The notes beneath the pieces are model-generated. The model was not told the DNA's origin and did not search any database. It was given only the letters and a program-made list of their open reading frames with translations. The position numbers and the translations under genes were made by a program. A stretch of DNA of 42,075 nt from Acidobacteriota bacterium (GTDB lineage: Bacteria; Acidobacteriota; Terriglobia; Bryobacterales; Bryobacteraceae): the NCBI GenBank assembly GCA_025353165.1, contig JANXRE010000138.1:1-42075 (forward strand). Direction: 5' to 3'. Shown here in pieces: positions 1 through 42,075 of this stretch. Positions within the stretch are counted from its first letter, which is position 1, and each line of letters begins with the position of its first letter.

Positions 1-1
1 G

Positions 2-499
2 GCGCTGAAGGCGGGCCTCGCGATCGCGGTCGTCGGATTACTGGCGGTGGTGGCGGGGACCCTGCAGGAGAGCGTGGTGGAGACCGGCGACAAAGCGCCG
101 AAATTCACCGTGAAGACCGACCAGGGGCGGGAGATCTCGCCGGCGGAGTTCGGCGGTAAAATCCTGGTGCTGAACTTTTGGGCAAGCTGGTGCCAGCCGT
201 GCGTGGAGGAAACGCCGTCGCTGAACGAATTTGCGAGGAAATACGCCGGGCAGGGCGTGGTGGTGGTGGGCGTGAGCGTGGACCGGAACGAGAAGCTGTA
301 CCGCAATTTTATCCGCCGCAACGGGTTGGCGTTCCAGACTGCGCGCGATCCGGAAGCGAACATCAGCGGGTCGTACGGCACCTACAAGGTCCCGGAGTCG
401 TACATCATCGGCAAGAACGGGAAAGTGCTGCAGAAGGTGATCGGGCCGCAGAACTGGACCGACCCGGCGTACCTGAACTATTTCCAATCCTTGATGTAA
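2..499 (+). CDS. TlpA/ResA-like membrane-anchored thioredoxin-fold protein, 5' end outside window
   Basis: The reading frame is open from the left edge, so the start lies upstream. The first visible residues form a hydrophobic stretch (GLAIAVVGLLAVVAG) that fits a membrane anchor or signal peptide. A thioredoxin-like fold follows, with the redox motif WCQPC and the context LNFWASWCQPCVEETPSLN that is typical of the TlpA/ResA/AhpC-TSA group. Such proteins act outside the cytoplasmic membrane, reducing disulfides for cytochrome c maturation or protein folding. An internal GTG at 47 would cut off the anchor, so I prefer the longer frame. The true substrate cannot be told from sequence. Confidence 0.85.
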   Translation, partial: ALKAGLAIAVVGLLAVVAGTLQESVVETGDKAPKFTVKTDQGREISPAEFGGKILVLNFWASWCQPCVEETPSLNEFARKYAGQGVVVVGVSVDRNEKLYRNFIRRNGLAFQTARDPEANISGSYGTYKVPESYIIGKNGKVLQKVIGPQNWTDPAYLNYFQSLM

Positions 500-535
500 G
501 CGGGTCCGGGCGCGCTTCCTGTTAACATTGATAGC

Positions 536-1915
536 GTGCGGGTATTCGCAGTCTTCCTGTTGTTCGTGCTGCACGCGGGCGCGGCTACCGACAACATCCC
601 TTTGCCCGAACGCACTCGCGGATATCTGATCGACCTGATAAAGATCGATACGACAAATCCTCCCGGCCACGAGACCAAGGTGGCTGAATACCTCAAGCAG
701 GTCGCCGACGCGTACGGCATTCCCTCGGAGTTGGTCGGCGCCGATCCGAAGCGGCTGAATTTCGTGGCGCGGCTGAAAGGAGCGGGGAAATCGCGGCCGC
801 TCCTGCTGATGGCTCACAGCGATGTGGTGCCCGCGGAGAAGAGCCAGTGGACCGCGAATCCGTTTAGCGGCGAGATTCGCAACGGGTTCATTTACGGCCG
901 CGGCGCGGTGGACGACAAGTCGCTTCTGGCGGCGGAGCTGGCCGTGATGGTCGAGATCAAACGCCGGAACATCCAACTGAATCGCGACATCATCCTGTTG
1001 TCGGAAGCCGACGAGGAGGCCGGTTCGACCGGCATCGAGTGGCTCATCCGGGAAGCGTGGCACAAGATCGACGCGGAGTTCGCGCTGAACGAAGGCGGGG
1101 TGGCGATCGAAACCAAGGACGGCCCGCGCATCTTCCAAGTACAGACCTCCGAGAAGATCCCGACGAGAATCCTTCTGATCGCTCACGGAACCGCCGGGCA
1201 CGGTTCCCTGCCCCGCGCGGATAATCCCGTTCTGCGCCTGGCCCGGGCGCTGGTGCGGCTGTCGGATGCGGATCAGCCTGTCCGCCTGAACGCGACCACT
1301 CGGCGATACTTCCGCGAACTTGCCAAAACGGAAGACAACACCTGGCTTCAGCCGCTGCTTCCAAAGCTGGAGATGCCCGCGACCGCTGCCGTCGCGGCCG
1401 ATCAGATCCGGACCCGAGCGCCCGAACTCGAGGCCATGCTGCGGACCACTGTTTCGCCCACCATGCTCCGGGCCGGCGTCAAGGTGAACGTCATACCGAA
1501 CACCGCGGAAGCTCAGTTGGATGTCCGGCGGCTTCCGAATGAGACGCGGGAGGAGCTGCTGACGCGCTTTCGACAGATCGTCAACGACTCTTCGGTGGAG
1601 ATTAACAGCGCCCTGGGGCAGCAGTTGCCCGCCACCGAGCCGAGCCCGATGACCAGCGCGCTATACCGCGCCATCCAAAGCGCCATCCAGCGGGCCCACG
1701 CGGAAGACCTGGTCATCCCGTACATGAGCCGGGGAGCGACGGACGGGGCTTTCCTCCGCGCCCGCGGCATGGCGGTTTACGGCGCGCCGGTGTTCCTCCG
1801 GGAAGGACCGGACTCGCTGGCCCATGGCAATGACGAGCGCATCTCCATCCGCAATCTGGAGGATGGGGCCGAGCTGCTGTGGCAGATCGTGATGGAAATC
1901 GCCGGCGTGGCGTAG
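536..1915 (+). CDS. Secreted M20-family metallopeptidase
   Basis: A 459-residue protein starting at GTG with a short signal peptide (FAVFLLFVLHAGAA). The M20 dizinc motifs are in order: AHSD with His94 and Asp96, the bridging Asp127 in YGRGAVDDKS, the catalytic Glu pair Glu160-Glu161 in SEADEEAGS, and a lid-domain GHGS region. A C-terminal HGNDER supplies the last His ligand. The family includes carboxypeptidases, dipeptidases and deacylases that hydrolyse amide bonds. It probably acts on peptides in the periplasm. It lies 36 bases after the thioredoxin-like gene and may be co-transcribed. The exact substrate is not predictable. Confidence 0.9.
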   Translation: MRVFAVFLLFVLHAGAATDNIPLPERTRGYLIDLIKIDTTNPPGHETKVAEYLKQVADAYGIPSELVGADPKRLNFVARLKGAGKSRPLLLMAHSDVVPAEKSQWTANPFSGEIRNGFIYGRGAVDDKSLLAAELAVMVEIKRRNIQLNRDIILLSEADEEAGSTGIEWLIREAWHKIDAEFALNEGGVAIETKDGPRIFQVQTSEKIPTRILLIAHGTAGHGSLPRADNPVLRLARALVRLSDADQPVRLNATTRRYFRELAKTEDNTWLQPLLPKLEMPATAAVAADQIRTRAPELEAMLRTTVSPTMLRAGVKVNVIPNTAEAQLDVRRLPNETREELLTRFRQIVNDSSVEINSALGQQLPATEPSPMTSALYRAIQSAIQRAHAEDLVIPYMSRGATDGAFLRARGMAVYGAPVFLREGPDSLAHGNDERISIRNLEDGAELLWQIVMEIAGVA

Positions 1916-1949
1916 ATCCTAAAGGCCCGATACGTGCTTCACTGGCGTA

Positions 1950-4772
1950 GTGGTTTCGGTATTTTCCAGATACGCTGCCTGGATTGCGTTGATTTGCGGT
2001 TCTCCCGTGCTGGCGGGTGTGTCGCAAGGACTCGGCATCGTCTCCGGAAACGGCCAGATCGCATTTGAGTTTCAGCTCGCGCCGGCGCCCCTGGTTGTGC
2101 GGGCAACGGACGCCAGCGGCGCGCCTCTGGCGAACGTGCCGGTGGCGTGGGCGATTACTTCAGGCAGCGGCAATCTCGCCGGTCCCGTCGCGACGACCGA
2201 CAGCAGCGGCCTGGCCATGGCCAATTTCCTGGCGACGGCGCTACCCGACGGCCAATCCTTCGGGGCGCAAACGATCACCGCCACATCCCCCGCCGGGACG
2301 GCGACCTTCGTCGTCACGACGCTCGTGAACCGGGCGACGATGGGGGGAGTCACCGCGATGCCGGTGGTGCAACTGCCGGCGACTTCCAATTCTCCGCCCA
2401 GCGTGACGGCGCATGTGTCGGTTTTTGGCGGACCGCAGGACGGAGCGGCCATCCCGAACGTGAGCGTGCGGGTGCTGGACGCCGTCTGCGCCAACGCGCA
2501 GGGCGGAACAGTCCTCACCGATGCGCAGGGGAATGCATCCTGCGACCTGATCCTCTCCAGAGCGCCGGGGTCCTATTTAATGACCGTTCTCGCAGGTGAG
2601 TACTCGAAGACCGCCCAGTTCACCGCCGCCGTCAATGCGTTGCAGGATTGCACGTATAGCCTGGCCCCCGTCAACGCAAGCTACGGTCAGAACGGGGGCA
2701 GCGGCAACATCTCGATCGCAACTTCCCCGAACTGTGCGTGGACCTCCTCCAGCAGTTCCAGTTGGTTGGTAATCACGCCGGCTAGTGGGCTGGGCTCGGG
2801 CTCGGTCTCTTACGCCCTGGCGCCGAATACGGGGTTGGCGCGGAGCGCGACCATCGCGGTTTCCGGCCAAAGTTCGAACATTGCGCAGGACGGAACAGGC
2901 GTCCCCGTCTCGTACCCGGCTATGACGAATGGCCCGTTCCCGGCGGGCGTCGTGGGGCTCGGCTACCTTCAGACCCTGACCAGTACCGGCGGTTGCGCAA
3001 ATCCGGTGTTTTCAGCGGGAGCGCTGCCGCCCGGTCTCGTCCTGCGCAAAATCTTCCCGGGCACGTTCGCGGTCGCCGGAGTCCCGAACGCCGCCGGCGC
3101 TTACACATTCCCCCTGACGGTGACCGATGGTTGCGGGGCGACCGGCCAGACGAACTTCACCATTGCGGTGTCGGCGGGACTGGGCACCACTGCGCCGATC
3201 TTCGTCTCGCCGGCCGCTGTTTCATTCTCGGTGCAGGCAGGAGACGCAAGCGTGGTGGCGGACCAGACCATCGCGGTGACCAGCAGCGGCGCCTTGTCTT
3301 TCACCGCCACGGCGATTCCGGGCATGGGCGGGAACTGGCTCGCCGTCGGCGGCGCGGGACCGGCGCCCGCCACCCTGACCCTGCACCTGATCAATTACAG
3401 CGCTCTAGGTCCGGGGACCTATGCTTCCGGTATCGCGATCACGCCCTTGACCGGCGGACCGCCCCTGGTCGTCCCCGTAAGCCTGACCGTTGCCGCGCCC
3501 GCGGTTCTCACGGTGTGGCCGCCGGTGGTGGACTTCGCGATGTCCGGCGCGGCCAGCCAGACGATCCAGGTGCAAGGGACACCCGCGTCCTACTCGGTGG
3601 CCGTGTCCGGGGGCAACTGGCTCTCGGTCTCCAAAACGGCTGGCTCCGCGCCGGACACCTTCGACTTGATTGCCGATGCGAGCGCGCTGGCTCCGGGCGT
3701 CTACAACGGATCGGTCACGGTGACGCCGACCGTCCCGCCGGGACCGGCGCTGACGATACCGGTCGCGGTCCGTGCGTCTTCCGCGGCCGAGGTTACCCCG
3801 ATCCCGTCCTCGGTGGCGATCGTCTATCACATCGGGGACCCTTCACCGGCGGCCCAAAACATCTCACTCCAGTCCTTCACCGGCGCCGCGAGCTATACCG
3901 CGGCCAGCACCGCGCCATGGCTGGCGGTAGCCCCAAGCTCGGGATCGACTCCCGATACACTCTCGCTTACGGTAAATCCCGCGGGCCTGGGCCCCGGAGC
4001 CTGGTACGCCTCCGTGATCGTCTCCAACCCCGCGATGTCAGTGCCGGTGACGCTGTTCATCCCGACCCCCAAACCGGCGATCGCTGGGGTTCAGAATGCC
4101 GCGAGTTACGCCTCGGGCCCCGTGGCTCCGGGTGAGGCGATCATTATTTACGGGTCGCACCTGGGGCCGTTCTTCCTGGTTCCGGGTACCGTGACCAACG
4201 GCAAGCAGGACAAGCGGGCCGGGCCGACCCGGGTGCTTTTCGACGGAGTGGCCGCGCCGGTGCTCTATGCCAGCCAGGACGTCGTGGCCGCGCTTGTGCC
4301 GTTCGGCGTTTCGGGCGCGAAGGCGACGAATCTACAAGTTGAAGCGGCCGGCCTGGACTCCGACCCGGTTGCGATTCCGGCGGCCACGGCCGCTCCGGGA
4401 ATCTTTGCGGACGCGTCGGGAAGCGCCATCGCGATAAATCCGGATTATTCCCGGAACGGTCCACTAAACGGAGCGGCGGCGGGGGGCTGGGTCGGCGTGT
4501 ATCTGACCGGCGGCGGCGCGACAACGCCGGCCAGTCCCGACGGCCTGATCGCGACCGATGACTCGCGAACGCTCGCGCAAGGCGTCACGGCTCTGATCAA
4601 TGGAGAGAATGCCGTGGTGCTGTATGCGGGCAATGCGTTAGGCTCACCGGCGGGAATATCGCTGGTCAAAGTCCTGCTCCCGGCCGATCTTCCGGCCGGC
4701 GCTGCGACGATTGTGTTGACGATAAGAGGGGTAAGCACTCAAACGGGGGTTACGGTGTACATCCGTCCGTAG
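1950..4772 (+). CDS. Large secreted Ig-like repeat protein with Solibacter-type C-terminal domain
   Basis: A 940-residue protein with a GTG start and an N-terminal hydrophobic segment (YAAWIALICGSPVLAG). Residues about 40-125 look like a bacterial Ig-like (Big-1/invasin) domain (PVAWAITSGSGNL). Several repeats follow with the BACON/Ig signature (NCAWTSSSSSSWLVITPASG; GNWLSVSKTAGSAPDT; APWLAVAPSSGSTPDT). The last ~230 residues (AGVQNAASYASGPVAPGE, then IIIYGSHLGP) match the TIGR03437-type Solibacter C-terminal domain. It has no catalytic residues that I can see, so a surface, adhesive or matrix role is inference. The closely similar repeats suggest internal duplication. Confidence 0.85.
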   Translation: MVSVFSRYAAWIALICGSPVLAGVSQGLGIVSGNGQIAFEFQLAPAPLVVRATDASGAPLANVPVAWAITSGSGNLAGPVATTDSSGLAMANFLATALPDGQSFGAQTITATSPAGTATFVVTTLVNRATMGGVTAMPVVQLPATSNSPPSVTAHVSVFGGPQDGAAIPNVSVRVLDAVCANAQGGTVLTDAQGNASCDLILSRAPGSYLMTVLAGEYSKTAQFTAAVNALQDCTYSLAPVNASYGQNGGSGNISIATSPNCAWTSSSSSSWLVITPASGLGSGSVSYALAPNTGLARSATIAVSGQSSNIAQDGTGVPVSYPAMTNGPFPAGVVGLGYLQTLTSTGGCANPVFSAGALPPGLVLRKIFPGTFAVAGVPNAAGAYTFPLTVTDGCGATGQTNFTIAVSAGLGTTAPIFVSPAAVSFSVQAGDASVVADQTIAVTSSGALSFTATAIPGMGGNWLAVGGAGPAPATLTLHLINYSALGPGTYASGIAITPLTGGPPLVVPVSLTVAAPAVLTVWPPVVDFAMSGAASQTIQVQGTPASYSVAVSGGNWLSVSKTAGSAPDTFDLIADASALAPGVYNGSVTVTPTVPPGPALTIPVAVRASSAAEVTPIPSSVAIVYHIGDPSPAAQNISLQSFTGAASYTAASTAPWLAVAPSSGSTPDTLSLTVNPAGLGPGAWYASVIVSNPAMSVPVTLFIPTPKPAIAGVQNAASYASGPVAPGEAIIIYGSHLGPFFLVPGTVTNGKQDKRAGPTRVLFDGVAAPVLYASQDVVAALVPFGVSGAKATNLQVEAAGLDSDPVAIPAATAAPGIFADASGSAIAINPDYSRNGPLNGAAAGGWVGVYLTGGGATTPASPDGLIATDDSRTLAQGVTALINGENAVVLYAGNALGSPAGISLVKVLLPADLPAGAATIVLTIRGVSTQTGVTVYIRP

Positions 4773-4781
4773 GCGTTCGAT

Positions 4782-4884
4782 GTGGCGCACGCACTCGTGC
4801 GTGCCGCGTCGGCACTCTTGCCGACGCTTGGGAAAATCGTGTCGCGGGGAGTTGCGACATGGCACGCACGAGTGCATGCGCCAC
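4782..4884. repeat. REP-like cloverleaf inverted repeat element
   Basis: Outer arms 4782-4805 and 4861-4884 are 24 bases each and pair with one mismatch. Each arm is itself palindromic (core GCACGCACTCGTGCGTGC). Between them are two further hairpins: 4806-4827 (GCGTCGGCA/TGCCGACGC) and about 4841-4858 (GTCGC/GCGAC). It sits between the convergent genes ending at 4772 and 4927, and the same arm sequence recurs at 7496-7536. It has no coding content. It is probably a dispersed REP-type element and may also stop transcription from both sides, though no T-run is present. Confidence 0.8.
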
Positions 4885-4926
4885 GTCGGACTGACACGGT
4901 TATTTCATGCCAGGCCATGAGGGCTT

Positions 4927-5787
4927 TCAGGCGCCGTCCGCTTTTCTGAGCAGTACCTGCGCCTTCTCCCGCGAAGGATCTTCGGGCGTTAGCTCGCTGC
5001 CGAGATACCTCCTTAGAAGATCTCGCGCCTTTTCCAGATTGCGTCCATCGCGCACGTAAGTCTCGGCCGTCCTGTAGAGGACGTCCGGACTGTTCGGAGC
5101 CAGCTTCTGGGCGCGCGCGAAGGCGAGGTCGCTCTCCTGCGCGCGGCCGCGTTTGGAGAGATACGCGGCCAGATCCAGCAGGCGTCCCACCTGCCGCGGC
5201 GTAAGCTCGACGGCGCGCCGGAGCTGCGCCTCGGCTTCGTCGAAATGCTTTCGCCGGTCCGATAACTGCGCCTTGGCGAAGTAGCCCTCGGCGGCATCCA
5301 GCCTCGCCATCCGGTTGGCCATGTCCTCGGCCTTGCCGAAGCCTCCGCCCAGGAACCCGGGCGCTTCCAGATAGTAGTCGAACAGGTCGCTTAACGCTTC
5401 CTTGTTCGTGCCGTCGAGTGCGACGGCGCGCTCGAAGCACTGCCGGGCCTTGGAAGCGTAAGACCCTGCCACGAGGGCGTTCGACACTTCGGCTCTGCGG
5501 CCCCACGCGCGGCCGAGCCAGAGAACGAATTCCGAGCTGCTGGGATCCGCGGCAACAGCCTGCTCAAAGGCGCCAGCGGCCTTTTTGTATTCCGCCATCA
5601 TGAAATACGACTGGCCGATCAGCTCCCACGCGGGCCCGTCTTTGAGCGTCTGGGATTGCAGGATCTTCAGCGCACCAGCATAATCGATGCGATCGTAAAG
5701 CTTCCGCGCGCGTCCCAGGTCCGCGGAACCTGCAAGCAGTCCGGAACAGAACAGAACTGTCATGCAAATCACGCGCACTGCAAACAT
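4927..5787 (-). CDS. Secreted TPR-repeat protein
   Basis: A 286-residue protein with an N-terminal signal peptide (MTVLFCSGLLAGSA). The mature part is a run of helical pairs typical of tetratricopeptide repeats, for example YFMMAEYKKAAGAFEQAVAA followed by DPSSSEFVLWLGRAW, and RAQKLAPNSPDVLYRTAETY. TPR proteins are protein-interaction scaffolds, so no enzymatic role is indicated. It is convergent to the Ig-repeat gene across the palindromic element and divergent from the TPR/CarboxypepD gene at 5904. The partner is unknown. Confidence 0.8.
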   Translation of the reverse strand: MFAVRVICMTVLFCSGLLAGSADLGRARKLYDRIDYAGALKILQSQTLKDGPAWELIGQSYFMMAEYKKAAGAFEQAVAADPSSSEFVLWLGRAWGRRAEVSNALVAGSYASKARQCFERAVALDGTNKEALSDLFDYYLEAPGFLGGGFGKAEDMANRMARLDAAEGYFAKAQLSDRRKHFDEAEAQLRRAVELTPRQVGRLLDLAAYLSKRGRAQESDLAFARAQKLAPNSPDVLYRTAETYVRDGRNLEKARDLLRRYLGSELTPEDPSREKAQVLLRKADGA

Positions 5788-5903
5788 GTTGCTACCTTCG
5801 CCTCCATTGTATTCCCCTCTTTAGATGCGGCGTTGCTTCGCCCGATTCACGGCTGTAGTAGACTAAAAACAGCAACAATTCCAGATCGGGAGGTCCCCAA
5901 TTC

Positions 5904-7175
5904 ATGGTTGCTTCCAGCAACTCCCCTCATCGACGTATCCTACGCGCATTTTTAGGCTTCTTAGGCGCTTCCTTGTTTTTCGCCGCGTCCGGATGGGCCC
6001 AGACGGGCTCCTTTTCCGGAGACGTGAAGGACGAAAACGGAAAGGGCCTGCAAGGCGCTCTGGTCAAGATCGAACGCACGGACATCAAGGGAAACTACAA
6101 AGTAAAGACGGACAAGAAGGGCCACTACTTCCACGCGGGACTTCCGCTTGGACAGTACAACATCATTCTAGAAGTGGAGGGCAAGGATATCGACCGCGTG
6201 AACGGCGTACGCACACGCCTCGGTGACGAAGTGCCCATCAACTTCAACATGGCGGAGACGAAAGCCAAGCAGGTTGCGCTTCAGAAGTCCGCCGATACCG
6301 GCCAGTTCTCGAAAGAGCAGGAACGCGGCATGAGCGCCGAGCAAAAAGCCGCGTTGGAGAAGCAGACCAAGGAACGCTCCGCGCAGATGGCCAAGAACAA
6401 GGAATTGAACGACGCCTTCAACGCTGGCCACGAAGGTCTCACGCAGGCGCAGCAGAGCAAGGCCCAACTGGCCCGGGAGGTCGATGCCACGAAGAAGCAG
6501 GAACTGCAGGCAACGTTGCGTGCGCAAACCACGACGGCGATCACGAAATTCGATGCGGCCGAAAAAGCCATCGATGCGAGTGATCCCAAGCAGGCGCAGA
6601 ACGTCATAGTGGTGGAGAGTAACAAAGCGGAGGCCTATGGACTTCTCGCTGAAGTTCTGACCGGTCAGGAGCAGCAAGACGCAATTGCGAAGGCTATCGA
6701 GGCATACAGCCGGGCCATCGCGCTGAAACCTGACGATGCAGCTATGCACAACAACTACGCCCTTATACTCGCCCGTGCAAAGAAGATGGACGATGCGAAA
6801 GCGGAATTGACCAAGGCTGCTCAGTTGGAACCGGGGCAGGCAGGCAAGTACTACTACAATCTTGGGGCATTACTTGTAAACACCGGTCTGTCTGCCGAGG
6901 CGATAGATTTTTTCAAGAAGGCGATTGAGGCCGATCCGAACTACGCGCCGGCGCAGTACCAATATGGCAACGCCCTCTCCGCGAAGATGGTGAGCCAACC
7001 GGATGGGACCGTGGTCGCGCCTCCTGAAATGAAGGAAGCGCTGGAAAAATACTTGCAGCTCGACCCAAATGGCAGAGACGCCGAGGCGGCGAAGGGCTTG
7101 TTGCTGGCGATCGGCGGAAAGCTCGAGACGAAGTACGAGAATCCGGCCGCCGCTAAGAAGAAGACGAAGAAGTAA
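5904..7175 (+). CDS. Secreted protein with carboxypeptidase-regulatory-like domain and TPR repeats
   Basis: 423 residues, ATG start preceded by GGGAGG at about 5889. A hydrophobic signal sequence (LGFLGASLFFAASGWAQ) is followed at residues 33-110 by a carboxypeptidase-regulatory-like beta-sandwich (GSFSGDVKDENGKGLQGALV). A charged helical region rich in Lys, Gln and Glu comes next, then about three TPR units from residue 245 (AIEAYSRAIALKPDDAAMHN; LGALLVNTGLSAEAIDFFKK). The C terminus is lysine-rich. This domain pairing is frequent in Acidobacteriota secreted proteins, and the function is a scaffold at best guess. A strong intrinsic terminator follows. Confidence 0.8.
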   Translation: MVASSNSPHRRILRAFLGFLGASLFFAASGWAQTGSFSGDVKDENGKGLQGALVKIERTDIKGNYKVKTDKKGHYFHAGLPLGQYNIILEVEGKDIDRVNGVRTRLGDEVPINFNMAETKAKQVALQKSADTGQFSKEQERGMSAEQKAALEKQTKERSAQMAKNKELNDAFNAGHEGLTQAQQSKAQLAREVDATKKQELQATLRAQTTTAITKFDAAEKAIDASDPKQAQNVIVVESNKAEAYGLLAEVLTGQEQQDAIAKAIEAYSRAIALKPDDAAMHNNYALILARAKKMDDAKAELTKAAQLEPGQAGKYYYNLGALLVNTGLSAEAIDFFKKAIEADPNYAPAQYQYGNALSAKMVSQPDGTVVAPPEMKEALEKYLQLDPNGRDAEAAKGLLLAIGGKLETKYENPAAAKKKTKK

Positions 7176-7197
7176 CGGACGGCGAGGGAGTTCCGAG

Positions 7198-7227
7198 GGA
7201 CGGGCTTAAAACAGCCCGTCCTTTTTT
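7198..7227 (+). terminator. Rho-independent terminator
   Basis: A perfect 9-bp stem (GGACGGGCT at 7198-7206, AGCCCGTCC at 7213-7221) with a 6-base loop TAAAAC and a run of six T at 7222-7227. It is 22 bases after the stop of the TPR gene and ends exactly at the ATG of the next gene. Confidence 0.9.
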
Positions 7228-7491
7228 ATGCTTCGTTTCGTAGTCATCCTAATAATCAGTGTTTTTCTCATCACGATCCTCCGATCGGTGTGGGCCCTGA
7301 TCTCACGTGGACTTGCCGATCTGTTCGGGCCGGCTCAGCAGCATCCGCCGGTGCCGATGGCACGCGAGCTCAAGCGCGACCCAGTGTGCGGGACATACAT
7401 CGCCGCGGCGGCTTCGGTGCGGAAAATTGTGAAGGGCGAGACGCTGTATTTCTGTAGCCCGAATTGCCGGGACAAATACCCGGGCGCGTGA
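7228..7491 (+). CDS. Small membrane protein with YHS-type metal-binding domain
   Basis: 87 residues: an N-terminal transmembrane helix (FVVILIISVFLITILRSVWAL) and a C-terminal YHS-like domain with DPVCGTYI near residue 51 and YFCSPNCRDKYPGA at the end. The conserved cysteines suggest metal binding, as in the small PP0621/YHS group. The start is uncertain: the ATG at 7228 directly abuts the terminator T-run and has no visible ribosome binding site. The membrane helix is nevertheless only kept with this start. A later ATG near 7358 would leave just the YHS part. The role is unknown; metal handling is plausible. Confidence 0.7.
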   Translation: MLRFVVILIISVFLITILRSVWALISRGLADLFGPAQQHPPVPMARELKRDPVCGTYIAAAASVRKIVKGETLYFCSPNCRDKYPGA

Positions 7492-7495
7492 CACC

Positions 7496-7536
7496 GTGGC
7501 GCACGCACTTATGCGACGCACGGGTGCGTGCGCCAC
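7496..7536. repeat. Short REP-like inverted repeat
   Basis: Perfect 13-base arms GTGGCGCACGCAC (7496-7508) and GTGCGTGCGCCAC (7524-7536) around a 15-base loop. The left arm is identical to the start of the element at 4782. It lies 4 bases after one gene and 4 bases before the end of a convergent gene, so it may act as a bidirectional transcription stop. Confidence 0.8.
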
Positions 7537-7540
7537 GTTC

Positions 7541-8248
7541 CTAGCGTTCGCGGCCCGTTAGCGGCCCGTAAGTGAACAAGGTTTCGGCCGCTACCACGCC
7601 CGAGTGAAATTCACGGTGCAGCGCCGAGGCTGGCATGGGCGCGCCGTCCGCGCTGTAAACGTAGTCCACCTCGGCATGATCGCGGATATCCCCCCGGCGC
7701 TCGGCATCCAGCGTGACCCGGAGGAGGCGGTACGTGGCGGCGTCCACCCATACCTCACCGTGAGTCTGCTGGCGGAACTTCTTCTGCCGTTCCTGGATGG
7801 TCACCGTTTCCGGGCCCTCCACCTGCTCATACCGGAACACGACCGCGGCCTGCGCGCCGAAATACGCCGTCCGGTCCTCCTGGAATGCGTAGCGGCGGAT
7901 GGTGGCGGCGTCGAACAGCAGCAGCAGTTGCCCGGCGTCGTTGATCGTGGGCTTCAGTTCCTTGTCTTGAGAGGAACGCAGGATCTTGCGCTTCTCGTGC
8001 ACTCCCTGCGGGCCAACTTCAAAGCGGTACTCGGAAACGGCCTGAGCGGTGTCCCATTTGTCCCCGCCCGACGCCTTTCGGTAGCGCATAATCTCCTCGG
8101 CGGAAAAGCGCGGGGCGGCCGCGAGGAAAGCCTTGGCGGCGGAGGCGAGGGATTCGGTCAGTCGCGCCGTATCGCCGGCGGCCTGGGCGCTGGCCGCGCA
8201 GGCGAGCAGGAGGCAGAGGCGACAGGACACCAACTTCCAGAATGACAC
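7541..8248 (-). CDS. Exported protein of unknown function
   Basis: 235 residues with a signal peptide ([17 protein letters not shown]). The mature protein reads as mostly beta-strand, ending with [20 protein letters not shown] and [20 protein letters not shown]. This resembles the outer-membrane lipoprotein-sorting (LolA/LolB-like) style of beta-sheet seen in many Acidobacteriota exported proteins, but I cannot assign a family. It is divergent from acpP and convergent with the YHS gene. No catalytic motif is evident. Confidence 0.7.
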
Positions 8249-8317
8249 ACCGTAAGTACCTAAGGACCAGGAGGTCCGATTTTGCCGCTGGGAACCGCGT
8301 GGAATCGCGCCTTGCCG

Positions 8318-8326
8318 TGTTAGAAT
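8318..8326 (+). promoter_or_regulatory. Probable extended -10 promoter for acpP
   Basis: TGT followed by TAGAAT (8321-8326) matches an extended -10 element. No convincing -35 hexamer is seen, as expected for this class. It would give a leader of roughly 38 bases before the acpP ATG. Confidence 0.4.
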
Positions 8327-8370
8327 CGGGAGTTTGCAACAGGATTGCTATCGATACACCAGGAGGACTC

Positions 8371-8607
8371 ATGTCCGTTGAGCAGAAAGTGAAGCAGATT
8401 ATTGTCGAACAACTCGGCGTGGACGAGGCGCAGGTAGACAACACGGCATCGTTCGTGGACGACCTGGGCGCGGACAGCCTTGACATCGTCGAGTTGGTCA
8501 TGGCTTTCGAAGAGGCGTTCGACCTCGATATCCCCGACGAGGACGCGGAAAAGATCAAGACCGTGAAGGACGCCGTCGACTACATCGAAGCCAAGAAGGG
8601 CAAGTAG
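8371..8607 (+). CDS. acpP: Acyl carrier protein
   Basis: A 78-residue acidic helical protein with the phosphopantetheine site [10 protein letters not shown]; Ser36 is the attachment residue. It carries growing acyl chains in type II fatty-acid synthesis in the cytoplasm. The frame is open upstream to 8242, but the ATG at 8371 gives the standard family length and has a strong ribosome binding site AGGAGG at 8361-8366. fabF follows 40 bases later, the common acpP-fabF pairing. Confidence 0.97.
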
Positions 8608-8609
8608 TA

Positions 8610-8623
8610 AGGGCGCGCGCCCT
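8610..8623 (+). other. GC palindrome between acpP and fabF
   Basis: AGGGCGCGCGCCCT is a perfect 14-base palindrome directly after the acpP stop. It could form a short hairpin in the acpP-fabF transcript. No T-run follows, so it is not a clear terminator; partial attenuation or mRNA stabilisation is possible. Confidence 0.5.
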
Positions 8624-8647
8624 CACCAGCCCTAGGAGCATTTCAAC

Positions 8648-9889
8648 TTGTCACGCAGAGTAGTAGTGACGGGTGTCGGGCTCCTGAGTTCCGTCGGCAA
8701 CGGCACCGAGCAAACCTGGGAAGCCGTTAAAGCGGGCAGGAGCGGAATCGGCCGCATCACAGCGTTCGACCCCGCGGCGTATAGCTGCCAGATCGCCGGC
8801 GAAGTGAAGAACTTCGACCCGACACAGTTCATCGAAAAACGAGAGATCAAGAAGATGGGGCGGTTCATTCAGTTCGCCATCGCGGCGTCTGATTACGCGC
8901 TCCAATCCGCCCAATTGAAAGTCGCGCCGGAATTCGCCGAGCGCACGGGCGTTTACATAGGCAGCGGAATCGGCGGGTTCGAGGTCATCGAACGCGAATT
9001 CAAGATCCTGCTGGAGCGAGGTCCCAGCCGCATTAGTCCTTTCTTCATTCCGGCAACCATCATTAATCTCGCTTCGGGTTATGTCTCGATTCGCGCCGGC
9101 GCGAAGGGGCCGAACTCGGCGACCGCGACCGCCTGCACTTCCAGCGCCCATGCCATCGGCGATTCGTTCAAGATCATTCAGCGCAGCGACGCGGACGTCA
9201 TGATTTGCGGCGGCGCCGAGGCCGCCATCACGCAGATGGGTATCGGCGGGTTCGCGGCGATGCGTGCGCTCTCGCAGCGCAACAACGAACCCGAAAAAGC
9301 GTCCCGTCCGTGGGACAAGATGCGCGACGGCTTCGTGGTGGGCGAAGGCGCGGGGATTATCGTGCTGGAGGAGTTGGAATTCGCCAAGGGCCGCGGCGCG
9401 CCCATTTTGGCGGAGATCGTCGGCTATGGCATGAGCGCCGATGCGTTCCACATCACTTCTCCCGCCGAGAATGGGGATGGCGCATTCCGGGTGATGCGCA
9501 GCGCGCTCAAAGACGCCAACCTGGCGCCGGAGCAAATAGATTACATCAACGCCCACGGAACGTCGACGGAGATGGGCGACAAGATCGAGACGACGGCGGT
9601 CAAGCGGGCCTTCGGCGAGCACGCCTACAAGGTGGCCGTAAGTTCGACTAAGTCGATGACCGGGCACTTGCTCGGCGGAGCGGGCGGACTGGAAGCGGGA
9701 TTGACCGTGCTGGCGATGCGCGATCAGATCGCGCCGCCGACCATCAACTACGAAGTGCCAGATCCGGAATGCGACCTGGATTATGTGCCGAACGTGGCGC
9801 GTCCGATGCGCATCGATTGCACGCTGTCGAACTCGTTCGGGTTCGGCGGCACGAACGGGTGTTTGGTGTTCAAGCGGTATGCTGGATAA
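8648..9889 (+). CDS. fabF: 3-oxoacyl-[acyl-carrier-protein] synthase II
   Basis: 413 residues, TTG start with AGGAG about 10 bases upstream. The protein condenses malonyl-ACP with acyl-ACP in the fatty-acid elongation cycle. The catalytic triad is intact: Cys163 in TACTSSAHAIGD, His303 in NAHGTSTEMGD and His340 in KSMTGHLLGGAGG, with Lys335 nearby. This is the numbering of the E. coli enzyme. The C-terminal SNSFGFGGTNGCLVF is also typical. It is in operon with acpP. Confidence 0.97.
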   Translation: MSRRVVVTGVGLLSSVGNGTEQTWEAVKAGRSGIGRITAFDPAAYSCQIAGEVKNFDPTQFIEKREIKKMGRFIQFAIAASDYALQSAQLKVAPEFAERTGVYIGSGIGGFEVIEREFKILLERGPSRISPFFIPATIINLASGYVSIRAGAKGPNSATATACTSSAHAIGDSFKIIQRSDADVMICGGAEAAITQMGIGGFAAMRALSQRNNEPEKASRPWDKMRDGFVVGEGAGIIVLEELEFAKGRGAPILAEIVGYGMSADAFHITSPAENGDGAFRVMRSALKDANLAPEQIDYINAHGTSTEMGDKIETTAVKRAFGEHAYKVAVSSTKSMTGHLLGGAGGLEAGLTVLAMRDQIAPPTINYEVPDPECDLDYVPNVARPMRIDCTLSNSFGFGGTNGCLVFKRYAG

Positions 9890-9953
9890 TCCGAAAGAAT
9901 AGTCAAGTGCACGGCGCGGCGGTTGCATAGAATCGTTCGCGTAGCAGGACATC

Positions 9954-10290
9954 GTGCGCTCTCATCGCCGGAAGATTCTGCTCATCGCGGCAGGCCTCGT
10001 CATACTGCTAATCGCCGCCGGTCTTGTGCTGACCTGGTGGTTCTTCGGCCAGCCGATGTACAAGCCGGGCGACGTGCGCACCCGGCTGGACCTCGCGCCG
10101 CCCGCGCAGACACCGCAGACCGCGCTCTGGCTCGTCGAGCCCGGTGTTACGTTAAAGCATTTCTCCTCCGGTTCACGGCGGTCCAGGGTTTCCGTCGCAC
10201 CAGCCGTGGCCCGGGCTGGAGCGACTTGCCGGAACGTTCGAATTCCACTACTACGACCAGCGAGGCTCCGGCAACGCAAACGTGGTGGTC
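9954..10290 (+). pseudogene. Broken alpha/beta hydrolase (proline iminopeptidase-like) N-terminal fragment
   Basis: The frame from 9954 encodes an N-terminal membrane anchor (LLIAAGLVILLIAAGLVLTWW) and a short linker. It loses homology at about 10165. In another frame the peptide HGGPGFPSHQPWPGLERLAG runs from about 10172 and continues FEFHYYDQRGSGN. HGGPG is the oxyanion-hole motif and DQRGSG the following conserved loop of the proline iminopeptidase group. So at least one frameshift has occurred. The catalytic Ser/Asp/His region is missing because the sequence switches to an unrelated fragment at about 10285-10300. Confidence 0.75.
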
Positions 10291-10299
10291 CAGTACGGC

Positions 10300-10642
10300 G
10301 TGGGCCATCAACTCGGATTTCACATTCAACTCGCGCGACAATTCCGCGGGCAGAGGTAGCTGGATCGCCTTCTGGGCCAGTGGACAAGGCCTGGTGGACC
10401 CGACCGGACGGGATGGGGAAGTCATCGACTTCCAGCATGGGCAGTACAAGAATTTGACGCGGCCCGTGACGGTCACGATCGGAGGAAGAGTTGCGCAGGT
10501 GATATCGAGTAGGCTCATCTACACAGGTGAAATCCAGGTGTCCGCATACGTCCCGGTCGATGCCCCGGCGGGCGATGCGGAATTACCACTGAGTGTCGGG
10601 ACCGCCACCAGCCGCACCGGCGTCACGGTTAGCGTGAAGTAA
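10300..10642 (+). pseudogene. Detached C-terminal fragment of a Solibacter-type (TIGR03437-like) secreted protein
   Basis: The frame ending at 10642 encodes AINSDFTFNSRDNSAGRGSW, then IAFWASGQGLVDPTG, and ends VGTATSRTGVTVSVK. This parallels the C-terminal end of the 940-residue protein earlier in the window (GGWVGVYLTGGG ... TGVTVYIRP). There is no start, signal peptide or N-terminal part. It directly follows the broken hydrolase, so the two remnants were joined by a deletion or recombination event. It is unlikely to be expressed. Confidence 0.7.
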
Positions 10643-10656
10643 CGAGCCGCGAGCCG

Positions 10657-10687
10657 CATACGTATGAGGGGTCTGATATAATACGTA
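10657..10687 (+). promoter_or_regulatory. Toxin-antitoxin promoter with repeated ATACGTA operator
   Basis: A consensus -10 TATAAT at 10677-10682 lies 9 bases before the antitoxin ATG. ATACGTA occurs at 10658-10664, inside the palindrome CATACGTATG (10657-10666), and again at 10681-10687. The two copies are 23 bases apart and bracket the -10 site. Autoregulation by the ribbon-helix-helix antitoxin is the likely use. Confidence 0.6.
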
Positions 10688-10691
10688 CACG

Positions 10692-10919
10692 ATGGCGAAG
10701 CTTACGCTAAGCGTCAATCCTTCCGTAGTCTCCACCGCGAAACGGTATGCAAAGCAGCAAGGCATCTCCGTGTCGCAAATGGTGGAGGTTTACCTGTCGT
10801 CGGTCTCGAAACCTGCCGCCGCGGCGGAAACGCCGCCGATCCTTCGATCGTTGCGCGGAACGCTTAAGAAAACGGGCCTGCAAGACTATCGCCAACATCT
10901 GAGCAAGAAATACCGATGA
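10692..10919 (+). CDS. Ribbon-helix-helix type antitoxin (DUF6364-like)
   Basis: 75 residues beginning AKLTLSVNPSVVSTAKRYAK, then QQGISVSQMVEVYLSS. This is the strand-helix-helix pattern of ribbon-helix-helix antitoxins, followed by a proline-rich linker and a C-terminal helix that would bind the toxin. It overlaps the next gene by 4 bases (ATGA), typical of coupled antitoxin-toxin operons. It is expected to neutralise the PIN toxin and repress its own promoter through the repeats just upstream. Confidence 0.85.
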   Translation: MAKLTLSVNPSVVSTAKRYAKQQGISVSQMVEVYLSSVSKPAAAAETPPILRSLRGTLKKTGLQDYRQHLSKKYR

Positions 10920-11332
10920 AGCGGGTCCTCGTTGACGTCAACGTAGTCCTGGACGTCCTCCTGGACCGAACTGCCCATGTGGCAGGCAGTTCAGCAGTAT
11001 GGGAAGCCATCGAAACGGGCATGGCGGAAGGGCTGCTGGCGGCGCACGCGGTGACAACCATCCATTACCTAATTCGAAAGGAGCAAGGCGCGGCGAAGGC
11101 CAGACGTACAATGGGCGCAATACTCGGCGTCTTTCGCGTCGCGAAGGTCGATGGGATCGTTATCCAAGACGCGCTCCAACTGCCCTGCCCCGATTTCGAG
11201 GACGCCGTAACGGCTTCCGCCGCTGCGTTCGCCGGATGCGAGGCAGTCATCACGCGGGATCCCAAGGGCTTCCGCGGCTCACCCGTTCGCATCCTCACTC
11301 CGGAGTTAGCCGTCCCGCTACTCCGCAATTGA
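10916..11332 (+). CDS. PIN-domain toxin, VapC-like ribonuclease
   Basis: 138 residues. The N-terminal strand VLVDVNVVLDVLLDR carries the first acidic residues of a PIN domain, DFEDAV in the second half gives the central acidic pair, and ITRDPKGF holds the last acidic motif. PIN toxins are Mg-dependent RNases that cleave tRNA or rRNA to halt translation. All the expected acidic residues are present, so it is probably active. Its start overlaps the antitoxin stop by 4 bases. Confidence 0.88.
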   Translation: MKRVLVDVNVVLDVLLDRTAHVAGSSAVWEAIETGMAEGLLAAHAVTTIHYLIRKEQGAAKARRTMGAILGVFRVAKVDGIVIQDALQLPCPDFEDAVTASAAAFAGCEAVITRDPKGFRGSPVRILTPELAVPLLRN

Positions 11333-11381
11333 ACCACCGGTTGTGCCCAGAGGTAGGGTCGCGTAAATTGGAGAAGCAATC

Positions 11382-12152
11382 ATGAAAATCATCGTCGCGA
11401 TTAAGCAGGTACCCGTCCGCGACTCGCAGTTGCGGATCGACGCGAGCGGGCGATGGATCCAGGAAGAGGATCTCAGCTTTGAGATCAACGAACCGGATGC
11501 TTATGCCCTCGAAGAAGCGCTGCAGTTGAAGGAAAAACACGGAGGCGAGGTCGTGGCATTGTGCCTCGGCCCCGCGCGTGCCACCCAGACCATCCGCGAA
11601 GCGCTCGCCAAAGGCGCGGATCGGGCCATTCACATCGAAGAAGAAAACACCGGCGCGCTCGACACGTTCGGCGTGGCCAGCCTGCTCTCGTCGGCCATCC
11701 AGGGAGAGAAACCAGACCTGATCCTCACTGGGCTGCAGTCCGACGACCTCGGCTACGGACAGACCGGCGTGGTGATGGCGGAAATTCTCGGCTTGCCGCA
11801 CTCGACCATCATCATGCAGGTCGAGAAAGAGAACGAATCCATCCGCGTGAAGCGCGAACTGGAGAACGGCTGGTTCCAGCACATCGACATCCCGCTGCCC
11901 GCCGTGCTCGCCATTCAATCGGGCATCAGCAAACTCCGCTACGCCACGTTGATGGGCATCAAGAAAGCGAAGTTGAAGGAAATGAAAAAGGTCACTGTGG
12001 GCGAACTCGGCGCGCCGCCACCGGCGACGGTCTTGATCGAGCGCGCCTACGCTCCGCAAAAATCCAAGCGGACCCAGATCCTGGAAGGCGACGCTAAAGC
12101 CGTGGCCGCGAAACTGGTAGAGAAGCTGAAGTTCGAGGTGCGTGTCATATGA
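11382..12152 (+). CDS. etfB: Electron transfer flavoprotein beta subunit
   Basis: 256 residues beginning MKIIVAIKQVPVRD, with the family segments FEINEPDAYALEEAL, GLQSDDLGYGQTG and the LRYATLMGIKKAK region that corresponds to the ETF beta signature. ETF passes electrons from acyl-CoA and other dehydrogenases to a membrane quinone reductase. The ATG at 11382 is preceded by GGAGAA. It overlaps etfA by 4 bases, so the two subunits are translationally coupled. Confidence 0.95.
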   Translation: MKIIVAIKQVPVRDSQLRIDASGRWIQEEDLSFEINEPDAYALEEALQLKEKHGGEVVALCLGPARATQTIREALAKGADRAIHIEEENTGALDTFGVASLLSSAIQGEKPDLILTGLQSDDLGYGQTGVVMAEILGLPHSTIIMQVEKENESIRVKRELENGWFQHIDIPLPAVLAIQSGISKLRYATLMGIKKAKLKEMKKVTVGELGAPPPATVLIERAYAPQKSKRTQILEGDAKAVAAKLVEKLKFEVRVI

Positions 12153-13129
12153 GCGGCATTTTAGTCGTGATGGAGCAGCAGGGCGGGCAGTGGCACCGCA
12201 TGTCGTGGGAAGCGCTGGCGGCCGGCATCGAGTTGGGGAAGCAGTCGGGACAGCCGGTGCTCGCTGCCGTGCCGGGCAGCGAAATCGCCGCCCTGGCGAA
12301 CGAAGCAGCAACGAAAGCGGTGGCGAAAGTACACGCCGTCGAGCACCCACTGCTGAAGGACTACACCCCCGATGGTTTCACCGCCGCGCTGGAGCAATTG
12401 ATCCGGCAGCACGCGCCTACCGTGGTTCTCTTTCCACATACCTACCAGGTGCGCGATTACGCGCCGAAACTGGCGACGCGGTTCGGACAGAGCCTGCTCA
12501 GCGATGTAATCCACATCCGCGCCGATGGCGGGACGCCGGTGTTCGTGCGGCAGCTATTCCAGGGCAAACTGAACGCGGACTTCCGCCCATCCGGCAACGG
12601 TCCGTTCTTCGCTTCGGTTCAGGCGGGCGCGTTCCGGGCCGATTCGCTCGAAGCCGGATCGGCGCAAGTCGAAACGTTCACCCCGCAACTGGACGCCGCG
12701 CAGATTCGCACCAAGCCGCAGGCGCCATTCCGCGAAGCGGCCCGCGCCGTGGACCTCACGGCGGCGGAAATCATCGTGTCGGTCGGGCGCGGCATCAAGG
12801 ATAAAGAAAACATCCACATCGTGGAGGCGCTGGCGAAGGCTCTCAATGGAGAACTGGCGGCCTCCCGCCCCATCTGCGACAACGGATGGCTCCCCATGGA
12901 GCGCCAGGTGGGATCCTCCGGGCAGACCGTCTCACCGAAGGTCTACATGGCGATCGGAATCTCGGGCGCCATCCAGCACCTGGTCGGCATGAAGGGATCC
13001 AAAATCATCGTGGCGATCAACAAGGACGCGAACGCGCCGATTTTCGAGGTGGCGGATTACGGGATCGTCGGCGATCTGTTCGAGATCGTGCCGGCGCTGG
13101 TCGAAGAGGTCAAGAAAGCGAAAGGCTGA
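12149..13129 (+). CDS. etfA: Electron transfer flavoprotein alpha subunit
   Basis: 326 residues. The C-terminal FAD-binding domain carries the ETF alpha signature: [20 protein letters not shown], then [28 protein letters not shown] and [20 protein letters not shown]. It forms the FAD-containing heterodimer with EtfB. Length and motif order are normal for the family. It is the last gene of the two-gene operon, and the next gene is convergent just 1 base away. Confidence 0.96.
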
Positions 13130-13130
13130 C

Positions 13131-13646
13131 TTACGGGCGAGCGCGCAATTCCTGCTGCACGCTGGCCGGTAATTTATCGGCCTTGGCCAGCATCAGGCTG
13201 ATCTGCCACATCTGCTCGTCGCTGAGCGACGCGCCGAAGCCGGGCATGCCCGTGAGCCGGATGCCGTTCTTCGTTTTCCAGAACGTCTCGCCGGCGGGAT
13301 CGTCAGTGACGCCGGTGCCAACCAGGAGTTCCGGAGGCTGGGGGAACTCGCCCTTCGCGATCGCGGTTCTCTCCACTCCGGGCAAGCCGTGGCAGACGGC
13401 GCAGTGCTCGCGGTACTGCTTTGCGCCCGCCAACAGGTTGGGCTCGGTCGGCTGTATGGGCGAATCCTTGGGCGCGTTGCGGTCGATGGCCGCGTGCAGC
13501 GCGGTGCGCGCCAGCGACCGTTCCATCGGCATCGGCGCCGCCGATGTCGCCACCGGCGCTAGGCCGAAATGCAAGTACAAGTAGCCGAGTACCGGCAAGG
13601 TGGCTAGCCCGGCGACAAATCCGAAAAAGAACCCCTTGAAAGTCAC
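13131..13646 (-). CDS. Membrane-anchored mono-haem cytochrome c
   Basis: 171 residues, GTG start with GAGGAG 7 bases upstream. An N-terminal uncleaved helix (FFFGFVAGLATLPVLGYLYL) is followed by a c-type haem site CAVCH and a later Met ligand in RLTGMPGFG, the class I cytochrome c pattern. The predicted role is periplasmic electron transfer. It follows the VWFA gene on the same strand with 37 bases between, so they may form an operon. Confidence 0.9.
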   Translation of the reverse strand: MTFKGFFFGFVAGLATLPVLGYLYLHFGLAPVATSAAPMPMERSLARTALHAAIDRNAPKDSPIQPTEPNLLAGAKQYREHCAVCHGLPGVERTAIAKGEFPQPPELLVGTGVTDDPAGETFWKTKNGIRLTGMPGFGASLSDEQMWQISLMLAKADKLPASVQQELRARP

Positions 13647-13683
13647 GCCGCTCTCCTCTTATTGTGATCCAGCCGCGATTGCA

Positions 13684-14664
13684 TCACCGCCTGCTCTCGG
13701 CCCAATAGCCGGGGCGCCAGCGCACGCGATATTCGGGATGCTCCGGCAGCCGGACCTGTACCTCATGATACAAGCCATCGGACACCTGCTGCGGAAAGCT
13801 CAACAGATACTGGCTGTGCAATTCCTCGCCGAGCCCGGCGATCACCCGTTCGAGCCCGCGCAGCGTGGTGAACGACAAATGCTCGCCTCCGGTCGCGCGC
13901 GACATCGCATCCGCGTCGTTCTTCTTCCCCAGGCGGCTCAACTCGATGAATATGGGGATCAGGCCGCCCGGTCCGTCGGGAGGCGGCAGTTCCCCTGCCT
14001 TCACCGTCCACGCGCTCTTCTGAGCGGAAAACGTCGCGGGATAGACGGCCACGGCATCGCGCTGCGCCGACAACAGGGTTTCCCACAGATCCGCCTGGCT
14101 ACCCCGGTCGCGCGACTCCGAGACCATCACCACCACCCGCCTGCGATTCCCCGGCCGGGCCGCGAGCATGCGAATACTCTCGGCCAGCGCGTCCACCAAT
14201 CGCCCCGCACGGCTATCTCCCGCTTTCACGGCGCGGAACGCGTCGCCGATAGCCGGCGGATCCGAGGTGAAGTCCACCGCTAGGTGAACGTCGCAGTCGA
14301 AGGTGACCAGCGCCACCTCGCCCTTCTCGCCCGTAACCAGCGGCTGAATCAGGCTCCCGACTTTCGTGAACTTCGCCAGCACCGGCGCGGCGATGTCGCT
14401 GGTCTGCACCGCGATCACGAGCGAGATGGGAGCCAGCGTTTCCCAGGTATCGAGCGCGATCCTCTGCGGGCGTCCGGTGTCGGAAAGAGCAAACTCGCCC
14501 TCGCGCAGGCCGTCCACGAACTTGCCCTTCTTATCGGTCACCGTGACAGGCACGAGCACCACCGAGACGTTCGCGCGGATCGCGGTCTCCTGTGAAATCG
14601 CTGCCGCAGCCGTAGTGAACAGCAACACACAAGTAAGATATACTCCCGGTAGCGGACCCATCAT
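13684..14664 (-). CDS. VWFA-domain secreted protein, acidobacterial type
   Basis: About 326 residues from the ATG at 14664, with a signal sequence (VYLTCVLLFTTAAAAISQ). The order VSVVLVPVTVTDKKGKFVDG, then LREGEFALSDTGRPQRI, then a von Willebrand A-like fold matches the acidobacterial VWFA-related family (TIGR03436 type). The frame is open further upstream to 14895, but that part overlaps the divergent esterase and has no signal peptide. The ATG at 14664 has AGAGG 6 bases upstream. A second ATG sits at 14661. Function is unknown; it is secreted. Confidence 0.85.
   Translation of the reverse strand: MMGPLPGVYLTCVLLFTTAAAAISQETAIRANVSVVLVPVTVTDKKGKFVDGLREGEFALSDTGRPQRIALDTWETLAPISLVIAVQTSDIAAPVLAKFTKVGSLIQPLVTGEKGEVALVTFDCDVHLAVDFTSDPPAIGDAFRAVKAGDSRAGRLVDALAESIRMLAARPGNRRRVVVMVSESRDRGSQADLWETLLSAQRDAVAVYPATFSAQKSAWTVKAGELPPPDGPGGLIPIFIELSRLGKKNDADAMSRATGGEHLSFTTLRGLERVIAGLGEELHSQYLLSFPQQVSDGLYHEVQVRLPEHPEYRVRWRPGYWAESRR
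14639..14644 (+). promoter_or_regulatory. Putative -10 element for the esterase gene
   Basis: TATACT lies 18 bases before the ATG at 14663, inside the first codons of the divergent VWFA gene. No clear -35 partner. A mirror candidate TATAGT on the minus strand (14692-14687) lies inside the esterase coding start. Confidence 0.3.
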
Positions 14665-15769
14665 GAATCGCCTCTTAGTTCCCTTGACTATAGCTGTCTC
14701 GGCCGGGTTGCTCGCGCAGCCGCCGAAGCCCGTGAAGTCTCCCGAAGTGCAAGCGGACCGCCGCGTGACATTTCGCTTCAAAGCGCCTAATGCCAAGGTA
14801 GTGCAACTCGCGCTCGAAGGCTCGAAGCCGGATGCCATGGCGAGGGACGACGAGGGGATCTGGAGTGTCACGACCGATCCGCTGGAACCGGACATCTACG
14901 GGTATACGTTCCTCGCCGATGGCGTCAGCCTGACCGATCCGAACACCCCGCTGCGGAAACAGAACCTGCTGTGGCAATCGAGCGCGGTGCACATCCCCGG
15001 CGCGGACTTGCCCTGGGAGCACACCAACGTCCCGCACGGGACCGTGCAGCACCACTTCTATCATTCCGGCGTGGTCGGCGACGATCGCGACTTCTACGTG
15101 TACACGCCTCCAGGGTATGACGCGAATGCGAAGACGAAGTACCCGGTGCTGTATCTGCTGCACGGCTTCAGCGACGACGCCAGCGGGTGGTCGCAGGTCG
15201 GCCTCGCGCATTTCATTCTCGACAACCTGGTGGCCGCGGGCAAAGTCAAGCCGATGCTCGTCGTGATGACGCTCGGCTACGGCGCGCCGGAAATCGTAAG
15301 CTCGGATTTTTCGGGATTCCGCGACCAGGGGATCCGCGAGAGGAACTTCGACCGCTTCACGGAAGCTCTGATCACCGAAGTGATGCCGCAGGTTGAGAAG
15401 ACCTACCGGGTGACGGCAGACCGTAATTCGCGCGCCATCGCCGGCCTGTCGATGGGCGGCGCGGAGGCGCTGCTGACCGGTTTGAATCACCTCGACAAAT
15501 TCGCCTACATCGGCGCGTTCAGCTCGGGCGGCTTCACCGAGGAATACGAAAAGCAGTTCCCCGGCATGGACGCGAAAACGAACGGTCGGATCAAGCTGCT
15601 GTGGATCGCCTGCGGAACCGAGGACGGGTTGATCGCCGACAATCGGAAGTTCCGCGCCTGGCTGAAAGAAAAGGGCGTGGATCACGCCGATATCGAAACG
15701 CCCGGCGCTCACACGTGGATGGTGTGGCGGCGCAATCTCGCCAATTTCACGCCGCTCCTGTTTCAGTAG
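14663..15769 (+). CDS. Secreted esterase of the feruloyl-esterase/esterase D type
   Basis: 368 residues with a signal peptide (LLVPLTIAVSAGLLAQPP). Residues about 28-115 form an early-set Ig-like (CBM48/E-set) domain, followed by an alpha/beta hydrolase. The nucleophile elbow is GLSMGG with Ser263, LLHGFSDDASGW gives the oxyanion region, and the histidine is likely in PGAHTWMVW. This architecture is common in carbohydrate esterase family 1-like enzymes that release acyl groups from plant polysaccharides. The frame is open upstream, but only the ATG at 14663 gives a signal peptide. Confidence 0.88.
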   Translation: MNRLLVPLTIAVSAGLLAQPPKPVKSPEVQADRRVTFRFKAPNAKVVQLALEGSKPDAMARDDEGIWSVTTDPLEPDIYGYTFLADGVSLTDPNTPLRKQNLLWQSSAVHIPGADLPWEHTNVPHGTVQHHFYHSGVVGDDRDFYVYTPPGYDANAKTKYPVLYLLHGFSDDASGWSQVGLAHFILDNLVAAGKVKPMLVVMTLGYGAPEIVSSDFSGFRDQGIRERNFDRFTEALITEVMPQVEKTYRVTADRNSRAIAGLSMGGAEALLTGLNHLDKFAYIGAFSSGGFTEEYEKQFPGMDAKTNGRIKLLWIACGTEDGLIADNRKFRAWLKEKGVDHADIETPGAHTWMVWRRNLANFTPLLFQ

Positions 15770-15783
15770 GCTACCCTGACAGA

Positions 15784-16335
15784 GTGAGCCTGTACGATAT
15801 CGACCCCGGCCCCGAGTGTCCGGAACTGGTGCGGATGATCGTTGAGATCCCCCGCAATTCCAGCAATAAATACGAGTACGATGGAAAGCTCGGCGTGTTC
15901 CGGCTGGACCGCGCCCTCTATTCCCCGATGCACTATCCCGGAGATTACGGCTTTATCCCCGGAACCCTGGCCGAGGACGGCGACCCCATGGACGTCCTGG
16001 CTCTGGTCCAGGAGCCCAGTTTCCCGGGCGTCATGATCGAAGTGCGGCCGGTGGGCATTTTGCACATGGTCGACCAGGACGAACGCGATCAAAAAGTGGT
16101 CGCGGTGCCGAACCGGAATCCGCGCTACGACGAGATCCACACCGTGGACCAGATCTTCCCGCATGTCCGGCGCGAAATCGAGCACTTTTTCGCGATCTAC
16201 AAGGAACTGGAAGGGAAACTGACGGTCATGAACGGATGGGGCGGACCTCGGGAGGCCCGCAAAGCCATCGTGGAAAGCAGGAAGAAGTACCTGACTCAAA
16301 AATCCGAGCCGGAGACCATCAGTCGGGAACCGTGA
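15784..16335 (+). CDS. ppa: Inorganic pyrophosphatase (family I)
   Basis: About 183 residues from a GTG at 15784. The motifs are VEIPRNSSNKYEYD (substrate-binding Lys and Glu), YPGDYGFIPGT and EDGDPMDVLALV, the metal-binding acidic signature. It hydrolyses pyrophosphate to phosphate in the cytoplasm and drives biosynthetic reactions. The open frame starts earlier at 15601, but that part overlaps the esterase and has no homology. It overlaps the convergent ferredoxin gene by 17 bases at its 3' end. Confidence 0.95.
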   Translation: MSLYDIDPGPECPELVRMIVEIPRNSSNKYEYDGKLGVFRLDRALYSPMHYPGDYGFIPGTLAEDGDPMDVLALVQEPSFPGVMIEVRPVGILHMVDQDERDQKVVAVPNRNPRYDEIHTVDQIFPHVRREIEHFFAIYKELEGKLTVMNGWGGPREARKAIVESRKKYLTQKSEPETISREP

Positions 16336-16513
16336 TCGCTTCCACGGGGCAGGCCTTCACGCAATCCAGGCAGGCATCGCAGTCATCCGGCCGCGCGACG
16401 ATCGGCTTCGCATTCTCTTCGTCCCAGTCGTAAACGGTCTTCGTGCAGACTTCCACGCACTCGCGATCGCCAATGCAAGTATCCATGTCAACGGTTGGGT
16501 ATCTATTCGCCAT
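16319..16513 (-). CDS. Dicluster ferredoxin with CxxDxxC first motif
   Basis: 64 residues. The first cluster motif is Cys13-x2-Asp16-x2-Cys19-x3-Cys23, so the second ligand is Asp rather than Cys. The second motif is the full Cys45-x2-Cys48-x2-Cys51-x3-Cys55-Pro. An Asp at this position is known from Pyrococcus furiosus ferredoxin, where it coordinates one iron of a [4Fe-4S] cluster. The protein is acidic and cytoplasmic. It is a low-potential electron carrier, partner unknown. The DNA was re-read on the minus strand to confirm GAT at codon 16. Confidence 0.92.
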   Translation of the reverse strand: MANRYPTVDMDTCIGDRECVEVCTKTVYDWDEENAKPIVARPDDCDACLDCVKACPVEAITVPD

Positions 16514-16639
16514 GCTTTGCGGGATGCATCTACGCTGCCGTTGATAAATCCAACGGAATCAATATCTGGAACCAAAGCAGTCTGCGTGAAATCCCCCAGT
16601 CGGGCCATCTAACCGAGCCGCAACCGCAAACAAAAAAAG

Positions 16640-16720
16640 GAAGGAACACTCCGGCGGCGATGCCGACATCGGCCTGTGCAGTACTTGAACAACATCCTGG
16701 AACAGGACCATCGAGCAATC
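16640..16720 (+). pseudogene. IS6-family transposase internal fragment
   Basis: In the frame through 16682 the peptide RRRCRHRPVQYLNNILEQ, then DHRAI, is read. This is the strongly conserved segment around the catalytic Glu of IS6-family DDE transposases (NN-x2-EQDHR). Both flanks of the transposase and any terminal repeats are missing, and homology stops sharply at 16721. It is a deletion scar of an old insertion. Confidence 0.7.
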
Positions 16721-16721
16721 C

Positions 16722-16862
16722 AGTCTCACTATTTGGCTCAGCCTGCCCACGCCGGCGAAAATCATGGGTGGCGTGTGGTTCGCGGGCGGCATCCTGTACG
16801 ATGGCATCAAGACGAAAGGCTTTCGTACTGCGCCTACGTTTACTGATTTCAGTGAAGGATGA
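16722..16862 (+). pseudogene. C-terminal remnant of a membrane protein, possibly an APC-type permease
   Basis: The frame ending in TGA at 16860-16862 reads SLTIWLSLPTPAKIMGGVWF, AGGILYDGIKTKGFRTAPTF. The hydrophobic helix followed by a basic tail looks like the end of an amino-acid permease, but this family call is tentative. The remnant begins exactly where the IS6 fragment ends. It stops 4 bases before the epimerase start, so it was probably the upstream partner of the epimerase in an operon before the deletion. Confidence 0.4.
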
Positions 16863-16866
16863 CTCG

Positions 16867-17820
16867 GTGGAACGCGCGGTAATCATCGGCGGAACGGGAC
16901 ATATCGGCACCTATCTTGTGCCACGGCTCTGGAAGGCAGGCTACCAGGTGATTTGTGTCAGCCGCGGATTGCGGGTGCCTTATTCCCCCCATGAAGCCTG
17001 GCAGCACGTGGAAGCTGCGAACATAGACCGCGCTGCCGCGGAGCGTGCCGGGACTTTTGGAGAAAGCATTCGCCGCCTGGAGCCGGATGTGGTGGTCGAT
17101 CTCACTTGCTACACACCGGAAAGCTCCCGCCAATTGGTGGACGCCATGCGCGGCCACATCAAAATGCTGCTGCATTGCGGAACCATCTGGGTGCACGGCC
17201 ACAGTACCGTCGTGCCCACCACCGAAGAGCAGCCGCGACGGCCCATCTGCGATTACGGACTTCGCAAGGCGGAAATTGAAGCAGGCTTGCTGCGGGAAGC
17301 CACGACAAACCAGTTCCCCGTGACCATCCTGCATCCCGGCCATATTGTGGGGGAAGGATGGGCGCCGCTTAATCCAGCCGGCCATTTTCATCCGCGCGTG
17401 TTCCAGCAACTGGCTCGCGGCGAAGAACTGGTCTTGCCAAATTTTGGCTTGGAGACCGTCCACCACGTGCACGCCGATGACGTGGCCCAGGCCTTCGAGC
17501 TAGCGCTACTCAATCGAGATACGGCAATCGGCCAAAGCTTTCACATTGTTTCTGGCGCAGCCCTGACTCTGCGCGGATACGCCGAAGCCGTTGCCCAATG
17601 GTCCGGCCGGACGGCGCGCCTCCGCTTTCTCCCCTGGCCGGAATGGCGCGAGACGGTGTCCGATAGCGAAGCGGAGGCCACCTGGGACCACATTCGTCAC
17701 TCGCCGCACTGCAGCATCGGCAAGGCCGTCCGGTTGCTCGGTTTCAAGCCCCGCTACACTTCACTCGGGGCCGTGCACGAAGCCGTGCAATGGCTCAAAA
17801 AGATGGAAGGGAAGGGATGA
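16867..17820 (+). CDS. NAD-dependent epimerase/dehydratase family protein
   Basis: About 317 residues from a GTG at 16867, with AAGGA at 16855-16859 as ribosome binding site. The N-terminal Rossmann motif is VIIGGTGHIG and the catalytic Tyr-x3-Lys is in CDYGLRKAEIE, an extended short-chain dehydrogenase layout. A Ser/Thr is available in LLHCGTIWVHG. The open frame runs back to 16495 only because of the IS and permease remnants, which are out of family. The substrate, a sugar nucleotide or another polyol, is not predictable. Confidence 0.85.
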   Translation: MERAVIIGGTGHIGTYLVPRLWKAGYQVICVSRGLRVPYSPHEAWQHVEAANIDRAAAERAGTFGESIRRLEPDVVVDLTCYTPESSRQLVDAMRGHIKMLLHCGTIWVHGHSTVVPTTEEQPRRPICDYGLRKAEIEAGLLREATTNQFPVTILHPGHIVGEGWAPLNPAGHFHPRVFQQLARGEELVLPNFGLETVHHVHADDVAQAFELALLNRDTAIGQSFHIVSGAALTLRGYAEAVAQWSGRTARLRFLPWPEWRETVSDSEAEATWDHIRHSPHCSIGKAVRLLGFKPRYTSLGAVHEAVQWLKKMEGKG

Positions 17821-17847
17821 AAGCCGGGAACACACGGGCCCGTTTAG

Positions 17848-18879
17848 CTAACGCGGACCCGGCCGCGTCCATGCCGTCGTGTCCACAACTTTTGAATTCT
17901 CCCGGACTACGATCTCGAGCCGGATGGAAACGGCATCGCTGGCGGTGTGGAAAATGATCGTTCCGTTCTGCAGTTCCGATGCGCTCAGATCCACCGTTTT
18001 CGTGTACGGACCGTCGATGATCTGCAGCGTCCCGCTTGTGGCGTAACGGACTGCCGGGGCGTTCCGGTCCCAGTGGATCAGCAGGTCATCGTCCGACAGC
18101 TTGGCCGACAGCGATACCGCGAACGGATCGCCGCGGGACTCCGCGTCCGTAAGCAGAGTACTCCGGACCAGGAATCCTGCGCCGGTTCCGATTAGCAGGG
18201 CCAGGAACGAGACGCAGGCCCAGATCCAGGACTTGCTTCGTCCCGTCTTGACCGGCGGCGCCGGGGAAGGGGTCGCGGCACTGGCCGGTGCCGGCACATA
18301 TCCCCCGAGCGAGAAGCCGAGAGGCACCGCGTGCGCCGGGACCGCCGGTGCCGGAGGCTCGCCGCCTTCGATCTGCCGGCGCCGCAGCGGGAACTGCTCG
18401 GCCGGCCAGTCGGGCAGCTTACCGTCCTGGTAAGCGAGGAAGCCGGCGGTGCATGGGCGCGTCGCGTACGGGCGAACGATCAGCGCCACTCCGTGAGGCG
18501 GCGGGAAAAAACGCGCGCACAGCGCCCGGTCCTCTTCGGAGATCGCCTGGGGTTCGCGCGTGTGGCTGCGATAGTACCCAACCGCCTGGCGCCCCTTCGA
18601 GCGAACCGCGGCTTCAAAAGCGGCCAGATCCGGCTCGGCCAGCAGATACGAGGGACCGCGGCGGTAGGAGCACGGGACCGCTTCGAAATCGTCGATTCGG
18701 ATCGTCGCGCCTTCGAGGGTCCCAAGAAGAATGCCTCCCGCTTCCGCGCCGCGCTTGGGAACGGCGCCGAATGCTGTCAAAATTCCGGGAAGCATCCGGT
18801 CCACCACGTCCAGGCGCAGCAAGACCGAGATCCCGCCGGCGGCCGAACTCCATTCGTAATAACCGGCGTCCGTCACCAT
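17848..18879 (-). CDS. Membrane-anchored JAMM/MPN-like protein with C-terminal beta domain
   Basis: 343 residues. Residues 40-150 resemble a JAB/MPN metalloprotease: Glu46 in AEAGGILLG, then GYYRSH-x7-Ser114-x2-Asp117. In the active JAMM motif the first ligand is His (H-x-H); here it is Arg104 with His106 retained, so zinc binding is doubtful. A Pro/Ala-rich linker, one transmembrane helix near residues 218-240 (WIWACVSFLALLIGTGAGFL) and a C-terminal Ig-like beta domain follow. The N-terminal JAMM part would be cytoplasmic. It is divergent from rsmI, with 25 bases between starts. The role is unknown. Confidence 0.7.
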   Translation of the reverse strand: MVTDAGYYEWSSAAGGISVLLRLDVVDRMLPGILTAFGAVPKRGAEAGGILLGTLEGATIRIDDFEAVPCSYRRGPSYLLAEPDLAAFEAAVRSKGRQAVGYYRSHTREPQAISEEDRALCARFFPPPHGVALIVRPYATRPCTAGFLAYQDGKLPDWPAEQFPLRRRQIEGGEPPAPAVPAHAVPLGFSLGGYVPAPASAATPSPAPPVKTGRSKSWIWACVSFLALLIGTGAGFLVRSTLLTDAESRGDPFAVSLSAKLSDDDLLIHWDRNAPAVRYATSGTLQIIDGPYTKTVDLSASELQNGTIIFHTASDAVSIRLEIVVRENSKVVDTTAWTRPGPR

Positions 18880-18904
18880 TCTTCTTTCCGTTCTATCCTA
18901 ACAA

Positions 18905-19738
18905 TTGGCGGCGCGCGGCATCACCGGGACCCTCTATATCGTCGGGACGCCGATCGGCAATCTCGAGGACATCACGGTTCGCGCCGCGCGCATACTCGGC
19001 GAAGCCGGCCTGATCGCTTGCGAGGACACGCGGCAAACTCACAAGTTATTGGAGCACCTGGGCATCCGCAAGCCGACCGTCAGCTATCACGAGCACAACG
19101 AGGCCGAGCGCACCGCCGATCTGATCGCCCGCCTGGAGCAGGGAGAAACAATTGCCCTGGTCAGCGACGCCGGCACGCCGCTGGTTTCCGATCCCGGCTA
19201 CCGCCTGGTTCGCGAAGCGGCCGCGCGCGGCATCCCTGTCGTCCCGGTCCCGGGACCGTCGGCCGCCATCACAGCTCTCAGCGCGTCGGGGTTGCCGACC
19301 GACTCCTTCCGATTTGACGGCTTCCTTCCGGCCAAGCCGGGTCAGCGCCGGCGCGCGCTCGAATTGCTGCGCGACGAATCCGCCACTCTCGTGTTTTACG
19401 AGGCCCCGCACAGGATCGTGGCGACGCTCGAGGATATCGCCGCCGTGATGGGCGAGCGCGAAGTGGTGGTCGCGCGCGAACTCACGAAAATTCACGAAGA
19501 ATTTCTGCGCGGCTCCGCCGGTGCGCTGGCCGCGGAATTGAAATCGCGGACGGCCGTGAAGGGCGAGATTACGCTGCTGATCGCGAAGTCCGACCGGCCG
19601 GCGGAAATCGAAGGGTCGATACGGGACGCGGTGGAGGTTCTGCAAAGGGCCGGCGTCCCGCGCATGGACGCGATGAAGCAGGTGGCGCGGGAGCGCGGAA
19701 TCTCCAAACGGGAAGTCTACGCCGAGATGGAGAAGTGA
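18905..19738 (+). CDS. rsmI: 16S rRNA 2'-O-ribose C1402 methyltransferase
   Basis: 277 residues, TTG start. Family motifs in order: LYIVGTPIGNLEDITVRA, CEDTRQTHKLL, LVSDAGTPLVSDPGYRLV, PVPGPSAAITALSASGL and FYEAPHRIV. RsmI methylates the ribose of C1402 in 16S rRNA using S-adenosylmethionine, which supports decoding fidelity. The length is normal and all the SAM-binding motifs are present. Confidence 0.97.
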   Translation: MAARGITGTLYIVGTPIGNLEDITVRAARILGEAGLIACEDTRQTHKLLEHLGIRKPTVSYHEHNEAERTADLIARLEQGETIALVSDAGTPLVSDPGYRLVREAAARGIPVVPVPGPSAAITALSASGLPTDSFRFDGFLPAKPGQRRRALELLRDESATLVFYEAPHRIVATLEDIAAVMGEREVVVARELTKIHEEFLRGSAGALAAELKSRTAVKGEITLLIAKSDRPAEIEGSIRDAVEVLQRAGVPRMDAMKQVARERGISKREVYAEMEK

Positions 19739-19741
19739 TGC

Positions 19742-19770
19742 GGGCCGGATCGCGCGGCGGCGTCCGGCCC
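19742..19770. terminator. Hairpin between convergent genes
   Basis: GGGCCGGA (19742-19749) pairs perfectly with TCCGGCCC (19763-19770) around a 13-base loop. It sits just after rsmI and before the end of the convergent small membrane gene. There is no T-run, so it may be a weak or Rho-assisted stop. Confidence 0.4.
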
Positions 19771-19779
19771 TGAACCGAT

Positions 19780-20004
19780 CTAGTTCTGAGAAGGATTCTG
19801 AGCGGGAGCCGCCGGCTGGGGCGGGGCCGTATGGGTGAGCATCGCCAGGGCTGCCATCACGGCGCCGATCAGGGCCGAGTTGCCGACGACTTTCCAGTTC
19901 ACCTTTTGGGGCGGAGCCACGGTGCCGATGTAGCCGGTCGCGCCTTGCGCCGATCCGGCAATCGCCGCCGCGGCGAGTGTCTGAAAGAATGATTTCCAAT
20001 TCAT
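19780..20004 (-). CDS. Small membrane protein of unknown function
   Basis: About 74 residues from the ATG at 20004, which has an AGAGGA-like ribosome binding site; the frame is open to 20031. Two hydrophobic segments (FFQTLAAAAIAGSAQGATGY and SALIGAVMAALAMLTHTA) flank the basic sequence PPQKVNWKVVGN, and the tail is rich in Pro, Ala and Gln. No family recognised. The layout resembles small holin-like or phage-like membrane proteins, but this is only an impression. Confidence 0.55.
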   Translation of the reverse strand: MNWKSFFQTLAAAAIAGSAQGATGYIGTVAPPQKVNWKVVGNSALIGAVMAALAMLTHTAPPQPAAPAQNPSQN

Positions 20005-20317
20005 GATTTGAGGTCCTCTTTCGGGGGGCAAGAGGCAGAAATTCTCCCTCCCGCCTTAAGGATAACTGGCGCGGACCTAATATCCGGGGTGCGGTGCCCA
20101 TGATCTTCTATTGGTTTCAGTAGTTTGGCGGGAATTCGAGTAGTGTCACCGGCGAAAACGAAAGAGCCGTTTTTGCGACGGAACGGACTGGCATGCGACC
20201 TGCCAAGGCAAACCGCATGCAGCAAAATCAGCGTCAACGGTGAAGTGATGAAATTCCAACGGAAGCTGGTCGGGGACGGGGAGGCGGAACTCAGCATCCT
20301 CGATACGCCCGTACGGA
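20005..20317. other. Intergenic stretch with no supported gene
   Basis: A 313-base stretch. Short frames exist on both strands (for example 20125-20346 plus), but none has a signal peptide, a recognisable motif or a good ribosome binding site. I see no RNA gene or repeat here. Confidence 0.5.
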
Positions 20318-20662
20318 TCAAGCCGATCCACTGCCGCCGTAAGTGACCCGCCGAAGGGCTACGATGGCCAGCAGAGTCATGGTGAACGTGCCCGGTTCCG
20401 GGGTTGGGCTGGGGGCCTTCCGCTGGAGGTCGCCGTTCAACCGGGCGGACTCTTCCGGCGTATAGATGCGCAAGACAGGAAGTGGCGGTGTGCCGCCGGA
20501 TTCCAACGGGCCGCTCAGCTCAAAGGCCGTGGGCGCGAAATCGGTGCAAACCGGATTGTCGAATTTCACATCGCTCGCAGAGTAGATTTGCCCGGCGCCA
20601 GCCTGGGAAGCCAGCAGGAAAGTCAGGACCAGCATGACGGCCCCAATGCGGTTCAAGTGCAT
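20318..20662 (-). CDS. Small exported protein with PEP-CTERM-like tail
   Basis: 114 residues from the ATG at 20662, with a signal peptide (LNRIGAVMLVLTFLLASQAGA). The C terminus is PTPEPGTFTMTLLAIVALRR followed by a short tail: a Pro-Glu-Pro motif, a hydrophobic helix and a basic pair, which is the layout of the PEP-CTERM sorting signal. Such proteins are exported and processed by an exosortase. The hydrophobic part is short for the family, so the sorting call is moderate. The frame is open upstream to 21133 but overlaps a divergent gene. Confidence 0.6.
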   Translation of the reverse strand: MHLNRIGAVMLVLTFLLASQAGAGQIYSASDVKFDNPVCTDFAPTAFELSGPLESGGTPPLPVLRIYTPEESARLNGDLQRKAPSPTPEPGTFTMTLLAIVALRRVTYGGSGSA

Positions 20663-20683
20663 TATGTGCGTTAAGTTGTTATT

Positions 20684-21004
20684 GTGCGGCGCGCCATAAT
20701 TCCTCTCATCCTCTGTTGGCTCCTGGCACCGCTCCCGGCGCAGAAGAAGGACGACATCCTGTTCAACTTCGCAGGGGCGTTGAAGACCGTCACGAAGAAG
20801 GAAATCGTGATTGAGCCCGAGGAGGGCAACGACATCCGCTTCGTGCGGTCCAAGCGCACGCGCTTTCTCGCCAAGGACGGCAAGGCGCGGGACGAACTCG
20901 ACTTCCGCACCGGAGATCCGATCCTTGTCGAAGCTTTTCAAAAGTTGAACCGCGAACTCGAGGCCGTCAACGTGCATCAGACGGTTTCGATGGAGCCGGA
21001 TTGA
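20684..21004 (+). CDS. Small exported protein of unknown function
   Basis: 106 residues, GTG start, signal peptide (IIPLILCWLLAPLPAQ). The mature part is a small beta-rich domain (DILFNFAGALKTVTKKEIVI, then EPEEGNDIRFVRSKRTRFLA) similar in style to OB-fold-like secreted proteins. No family assigned. It is divergent from the PEP-CTERM gene (22 bases between starts) and its 3' end overlaps the convergent MFS gene by 38 bases. Confidence 0.65.
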   Translation: MRRAIIPLILCWLLAPLPAQKKDDILFNFAGALKTVTKKEIVIEPEEGNDIRFVRSKRTRFLAKDGKARDELDFRTGDPILVEAFQKLNRELEAVNVHQTVSMEPD

Positions 21005-22199
21005 CCACTTGGCGAAGCGCCGGAAACATCCAGGCCCACAAAGCAACGATGGCGATGGCGCCGATCCCGCCCAGGACCACGGCGGGAACCGTGCCGAACC
21101 ACTGGGCCGTGATTCCCGATTCGAATTGACCAACCTCGTTGGACGCGCCGATGAACACCATGTTGACGGCGCTCACCCGCCCCCGCATCTCGTCAGGCGT
21201 GGCGACTTGGACCAGTGTATGGCGGACGATCACGCTCACCATGTCGGACGCGCCGAGCAGAACCAGGGCCGCCAGCGACAGCCACAAATTGCGCGACAAC
21301 CCAAAGACGATGGTGAACGCTCCGAAGGCCGCCACGCACCAGAGCATGGTCGCACCGGCCCTTCGCCGCAATGGCCAGTGCGCCAGAACGACCGCCATGG
21401 TGACGGCCCCGACCGACGGGGCGCTGCGCAGGAACCCCAGCCCGTGCGGGCCCACATGCAGGATCTCCTTCGCATACACGGGCAACAGTGCAACCGCGCC
21501 GCCGAGCAGAACCGCGAACAGGTCCAGAGAGATGACGCCGAGTATCAGGCGATTTCGCTCGATGTACCGGAATCCTTCCAGAACGGACTTGAGCGAAGCG
21601 GGCGCACGCGGTCCGGCCGCGGCTTTCAACCTCACGCCACTCCAGAGGAGCAACGCGGATAAATACGAGATCGCGGCGGCGAAGTAAACCACGCCCGCCG
21701 CTCCCGCGGCACCGTACAACAAGCCGCCCACGGCTGGCCCGGCGACCATTGCGGCCTGGAAGGTGGAGGAACCCCAAGCGACGGCGCTGGGGAAGTTCTC
21801 GCCGGCGACAATCAGCGGTAGGAACGACTGGCTGGCGGGACCATTGAATGCCCGGATCGCTCCATTGAAAAGAAGAATCGCGTAAATCGGCCAGACCGTT
21901 TTCGATCCCGCCGCTGCGTTCAGAAGAAGAAGCGCCGAGCAGCAGGCGAACGCCGCGCAGCAAACTTGCAGGATGCGCTTGCGTGAAAACTGGTCGGCCG
22001 CGTGGCCTCCGGCAAGGAACAGAACCATCCCGGGCAGGAACTGCGCCAGACCCGCCAGGCCCAAATCGAGCGGACGATGCGTGAGGCTGTAGATCTGCCA
22101 TCCGACCGCGACCGACTGCATCTCCGACGACACCGTCGTGAGGAAGCGAGCCAGCAGGAAGTAGCGAAAATTCGATTGCCGGAAGACGGCTTGGGTCAA
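20967..22199 (-). CDS. MFS transporter, EntS/MFS_3-like
   Basis: 410 residues with about 12 hydrophobic segments. The N terminus FRQSNFRYFLLARFLTTVSS and GHAADQFSRKRILQVC, the loop between helices 2 and 3, match the MFS_3 group, which includes the enterobactin exporter EntS. The likely role is proton-driven export of a small molecule. The start is TTG with a stop codon two codons upstream, so no longer start is possible in frame. It is divergent from the M28 peptidase gene, with 29 bases between. Confidence 0.88.
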   Translation of the reverse strand: MTQAVFRQSNFRYFLLARFLTTVSSEMQSVAVGWQIYSLTHRPLDLGLAGLAQFLPGMVLFLAGGHAADQFSRKRILQVCCAAFACCSALLLLNAAAGSKTVWPIYAILLFNGAIRAFNGPASQSFLPLIVAGENFPSAVAWGSSTFQAAMVAGPAVGGLLYGAAGAAGVVYFAAAISYLSALLLWSGVRLKAAAGPRAPASLKSVLEGFRYIERNRLILGVISLDLFAVLLGGAVALLPVYAKEILHVGPHGLGFLRSAPSVGAVTMAVVLAHWPLRRRAGATMLWCVAAFGAFTIVFGLSRNLWLSLAALVLLGASDMVSVIVRHTLVQVATPDEMRGRVSAVNMVFIGASNEVGQFESGITAQWFGTVPAVVLGGIGAIAIVALWAWMFPALRQVVNPAPSKPSDAR

Positions 22200-22228
22200 A
22201 CCTCAGGTTGGCATAACATGATCCAAGG

Positions 22229-23377
22229 ATGACGGGCTCGGACAGCGTGGCAATTCTGCGCGAGTTGTGCGCATCGTTCCCGCATCGCGGGATGGGCTCG
22301 GACAACGAGCGCAAGGCGGCCGTTTGGATCGCGGACAAATTGCGGGCCATGGGATACCAGACCGCCGAGGAGCCGTTCCAGACCACCATCGATAACTTGT
22401 ACCTCATGCCGGCGCAGGTCTTCGGGTGCGCAGCGGCGGCCGCCACGATGGCATTGTTCACGCCGCTCGTGTGGCTCGCGCTCTCCGTTGTGCTCTTCGG
22501 GATCGCGATCCTGGTCGCGGAGGTTTCGGGGCATCCCGGCAGCCTCAGCCCGCTGCCAAAATTTCCGTCGCAAAATGCCGTAACAGAGCGCAGCGGGACG
22601 GTTTTCGTCACCGCGCATTACGACACGCAAAGAGGCAGCTACTTATTTCACCCGCGGTTTGTGGATCACCTTCAGCAGTTCTTCTACGTATGTTACGGCG
22701 GCGTGCTGCTGGCGCTCGCGGGCGTGGTGCTGAAACTGTCGGGCGCTCAAGCGGCCGTGTACGCGCTCTGGCTTGGTTTGGGAGTTTGCGTTTTCGCGTT
22801 TGTCGCGTTCGTGCTGGCCGAGCTTACGGGCCGGTACTCTCCAGGAGCGAATGACAACGGCACGGGTGTCGCACTCGCGCTGTGGCTGGCATCGGACTAT
22901 GCCGCCCGGCGCAGCGAATATCCAGTGGATTGCGAATTGCGATTCCTGTTCACGGGATGCGAGGAGGCAGGAGAGCGCGGGATGAAGGCGTTCCTGCAAG
23001 CGCACCGCGGCGAGTTGGATCCGCAACGGACGAGGTTCGTGAATCTCGACAATCTCGGCGCCGGGGAGCTGACGTATCTAACCGGCGAAGGGATGCTCTT
23101 TTATCGCAAGGCCGGGCCCACGCTGCTTCGCATCGCGCGGCAGATGGAAGGGACTCGGGAACGGAAGAACCTGCTGCTCCCGACTGACGCGCTTCCCGCT
23201 TCGACACTCGGTTTCGAAGCGCTCTCGTTCCTTGGCATGGACGAGAAGGGGCGGCTGGGAAACTACCACTGGCATACCGACACGTTGGAGAACGTCGATC
23301 CGGAATTTCTTCGATTTCAGCAGGGCTTCTTTCGCCAGTACCTGATGCGCGCGATGGCGGCCGGAGGACAGACATGA
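22229..23377 (+). CDS. Membrane-bound M28-family aminopeptidase
   Basis: 382 residues. The dizinc ligands of the M28 family are present: His130 and Asp132 in TAHYDTQ, Asp209 in PGANDNGTG, the catalytic Glu pair Glu245-Glu246 in [11 protein letters not shown], and a C-terminal His in NYHWHTDT. Unusually, two pairs of hydrophobic helices (about 62-98 and 152-198) are inserted around the first ligand motif, so the catalytic domain is membrane-embedded. It overlaps the next gene by 4 bases (ATGA). Confidence 0.88.
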
Positions 23378-24722
23378 CCGCTTTCCCGAAGTCTCCGCTT
23401 TCCTTGTGGCTGGCGGAGTACGGTCCGTACCAGGAGGAACCGCCGCTCACCGGGAATATCGACGTGGACGTCGCGATCGTCGGCGGAGGGTTCACCGGAA
23501 TCGCGACCGCTCACACGCTGAAGAAGGAGCAGCCTTCGCTGAGCGTCGCCGTGCTTGAGCACGAGGTGGTCGGCTACGGCGCGAGCGGCCGCAACGGGTC
23601 CTTCGCGATGACGGTGGTCGGACTCGGCTTTTCCGTCATGGCGATGCTGAAGGGCAAGCAATTCGTCAAGGACGCGCACGCCTACATGGAGCGTGCGGTA
23701 GACGGACTCGAGGAACTGATCCGCGAGAACAATTTGCAGTGCGACTACACCCGGCCGGGCTTCCTTCGCATGGCCACTTCGCCCTCGTTCGTGAAGCGGA
23801 TCCATCATGAAATCGATCTCGTCCAAAAACTCGGGATTGGCGGCATCGAATGGCTGGAGCGCGATGCCGCGCGGGAGAAGGTGAACTCCGAGATGTATCT
23901 CGGGGCGATGTGGGAGCCGCGGCTGGGTTTGTTGAACCCGGCGAAGCTGGTGCGGGAAGAAAAGCGGCTGGCCCTGGAACGCGGCGCGATGGTTTACGAG
24001 CGCACTCCGGTAGAGGAGATACGGCGGGGAGCGAAGGTCTGAAGACTCCGGGCGGGACGGTCACCGCGGAGAAAGTGGTCTTTGCGACGAACGCGTACTC
24101 GCACCTGATCCCCGAACTGCGGCGCAAGCAGGTTCCCGCATGGACGTACATGATCGCGACCGAGCCGCTGTCCGATCGCCACTTTGCGGAGATTCGCTGG
24201 CAGGAGCGCAACGGCGTCGAGGACGCGCGCAACTTGATCCACTATTACCGGATCACGCCCGATAACCGGCTGTCGATGGGCGGCGGTCCGGTGGGCCTGA
24301 CTTACGGCGACAATCTGGAATTGGATTCGAGCGAGCACGCGTGGCGTCACCTGGAAGAGCACACGCGCCAACTGTTCCCCGCCCTCCAGGACGTGAAGAT
24401 TACGCACCGTTGGGGCGAACCGTTTTCCGTGACGATGGACCTGACGCCGGCTCTCGGCTATCTCGGCGATTCCCGCGCGGTGTATAGCTTGGGGTGCATC
24501 GGTCACGGCGTCTCGACGACTCATCAGAACGCGAAGACGATCACGGACCTGTTATTGGAACGGAGGACCGGGAACACCGCGTGCCCGTTCGTCAACCGCA
24601 AGGGTATCGGATGGCCGCCCGAACCGTTACGGAGCGCGATAGCCCAGGGACTCCGGGCGTACCTTCGGATCGAGGATTGGGCCTACGAACGCCGGCCGCG
24701 TCCGATAGACTCTGTGGTATGA
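23374..24722 (+). pseudogene. FAD-dependent oxidoreductase (DAO family) with a single frameshift
   Basis: The first part (23374-24042) has the FAD-binding motif [17 protein letters not shown] and [10 protein letters not shown], as in PuuB-like gamma-glutamylputrescine oxidoreductases and other DAO-family amine oxidases. The frame ends at TGA 24040-24042. The family sequence resumes immediately in the next frame ([20 protein letters not shown]) and continues to 24722. A one-base loss at about 24036-24040 explains it. Both boundaries keep 4-base overlaps with neighbours. Either a recent mutation or a base-call error. Confidence 0.85.
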
Positions 24723-25417
24723 AGTACCCGCTCCTGGCACTCTTTCTTTTGGCTGCGCCCAGCGAAGATTTTCCGACGTCCGCGGGCGCGGCCAGGATCA
24801 CACCGATTCAGCACGCCAGTTTCCTCTTGGAAGCGGGCGGAAAGGCACTGTACGTGGATCCGGCGATGGGCGATTACGCGGGCCGCCCCAAGGCCGACTA
24901 CATCCTGATCACCGATATCCACGGCGATCACCTCGCGCCCCAGATCATCGATCAGATCAAGCAGCCAGCCACGGCGATGATGGGACCGCAAGCGGTGGCG
25001 GACAAGCTCGCCGGCGTCAGCGTGATCTCGAACGGAGAGAAGAAAGCGCTGGGACCATTTCAGGTGGAAGCGATCCCGATGTACAACCTGAAGCGCGGGC
25101 CGGAGCCCGGCAAGTTCTTCCACGACAAGGGGCGCGGGAACGGCTACGTCGTGACATACGGCGGCAAGCGCTTCTACATATCGGGCGACACCGAAGCGAT
25201 TCCTGAGATGAAGGCGCTGAAGAATATCGACGTGGCCTTCGTCTGCATGAATCTGCCGTACACGATGACGCCGGAGGAAGCGGCGGAGGCGGTGCGCGCG
25301 TTTCATCCCGCGATTGTGTACCCGTATCACTACCGCGGCTCGGACACTGGCGCTTTCGCGAAGGCGCTGGCGGGCACGGGGATCGAGGTGCGGGTGCGCG
25401 ACTGGTATGCGAAGTAA
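24719..25417 (+). CDS. Exported metallo-beta-lactamase-fold hydrolase, UlaG-like
   Basis: 232 residues starting at the ATG that overlaps the upstream stop by 4 bases. Signal peptide ([16 protein letters not shown]), then [20 protein letters not shown] and the metal motif TDIHGDHL, where the first His of H-x-H-x-D-H is Asp as in many UlaG-like proteins. Later ligands are in [12 protein letters not shown] and [12 protein letters not shown]. The fold hydrolyses lactone or phosphodiester bonds. It forms a three-gene coupled operon with the M28 peptidase and the FAD oxidoreductase. Confidence 0.85.
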
Positions 25418-25442
25418 CAAAGATTGGAGCCCAGCGTTGTGA

Positions 25443-25454
25443 GGTATATATACC
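25443..25454 (+). promoter_or_regulatory. Palindrome before the AbiEi-like remnant
   Basis: GGTATATATACC is a perfect 12-base palindrome, 28 bases before the ATG at 25483. It may be the old operator or overlap the promoter of the toxin-antitoxin locus. Confidence 0.4.
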
Positions 25455-25482
25455 CTATCGGACCTGAGAGAAAGAATCGCCC

Positions 25483-26378
25483 ATGGCACGCGGAAGACCG
25501 TCTCGAATAGACATCGCCAAGCCCCGGCATCGTGAAGTTCTTCGAGGATTCAGCCCACAGGATTTACTGGCCGGGCGAGCTTGCAAGCATTCTAGCGCAG
25601 CACCGCGGCGACTGGCGACTGGCGCCTGACGCAAGCACTAAACGCCCAGGACTTCATTGAATACCTGATTTCAAAGACGGGCCTCAAGGAAGTTCGCCTT
25701 GCGGCGGAGAAGTACCCTGAGGCAAAAGAGACCGTACGCTACATCTGGGGTAAGGCCTCGCCCTACGCCTTGGCGCTATCGCTCAAACGCAATGCATATC
25801 TCTGCCACGGCACGGCGGTCTTTCTCCATTCGCTCACCGAGCAGCTTCCGCGGACCGTTTATGTGAACGCCGAGCAGAGCGAGAAGCCTCGGGGAGGAGG
25901 TCTCACCCAGGAGGGAATCAAGCGGGCGTTTGCCGCGAAGCAGCGGCAGTCGAATTTCTCCATTCAGTATGGGGACTCGAAGTTCGTGCTCATCAACGGC
26001 AAGCACACCGCGCGACTGGAAGTCGGCCCAATGATCGTAGGCGGCGAGAGCCTGGAAGTGACAAAACTGGAGCGCACACTGATCGACATCGCCGTGCGCC
26101 CTGCCTACGGCGGCGGGGTCTACCAAGTGCTTGAGGCCTACCGTAATGCGAAGACCCGGCTTTCTGTCGGCACGCTCATTGCGACTCTCAAGAAGCTCAA
26201 CTACGTCTACCCCTACCATCAAGCCATCGGATTCTACATGCAGCGTGCCGGCTTCGCCGAGAAGCAGTATAGCCGACTGAAGAAGCTCGGCCTGGAGTTC
26301 GATTTTTACCTCGCCCACGATATGCGCCAAACGGCTTTCGATGCCGTTTGGCGCTTATTCTACCCAAAGGGGTTTTAG
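25483..26378 (+). pseudogene. AbiEi-like type IV antitoxin, double-frameshifted
   Basis: The coherent protein can be rebuilt across three frames: MARGRPSRIDIAK, then GIVKFFEDSAHRIYWPGELA, then [20 protein letters not shown], continuing through FIEYL to the 26378 stop. The first shift is an extra C in the run at 25522-25525. The second is a 7-base tandem duplication (CGACTGG at 25609-25615 and 25616-25622). The N-terminal winged helix and the C-terminal domain ([17 protein letters not shown]) match the AbiEi antitoxin family. The C-terminal frame from 25770 is intact. Confidence 0.75.
26324..26354. terminator. 12-bp hairpin at the convergent AbiE junction
   Basis: GCGCCAAACGGC (26324-26335) and GCCGTTTGGCGC (26343-26354) pair perfectly over a 7-base loop. 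It lies inside the end of the antitoxin frame and directly after the stop of the minus-strand toxin remnant. No T-run, so it is only possibly a terminator. Confidence 0.4.
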
Positions 26379-27098
26379 GGCCGCGACCTGTTCGACCACG
26401 AAATCAAAGTAGAAATCAAATTCGTCCAAAGTTCCCGCGACGGAGGCGACAACCGCGGGCCAATCCGGCCGGTGAAACTCCCTCTGCTCGCTGACGCGGG
26501 CAAGCAGGCGCAGCGGAACTTCCTTTGCCGCGAACACGTGTTCCGCGAGGTGGAAGCTCCCCGCTGCCGAAAGTTTTAAGCCGGTCGCGGTGACGACGCA
26601 CCAGATGTCGTAGAAATCCCGTGCTCTCGCTGTCGGGTGGGTGCGCTGTGCGTATTCCGGCATCTGCTGGCAGATGGCGCGCAGTTTTTCAACAACGATC
26701 ATCTCAGGGCTGTAGACGTAGATCGTGTAGGAGTCCAGCTCGCGCTCGACCTTGCCTTGGCAGTATTCATGCTTGCTCATGTCAACCGAGAAACTGCGCT
26801 GCTGCTCAGGTCCGACGACGAGGGCGTTTCTGCGGATGCTCTGAAGCGTACCGCCGAGGGCTTTATACTTGCTTTCTTCGATAAGCTTGAACTTGAGTTC
26901 ATACCCGCCCCATTAGGTCTGCTGATGGGGCCCGAGGACTCGCGGTTTCGGCTCAAAGCTCTCATCAAACACGACGAAGCCGGCGGCAGAAAACCGTTCT
27001 TTCATGGCGCGGAAGATGTGTTTGCGGGTGTCGTCGAGATTGGTAAAATCCCTTTCGATCAAGAAGTCCAGATCAAGGGATGTTCGGGAGCTCAGTCA
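26355..27098 (-). pseudogene. AbiEii-like nucleotidyltransferase toxin, truncated and interrupted
   Basis: The minus-strand frame reads SLDLDFLIERDFTNLDDTRK (nucleotidyltransferase strand with the paired Asp), ERFSAAGFVVFDESFEPK, then GYELKFKLIEESKYKALGGT, and finally YSPEMIVVEKLRAICQQMPE and RARDFYDIW, a conserved AbiEii/DUF1814 block. An in-frame TAA (26915-26913) interrupts it and the N-terminal part is missing upstream of about 27098. The piece from the ATG at 26780 is open, but it lacks the catalytic half. Confidence 0.75.
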
Positions 27099-27270
27099 GT
27101 AGACGAGGCTCAGACCAACGGTGCCGGCTGCGCGTTGCAAATCCGGCCCACTGGGGGAACTGCCCCACCCGATTACCTGTCCCTTTCCCCAAACGGCAGC
27201 TCTGGCGAGGCTAAGCCGCTCATTCTCAGCCGCGCCGGGCACGGCCCTACAATTGCTCCTCACACGGCGG

Positions 27271-27615
27271 ATGAACCGCACAGTCAAAACCGCCGCGACA
27301 GTTTTGCTGAGCGCGGCAGTCCTGCTGTTCGCGATTCAACCCTGCGTCGCGGCGCCGCTCCAGGTCCGATCGCACTGCTGCCCGTCTCATACTCCCAAAT
27401 GCCACGATCCGGCCCCGGCGGAGGTTTGTACGATGGGCGGAACGACCTTCGCGCCGCCCGAGCATTCGGCGCCCGCCGTCTCGTTCGATGTCGAAGCGCC
27501 AATGCCGGAAGTATCAATCGTTCCGGTCGCGCTCGCGGGGAACGAAGCCGGTGAATCCTCGTGGATTCCGGACCGCGGCAAGTCCTACCTAAGTAATTCC
27601 GTTTTGCTCGTCTGA
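27271..27615 (+). CDS. Small exported Cys/His-rich protein
   Basis: 114 residues from the ATG at 27271. A signal peptide (VLLSAAVLLFAIQPCVAAP) is followed by RSHCCPSHTPKCHDPAPAEV, a short Cys/His cluster that could bind a metal ion. The rest is low in structure. TACAAT at 27248-27253 may be a -10 element. It begins the stretch leading to the multihaem cytochrome genes, but whether they share a function is inference. No family recognised. Confidence 0.6.
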   Translation: MNRTVKTAATVLLSAAVLLFAIQPCVAAPLQVRSHCCPSHTPKCHDPAPAEVCTMGGTTFAPPEHSAPAVSFDVEAPMPEVSIVPVALAGNEAGESSWIPDRGKSYLSNSVLLV

Positions 27616-27688
27616 GCTTCTCCTGGAATCTCTCTGTTCCTGTCGGCTCTATCCGTTCATTCAGAACAATTGCAAGGAGTTTAATTCG

Positions 27689-28054
27689 ATGAAACGCATT
27701 TTTGTGTTACTGATCGCGAGCCTTCTAATGACCATGGCCGGCCAGGCGACCGAGTCCGCGAAGCTGCTGAGCAAAAAGGAAGTCCGAAACCTGATCGCGA
27801 ACGCGAACACGCCGGCCGATCACAATAAACTGGCGAACAACTACCGTCTGCAAGCCGAGAAGCTCGATGCCGAGGCAAACGAGCATGCCGAGATGGCGAA
27901 GATATACCGGGAACGGCCCTCCTTAGCGGCCAGCAAGCATCCGATGGGTCCGGACACCGCTCCCCACTGTGAGTATTGGGCGGACAGCCTCCGCAAGGCC
28001 GCTGTCGAAGCGCGCGCACTTTCGACCGCGCACGCCGACATGGCGAAGAAGTAG
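27689..28054 (+). CDS. Small exported helical protein
   Basis: 121 residues, ATG with AAGGAG about 12 bases upstream. A signal peptide (FVLLIASLLMTMAGQA) precedes a helical, charged domain with KLANNYRLQAEKLDAEANEH and a last helix ALSTAHADMAKK. The pattern suggests a periplasmic helical bundle. No known family that I can name. It precedes the decahaem cytochrome gene on the same strand with 109 bases between. Confidence 0.65.
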   Translation: MKRIFVLLIASLLMTMAGQATESAKLLSKKEVRNLIANANTPADHNKLANNYRLQAEKLDAEANEHAEMAKIYRERPSLAASKHPMGPDTAPHCEYWADSLRKAAVEARALSTAHADMAKK

Positions 28055-28163
28055 ACCGGCCAAGTGGAGGGAGCCCGGCTTCCTCCACTCCTCCGGCGGC
28101 GGGATGCGTAGTCCAGCAATGGCTCTGAACAGAGCACATTTTAGGTCAGCCCGGGAGTTCGGT

Positions 28164-30191
28164 ATGACAATAAAAGCTAAGTTTGCTTTCACATTATTAG
28201 CCGGATTGATCGGCCTGGGAGGAGCGCTAACCCTCACCGGCGGTTCAAGGCCAAGATTCACCCCTCACGATAAAGCCTATTATCTACCTCAGAATCAAAT
28301 CGACTTCATTCGGCCCGGCATCGTTTTCAAAATCACTCAGGCGAAGATCGCCTCCGATGGAACCATTACGGCAGCCTTCAAAATCACCGATCCCGACGGG
28401 CTACCGCTGGATCTGAACGGCGTGGCGACGCCCGGTCCCGTCAAAGTAGGCATGACCCTCGCAACCATATACAACGACCATGTCAGCGAAGAATACACGA
28501 ATCACGTAACGCAAACCGTGACCGATCTCAAGACCGGCAACACGGCGACCCAGGGGACCTTGGACAGCGGTGGGGCGTTTCAACAGAACGGCGACGGCCT
28601 CTACTCCTACACTTTCAGCACCAAGATTCCGAACTTCGATCCCACCGCAACCCATTCCGTCGGTGGCCAGGCCGAACGCGACTTGACGGCATTCAAGCTC
28701 GGAGTCCAGGGAATCGATGACGTTTACACCTGGGTTCCAAACGGCGACCCGGTGACAGCGGTGCGCGAAGTGGTCGGCGCGTCCGCGTGCAACCAGTGTC
28801 ACAATACGCTGGCGATGCATGGCGGAGCCCGGCAGAAGGTCGCCTATTGCATCCTCTGCCACAACCCTCAATCGAGCGACCCCTTCACGGGGAATTCGCT
28901 CGACATGTCCGTGATGATCCACAAGATTCACCGCGGTCCCAACCTGCCGAGCGTCAAGGCGGGCGGAAAATATCAACTCGCCGATTACCAAGGCGTTCTC
29001 CGAGACTTTTCGAATACCACCTTCCCGCAGGATATCCGCGAGTGCACAACCTGCCACCAACAGGCCTCGCAGGCACAGCAGTTCAACACCTGTCCGCACG
29101 ATACGGCGTGCGCGGCGTGCCATGACAACGTCAACTTCGCAACCGGAGAGAACCACCCCGGCGGACCGCAACCCGACAGCAATCAATGCGCCACTTGTCA
29201 CATTCCAAAAGGCGAGTCGGAATTCGATGCCTCAATCGTCGGCGCTCACACAATTCCTTCGCGGTCCACTCAACTGCCCGGTGTGGTGTTCGACATTGCG
29301 AAGGTCGATCACGGAACCGCCGGCGGCAACCCGACCGTAACGTTCTCGATCAAAGACAAGTCCGGAAATCCGATACTGCCCTCCGCGATGGACCGGGTAG
29401 CGTTGGTTTTGGCCGGACCCACCACGGACTATCCGGCGGCGATTTCGGAAGATGCGAGCCAGGCGACCGGGAACAACGGTACCTACATGTACACGTTCCA
29501 ATATCAGATTCCAATGTCGGCCACGGGGACCTATACGATCGGCATCGAGGGCACGAAGACCGGCACCCTGAACCCGGGAACAGTGCTTGAAATGTCTCAA
29601 AGGGATGCCGGACTGAACAAGCTCATCTCTTTTTCGGTGGATGGCGGCCCGCTGCAGGCGCGGCGAACCGCGGTAACGACCGAGAATTGCAACGCATGTC
29701 ACAGCAGTCTTTCGGTTCACGGCGGCAATCGAAACCTAGTGGAGATGTGCTTGCTCTGCCACAACCCGAACGCCACGGACGGCGCGGTGAGACCGGCCGC
29801 AAAGAATCCCGCGCAGGCCATCGACTTTGCCGGCATGATTCATAAGATCCACACTGGTGAGAATCTGAGCCGCGACTACACGATCTACGACTATCGCGGA
29901 TCCGTGCACAACTTTATCGGCGTGACCTTCCCAGGCGACCGCCGCGACTGCTCCAAATGTCACGTGAACGGCTCCGAGGCGCTGCCGTTGCCGTCGGACT
30001 TGTTACCGGTAGTCACGCCGCGGGACTATCTGACAACCAGCCCGCCGGCGACCGCCGCGTGCCTGGCTTGCCACACTGGCAAGAGCGTCGCCTCGCACGC
30101 ACTTTCGAACATCTCTCCGTTCGGCGAGAGTTGCGATGTCTGTCATGGACCGGATGCCGAATTCTCCGTCGCTCGCGTGCATGCACGTTAA
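28164..30191 (+). CDS. Decahaem c-type cytochrome, OmcA/MtrC family
   Basis: 675 residues from the ATG at 28164 (GGGAG 7 bases upstream), with an N-terminal export signal (FAFTLLAGLIGLGGALTLTG). Ten CxxCH haem sites are present: CNQCH, CILCH, CTTCH, CAACH, CATCH, CNACH, CLLCH, CSKCH, CLACH and CDVCH. They fall in two five-haem groups separated by beta domains, the layout of outer-surface OmcA/MtrC cytochromes that deliver electrons to metals or other extracellular acceptors. No lipobox Cys is seen, so anchoring is unclear. The frame is open upstream, but only this start gives a signal. Confidence 0.93.
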   Translation: MTIKAKFAFTLLAGLIGLGGALTLTGGSRPRFTPHDKAYYLPQNQIDFIRPGIVFKITQAKIASDGTITAAFKITDPDGLPLDLNGVATPGPVKVGMTLATIYNDHVSEEYTNHVTQTVTDLKTGNTATQGTLDSGGAFQQNGDGLYSYTFSTKIPNFDPTATHSVGGQAERDLTAFKLGVQGIDDVYTWVPNGDPVTAVREVVGASACNQCHNTLAMHGGARQKVAYCILCHNPQSSDPFTGNSLDMSVMIHKIHRGPNLPSVKAGGKYQLADYQGVLRDFSNTTFPQDIRECTTCHQQASQAQQFNTCPHDTACAACHDNVNFATGENHPGGPQPDSNQCATCHIPKGESEFDASIVGAHTIPSRSTQLPGVVFDIAKVDHGTAGGNPTVTFSIKDKSGNPILPSAMDRVALVLAGPTTDYPAAISEDASQATGNNGTYMYTFQYQIPMSATGTYTIGIEGTKTGTLNPGTVLEMSQRDAGLNKLISFSVDGGPLQARRTAVTTENCNACHSSLSVHGGNRNLVEMCLLCHNPNATDGAVRPAAKNPAQAIDFAGMIHKIHTGENLSRDYTIYDYRGSVHNFIGVTFPGDRRDCSKCHVNGSEALPLPSDLLPVVTPRDYLTTSPPATAACLACHTGKSVASHALSNISPFGESCDVCHGPDAEFSVARVHAR

Positions 30192-30220
30192 ATGAACTCG
30201 AATCGCATAAAGGTTTCAAA

Positions 30221-32230
30221 ATGAAAGCTGCTTCCTCATTCGCGCTTGTTATTTTTGGGGGCTTGGCTGGGATTTCGCCGTCATTCGCCCAGATGACCGT
30301 TCTCAACGCCGCCTCCTTCGCTCCGGCGCAACCGATCGCGCCGGGTTCCTTCGTCGCGGCGTTCGGGCAGAATCTCTGCTCCCAGACGATGACCGGCAAT
30401 CTGGATGCGCGGGGCCAGTATCCGGTAACGCTGGGAAGCTGTTCCGTAACCGTGAATGGCGCTCCCGCGATGATACAGTACGCCGCTCCGGGACAGATCA
30501 ACTTCATCATGCCCGTCGGGGTAGGCTCGGGCCAGGCCGAGGTGACGGTCCACAACGGATCTCAGACGATGACAGGCGCCGCCCTGACCGGCCCCGCCGG
30601 ACCCGGGATGTTCGCGCTGAACGGCATGGGGATGGGGGAAGGCGCGATGTTGAATGGCGAAGTCTGGCGGACTCCGCCGTTCAGCGTCTCCACCAACGAC
30701 TTCCCAACGGTGGTGGCAATCTATGTCACCGGCATGGACACGTCAACGACGCCAACCGTCACGCTGGGAGGCATGACCGCGAACGTCGCGTGGTCCGGAA
30801 ATATTCCCAGCTACCCCGGACTCCAGCAGATCAACATCTGGCTCCCGCGCAGCATGGCCGGCGCCGGGCGCGTTCCGGTGATGGTGACATCGGGCGGGCA
30901 AGCCAGCAACATCACCTTCATGCACATTCTCCCCACGACGGCCATGATGCAGGGAATGCCCGGATGGGGACAGGGCATGATGGTCAGCGAGAACATGCCG
31001 CGCGGCCACGAGCTCAGCTACATGGCGTTCAACGGGTCCAACAATACCGCCCTGGTGACGGACGAGAACGACGACGTGGTGCGCGTAGTCTCGATGGCGT
31101 CCAACTCCACCACCGCGACGATCACGCTGCCGGGCGGATCTCGGGCTCAGGCGCTGGCGGTAAATGCGGCGGGAAGCATGGCGGCTGTCGCCCTCAGCGC
31201 GCAAGCCGCCGTCGCGCTCATCGATCTCTCGCAGAACAAAGTGATCTCGACCATCGGCACGGGCTATTACCCGAGCCGGATGGCGTTCTCGGGATCGACC
31301 CTGCTGGTTACCAACAGCGGAAGCGGAACCGTCTCGGTAATCGACACCACCAGCCGGACGATCGTTCAGACGGTGAAGCTCGCGGTTGGAGTGAGCGGGA
31401 TCGCGGCCGCCGGCAACACCGCGGTCGTAGCCAACATGCAGGCCGGCTCTCTTTCCATCATCGAGCTGACCAGTTACAGCGTGTCGAATATTGCGTTGCC
31501 GGCGGGATCGAGGCCGCGCGAAGTCGCCATATCCGCGCAGGCGAATAAAGCCGTCATCACAACCCCGATGTCGAACGGCTTCCTGATCCTCGATCTCGGA
31601 TCGAAAGCCCTGACGCAGGCCGTGACAAACGGAATGGGCCCTGGCGCGGTGGCGATCGGCGGAAACACGGTTTACATCGCGAATCAAATGACCGCGAGCG
31701 TTACGGTATTCGATCTGGCCGCGGCCGCCGCCGTGAAGACCTTCCCGGTCGATCCAGGCCCAATGGCGCTTGCGGTCAATGCATCGAACAACCAATTGCT
31801 GGTTTTGGCGGAAGGAACAGGCACTCTGGATGTGGTCGATTTGGGAAGCGACGCCGTCGTTTCGCGAATCGACGCGGGAAGCACCGAGCGTCAGGGCCAG
31901 TTCACGATGCCGCTGATTTCGTCCATCGCGCCCGTCAGCGCGGCGGCTGGGAGCACCTTCGCCTTGACGATCGCGGGATCGGGTTTTCAGGGTGTCCAGG
32001 GTATCGAGTTCCACCTGGCGACAAGCGGCGTAATGATGGGCGGCGGCATGGGGCAAGAGGACTCGAACATTAAAGTCTCCAACGTCCAGTCGAGTTCCGA
32101 CGGCACGCAAATCACCGCTTCCGTCCAGATTCTTCCCGCCGCCGTTGCCGGCGCCCGCCAGATCCGCCTCGAAACGGCTTACGGCGAAATCATGGGGATG
32201 ATGACCAACTCGCTGTTCACCGTCAAGTAG
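30221..32230 (+). CDS. Secreted YVTN-type beta-propeller protein with Solibacter-type domain
   Basis: 669 residues from the ATG at 30221. After a signal peptide (FALVIFGGLAGISPSFA) residues 25-235 resemble the TIGR03437 type (LNAASFAPAQPIAPGSFVAA; IQYAAPGQINFIMPVG). The middle (about 290-560) is a run of YVTN-like propeller blades such as LLVTNSGSGTVSVIDTTSRT and NTVYIANQMTASVTVFDLAA. An IPT/TIG-like domain ends the protein. Met- and Gly-rich stretches (GMGMGEGAM; MMQGMPGWGQGMM) are unusual. It follows the decahaem gene by 29 bases and is probably co-transcribed. Confidence 0.85.
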   Translation: MKAASSFALVIFGGLAGISPSFAQMTVLNAASFAPAQPIAPGSFVAAFGQNLCSQTMTGNLDARGQYPVTLGSCSVTVNGAPAMIQYAAPGQINFIMPVGVGSGQAEVTVHNGSQTMTGAALTGPAGPGMFALNGMGMGEGAMLNGEVWRTPPFSVSTNDFPTVVAIYVTGMDTSTTPTVTLGGMTANVAWSGNIPSYPGLQQINIWLPRSMAGAGRVPVMVTSGGQASNITFMHILPTTAMMQGMPGWGQGMMVSENMPRGHELSYMAFNGSNNTALVTDENDDVVRVVSMASNSTTATITLPGGSRAQALAVNAAGSMAAVALSAQAAVALIDLSQNKVISTIGTGYYPSRMAFSGSTLLVTNSGSGTVSVIDTTSRTIVQTVKLAVGVSGIAAAGNTAVVANMQAGSLSIIELTSYSVSNIALPAGSRPREVAISAQANKAVITTPMSNGFLILDLGSKALTQAVTNGMGPGAVAIGGNTVYIANQMTASVTVFDLAAAAAVKTFPVDPGPMALAVNASNNQLLVLAEGTGTLDVVDLGSDAVVSRIDAGSTERQGQFTMPLISSIAPVSAAAGSTFALTIAGSGFQGVQGIEFHLATSGVMMGGGMGQEDSNIKVSNVQSSSDGTQITASVQILPAAVAGARQIRLETAYGEIMGMMTNSLFTVK

Positions 32231-32237
32231 CTACTTG
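32224..32237. other. Palindrome spanning two abutting stop codons
   Basis: CAAGTAGCTACTTG is a perfect 14-base palindrome. Its centre is the join between the TAG of the propeller gene (32228-32230) and the TAG of the minus-strand cytochrome gene (32231-32233). No T-run; too short to be a strong terminator. Confidence 0.6.
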
Positions 32238-34273
32238 GCGTGCACGCGGCTAACGGAAAAGGCGCCCTTCGCCCCGTGACAGACATCGCAGCTCTCGCCC
32301 AGCATAGTCGTGTTGGACAAGGCATGGGAATGCGCCGACGTCGTGTCGTGGCACCCGAGGCAGGCAGCCGACGCCTTCCCTCGCGGGTTCGGAATCTCGT
32401 TGGGATTGAAGACAGCCAACAGGCCGGACGGCAGCGGAAGTTGTTCCGAACCGTTCACGTGGCAGCCGTCGCAGTTCCCGCGATCGTCCGGGTAGCGGAC
32501 GATGCCGTAGCCGTCCTCGACACTGTTGACACCGTAAATGCTCCGCCACTGCCGGTTCTCGCCGGTGTGAATCTTGTGCGCGAGCACCGCGAAATCCATC
32601 GACTCGGCGGGCATCTGGTCCGCCGGCCGCCAGGCGTGGTCGGTCTCGTTCGGGTTGTGGCACAAGATGCAATAGTCGAACTGGTTGCGATTGCCGGCAT
32701 GAGGCGTATCGACGTGGCAGGAGAGGCACTTCGGGCCGGCGTGACAGGAGGCGCACTTGTCATTCGTAAAAACCACCCGGCGCGGCTGGACAGCCGATCC
32801 GTCCACGGAGAAATCGAACTTGACGTTGCGGATGAAGTCGTAGGCCACGACTTCCTTCTTGGTCCCCGGCAAGAGAGTGACGGGCCGGGATCCTTCGACT
32901 CCCAAGGTGTACGTCCCGCCCGCGCCGGCTGGAAGGGCCGTCTGGAAGGTATAGGATAAGGTGCCGTCCGAACCGGCCTGCGCGCCGGTGGCGTCTTCCA
33001 GGAACGAGGAAGCATAGTCGGTAGTCGGACCCGCAATCACCAGGTTCAACCGATCCATCTGGGAAGGCGGGATCGGATTCCCGGCCTTGTCCTGAAGCGA
33101 GAAAATCGCGGTGGGCCGCTTCCCCGGACCTGCATTCTCCACGCGCAGGAGCCGCGCCACTACGCCCGGCAAGGAGGGCGACAGATTCGGAACCGTATGC
33201 GCGCCGATGATGGACGCATCGAAATCCAACTCACCTTTTGGAATATGGCACCCCGCGCACTGATTGTCGTCTATTTGCGGGAGAGACAGATGATTCTCCC
33301 CGGTCGCAAAGTTCACGGTATCGTGGCATGAGCCGCAGGCAGCGCGGCTGGGATTCTTTAGCCAGGCGTCGGCTTGCGCGGGCCCCGCCTCATGACAGGA
33401 CTGACAGTTGCGGCCATCCGCCACCGACTCGAAGATCGAGTAGTCCTGAACGCCCGTGAAGTCGTGCACCGAGATCTGAAAAGTGCCCCCGGCCTGTACG
33501 CTGTCGATGTCGCTGCCGGTGTGGATCTTGTGCATGAGCACCGGAAAGTCCAGCGTCTGGCCGGTATTGAGGTCCTCGTTTTGAGGCGTGTGGCAGAGCA
33601 CGCAGAGCGCAACGTCGCGGCGTTTCCCTTCGTGGTAGTTCAGTTGTCCGTGGCATTTATTGCAGGAAGAGGTTTCGATGATGTCCCGAACGTTGGTGAC
33701 CGCCCCGCCATTCGGCACGAAGGTGTAAACGTCATTGCTGTACTGCGTGCCAAGATCGAACAGCGTCACGTCGCGGGACGCAAACGCGCCGATGGTGTGC
33801 GTGGCCGCCCGGTCGTAGTTTCCCGGCGCCTTCGTTGCGAATGCGTAATCGTATTGGCCGTCGCCGATCTTGCTCATCGTGCCGCCGATGTCGGCGTGCG
33901 GCAGATTGCCGCTGTGGATGGTAGTCGGCGGGCCCACGAAATGCGTGGTGTAAGCCACGTACTGCCGCTTGCCCGTGGGGATGTAGGCGGCCACGAAATT
34001 CGCCGCTACCGGTCCGGGCGTGGTGATCCCGGCCAGATCGAGCGGCAAGCCCATGAGATCCGTCACCTGGAAGCGAACGTGGATGCTTCCATCGGGCCAG
34101 ATGGAGGCGGATTGAATTTTGAGACTCAGCCCGGGACGGACAAAGCTCACCAGGTTGGGATCGGCGTAGTAGGCCTTGTCATGCTTGGTGAAAGTCCGGG
34201 GCGGGGTTTGGGACGATAGAGCGGAACCGATGAATCCGAGAGCCAACGCCATGCGCGGAAGACGGCTGGACAT
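32231..34273 (-). CDS. Undecahaem c-type cytochrome, OmcA/MtrC/UndA family
   Basis: 680 residues with a signal sequence (MALALGFIGSALSSQTPP). Eleven CxxCH sites: CNKCH, CVLCH, CQSCH, CGSCH, CAGCH, CASCH, CLSCH, CILCH, CDGCH, CLGCH and CDVCH. It is clearly a paralogue of the ten-haem protein (both end GESCDVCHG ... FSVSRVHAK or similar). The extra haem is an insertion: CASCHAGPKCLSCH at 32755-32714 where the paralogue has one site. An eleven-haem form, UndA, is known in Shewanella. The ATG has GGAGG just upstream. It is convergent with the propeller gene, sharing abutting stops. Confidence 0.93.
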   Translation of the reverse strand: MSSRLPRMALALGFIGSALSSQTPPRTFTKHDKAYYADPNLVSFVRPGLSLKIQSASIWPDGSIHVRFQVTDLMGLPLDLAGITTPGPVAANFVAAYIPTGKRQYVAYTTHFVGPPTTIHSGNLPHADIGGTMSKIGDGQYDYAFATKAPGNYDRAATHTIGAFASRDVTLFDLGTQYSNDVYTFVPNGGAVTNVRDIIETSSCNKCHGQLNYHEGKRRDVALCVLCHTPQNEDLNTGQTLDFPVLMHKIHTGSDIDSVQAGGTFQISVHDFTGVQDYSIFESVADGRNCQSCHEAGPAQADAWLKNPSRAACGSCHDTVNFATGENHLSLPQIDDNQCAGCHIPKGELDFDASIIGAHTVPNLSPSLPGVVARLLRVENAGPGKRPTAIFSLQDKAGNPIPPSQMDRLNLVIAGPTTDYASSFLEDATGAQAGSDGTLSYTFQTALPAGAGGTYTLGVEGSRPVTLLPGTKKEVVAYDFIRNVKFDFSVDGSAVQPRRVVFTNDKCASCHAGPKCLSCHVDTPHAGNRNQFDYCILCHNPNETDHAWRPADQMPAESMDFAVLAHKIHTGENRQWRSIYGVNSVEDGYGIVRYPDDRGNCDGCHVNGSEQLPLPSGLLAVFNPNEIPNPRGKASAACLGCHDTTSAHSHALSNTTMLGESCDVCHGAKGAFSVSRVHAK

Positions 34274-34289
34274 GCGAAACCTCCATAAA

Positions 34290-34295
34290 AGTATA
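34290..34295 (-). promoter_or_regulatory. Putative -10 of the undecahaem gene
   Basis: On the minus strand TATACT (34295-34290) lies 16 bases before the ATG at 34273. TTTACG at 34316-34311 could be a weak -35 at 15-base spacing. The region is AT-rich compared with its surroundings. Confidence 0.35.
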
Positions 34296-34448
34296 TCGGA
34301 CCTTTATATCCGTAAATAGTCTATCACCGGCAATCGCCCGCTACTGCCCGTCCTGGGGCACCGAATTCCGTTTTCGGACACCACCCTCTTCCGATACGCT
34401 TGATTTCAAGGGCCTCCACGCTGGCAATCGGCGTGCCTTAAATAAGAC

Positions 34449-36881
34449 ATGCGCGACTTCCCGCAGCACGTCCGATTCGCCCTGCGGTTCATTCGCCGCA
34501 ATCCCGGTTTCGCGGTCGTCGCCATCTGCGCCCTGGGGCTCGGCATCGGGGCGAACTCCGCCATGTTCAGCGTGGTCGACGCGCTGCTCCTCCGCCCCCT
34601 GCCCTATCCCGACCCGGACCGGATCGGCATCGTGTGGGAGAAGAGCGCCGGCCAGGGCTGGGCCCGCATCAACCCATCCGGCCCGGACTACGTGGACTGG
34701 AAGGAGCACAGCAAAACCATCGACGAGTTCGCGCTTCTCGAACCCGGAAGCGGAACGGTCACCGGCTTCGGCGAGCCGCAGCAGGTTCCGGGCATGCGGG
34801 TCTCTACCAACTTCCTGCACCTGCTGGGGGTGAAGCCGCTTCTCGGCCGCGATTTCCGTCCCGGCGAGGGATTCAAGGATCGCGTAGTCATCCTTGCGCA
34901 CGGGATGTGGATGCGCTGGACCGGCGGCGATCCCGGCATCGTGGGACGGCGCGTCATTACGGACGGCATCCCGTACACCATCGTCGGCGTGCTGCCCGCG
35001 GGCGCATGGTTCCCGGTCCCCTCCGACGTCCTCGTGCCCTGGGAAGACAGCGACCTTCGGAACAGGAACCGCATGGAGCACAACTTGGCGGTCCTCGCCA
35101 AGCGCAAGCCCGCGGTGTCGTGGAGCGAGGCCAGCGCGGAGCTGGATACCATCCAGCGCCGCATCGGCGACGCCTTTCCGAGAATGAAAGGCTGGGGCGC
35201 TTATGTCTCGCCGTTCCAGTCCTGGATGGTGCAGGGCGCGCGGCCCGGCCTGCTGATGCTACTCGGCGCAGTCGGACTGGTGCTGCTGATCGCGTGCACG
35301 AACATCGCGAACCTGCTGCTGGCGCGCGCCGTCGCGCGAGGCCGGGAAGTGGCCATCCGCTCCGCTCTCGGCGCATCCCGGCGCAACCTTGTGCAGCAGT
35401 TTCTCACCGAGGCGATGATACTCGGGCTGATCGGCGGAGCCTTGGGGATGCTGCTCGCCGTGTGGGGAATCGACCTGCTCGACAAGATCGTCCCGGCCTC
35501 TATTCGCATCCCGGATTCCAACGCGGATGTGATGCGCCCGCCGCTCACGATCGACGGCGCCATGCTGCTCTTCACGTTCGCGGTATCCCTCGTTACCGGC
35601 CTCATTTTCGGCCTCGCGCCGGCCTTGGCCGCAACTCGCGGCGACATTCAAAAGACGCTGCGGGACGGCGGGCGCGGCGCTTCCGCAAGTTCGCAATCGA
35701 AGTGGCTGCGCGATGGCCTCGTGGTCTCGGAAATCGGACTCGCCCTGGTGCTGCTGATCGCCGCCAGTATGACGATCAAGAGTATTTGGAAGATGCAGCA
35801 GGTGAACCCGGGCTTCTCCGCGGACCACTTACTGGTGCTGGAAACCGAACTGCCGACGGACTCCAAGTACAAGCAGGACGCGGAGCAGGTCACCTTCTTC
35901 CGCCGCGTGCTCGACCAGATTCACCAGGTACCCGGGGTGAGCGCGGCGGCCATCGGCGCTTCGATTCCGATGGACGAGCAAGATCAGAAAACCGATTTCG
36001 TGATCGAAGGCCGCCCGCTGCCCCCCTCCGGACAACTGCTGCCCGCCAACTACCGGATGGTTAGCGAGGAGTACTTCTCCGCGCTGCGAATTCCATTGAA
36101 GCGCGGCCGTCTCTTGAACGAGCGGGACGACGCCGATCGTCCGCGTGTCCTGCTGATCGACGAAGAGATGGCATCGCGGTACTGGCCCGCGGGAGTGGAG
36201 GGCGCGAAAGACCCCATCGGACAGCGAATCCGCTTCGGAGGGACAACGGCTGAGATCGTCGGCATCGTCGGTTCGGTGAAGAACGCGGGTCTCGACAAGA
36301 AGGCGGAGCCGACCATCTACGTCAGCTATCGCCAGAATCCCGATCCGCACGTGCGAATCCTGGTGCGCCACGGCGCGCCGGGATCCATCGTGAACTCGGT
36401 GAAGGCCGCCGTATATGCGGTGGACAAGGATCAGCCGGTTTTCAAGATCCGAACCATGGACGACATCGTAACGGGATCGCAGCGGAGTTCCCGGTTCGCT
36501 TCCTGGCTGCTAGCGGCTTTTGCCCTGGTTGCGCTCGCTCTCGCGTCGATCGGAATCTACGGTGTGATCTCGTATGCGGTGGCGCAGCGCCGGAACGAAA
36601 TCGGAATCCGGATCGCACTGGGGGCGGCGTCGCGAGACGTGCTGCGAATGGTAGTCGGGCAGGGCGCGATCCTGGCCGGCATTGGAATTGCGGCCGGCCT
36701 CGCGGCGGCGCTGGCAATCACGCGGCTGCTTTCGTCGCTACTGTTCGGCGTGAGCGCGGCGGACCCATGGATCCTCGGCGGAACGGCGCTGGTACTGGGC
36801 GCGGTGGCGATTCTCGCAAGCTACCTGCCGGCCCGGCGCGCGTCGAAAATCGACCCAGCCATTTCGCTGCGATACGAATAG
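34449..36881 (+). CDS. ABC-type permease, acidobacterial duplicated orphan permease (ADOP) type
   Basis: 810 residues. It begins HVRFALRFIRRNPGFAVVAI, CALGLGIGANSAMFSVVDAL, which is the MacB/FtsX-like N-terminal block seen in the ADOP family. It holds two copies of the FtsX-type permease core: one around LLIACTNIANLLLARAVARG, REVAIRSALGASRRNLVQQF, and one near the C terminus (ISYAVAQRRNEIGIRIALGA). Periplasmic MacB-like domains lie between. No ATPase gene is adjacent, as is usual for this family. The transported substrate is unknown; macrolide or peptide efflux is a weak guess. Confidence 0.9.
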   Translation: MRDFPQHVRFALRFIRRNPGFAVVAICALGLGIGANSAMFSVVDALLLRPLPYPDPDRIGIVWEKSAGQGWARINPSGPDYVDWKEHSKTIDEFALLEPGSGTVTGFGEPQQVPGMRVSTNFLHLLGVKPLLGRDFRPGEGFKDRVVILAHGMWMRWTGGDPGIVGRRVITDGIPYTIVGVLPAGAWFPVPSDVLVPWEDSDLRNRNRMEHNLAVLAKRKPAVSWSEASAELDTIQRRIGDAFPRMKGWGAYVSPFQSWMVQGARPGLLMLLGAVGLVLLIACTNIANLLLARAVARGREVAIRSALGASRRNLVQQFLTEAMILGLIGGALGMLLAVWGIDLLDKIVPASIRIPDSNADVMRPPLTIDGAMLLFTFAVSLVTGLIFGLAPALAATRGDIQKTLRDGGRGASASSQSKWLRDGLVVSEIGLALVLLIAASMTIKSIWKMQQVNPGFSADHLLVLETELPTDSKYKQDAEQVTFFRRVLDQIHQVPGVSAAAIGASIPMDEQDQKTDFVIEGRPLPPSGQLLPANYRMVSEEYFSALRIPLKRGRLLNERDDADRPRVLLIDEEMASRYWPAGVEGAKDPIGQRIRFGGTTAEIVGIVGSVKNAGLDKKAEPTIYVSYRQNPDPHVRILVRHGAPGSIVNSVKAAVYAVDKDQPVFKIRTMDDIVTGSQRSSRFASWLLAAFALVALALASIGIYGVISYAVAQRRNEIGIRIALGAASRDVLRMVVGQGAILAGIGIAAGLAAALAITRLLSSLLFGVSAADPWILGGTALVLGAVAILASYLPARRASKIDPAISLRYE

Positions 36882-37264
36882 GCGTTGGGGGCGTATCCCT
36901 TTGACTCAGCCATTCGTGCTGGGTCGTGAACGACGATTTCGGAATAGCTACGCGGCGCAATTCGCGGGTGCACCGCGACGGCCAGGAGGTTGATGGGGTC
37001 GCGCCTCGCCGGACCCAAGCCGACTTCTCGGTCCCTATCCTGCTGAATAGCCGAATGCCGACAATACTGCCTAAGCCGGGCAGTTCCGCCGGCAAGTCGT
37101 TCCTCGTTAAATTGACGCGTTGCCGTCGCGGAATTGAAGCTGACGCCGTGGTCCTAATCTGGTCGATTACGAATCGGCATAAATTGGGATACTTCGGTGA
37201 AGTACAGAAACAAGGCCCAACCCAGACGGCTCAACAATTTGCGGCACGACAGAAAATAATCAGC
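36882..37264. other. Intergenic stretch with no supported gene
   Basis: Short frames on both strands here lack recognisable motifs and ribosome binding sites. The only structured item is a 15-base odd palindrome TACTTCGGTGAAGTA at 37190-37204, function unknown. The region marks the change from GC-rich chromosomal style to the less GC-rich defence cassette. Confidence 0.5.
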
Positions 37265-37265
37265 A

Positions 37266-37285
37266 TACTGCTCTTTTGAGCAGTA
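37266..37285 (+). promoter_or_regulatory. LexA-type SOS box
   Basis: TACTGCTCTTTTGAGCAGTA keeps TACTG-N10-CAGTA, the outer part of the E. coli-type LexA operator (consensus CTGT-N8-ACAG); the inner T/A pair is C/G here. The inverted repeat extends to ATACTGCTC/GAGCAGTAT (37265-37286) with a 4-base centre. It ends 12 bases before the lexA-like ATG, where bound repressor would block transcription. This indicates autoregulation. Confidence 0.8.
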
Positions 37286-37297
37286 TCATGAGAGTTC

Positions 37298-37915
37298 ATG
37301 CCATCGCTGCCCACGGAGCGTCAGCAGCAAATTGCGTCATTCCTCCATTCCGAATTGCGCAAGCGTGGTAGCGCGCCGACCCAGCGTGAGATCGCTGAAC
37401 GCTTTGGGTTCGCCAGCCTGAATTCCGTTCGGTCCCACCTGCGGCTGATGGAGAAAAAAGGAATGCTCAACCGCCTTCCAGGTAAGGCTCGGGGGCTAAA
37501 GCTGAAATATCGCCCGCCCGTGGGCATCCCTCTGCTTGGACACGTCGCTGCAGGTAATCCACAGATCGCACTTCAAGATTCTGACGAGATTGTCCCGGTA
37601 TCGCCGGAGCTGTTTCCGGGGTCCGAATTGTTCGCCCTCCGAGTGAGAGGCGAAAGCATGAAAAATGCCGGGATTCTGCCAGGCGATATCGCCGTGATGA
37701 ATCGTCAGAGCGAGGTGGCGGACGGCGAGATCGCGGCGGTTCTGCTCGACGATGAAGCGACACTCAAATACCTCTATCGGCCCAATGGGACGGTCATACT
37801 GCGCGGAGCGAATCCTGCCTTTCCCGACATCGTCATTCGCTCCAATGAACAGCGGTCCGTTCAGATTCTAGGCAAATACGTCGGTCTCATTCGGAACCAG
37901 AGGAGCCCACGCTGA
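37298..37915 (+). CDS. LexA-type transcriptional repressor with S24 self-cleavage domain
   Basis: 205 residues. The N-terminal winged helix (APTQREIAERFGFASLNSVR, SHLRLMEKKGML) matches LexA. The C-terminal domain has the cleavage site Ala85-Gly86 (HVAAGN), the catalytic Ser120 in RGESMKNAGILPGD, and Lys157 in DDEATLKYLYR, each within one residue of E. coli LexA numbering. Such repressors self-cleave when RecA is activated by DNA damage. It is preceded by a LexA-type box and its stop overlaps the methyltransferase ATG by one base (TGATG). It could be the cell's main LexA or a dedicated regulator of the cassette. Confidence 0.92.
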   Translation: MPSLPTERQQQIASFLHSELRKRGSAPTQREIAERFGFASLNSVRSHLRLMEKKGMLNRLPGKARGLKLKYRPPVGIPLLGHVAAGNPQIALQDSDEIVPVSPELFPGSELFALRVRGESMKNAGILPGDIAVMNRQSEVADGEIAAVLLDDEATLKYLYRPNGTVILRGANPAFPDIVIRSNEQRSVQILGKYVGLIRNQRSPR

Positions 37916-40900
37916 TGGCGTCCACACCTCCCAATTCCACGCTGCCGCTGACCCAGCGCCTGGCGGCCTACGGCTGTTCGGCCGTTATTAGGCTTGACGA
38001 AAAGCTCACTTCAGCAGGACAGCTTGACTACCTTGATTTGCTACCGAAGCAAAGCAACCACACACCGCTACTGACCGCGGTCGCCGAGCATCAAGGGGCC
38101 GCATTGCTCTATCTCGTGGACGCGACGAGCAGCGACGTGAGGAGCGACGCCGCTTCACTGGCTGCGGCGCGTAGACAGCTCGCAAATCGTAGCGATCCCG
38201 CTTGGCTTGGTGTTCTACGACCCGGCTCCCTAGAGATATTCCCGATTAGCTTTCAGGAGACTCGGGATTCACAGCCGGTGAGGATCATTGAAGAGCGCAG
38301 CCAGACGGCACCGCTGTTCTTCCAGAGCCTGGTCCATGGCACTTTTGAAGAGAATCACCGGCTGCATGGCACCGACTACGTATTCAACAAAATCTTCGAC
38401 CTGCTAACCCGCATGACGAACGACTTCGTCCCGACAGAAGGCAAGGGCAAACTGGAAGCGCTGGAAGTGCTGTCAATGGCAGGTCGTGCTCTGTTTTTCC
38501 GCTTTCTTATCGACCGTCGAATTGTACTGGAAAACGAGCGTGACCAAATCTGTTCGGCAGCGGACGAACTGAAAGATGCCTTCTCCTCCGCAGACAAGGC
38601 TGCGCGAACCTCCGCATGGCTCGATGCGACATTTAACGGCGACTTTCTTCCTCTTATTGACGAATCGATTCCTGCCGACGATCGGGAGGCTCGCGAGGCC
38701 GAGTACCTTCGTTTCTTCAGGCGCACCGAGCGGCTGGCAGGAAAGCGGGTCTTCGTTCACCTCCATGCAATTCTTCACGGCTGGCGCGCAACTGGAGAAA
38801 CCGTCCAGACTGAACTTGACTGGGACGACTTCGACTTCGCCCATATACCCGTTGGTGTGCTTAGTCAGGTATATGAGAGTTTCAGTCACCGCGCCGACCC
38901 GCTTACGGCACGCGACACCAGCGTTCATTACACTCCTCGCATGATCGCTGGATTAATGGTCGAGCAAGCATTCGCCGCCACCGAACAGAAAGCGAGCGCC
39001 AGAGTTCTCGACAGCTCATGTGGTGCAGGCATTTTCCTGGTGCTTGCGTTCCGTCGTCTTGTCCGCGAGCATTGGATTGGCGACCAGCGGCCAAAAACTG
39101 CGGTTATCCAGAGCATTCTTTACAACCAACTTCGGGGCTTTGACATCAGCGAGTCCGCGTTGCGCCTCGCAGCCCTGGCACTCTACATAACCGCGATCGA
39201 ACTCAACGGTAGTCCACGCCCGCCGCAGGCGCTCAAATTCCCGCGCAATCTGCGAGGCGAGGTGCTTCATCGCTTCGGTGCTGACGAGGAGAGCGGCAGG
39301 TTCCCGCTTGGCAGCCTCGGCCCGGACGTTTCTAGAGACTTCGACCGGAACTTCGATATTGTGATTGGCAACCCGCCATGGACACGATTACGCGACAACA
39401 AGGATGACCGCGACAGCGGCGACGACGAAAAGGGCAAAAAGTCGGCGACTGATGAGTTGAATAAGATTTTCAGTGCGCTTGGGCAGCGAGTACTTGCCGA
39501 TCGCGGATTGAGGGATATCGCGGCAGGATACCAAAACCCTGACAAAAATCCCGACTTGCCGTTCTTGTGGCGGGCGATGGAATGGGCGAAGGAAGGTGGA
39601 GTCATAGCTTTGGCCTTGCCGGCGAGACTTTTTGGGCGGACCTCGGGGACAGGTCTTGAAGCCTGGCGGGCAGTCCTGAAAAGCGTAGAAGTGACCGGCC
39701 TGATAAATGGGGCAGATTTGCGGTGGTCGGCAGTTTGGAAGGACGTAAAGTTCCCGTTCTGCGTCCTCTTCGCTCGCAACAAGAAGCCCGGCCCCGACCA
39801 CAGCTTCTACTACGCGGCACCCGTCAATGAGCCCGAACTGAACGGACACGCACGCTTCCGGATTGATTATGACGCAGCCCAGGCCCTTAGCGTCGAGCGA
39901 GTCGAGAAACAGCCGTGGATTCTTAAGACGCTAGCCTTCGGAACCTGGTTGGATGTACAGCTGATGGAGACCCTCTCGGGGACCAACAACCAAACGTTGG
40001 CGAGCCGATGGGCTGCATGGGACAAGGGAGGCGCTAAGACCGGTAGGGGATATGACCGCTCACCCGGCCTATCTTAGAAATTCGTGGATTTTCTTGCTGA
40101 CCTTCCAGTGTTTGAGCCTCCAACTCAGACGTTGCTCGAAGCTAGGCAGGCGAAGACATACGGGGAATTGTTCGGCACAAACTCCGAAGGGCAAAGCAGT
40201 GCTCACATGCCCCGTCGAAAGGAACTCTATCAATCCCCGCTGGTCATCATCGCTAAGTCTCCGGGCGATGACCCTAAAGCACCCCGTGCCTATGTTTCGG
40301 ATCACCCGGTTGCCTTCTCCCAAATCTACTACGGCTATTCCTGCGCTGGTCACCCGGATGCGGAGACGCTCGCTGCGCTGATCCATCTGCTGGCGCACTC
40401 CACTCTCTTCGACTATTTCTGCTTGATGACCAGTAGCCAGAGCGGATTCGATCGGCAAATGTTTAACAAGCGAGAATTCGATGCGCTTCCGTTCCGTTAC
40501 ATTTCCGATCTGCCCTCTACAACCAAGACAACCATTCGTAGTCTCTCGCATCGATTGCAACACGACGCCGCCGGACCGCGGACGGAGTTAAACGAGTTTA
40601 TCTTCCGGCTGTACGGTCTCGATCCAGCCGATGTCCAGGTCGCCGAGGACACCCTATTCTCCGCAGCCTCCTATCGGAAGGCGGGAAAAGCGGCTCTGGA
40701 AAGGACGACGCGCGAAACGCGCGAACCTTTCATAAATACATTGCGCAATGAACTGGAACCGTATTTCGACGTGTGCGGCGAGCATGCCGCAGTGATCGAG
40801 GCGGAGTTTCAGCCGAACAATTGGCGTCAACCGTGGTTCTTCCTTTCTGTCGGTCGCGCGAACACCTCGGTTCCAATCAATCCCGCCCTGATGCGGAAGG

Positions 40901-41082
40901 CGATGGACACAGCGAACCAGCGTGGTTGCAGCCGCATTATTGTCCACGCACCGGGTAAACGCGGGCTTCTGATGGGTCTCTTGAATCAGCGCCGCTGGTG
41001 GACAGTAACCCGCGCCCGACTCTGCGCACAACACATCATCCGCGAACGACTGGGCGCGTGCGGGCTTGCGGAGCATGCGTGA
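37915..41082 (+). pseudogene. Type IIG-like N6-adenine DNA methyltransferase interrupted by an in-frame amber codon
   Basis: The frame from 37915 continues without shift to 41082 except for one TAG at 40075-40077, so it would be 1055 residues if read through. Part one (720 residues) has the SAM motif I VLDSSCGAGIF (364-374) preceded by HYTPR, and the catalytic NPPW at 486-489. Part two (from a GTG at 40084, 332 residues) resembles the target-recognition region that follows the catalytic domain in type IIG enzymes (SDHPVAFSQIYYGYSCAGHP). The catalytic part is intact; the split puts target recognition on a second peptide. Translation could restart at the GTG two codons after the stop. I label it interrupted rather than dead. 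Confidence 0.75.
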
Positions 41083-41831
41083 GAGTGCAAGGGACTGCTG
41101 GATTCTTCACGCTTGGCGTTCCACCGGACCAATATGACCTCCCCCATCCGCGCCTGGGCTTGCCAGTTATTCTCTTTCTTCGACGTGTCCTGTTGAGAGC
41201 GTTCGCTAAGCTCCGAGATCGCGGTTTTCCGTTAGCCACTGAACGCGAAGATAGCGTCACCGAACAGCTCTTCAATGTACTTGAGAACGACCTTCGTCAA
41301 ACCGGTGAAATCGGCGGGTTCAACCCTATCTTCTATGAACGCGTTGTCCGGCATGCTCAAGTCACGAACTATAACGGCCAAAAGCTTGCGAAAACGCCAG
41401 ATTTGTCGTTCAAGCTCCGCGACGCGGGCGCGGAACGGCGTCCCGTGGTTTCATCCCATGATGCTCTCTTTGTGGAGTGCAAGCCTGTTGATGCAGGCCA
41501 TGCTGCCGGGACCGCGTATTGCGACGATGGCCTCCTCGGATTTGTGAATGGCGACTATGCGTGGGCGATGCAGGAAGCCATGATGCTGGCCTATGTCCGC
41601 AATGGCAGAACCATTGCGGAACACCTGACTCCTGCGATGGCCGCGTCCAACCGAAGAGCGTCGCTCAGAATTGTCCGTCCACTCGAAGTCTGCCCAGGGC
41701 TTGCTGCGGCACCCTGTGCCGAGGCAGAGTCCGTCCATCTCACCCAGCACCGTCGCAATTTCCCATGGCCCGATGGCAAAGGCTTGGCAACCGACATTAC
41801 CGTGTATCACCTCTGGCATCGATGTTCGTAG
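41079..41831 (+). CDS. PD-(D/E)XK-type restriction endonuclease
   Basis: About 250 residues from a GTG at 41079 that overlaps the upstream stop by 4 bases (GTGA). The nuclease core is visible: an acidic helix (REDSVTEQLFNVLENDL), then Pro107-Asp108 in KTPDLSFKL, and Glu133-x-Lys135 in ALFVECKPVD, which is the PD-(D/E)XK pattern of many type II restriction enzymes. The open frame begins at 40998, but that overlaps the methyltransferase and lacks a start site. It is the likely cutting partner of the upstream methyltransferase; the recognition site is unknown. Confidence 0.75.
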   Translation: MRVQGTAGFFTLGVPPDQYDLPHPRLGLPVILFLRRVLLRAFAKLRDRGFPLATEREDSVTEQLFNVLENDLRQTGEIGGFNPIFYERVVRHAQVTNYNGQKLAKTPDLSFKLRDAGAERRPVVSSHDALFVECKPVDAGHAAGTAYCDDGLLGFVNGDYAWAMQEAMMLAYVRNGRTIAEHLTPAMAASNRRASLRIVRPLEVCPGLAAAPCAEAESVHLTQHRRNFPWPDGKGLATDITVYHLWHRCS

Positions 41832-41879
41832 GTGATCGGTGGGTTATGCGAACTGGAAGCCGACTGTTCCTCGTGTTCT

Positions 41880-42075
41880 ATGGCCATTCGATTAGAGGAG
41901 TCTGGCATCCATATGATCGAACCGAGGCGAATGGAAGTGCGCATTCCGATGATGTCGATCAGTCGTTCCGAAGTGATGGCGATCAGTGCGGAGCGAAGCG
42001 ACGCAGGACTTTCTCAGTGTGAATCAGTGATCGACATCCGTCAAGAGTCTGACTGGTTTTCTTTGCTCCCGACTC
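41880..42075 (+). CDS. Possible partial gene at the right edge, unrecognised
   Basis: A frame open from about 41832 to the window end. Starts are possible at ATG 41880, 41913 or 41931. The last (EVRIPMMSISRSEVMAISAE) has GAGG just upstream. I recognise no domain. It may be the next gene of the defence cassette or a chance open frame; an overlapping frame ending at 42022 is equally unconvincing. Confidence 0.25.
   Translation, partial: MAIRLEESGIHMIEPRRMEVRIPMMSISRSEVMAISAERSDAGLSQCESVIDIRQESDWFSLLPT

What the first reader, a model, noticed from the sequence alone, without database searches (positions are those of the whole stretch)
37266..41831. LexA-controlled restriction-modification cassette: SOS box, LexA-type repressor, methyltransferase, PD-(D/E)XK nuclease
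Three coding units are tightly coupled: repressor and methyltransferase overlap by 1 base (TGATG at 37913-37917), methyltransferase and nuclease by 4 bases (GTGA at 41079-41082). The only regulatory signal upstream is an E. coli-type LexA box 12 bases before the repressor ATG. R-M systems are usually controlled by small C proteins or by the methylase itself; placing the whole operon under a self-cleaving LexA-type repressor would make modification and restriction rise on DNA damage. The regulator's cleavage site, Ser120 and Lys157 are all intact. This is the best candidate for an undescribed system in the window.
Basis: partly seen in the sequence, partly recalled or inferred. Interest (0 to 1): 0.85.

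Follow-up and report, generated by a model that had tools for sequence, protein, structure and literature searches.

The report
LexA-headed restriction-modification operon
A bacterial DNA-cutting defence module appears to carry its own private copy of LexA, the switch that normally senses DNA damage, and the same arrangement recurs in distantly related bacteria, although the copy in this window has a broken methylase gene.

Summary
The cassette is real: palindrome (37265-37286), LexA-family repressor (37298-37915), N6-adenine methyltransferase (37915-41082) and PD-(D/E)XK nuclease (41079-41831), overlapping. The architecture recurs: of 82 related loci fetched, 24 have an intact LexA gene just upstream, in Acidobacteria, Verrucomicrobia, Deltaproteobacteria, alpha- and gammaproteobacteria; the nuclease follows in 78 of 79 loci where it could be seen. 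Of 25 cassette LexAs (window included), 22 form one clade apart from 23 LexAs elsewhere in the same genomes, and their divergence tracks that of the methyltransferase (Mantel 0.81). TACTG-N10-CAGTA precedes 19 of 25 cassette lexA genes (at most 1 mismatch; 0.06 expected) and 0 of 23 others. Self-cleavage residues are invariant. Best reading: a dedicated LexA with a private operator represses a restriction-modification operon and releases it when RecA filaments form. Family identity, operator conservation and co-inheritance are well supported; binding, damage induction and restriction are inferred. Nine literature searches listed no such system. New variant of a known kind.

The parts
37231..37260 (+). 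weak sigma-70-like promoter match just upstream of the operator; may be chance
   Evidence: 1 match found, shuffle mean 1.8
37265..37286 (.). operator: 22-base palindrome ATACTGCTC-TTTT-GAGCAGTAT (core TACTG-N10-CAGTA at 37266-37285)
   Evidence: same motif before 19 of 25 cassette lexA genes at no more than 1 mismatch; strict form TACTGY-N8-RCAGTA once in this genome
37298..37915 (+). LexA-family repressor, 205 aa; Ala85-Gly86 at 37550-37555, Ser120 at 37655-37657, Lys157 at 37766-37768
37915..41082 (+). N6-adenine DNA methyltransferase with target-recognition part, 1055 codons plus final stop, interrupted in frame; NPPW motif at 39370-39381
37915..40077 (+). open part of the methyltransferase as it stands (720 aa), with the catalytic domain
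40075..40077 (+). in-frame TAG; 7 of 7 aligned near relatives have Gln here
40084..41082 (+). rest of the methyltransferase frame (332 aa from a GTG), most of the target-recognition part; a restart here is possible but untested
41079..41831 (+). PD-(D/E)XK nuclease, 250 aa; Asp108 at 41400-41402, Glu133 at 41475-41477, Lys135 at 41481-41483

Best explanation
A mobile two-gene restriction-modification module (large N6-adenine methyltransferase plus a separate PD-(D/E)XK nuclease) led by a dedicated LexA-family autorepressor with its own operator. LexA binds TACTG-N10-CAGTA before its own gene and keeps the operon low. When RecA filaments form on single-stranded DNA (damage, phage replication, or cutting by the system itself), LexA cuts itself at Ala85-Gly86 and all three genes rise. 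On entry into a new cell, which lacks this repressor, the operon would start unrepressed and then settle. Shown by comparison: family identity, gene coupling, operator conservation, a site confined to the cassette in this genome in its strict form, co-inheritance. Inferred: binding, RecA-stimulated cleavage, restriction. In this genome the methyltransferase frame is interrupted, so the system is probably recently disabled.
For: Intact LexA gene directly upstream of the methyltransferase in 24 of 82 fetched loci; in 21 of the 24 the two genes overlap, abut or lie 2 bases apart. Cleavage pair, Ser and Lys invariant in 26 of 26 aligned LexAs (25 cassette, 1 chromosomal). Operator at <=1 mismatch before 19 of 25 cassette lexA genes (0.06 expected by shuffling) and 0 of 23 lexA genes elsewhere. 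22 of 25 cassette LexAs in one clade without any of the 23 others (93/89). LexA and methyltransferase identities correlate over 22 loci (Mantel Spearman 0.81, 0 of 2000 permutations as high). Strict operator once in G000, at the cassette. Genome has a further LexA and RecA. Nuclease has invariant E57, D108, E133, K135 in 59 sequences and a confident model near restriction enzymes, Z 7.6 and 6.4.
Against: The copy here has a stop in the methyltransferase. Most fetched modules have no LexA (58 of 82 lack an intact one; 5 of those 58 have too little upstream sequence to tell). 6 of 25 operators deviate by 2 or more mismatches. The LexA clade falls just short of the starred support level. The looser pattern TACTG-N10-CAGTA has a second exact site in G000, on C87, and G398 and G414 have strict sites away from the cassette. 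No binding, induction or restriction data.
Confidence: 0.68

Rival explanations
1. The LexA is only a homeostatic or timing repressor, like the small C proteins of other restriction-modification systems: it limits operon expression and delays nuclease build-up, and damage sensing plays no part.
For: The same slot holds regulators without an S24 domain in other modules: XRE-type genes in L012 and L013, HTH_31 in 7 and HTH_3 in 5 of 56 hand-picked upstream ORFs, and an unnamed family of about 151 aa in L011 and 9 others at 50% identity or more. These suggest that repression, not damage sensing, is the shared need.
Against: Ala-Gly, Ser and Lys are invariant in 25 of 25 cassette LexAs although many of these share only 30-47% identity with the window protein; a plain repressor would be free to lose them. 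Remnants L037 and L046 lost the whole protease part rather than keeping a non-cleavable repressor.
Confidence: 0.2
2. The enzyme pair is not a restriction system but a DNA-damage tool (repair or DNA processing) that happens to include a methyltransferase, which is why LexA controls it.
For: LexA control is typical of repair genes (recalled); none of 59 nuclease members matches PADLOC or NCBIfam at E<=0.01, and Pfam matches at E<=0.1 are scattered singles or pairs; no recognition site is known.
Against: The methyltransferase fold is that of sequence-specific modification enzymes (CamA, BrxX, MmeI, DrdV); the nearest structural neighbours of the nuclease are restriction enzymes, at middling Z; modules sit on plasmids near toxin-antitoxin, transposase or restriction genes.
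Confidence: 0.08
3. The LexA is an unrelated neighbour, simply a second lexA of the genome that landed beside a restriction-modification pair.
For: In 58 of 82 loci the pair has no intact LexA upstream; three LexAs (L025, L053, L083) branch away from the main clade, so recruitment happened more than once.
Against: 24 loci share the order with overlapping or nearly overlapping genes, 22 LexAs form one clade and diverge with the methyltransferase.
Confidence: 0.04

Closest known systems
lexA2-imuA-imuB-imuC mutagenesis cassette (PMC3901139, passages read)
   Same: A dedicated LexA leads and directly controls its own operon beside another LexA regulon in the same cell (Pseudomonas putida).
   Different: Downstream genes are mutagenic polymerase genes; here they are a DNA methyltransferase and a nuclease.
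CapH+CapP, CapW/BrxR and CapK+CapS regulators of immune operons (PMC13373217, passages)
   Same: A regulator beside an immune operon releases it on DNA damage or single-stranded DNA.
   Different: None of these is a self-cleaving LexA; CapH needs the separate protease CapP, CapW is a WYL protein, CapK+CapS work by phosphorylation. The passages name CBASS, BREX and others; CapK+CapS are also found beside restriction-modification systems.
RptR repressor of Type I restriction-modification islands (PMC12255303, abstract and outline)
   Same: A small regulator dedicated to a restriction-modification locus with a conserved binding site.
   Different: Different protein and site (TAGCTA); the abstract names no damage response.
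C-protein controlled Type II restriction-modification systems (recalled; review PMC3874152, passages only)
   Same: Regulator, methyltransferase and nuclease in one locus.
   Different: C proteins are small XRE-type regulators (recalled); this one is a LexA with winged helix and S24 protease. The review passages mention LexA for the SOS response and for symE only.
Type IIG enzymes and BREX PglX/BrxX
   Same: Methyltransferase fold and target-recognition part.
   Different: Type IIG enzymes fuse nuclease and methyltransferase, BREX has further genes (recalled); here the nuclease is a separate gene.

Membership tests
LexA repressor (TIGR00498) | score over the curated family cut-off | tested here: met
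   178.6 bits against 110.95
LexA repressor (TIGR00498) | LexA DNA-binding domain followed by S24 peptidase domain | tested here: met
   PF01726 at 6-66 and PF00717 at 78-195
LexA repressor (TIGR00498) | Ala-Gly cleavage pair and Ser/Lys dyad | tested here: met
   Ala85-Gly86, Ser120, Lys157, invariant in 26 of 26
LexA repressor (TIGR00498) | conserved operator before its own gene | tested here: met
   19 of 25 at <=1 mismatch, 0.06 expected
LexA repressor (TIGR00498) | RecA-stimulated self-cleavage and derepression | not testable with these tools
   needs protein or reporter assays; recA is present
Restriction-modification system with separate methyltransferase and nuclease (Type II-like) | DNA methyltransferase with catalytic motif and target-recognition part | tested here: met
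   N6_Mtase and Eco57I; NPPW; fold like CamA, BrxX, MmeI; but the frame is interrupted in the window
Restriction-modification system with separate methyltransferase and nuclease (Type II-like) | adjacent nuclease with PD-(D/E)XK residues and fold | tested here: met
   invariant E57, D108, E133, K135 in 59; model pLDDT 93.2; OkrAI Z 7.6, BamHI Z 6.4, no significant Foldseek hit
Restriction-modification system with separate methyltransferase and nuclease (Type II-like) | both enzymes act on the same site and unmodified DNA is cut | not testable with these tools
   needs methylome and restriction assays
C-protein controlled restriction-modification | small XRE-type C protein in the operon | tested here: not met
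   the regulator in the window is a LexA
Type IIG restriction enzyme | active nuclease fused to the methyltransferase | tested here: inconclusive
   PADLOC Type IIG models match part of the chain (301-495); N-terminal region aligns within DrdV but no catalytic triad seen by eye
BREX (PglX) | PglX family score over the cut-off | tested here: not met
   BREX PglX models 23-28 bits against cut-offs of 400-900
lexA2-imuABC cassette | imuA, imuB and imuC behind lexA | tested here: not met
   the genes behind lexA are a methyltransferase and a nuclease
CapH+CapP or CapW/BrxR | XRE repressor plus separate metallopeptidase, or WYL-domain repressor | tested here: not met
   Pfam of the regulator shows LexA_DNA_bind and Peptidase_S24, no WYL domain

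The most novel reading that the evidence does not exclude
A family of 'restriction LexAs' has turned the SOS switch into a private, self-amplifying immune circuit: cutting of unmodified invading DNA yields RecA filaments, which cleave the cassette LexA and raise nuclease and methyltransferase together, largely without touching the host's own SOS genes because the operator is confined to the cassette. The module keeps its enzymes but swaps its sensor (LexA, XRE, an unnamed 151-aa family) as it moves between phyla.
Probability: 0.38. Interest if true: 0.85.

Novelty: new variant of a known kind. Interest (0 to 1): 0.7.

Why it matters
How restriction systems are tuned during infection is poorly known. 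Damage-sensing regulators are described for CBASS, BREX and similar immune operons, but a dedicated, self-cleaving LexA as lead gene of a restriction-modification operon was not listed in the nine searches made here. Because the LexA clade, its operator and the enzymes travel together through several phyla, the idea that restriction is coupled to RecA signalling becomes testable with one reporter and one non-cleavable mutant. It also gives a clean case of regulator swapping in front of a fixed enzyme pair, and a nuclease family without a clear model in Pfam, NCBIfam or PADLOC.

Tried and rejected
Gave little: the nuclease profile against PDB sequences (best E 0.18) and Foldseek (none at E<=0.001); only VIA-align gave restriction-enzyme neighbours, all with Z under 8. 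None of 59 nuclease members matches PADLOC or NCBIfam at E<=0.01; Pfam matches at E<=0.1 are 6 unrelated families, 1-2 members each. No methyltransferase relative in 50,697 phage records; 2 in viral contigs. In 396 genomes of the phylum, 5 besides the own genome hold a distant methyltransferase match and none a nuclease match, so the cassette is rare among sampled kin.

Set aside: a transcription terminator instead of an operator. The terminator scan flags the palindrome on the minus strand, but across relatives the outer TACTG/CAGTA is kept while the inner ten bases vary and often do not pair. An active fused nuclease in the N-terminal part of the methyltransferase: not seen by eye, left inconclusive. 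Whether the nuclease takes its specificity from the methyltransferase: in 40 loci nuclease identity follows the catalytic part (Spearman 0.80) more closely than the presumed target-recognition part (0.67), and L048/L053 have nucleases 70% but recognition parts 41% identical; only suggestive, since pairs are not independent.

Literature: nine searches (one search was on LexA motifs) listed no LexA-headed restriction-modification operon. I saw listings, one abstract with outline and passages of four papers. The library lacks most subscription papers.

Rows dropped or limited: L046 (lexA remnant) is not in the LexA alignment or tree; L026, L028, L045, L086 and L093 have under 700 bases upstream; the 56 upstream ORFs were picked by hand; the genome scan kept the best 80 of 101 relatives, so proportions lean towards loci like the window's; the methyltransferase tree is a FastTree tree (26 LexA and 58 other rows, at least 9 changes); in the Mantel test L030 and L049 enter with part of the methyltransferase; in 8 of the 25 operator tests the position used is the conserved beginning of the protein, not a start codon; start codons behind the gene spacings were chosen by rule; the count of 16 of 24 genomes was made by hand from contig positions.
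Full report
WHAT IS THERE. The window is a whole contig (C44, 42,075 bases) of a 5.77-Mb genome in 200 contigs. At its right end stand three genes on the + strand. The first, 37298-37915, is a LexA-family repressor of 205 aa with LexA DNA-binding and S24 peptidase domains and 178.6 bits to TIGR00498, cut-off 110.95. Its stop codon overlaps the next start by one base. The second, 37915-41082, encodes an N6-adenine DNA methyltransferase (Pfam Eco57I and N6_Mtase). The third, 41079-41831, overlaps by four bases and encodes a 250-aa protein with no match at E<=1 in Pfam, NCBIfam or PADLOC. Eleven bases before the lexA ATG ends a perfect palindrome, ATACTGCTC-TTTT-GAGCAGTAT (37265-37286).

The methyltransferase is not open: a TAG stands at 40075-40077, codon 721 of 1056; the genome search also counts one TAG. 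All 7 near relatives aligned have glutamine there, and the gene before and after the stop is about as constrained as in relatives (dN/dS 0.07-0.10 in the pairs with the window; pN/pS is slightly higher after the stop in every pair, relatives included). So this is a recent nonsense mutation, a strain mixture or an assembly error, not old decay. If real, the product keeps the catalytic domain but loses most of the target-recognition part, which I place by eye at about residues 690-905 of the L016 model. A restart at GTG 40084 is possible but untested. Split methyltransferase frames also occur in L030, L046 and L091 of the 82 fetched loci and in plasmid locus L014.

THE MODULE ELSEWHERE. Five plasmid records hold a methyltransferase relative over at least 80% of its length, and the same five hold the nuclease relative; four of them were looked at, plus one more distant plasmid. 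A scan of one genome for each of 84,980 species, with a four-sequence alignment, gave 101 relatives, the best 80 of which were kept; viral contigs gave 2, phage records none. In these 82 loci the nuclease is detected in 78; of the four misses three (L043, L049, L052) are contig ends, leaving one real absence, viral contig L096. The nuclease family has invariant E57, D108, E133 and K135 in 59 aligned sequences and a confident model (pLDDT 93.2, pTM 0.91). Foldseek finds nothing significant; VIA-align puts OkrAI (Z 7.6, rmsd 3.6, 144 aligned) and BamHI (Z 6.4, rmsd 3.8, 142 aligned) first, middling scores that agree with the PD-(D/E)XK residues. The methyltransferase model resembles CamA (Z 27.3), BrxX (24.7), MmeI (23.3) and DrdV (23.2).

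THE REGULATOR SLOT. An intact LexA-like gene lies directly upstream of the methyltransferase in 24 of the 82 loci, or 24 of the 77 with at least 700 bases upstream; two more, L037 and L046, keep only pieces of the DNA-binding part. Record titles name Acidobacteria, Verrucomicrobia, Deltaproteobacteria including Geobacter and Malonomonas, Bradyrhizobium and gammaproteobacteria. Of the 24, 12 overlap the methyltransferase by 4 bases, 6 by 1 base, 1 abuts, 2 lie 2 bases apart and 3 lie 35, 129 and 147 bases apart. Elsewhere the slot holds XRE-type genes (L012, L013) or an unnamed family of about 151 aa (L011 and 9 others at 50% identity or more). Among 56 hand-picked upstream ORFs only HTH_31 (7) and HTH_3 (5) recur, and several loci closest to the window, such as L020-L024, show no clear regulator.

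IS THE LEXA DEDICATED? Five results say so. First, 16 of 24 genomes with such a locus (25 loci, L046 included) hold another LexA above the cut-off outside it; most are draft genomes, so the other 8 prove little. G000 also has one. Second, in a tree of 25 cassette LexAs and 23 LexAs from elsewhere in these genomes, 22 cassette LexAs form one clade without any of the others (bootstrap 93, SH-aLRT 89, just under the starred level); L025, L053 and L083 lie apart and look like separate recruitments. Third, LexA and methyltransferase identities over the 22 loci correlate (Mantel Spearman 0.81, 0 of 2000 permutations as high; 0.79 within 13 deltaproteobacterial-type loci). Fourth, TACTG-N10-CAGTA lies in the 110 bases upstream of 19 of 25 cassette lexA genes at no more than one mismatch, 0.06 expected from dinucleotide shuffles (23 of 25 at two, 0.94 expected), and of 0 of 23 other lexA genes (4 of 23 at two). 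Many deltaproteobacterial loci have two overlapping boxes 15 bases apart. Fifth, the strict form TACTGY-N8-RCAGTA occurs once in G000, at the cassette, and once, at the cassette, in 5 of 13 other genomes searched; G398 has three sites, one at its cassette, G414 two away from its cassettes, and 6 none, their boxes deviating from the strict form; the reversed control pattern gave 30 sites in the 14 genomes against 11. The looser TACTG-N10-CAGTA has two exact sites in G000, the cassette and C87, and 53 at up to one mismatch against 160 for the control.

HOW IT MOST LIKELY WORKS. Shown by comparison: a LexA with a conserved site of its own leads a set of overlapping genes for two DNA-acting enzymes and is inherited with them. 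From established knowledge of LexA (recalled): such a protein represses from its site and cuts itself at Ala-Gly when RecA filaments form; the residues needed are invariant in 26 of 26 aligned sequences, and G000 has recA. Inferred: restriction makes breaks, breaks load RecA, and the operon rises further; both enzymes rise together because they share a promoter. A promoter-like match lies at 37231-37260, but one match is no more than chance gives. The main rival, a C-protein-like timer without damage sensing, cannot be excluded by sequence.

AGAINST THE READING. 58 of 82 modules lack an intact LexA gene (5 of these cannot be judged); 6 of 25 operators have two or more mismatches; the clade is not starred; nothing here measures binding, induction or restriction; and the copy in the window is probably broken.

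WHAT IS KNOWN. A LexA-headed, self-regulated operon is known for lexA2-imuABC (PMC3901139, passages). Damage-responsive regulators of immune operons include CapW/BrxR, CapH+CapP and CapK+CapS (PMC13373217, passages; the word LexA does not occur in that paper). RptR represses Type I systems (PMC12255303, abstract and outline). A 2013 review of restriction-modification regulation mentions LexA twice, for the SOS response and for symE (PMC3874152, passages). A paper on BrxR-family regulators of defence islands does not mention LexA (PMC9122601, passages). Nine searches listed no LexA-led restriction-modification operon. Hence: new variant of a known kind.

Noticed in passing
27969-30191 (+) and 32231-34273 (-): Two MtrC/MtrF-like outer-membrane multihaem cytochromes (PF22113) face each other around an ORF with weak beta-propeller matches (29957-32230); possible extracellular electron transfer genes.
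   Followed up: partly
34449-36881 (+): MacB/FtsX-type ABC permease directly upstream of the cassette; no defence gene was recognised between it and lexA.
   Followed up: partly
L037:1585-1960 and L046:990-1265: Two cassettes keep pieces of the LexA DNA-binding part but have lost the protease part: apparent decay of the regulator while the enzyme genes remain.
   Followed up: partly
L011:4561-5016: A regulator-like family of about 151 aa without a Pfam match in L011 heads the same enzyme pair; upstream ORFs of L057-L060, L062-L064, L066 and L079 are 50-70% identical to it.
   Followed up: partly
L044:4363-8746 and L087:4342-8719; L039 and L045: One Geobacter genome (G414) carries two LexA cassettes; L039 and L045 bear the title of one Desulfobacteraceae isolate, the upstream part of L045 being cut off.
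   Followed up: no
38017-38424: N-terminal part of the methyltransferase (residues about 35-170) aligns within Type IIG chains such as DrdV but shows no nuclease triad by eye; perhaps a dead nuclease domain replaced by the separate nuclease.
   Followed up: partly
L096:4992-8081: A viral contig carries the methyltransferase without a detectable nuclease.
   Followed up: no
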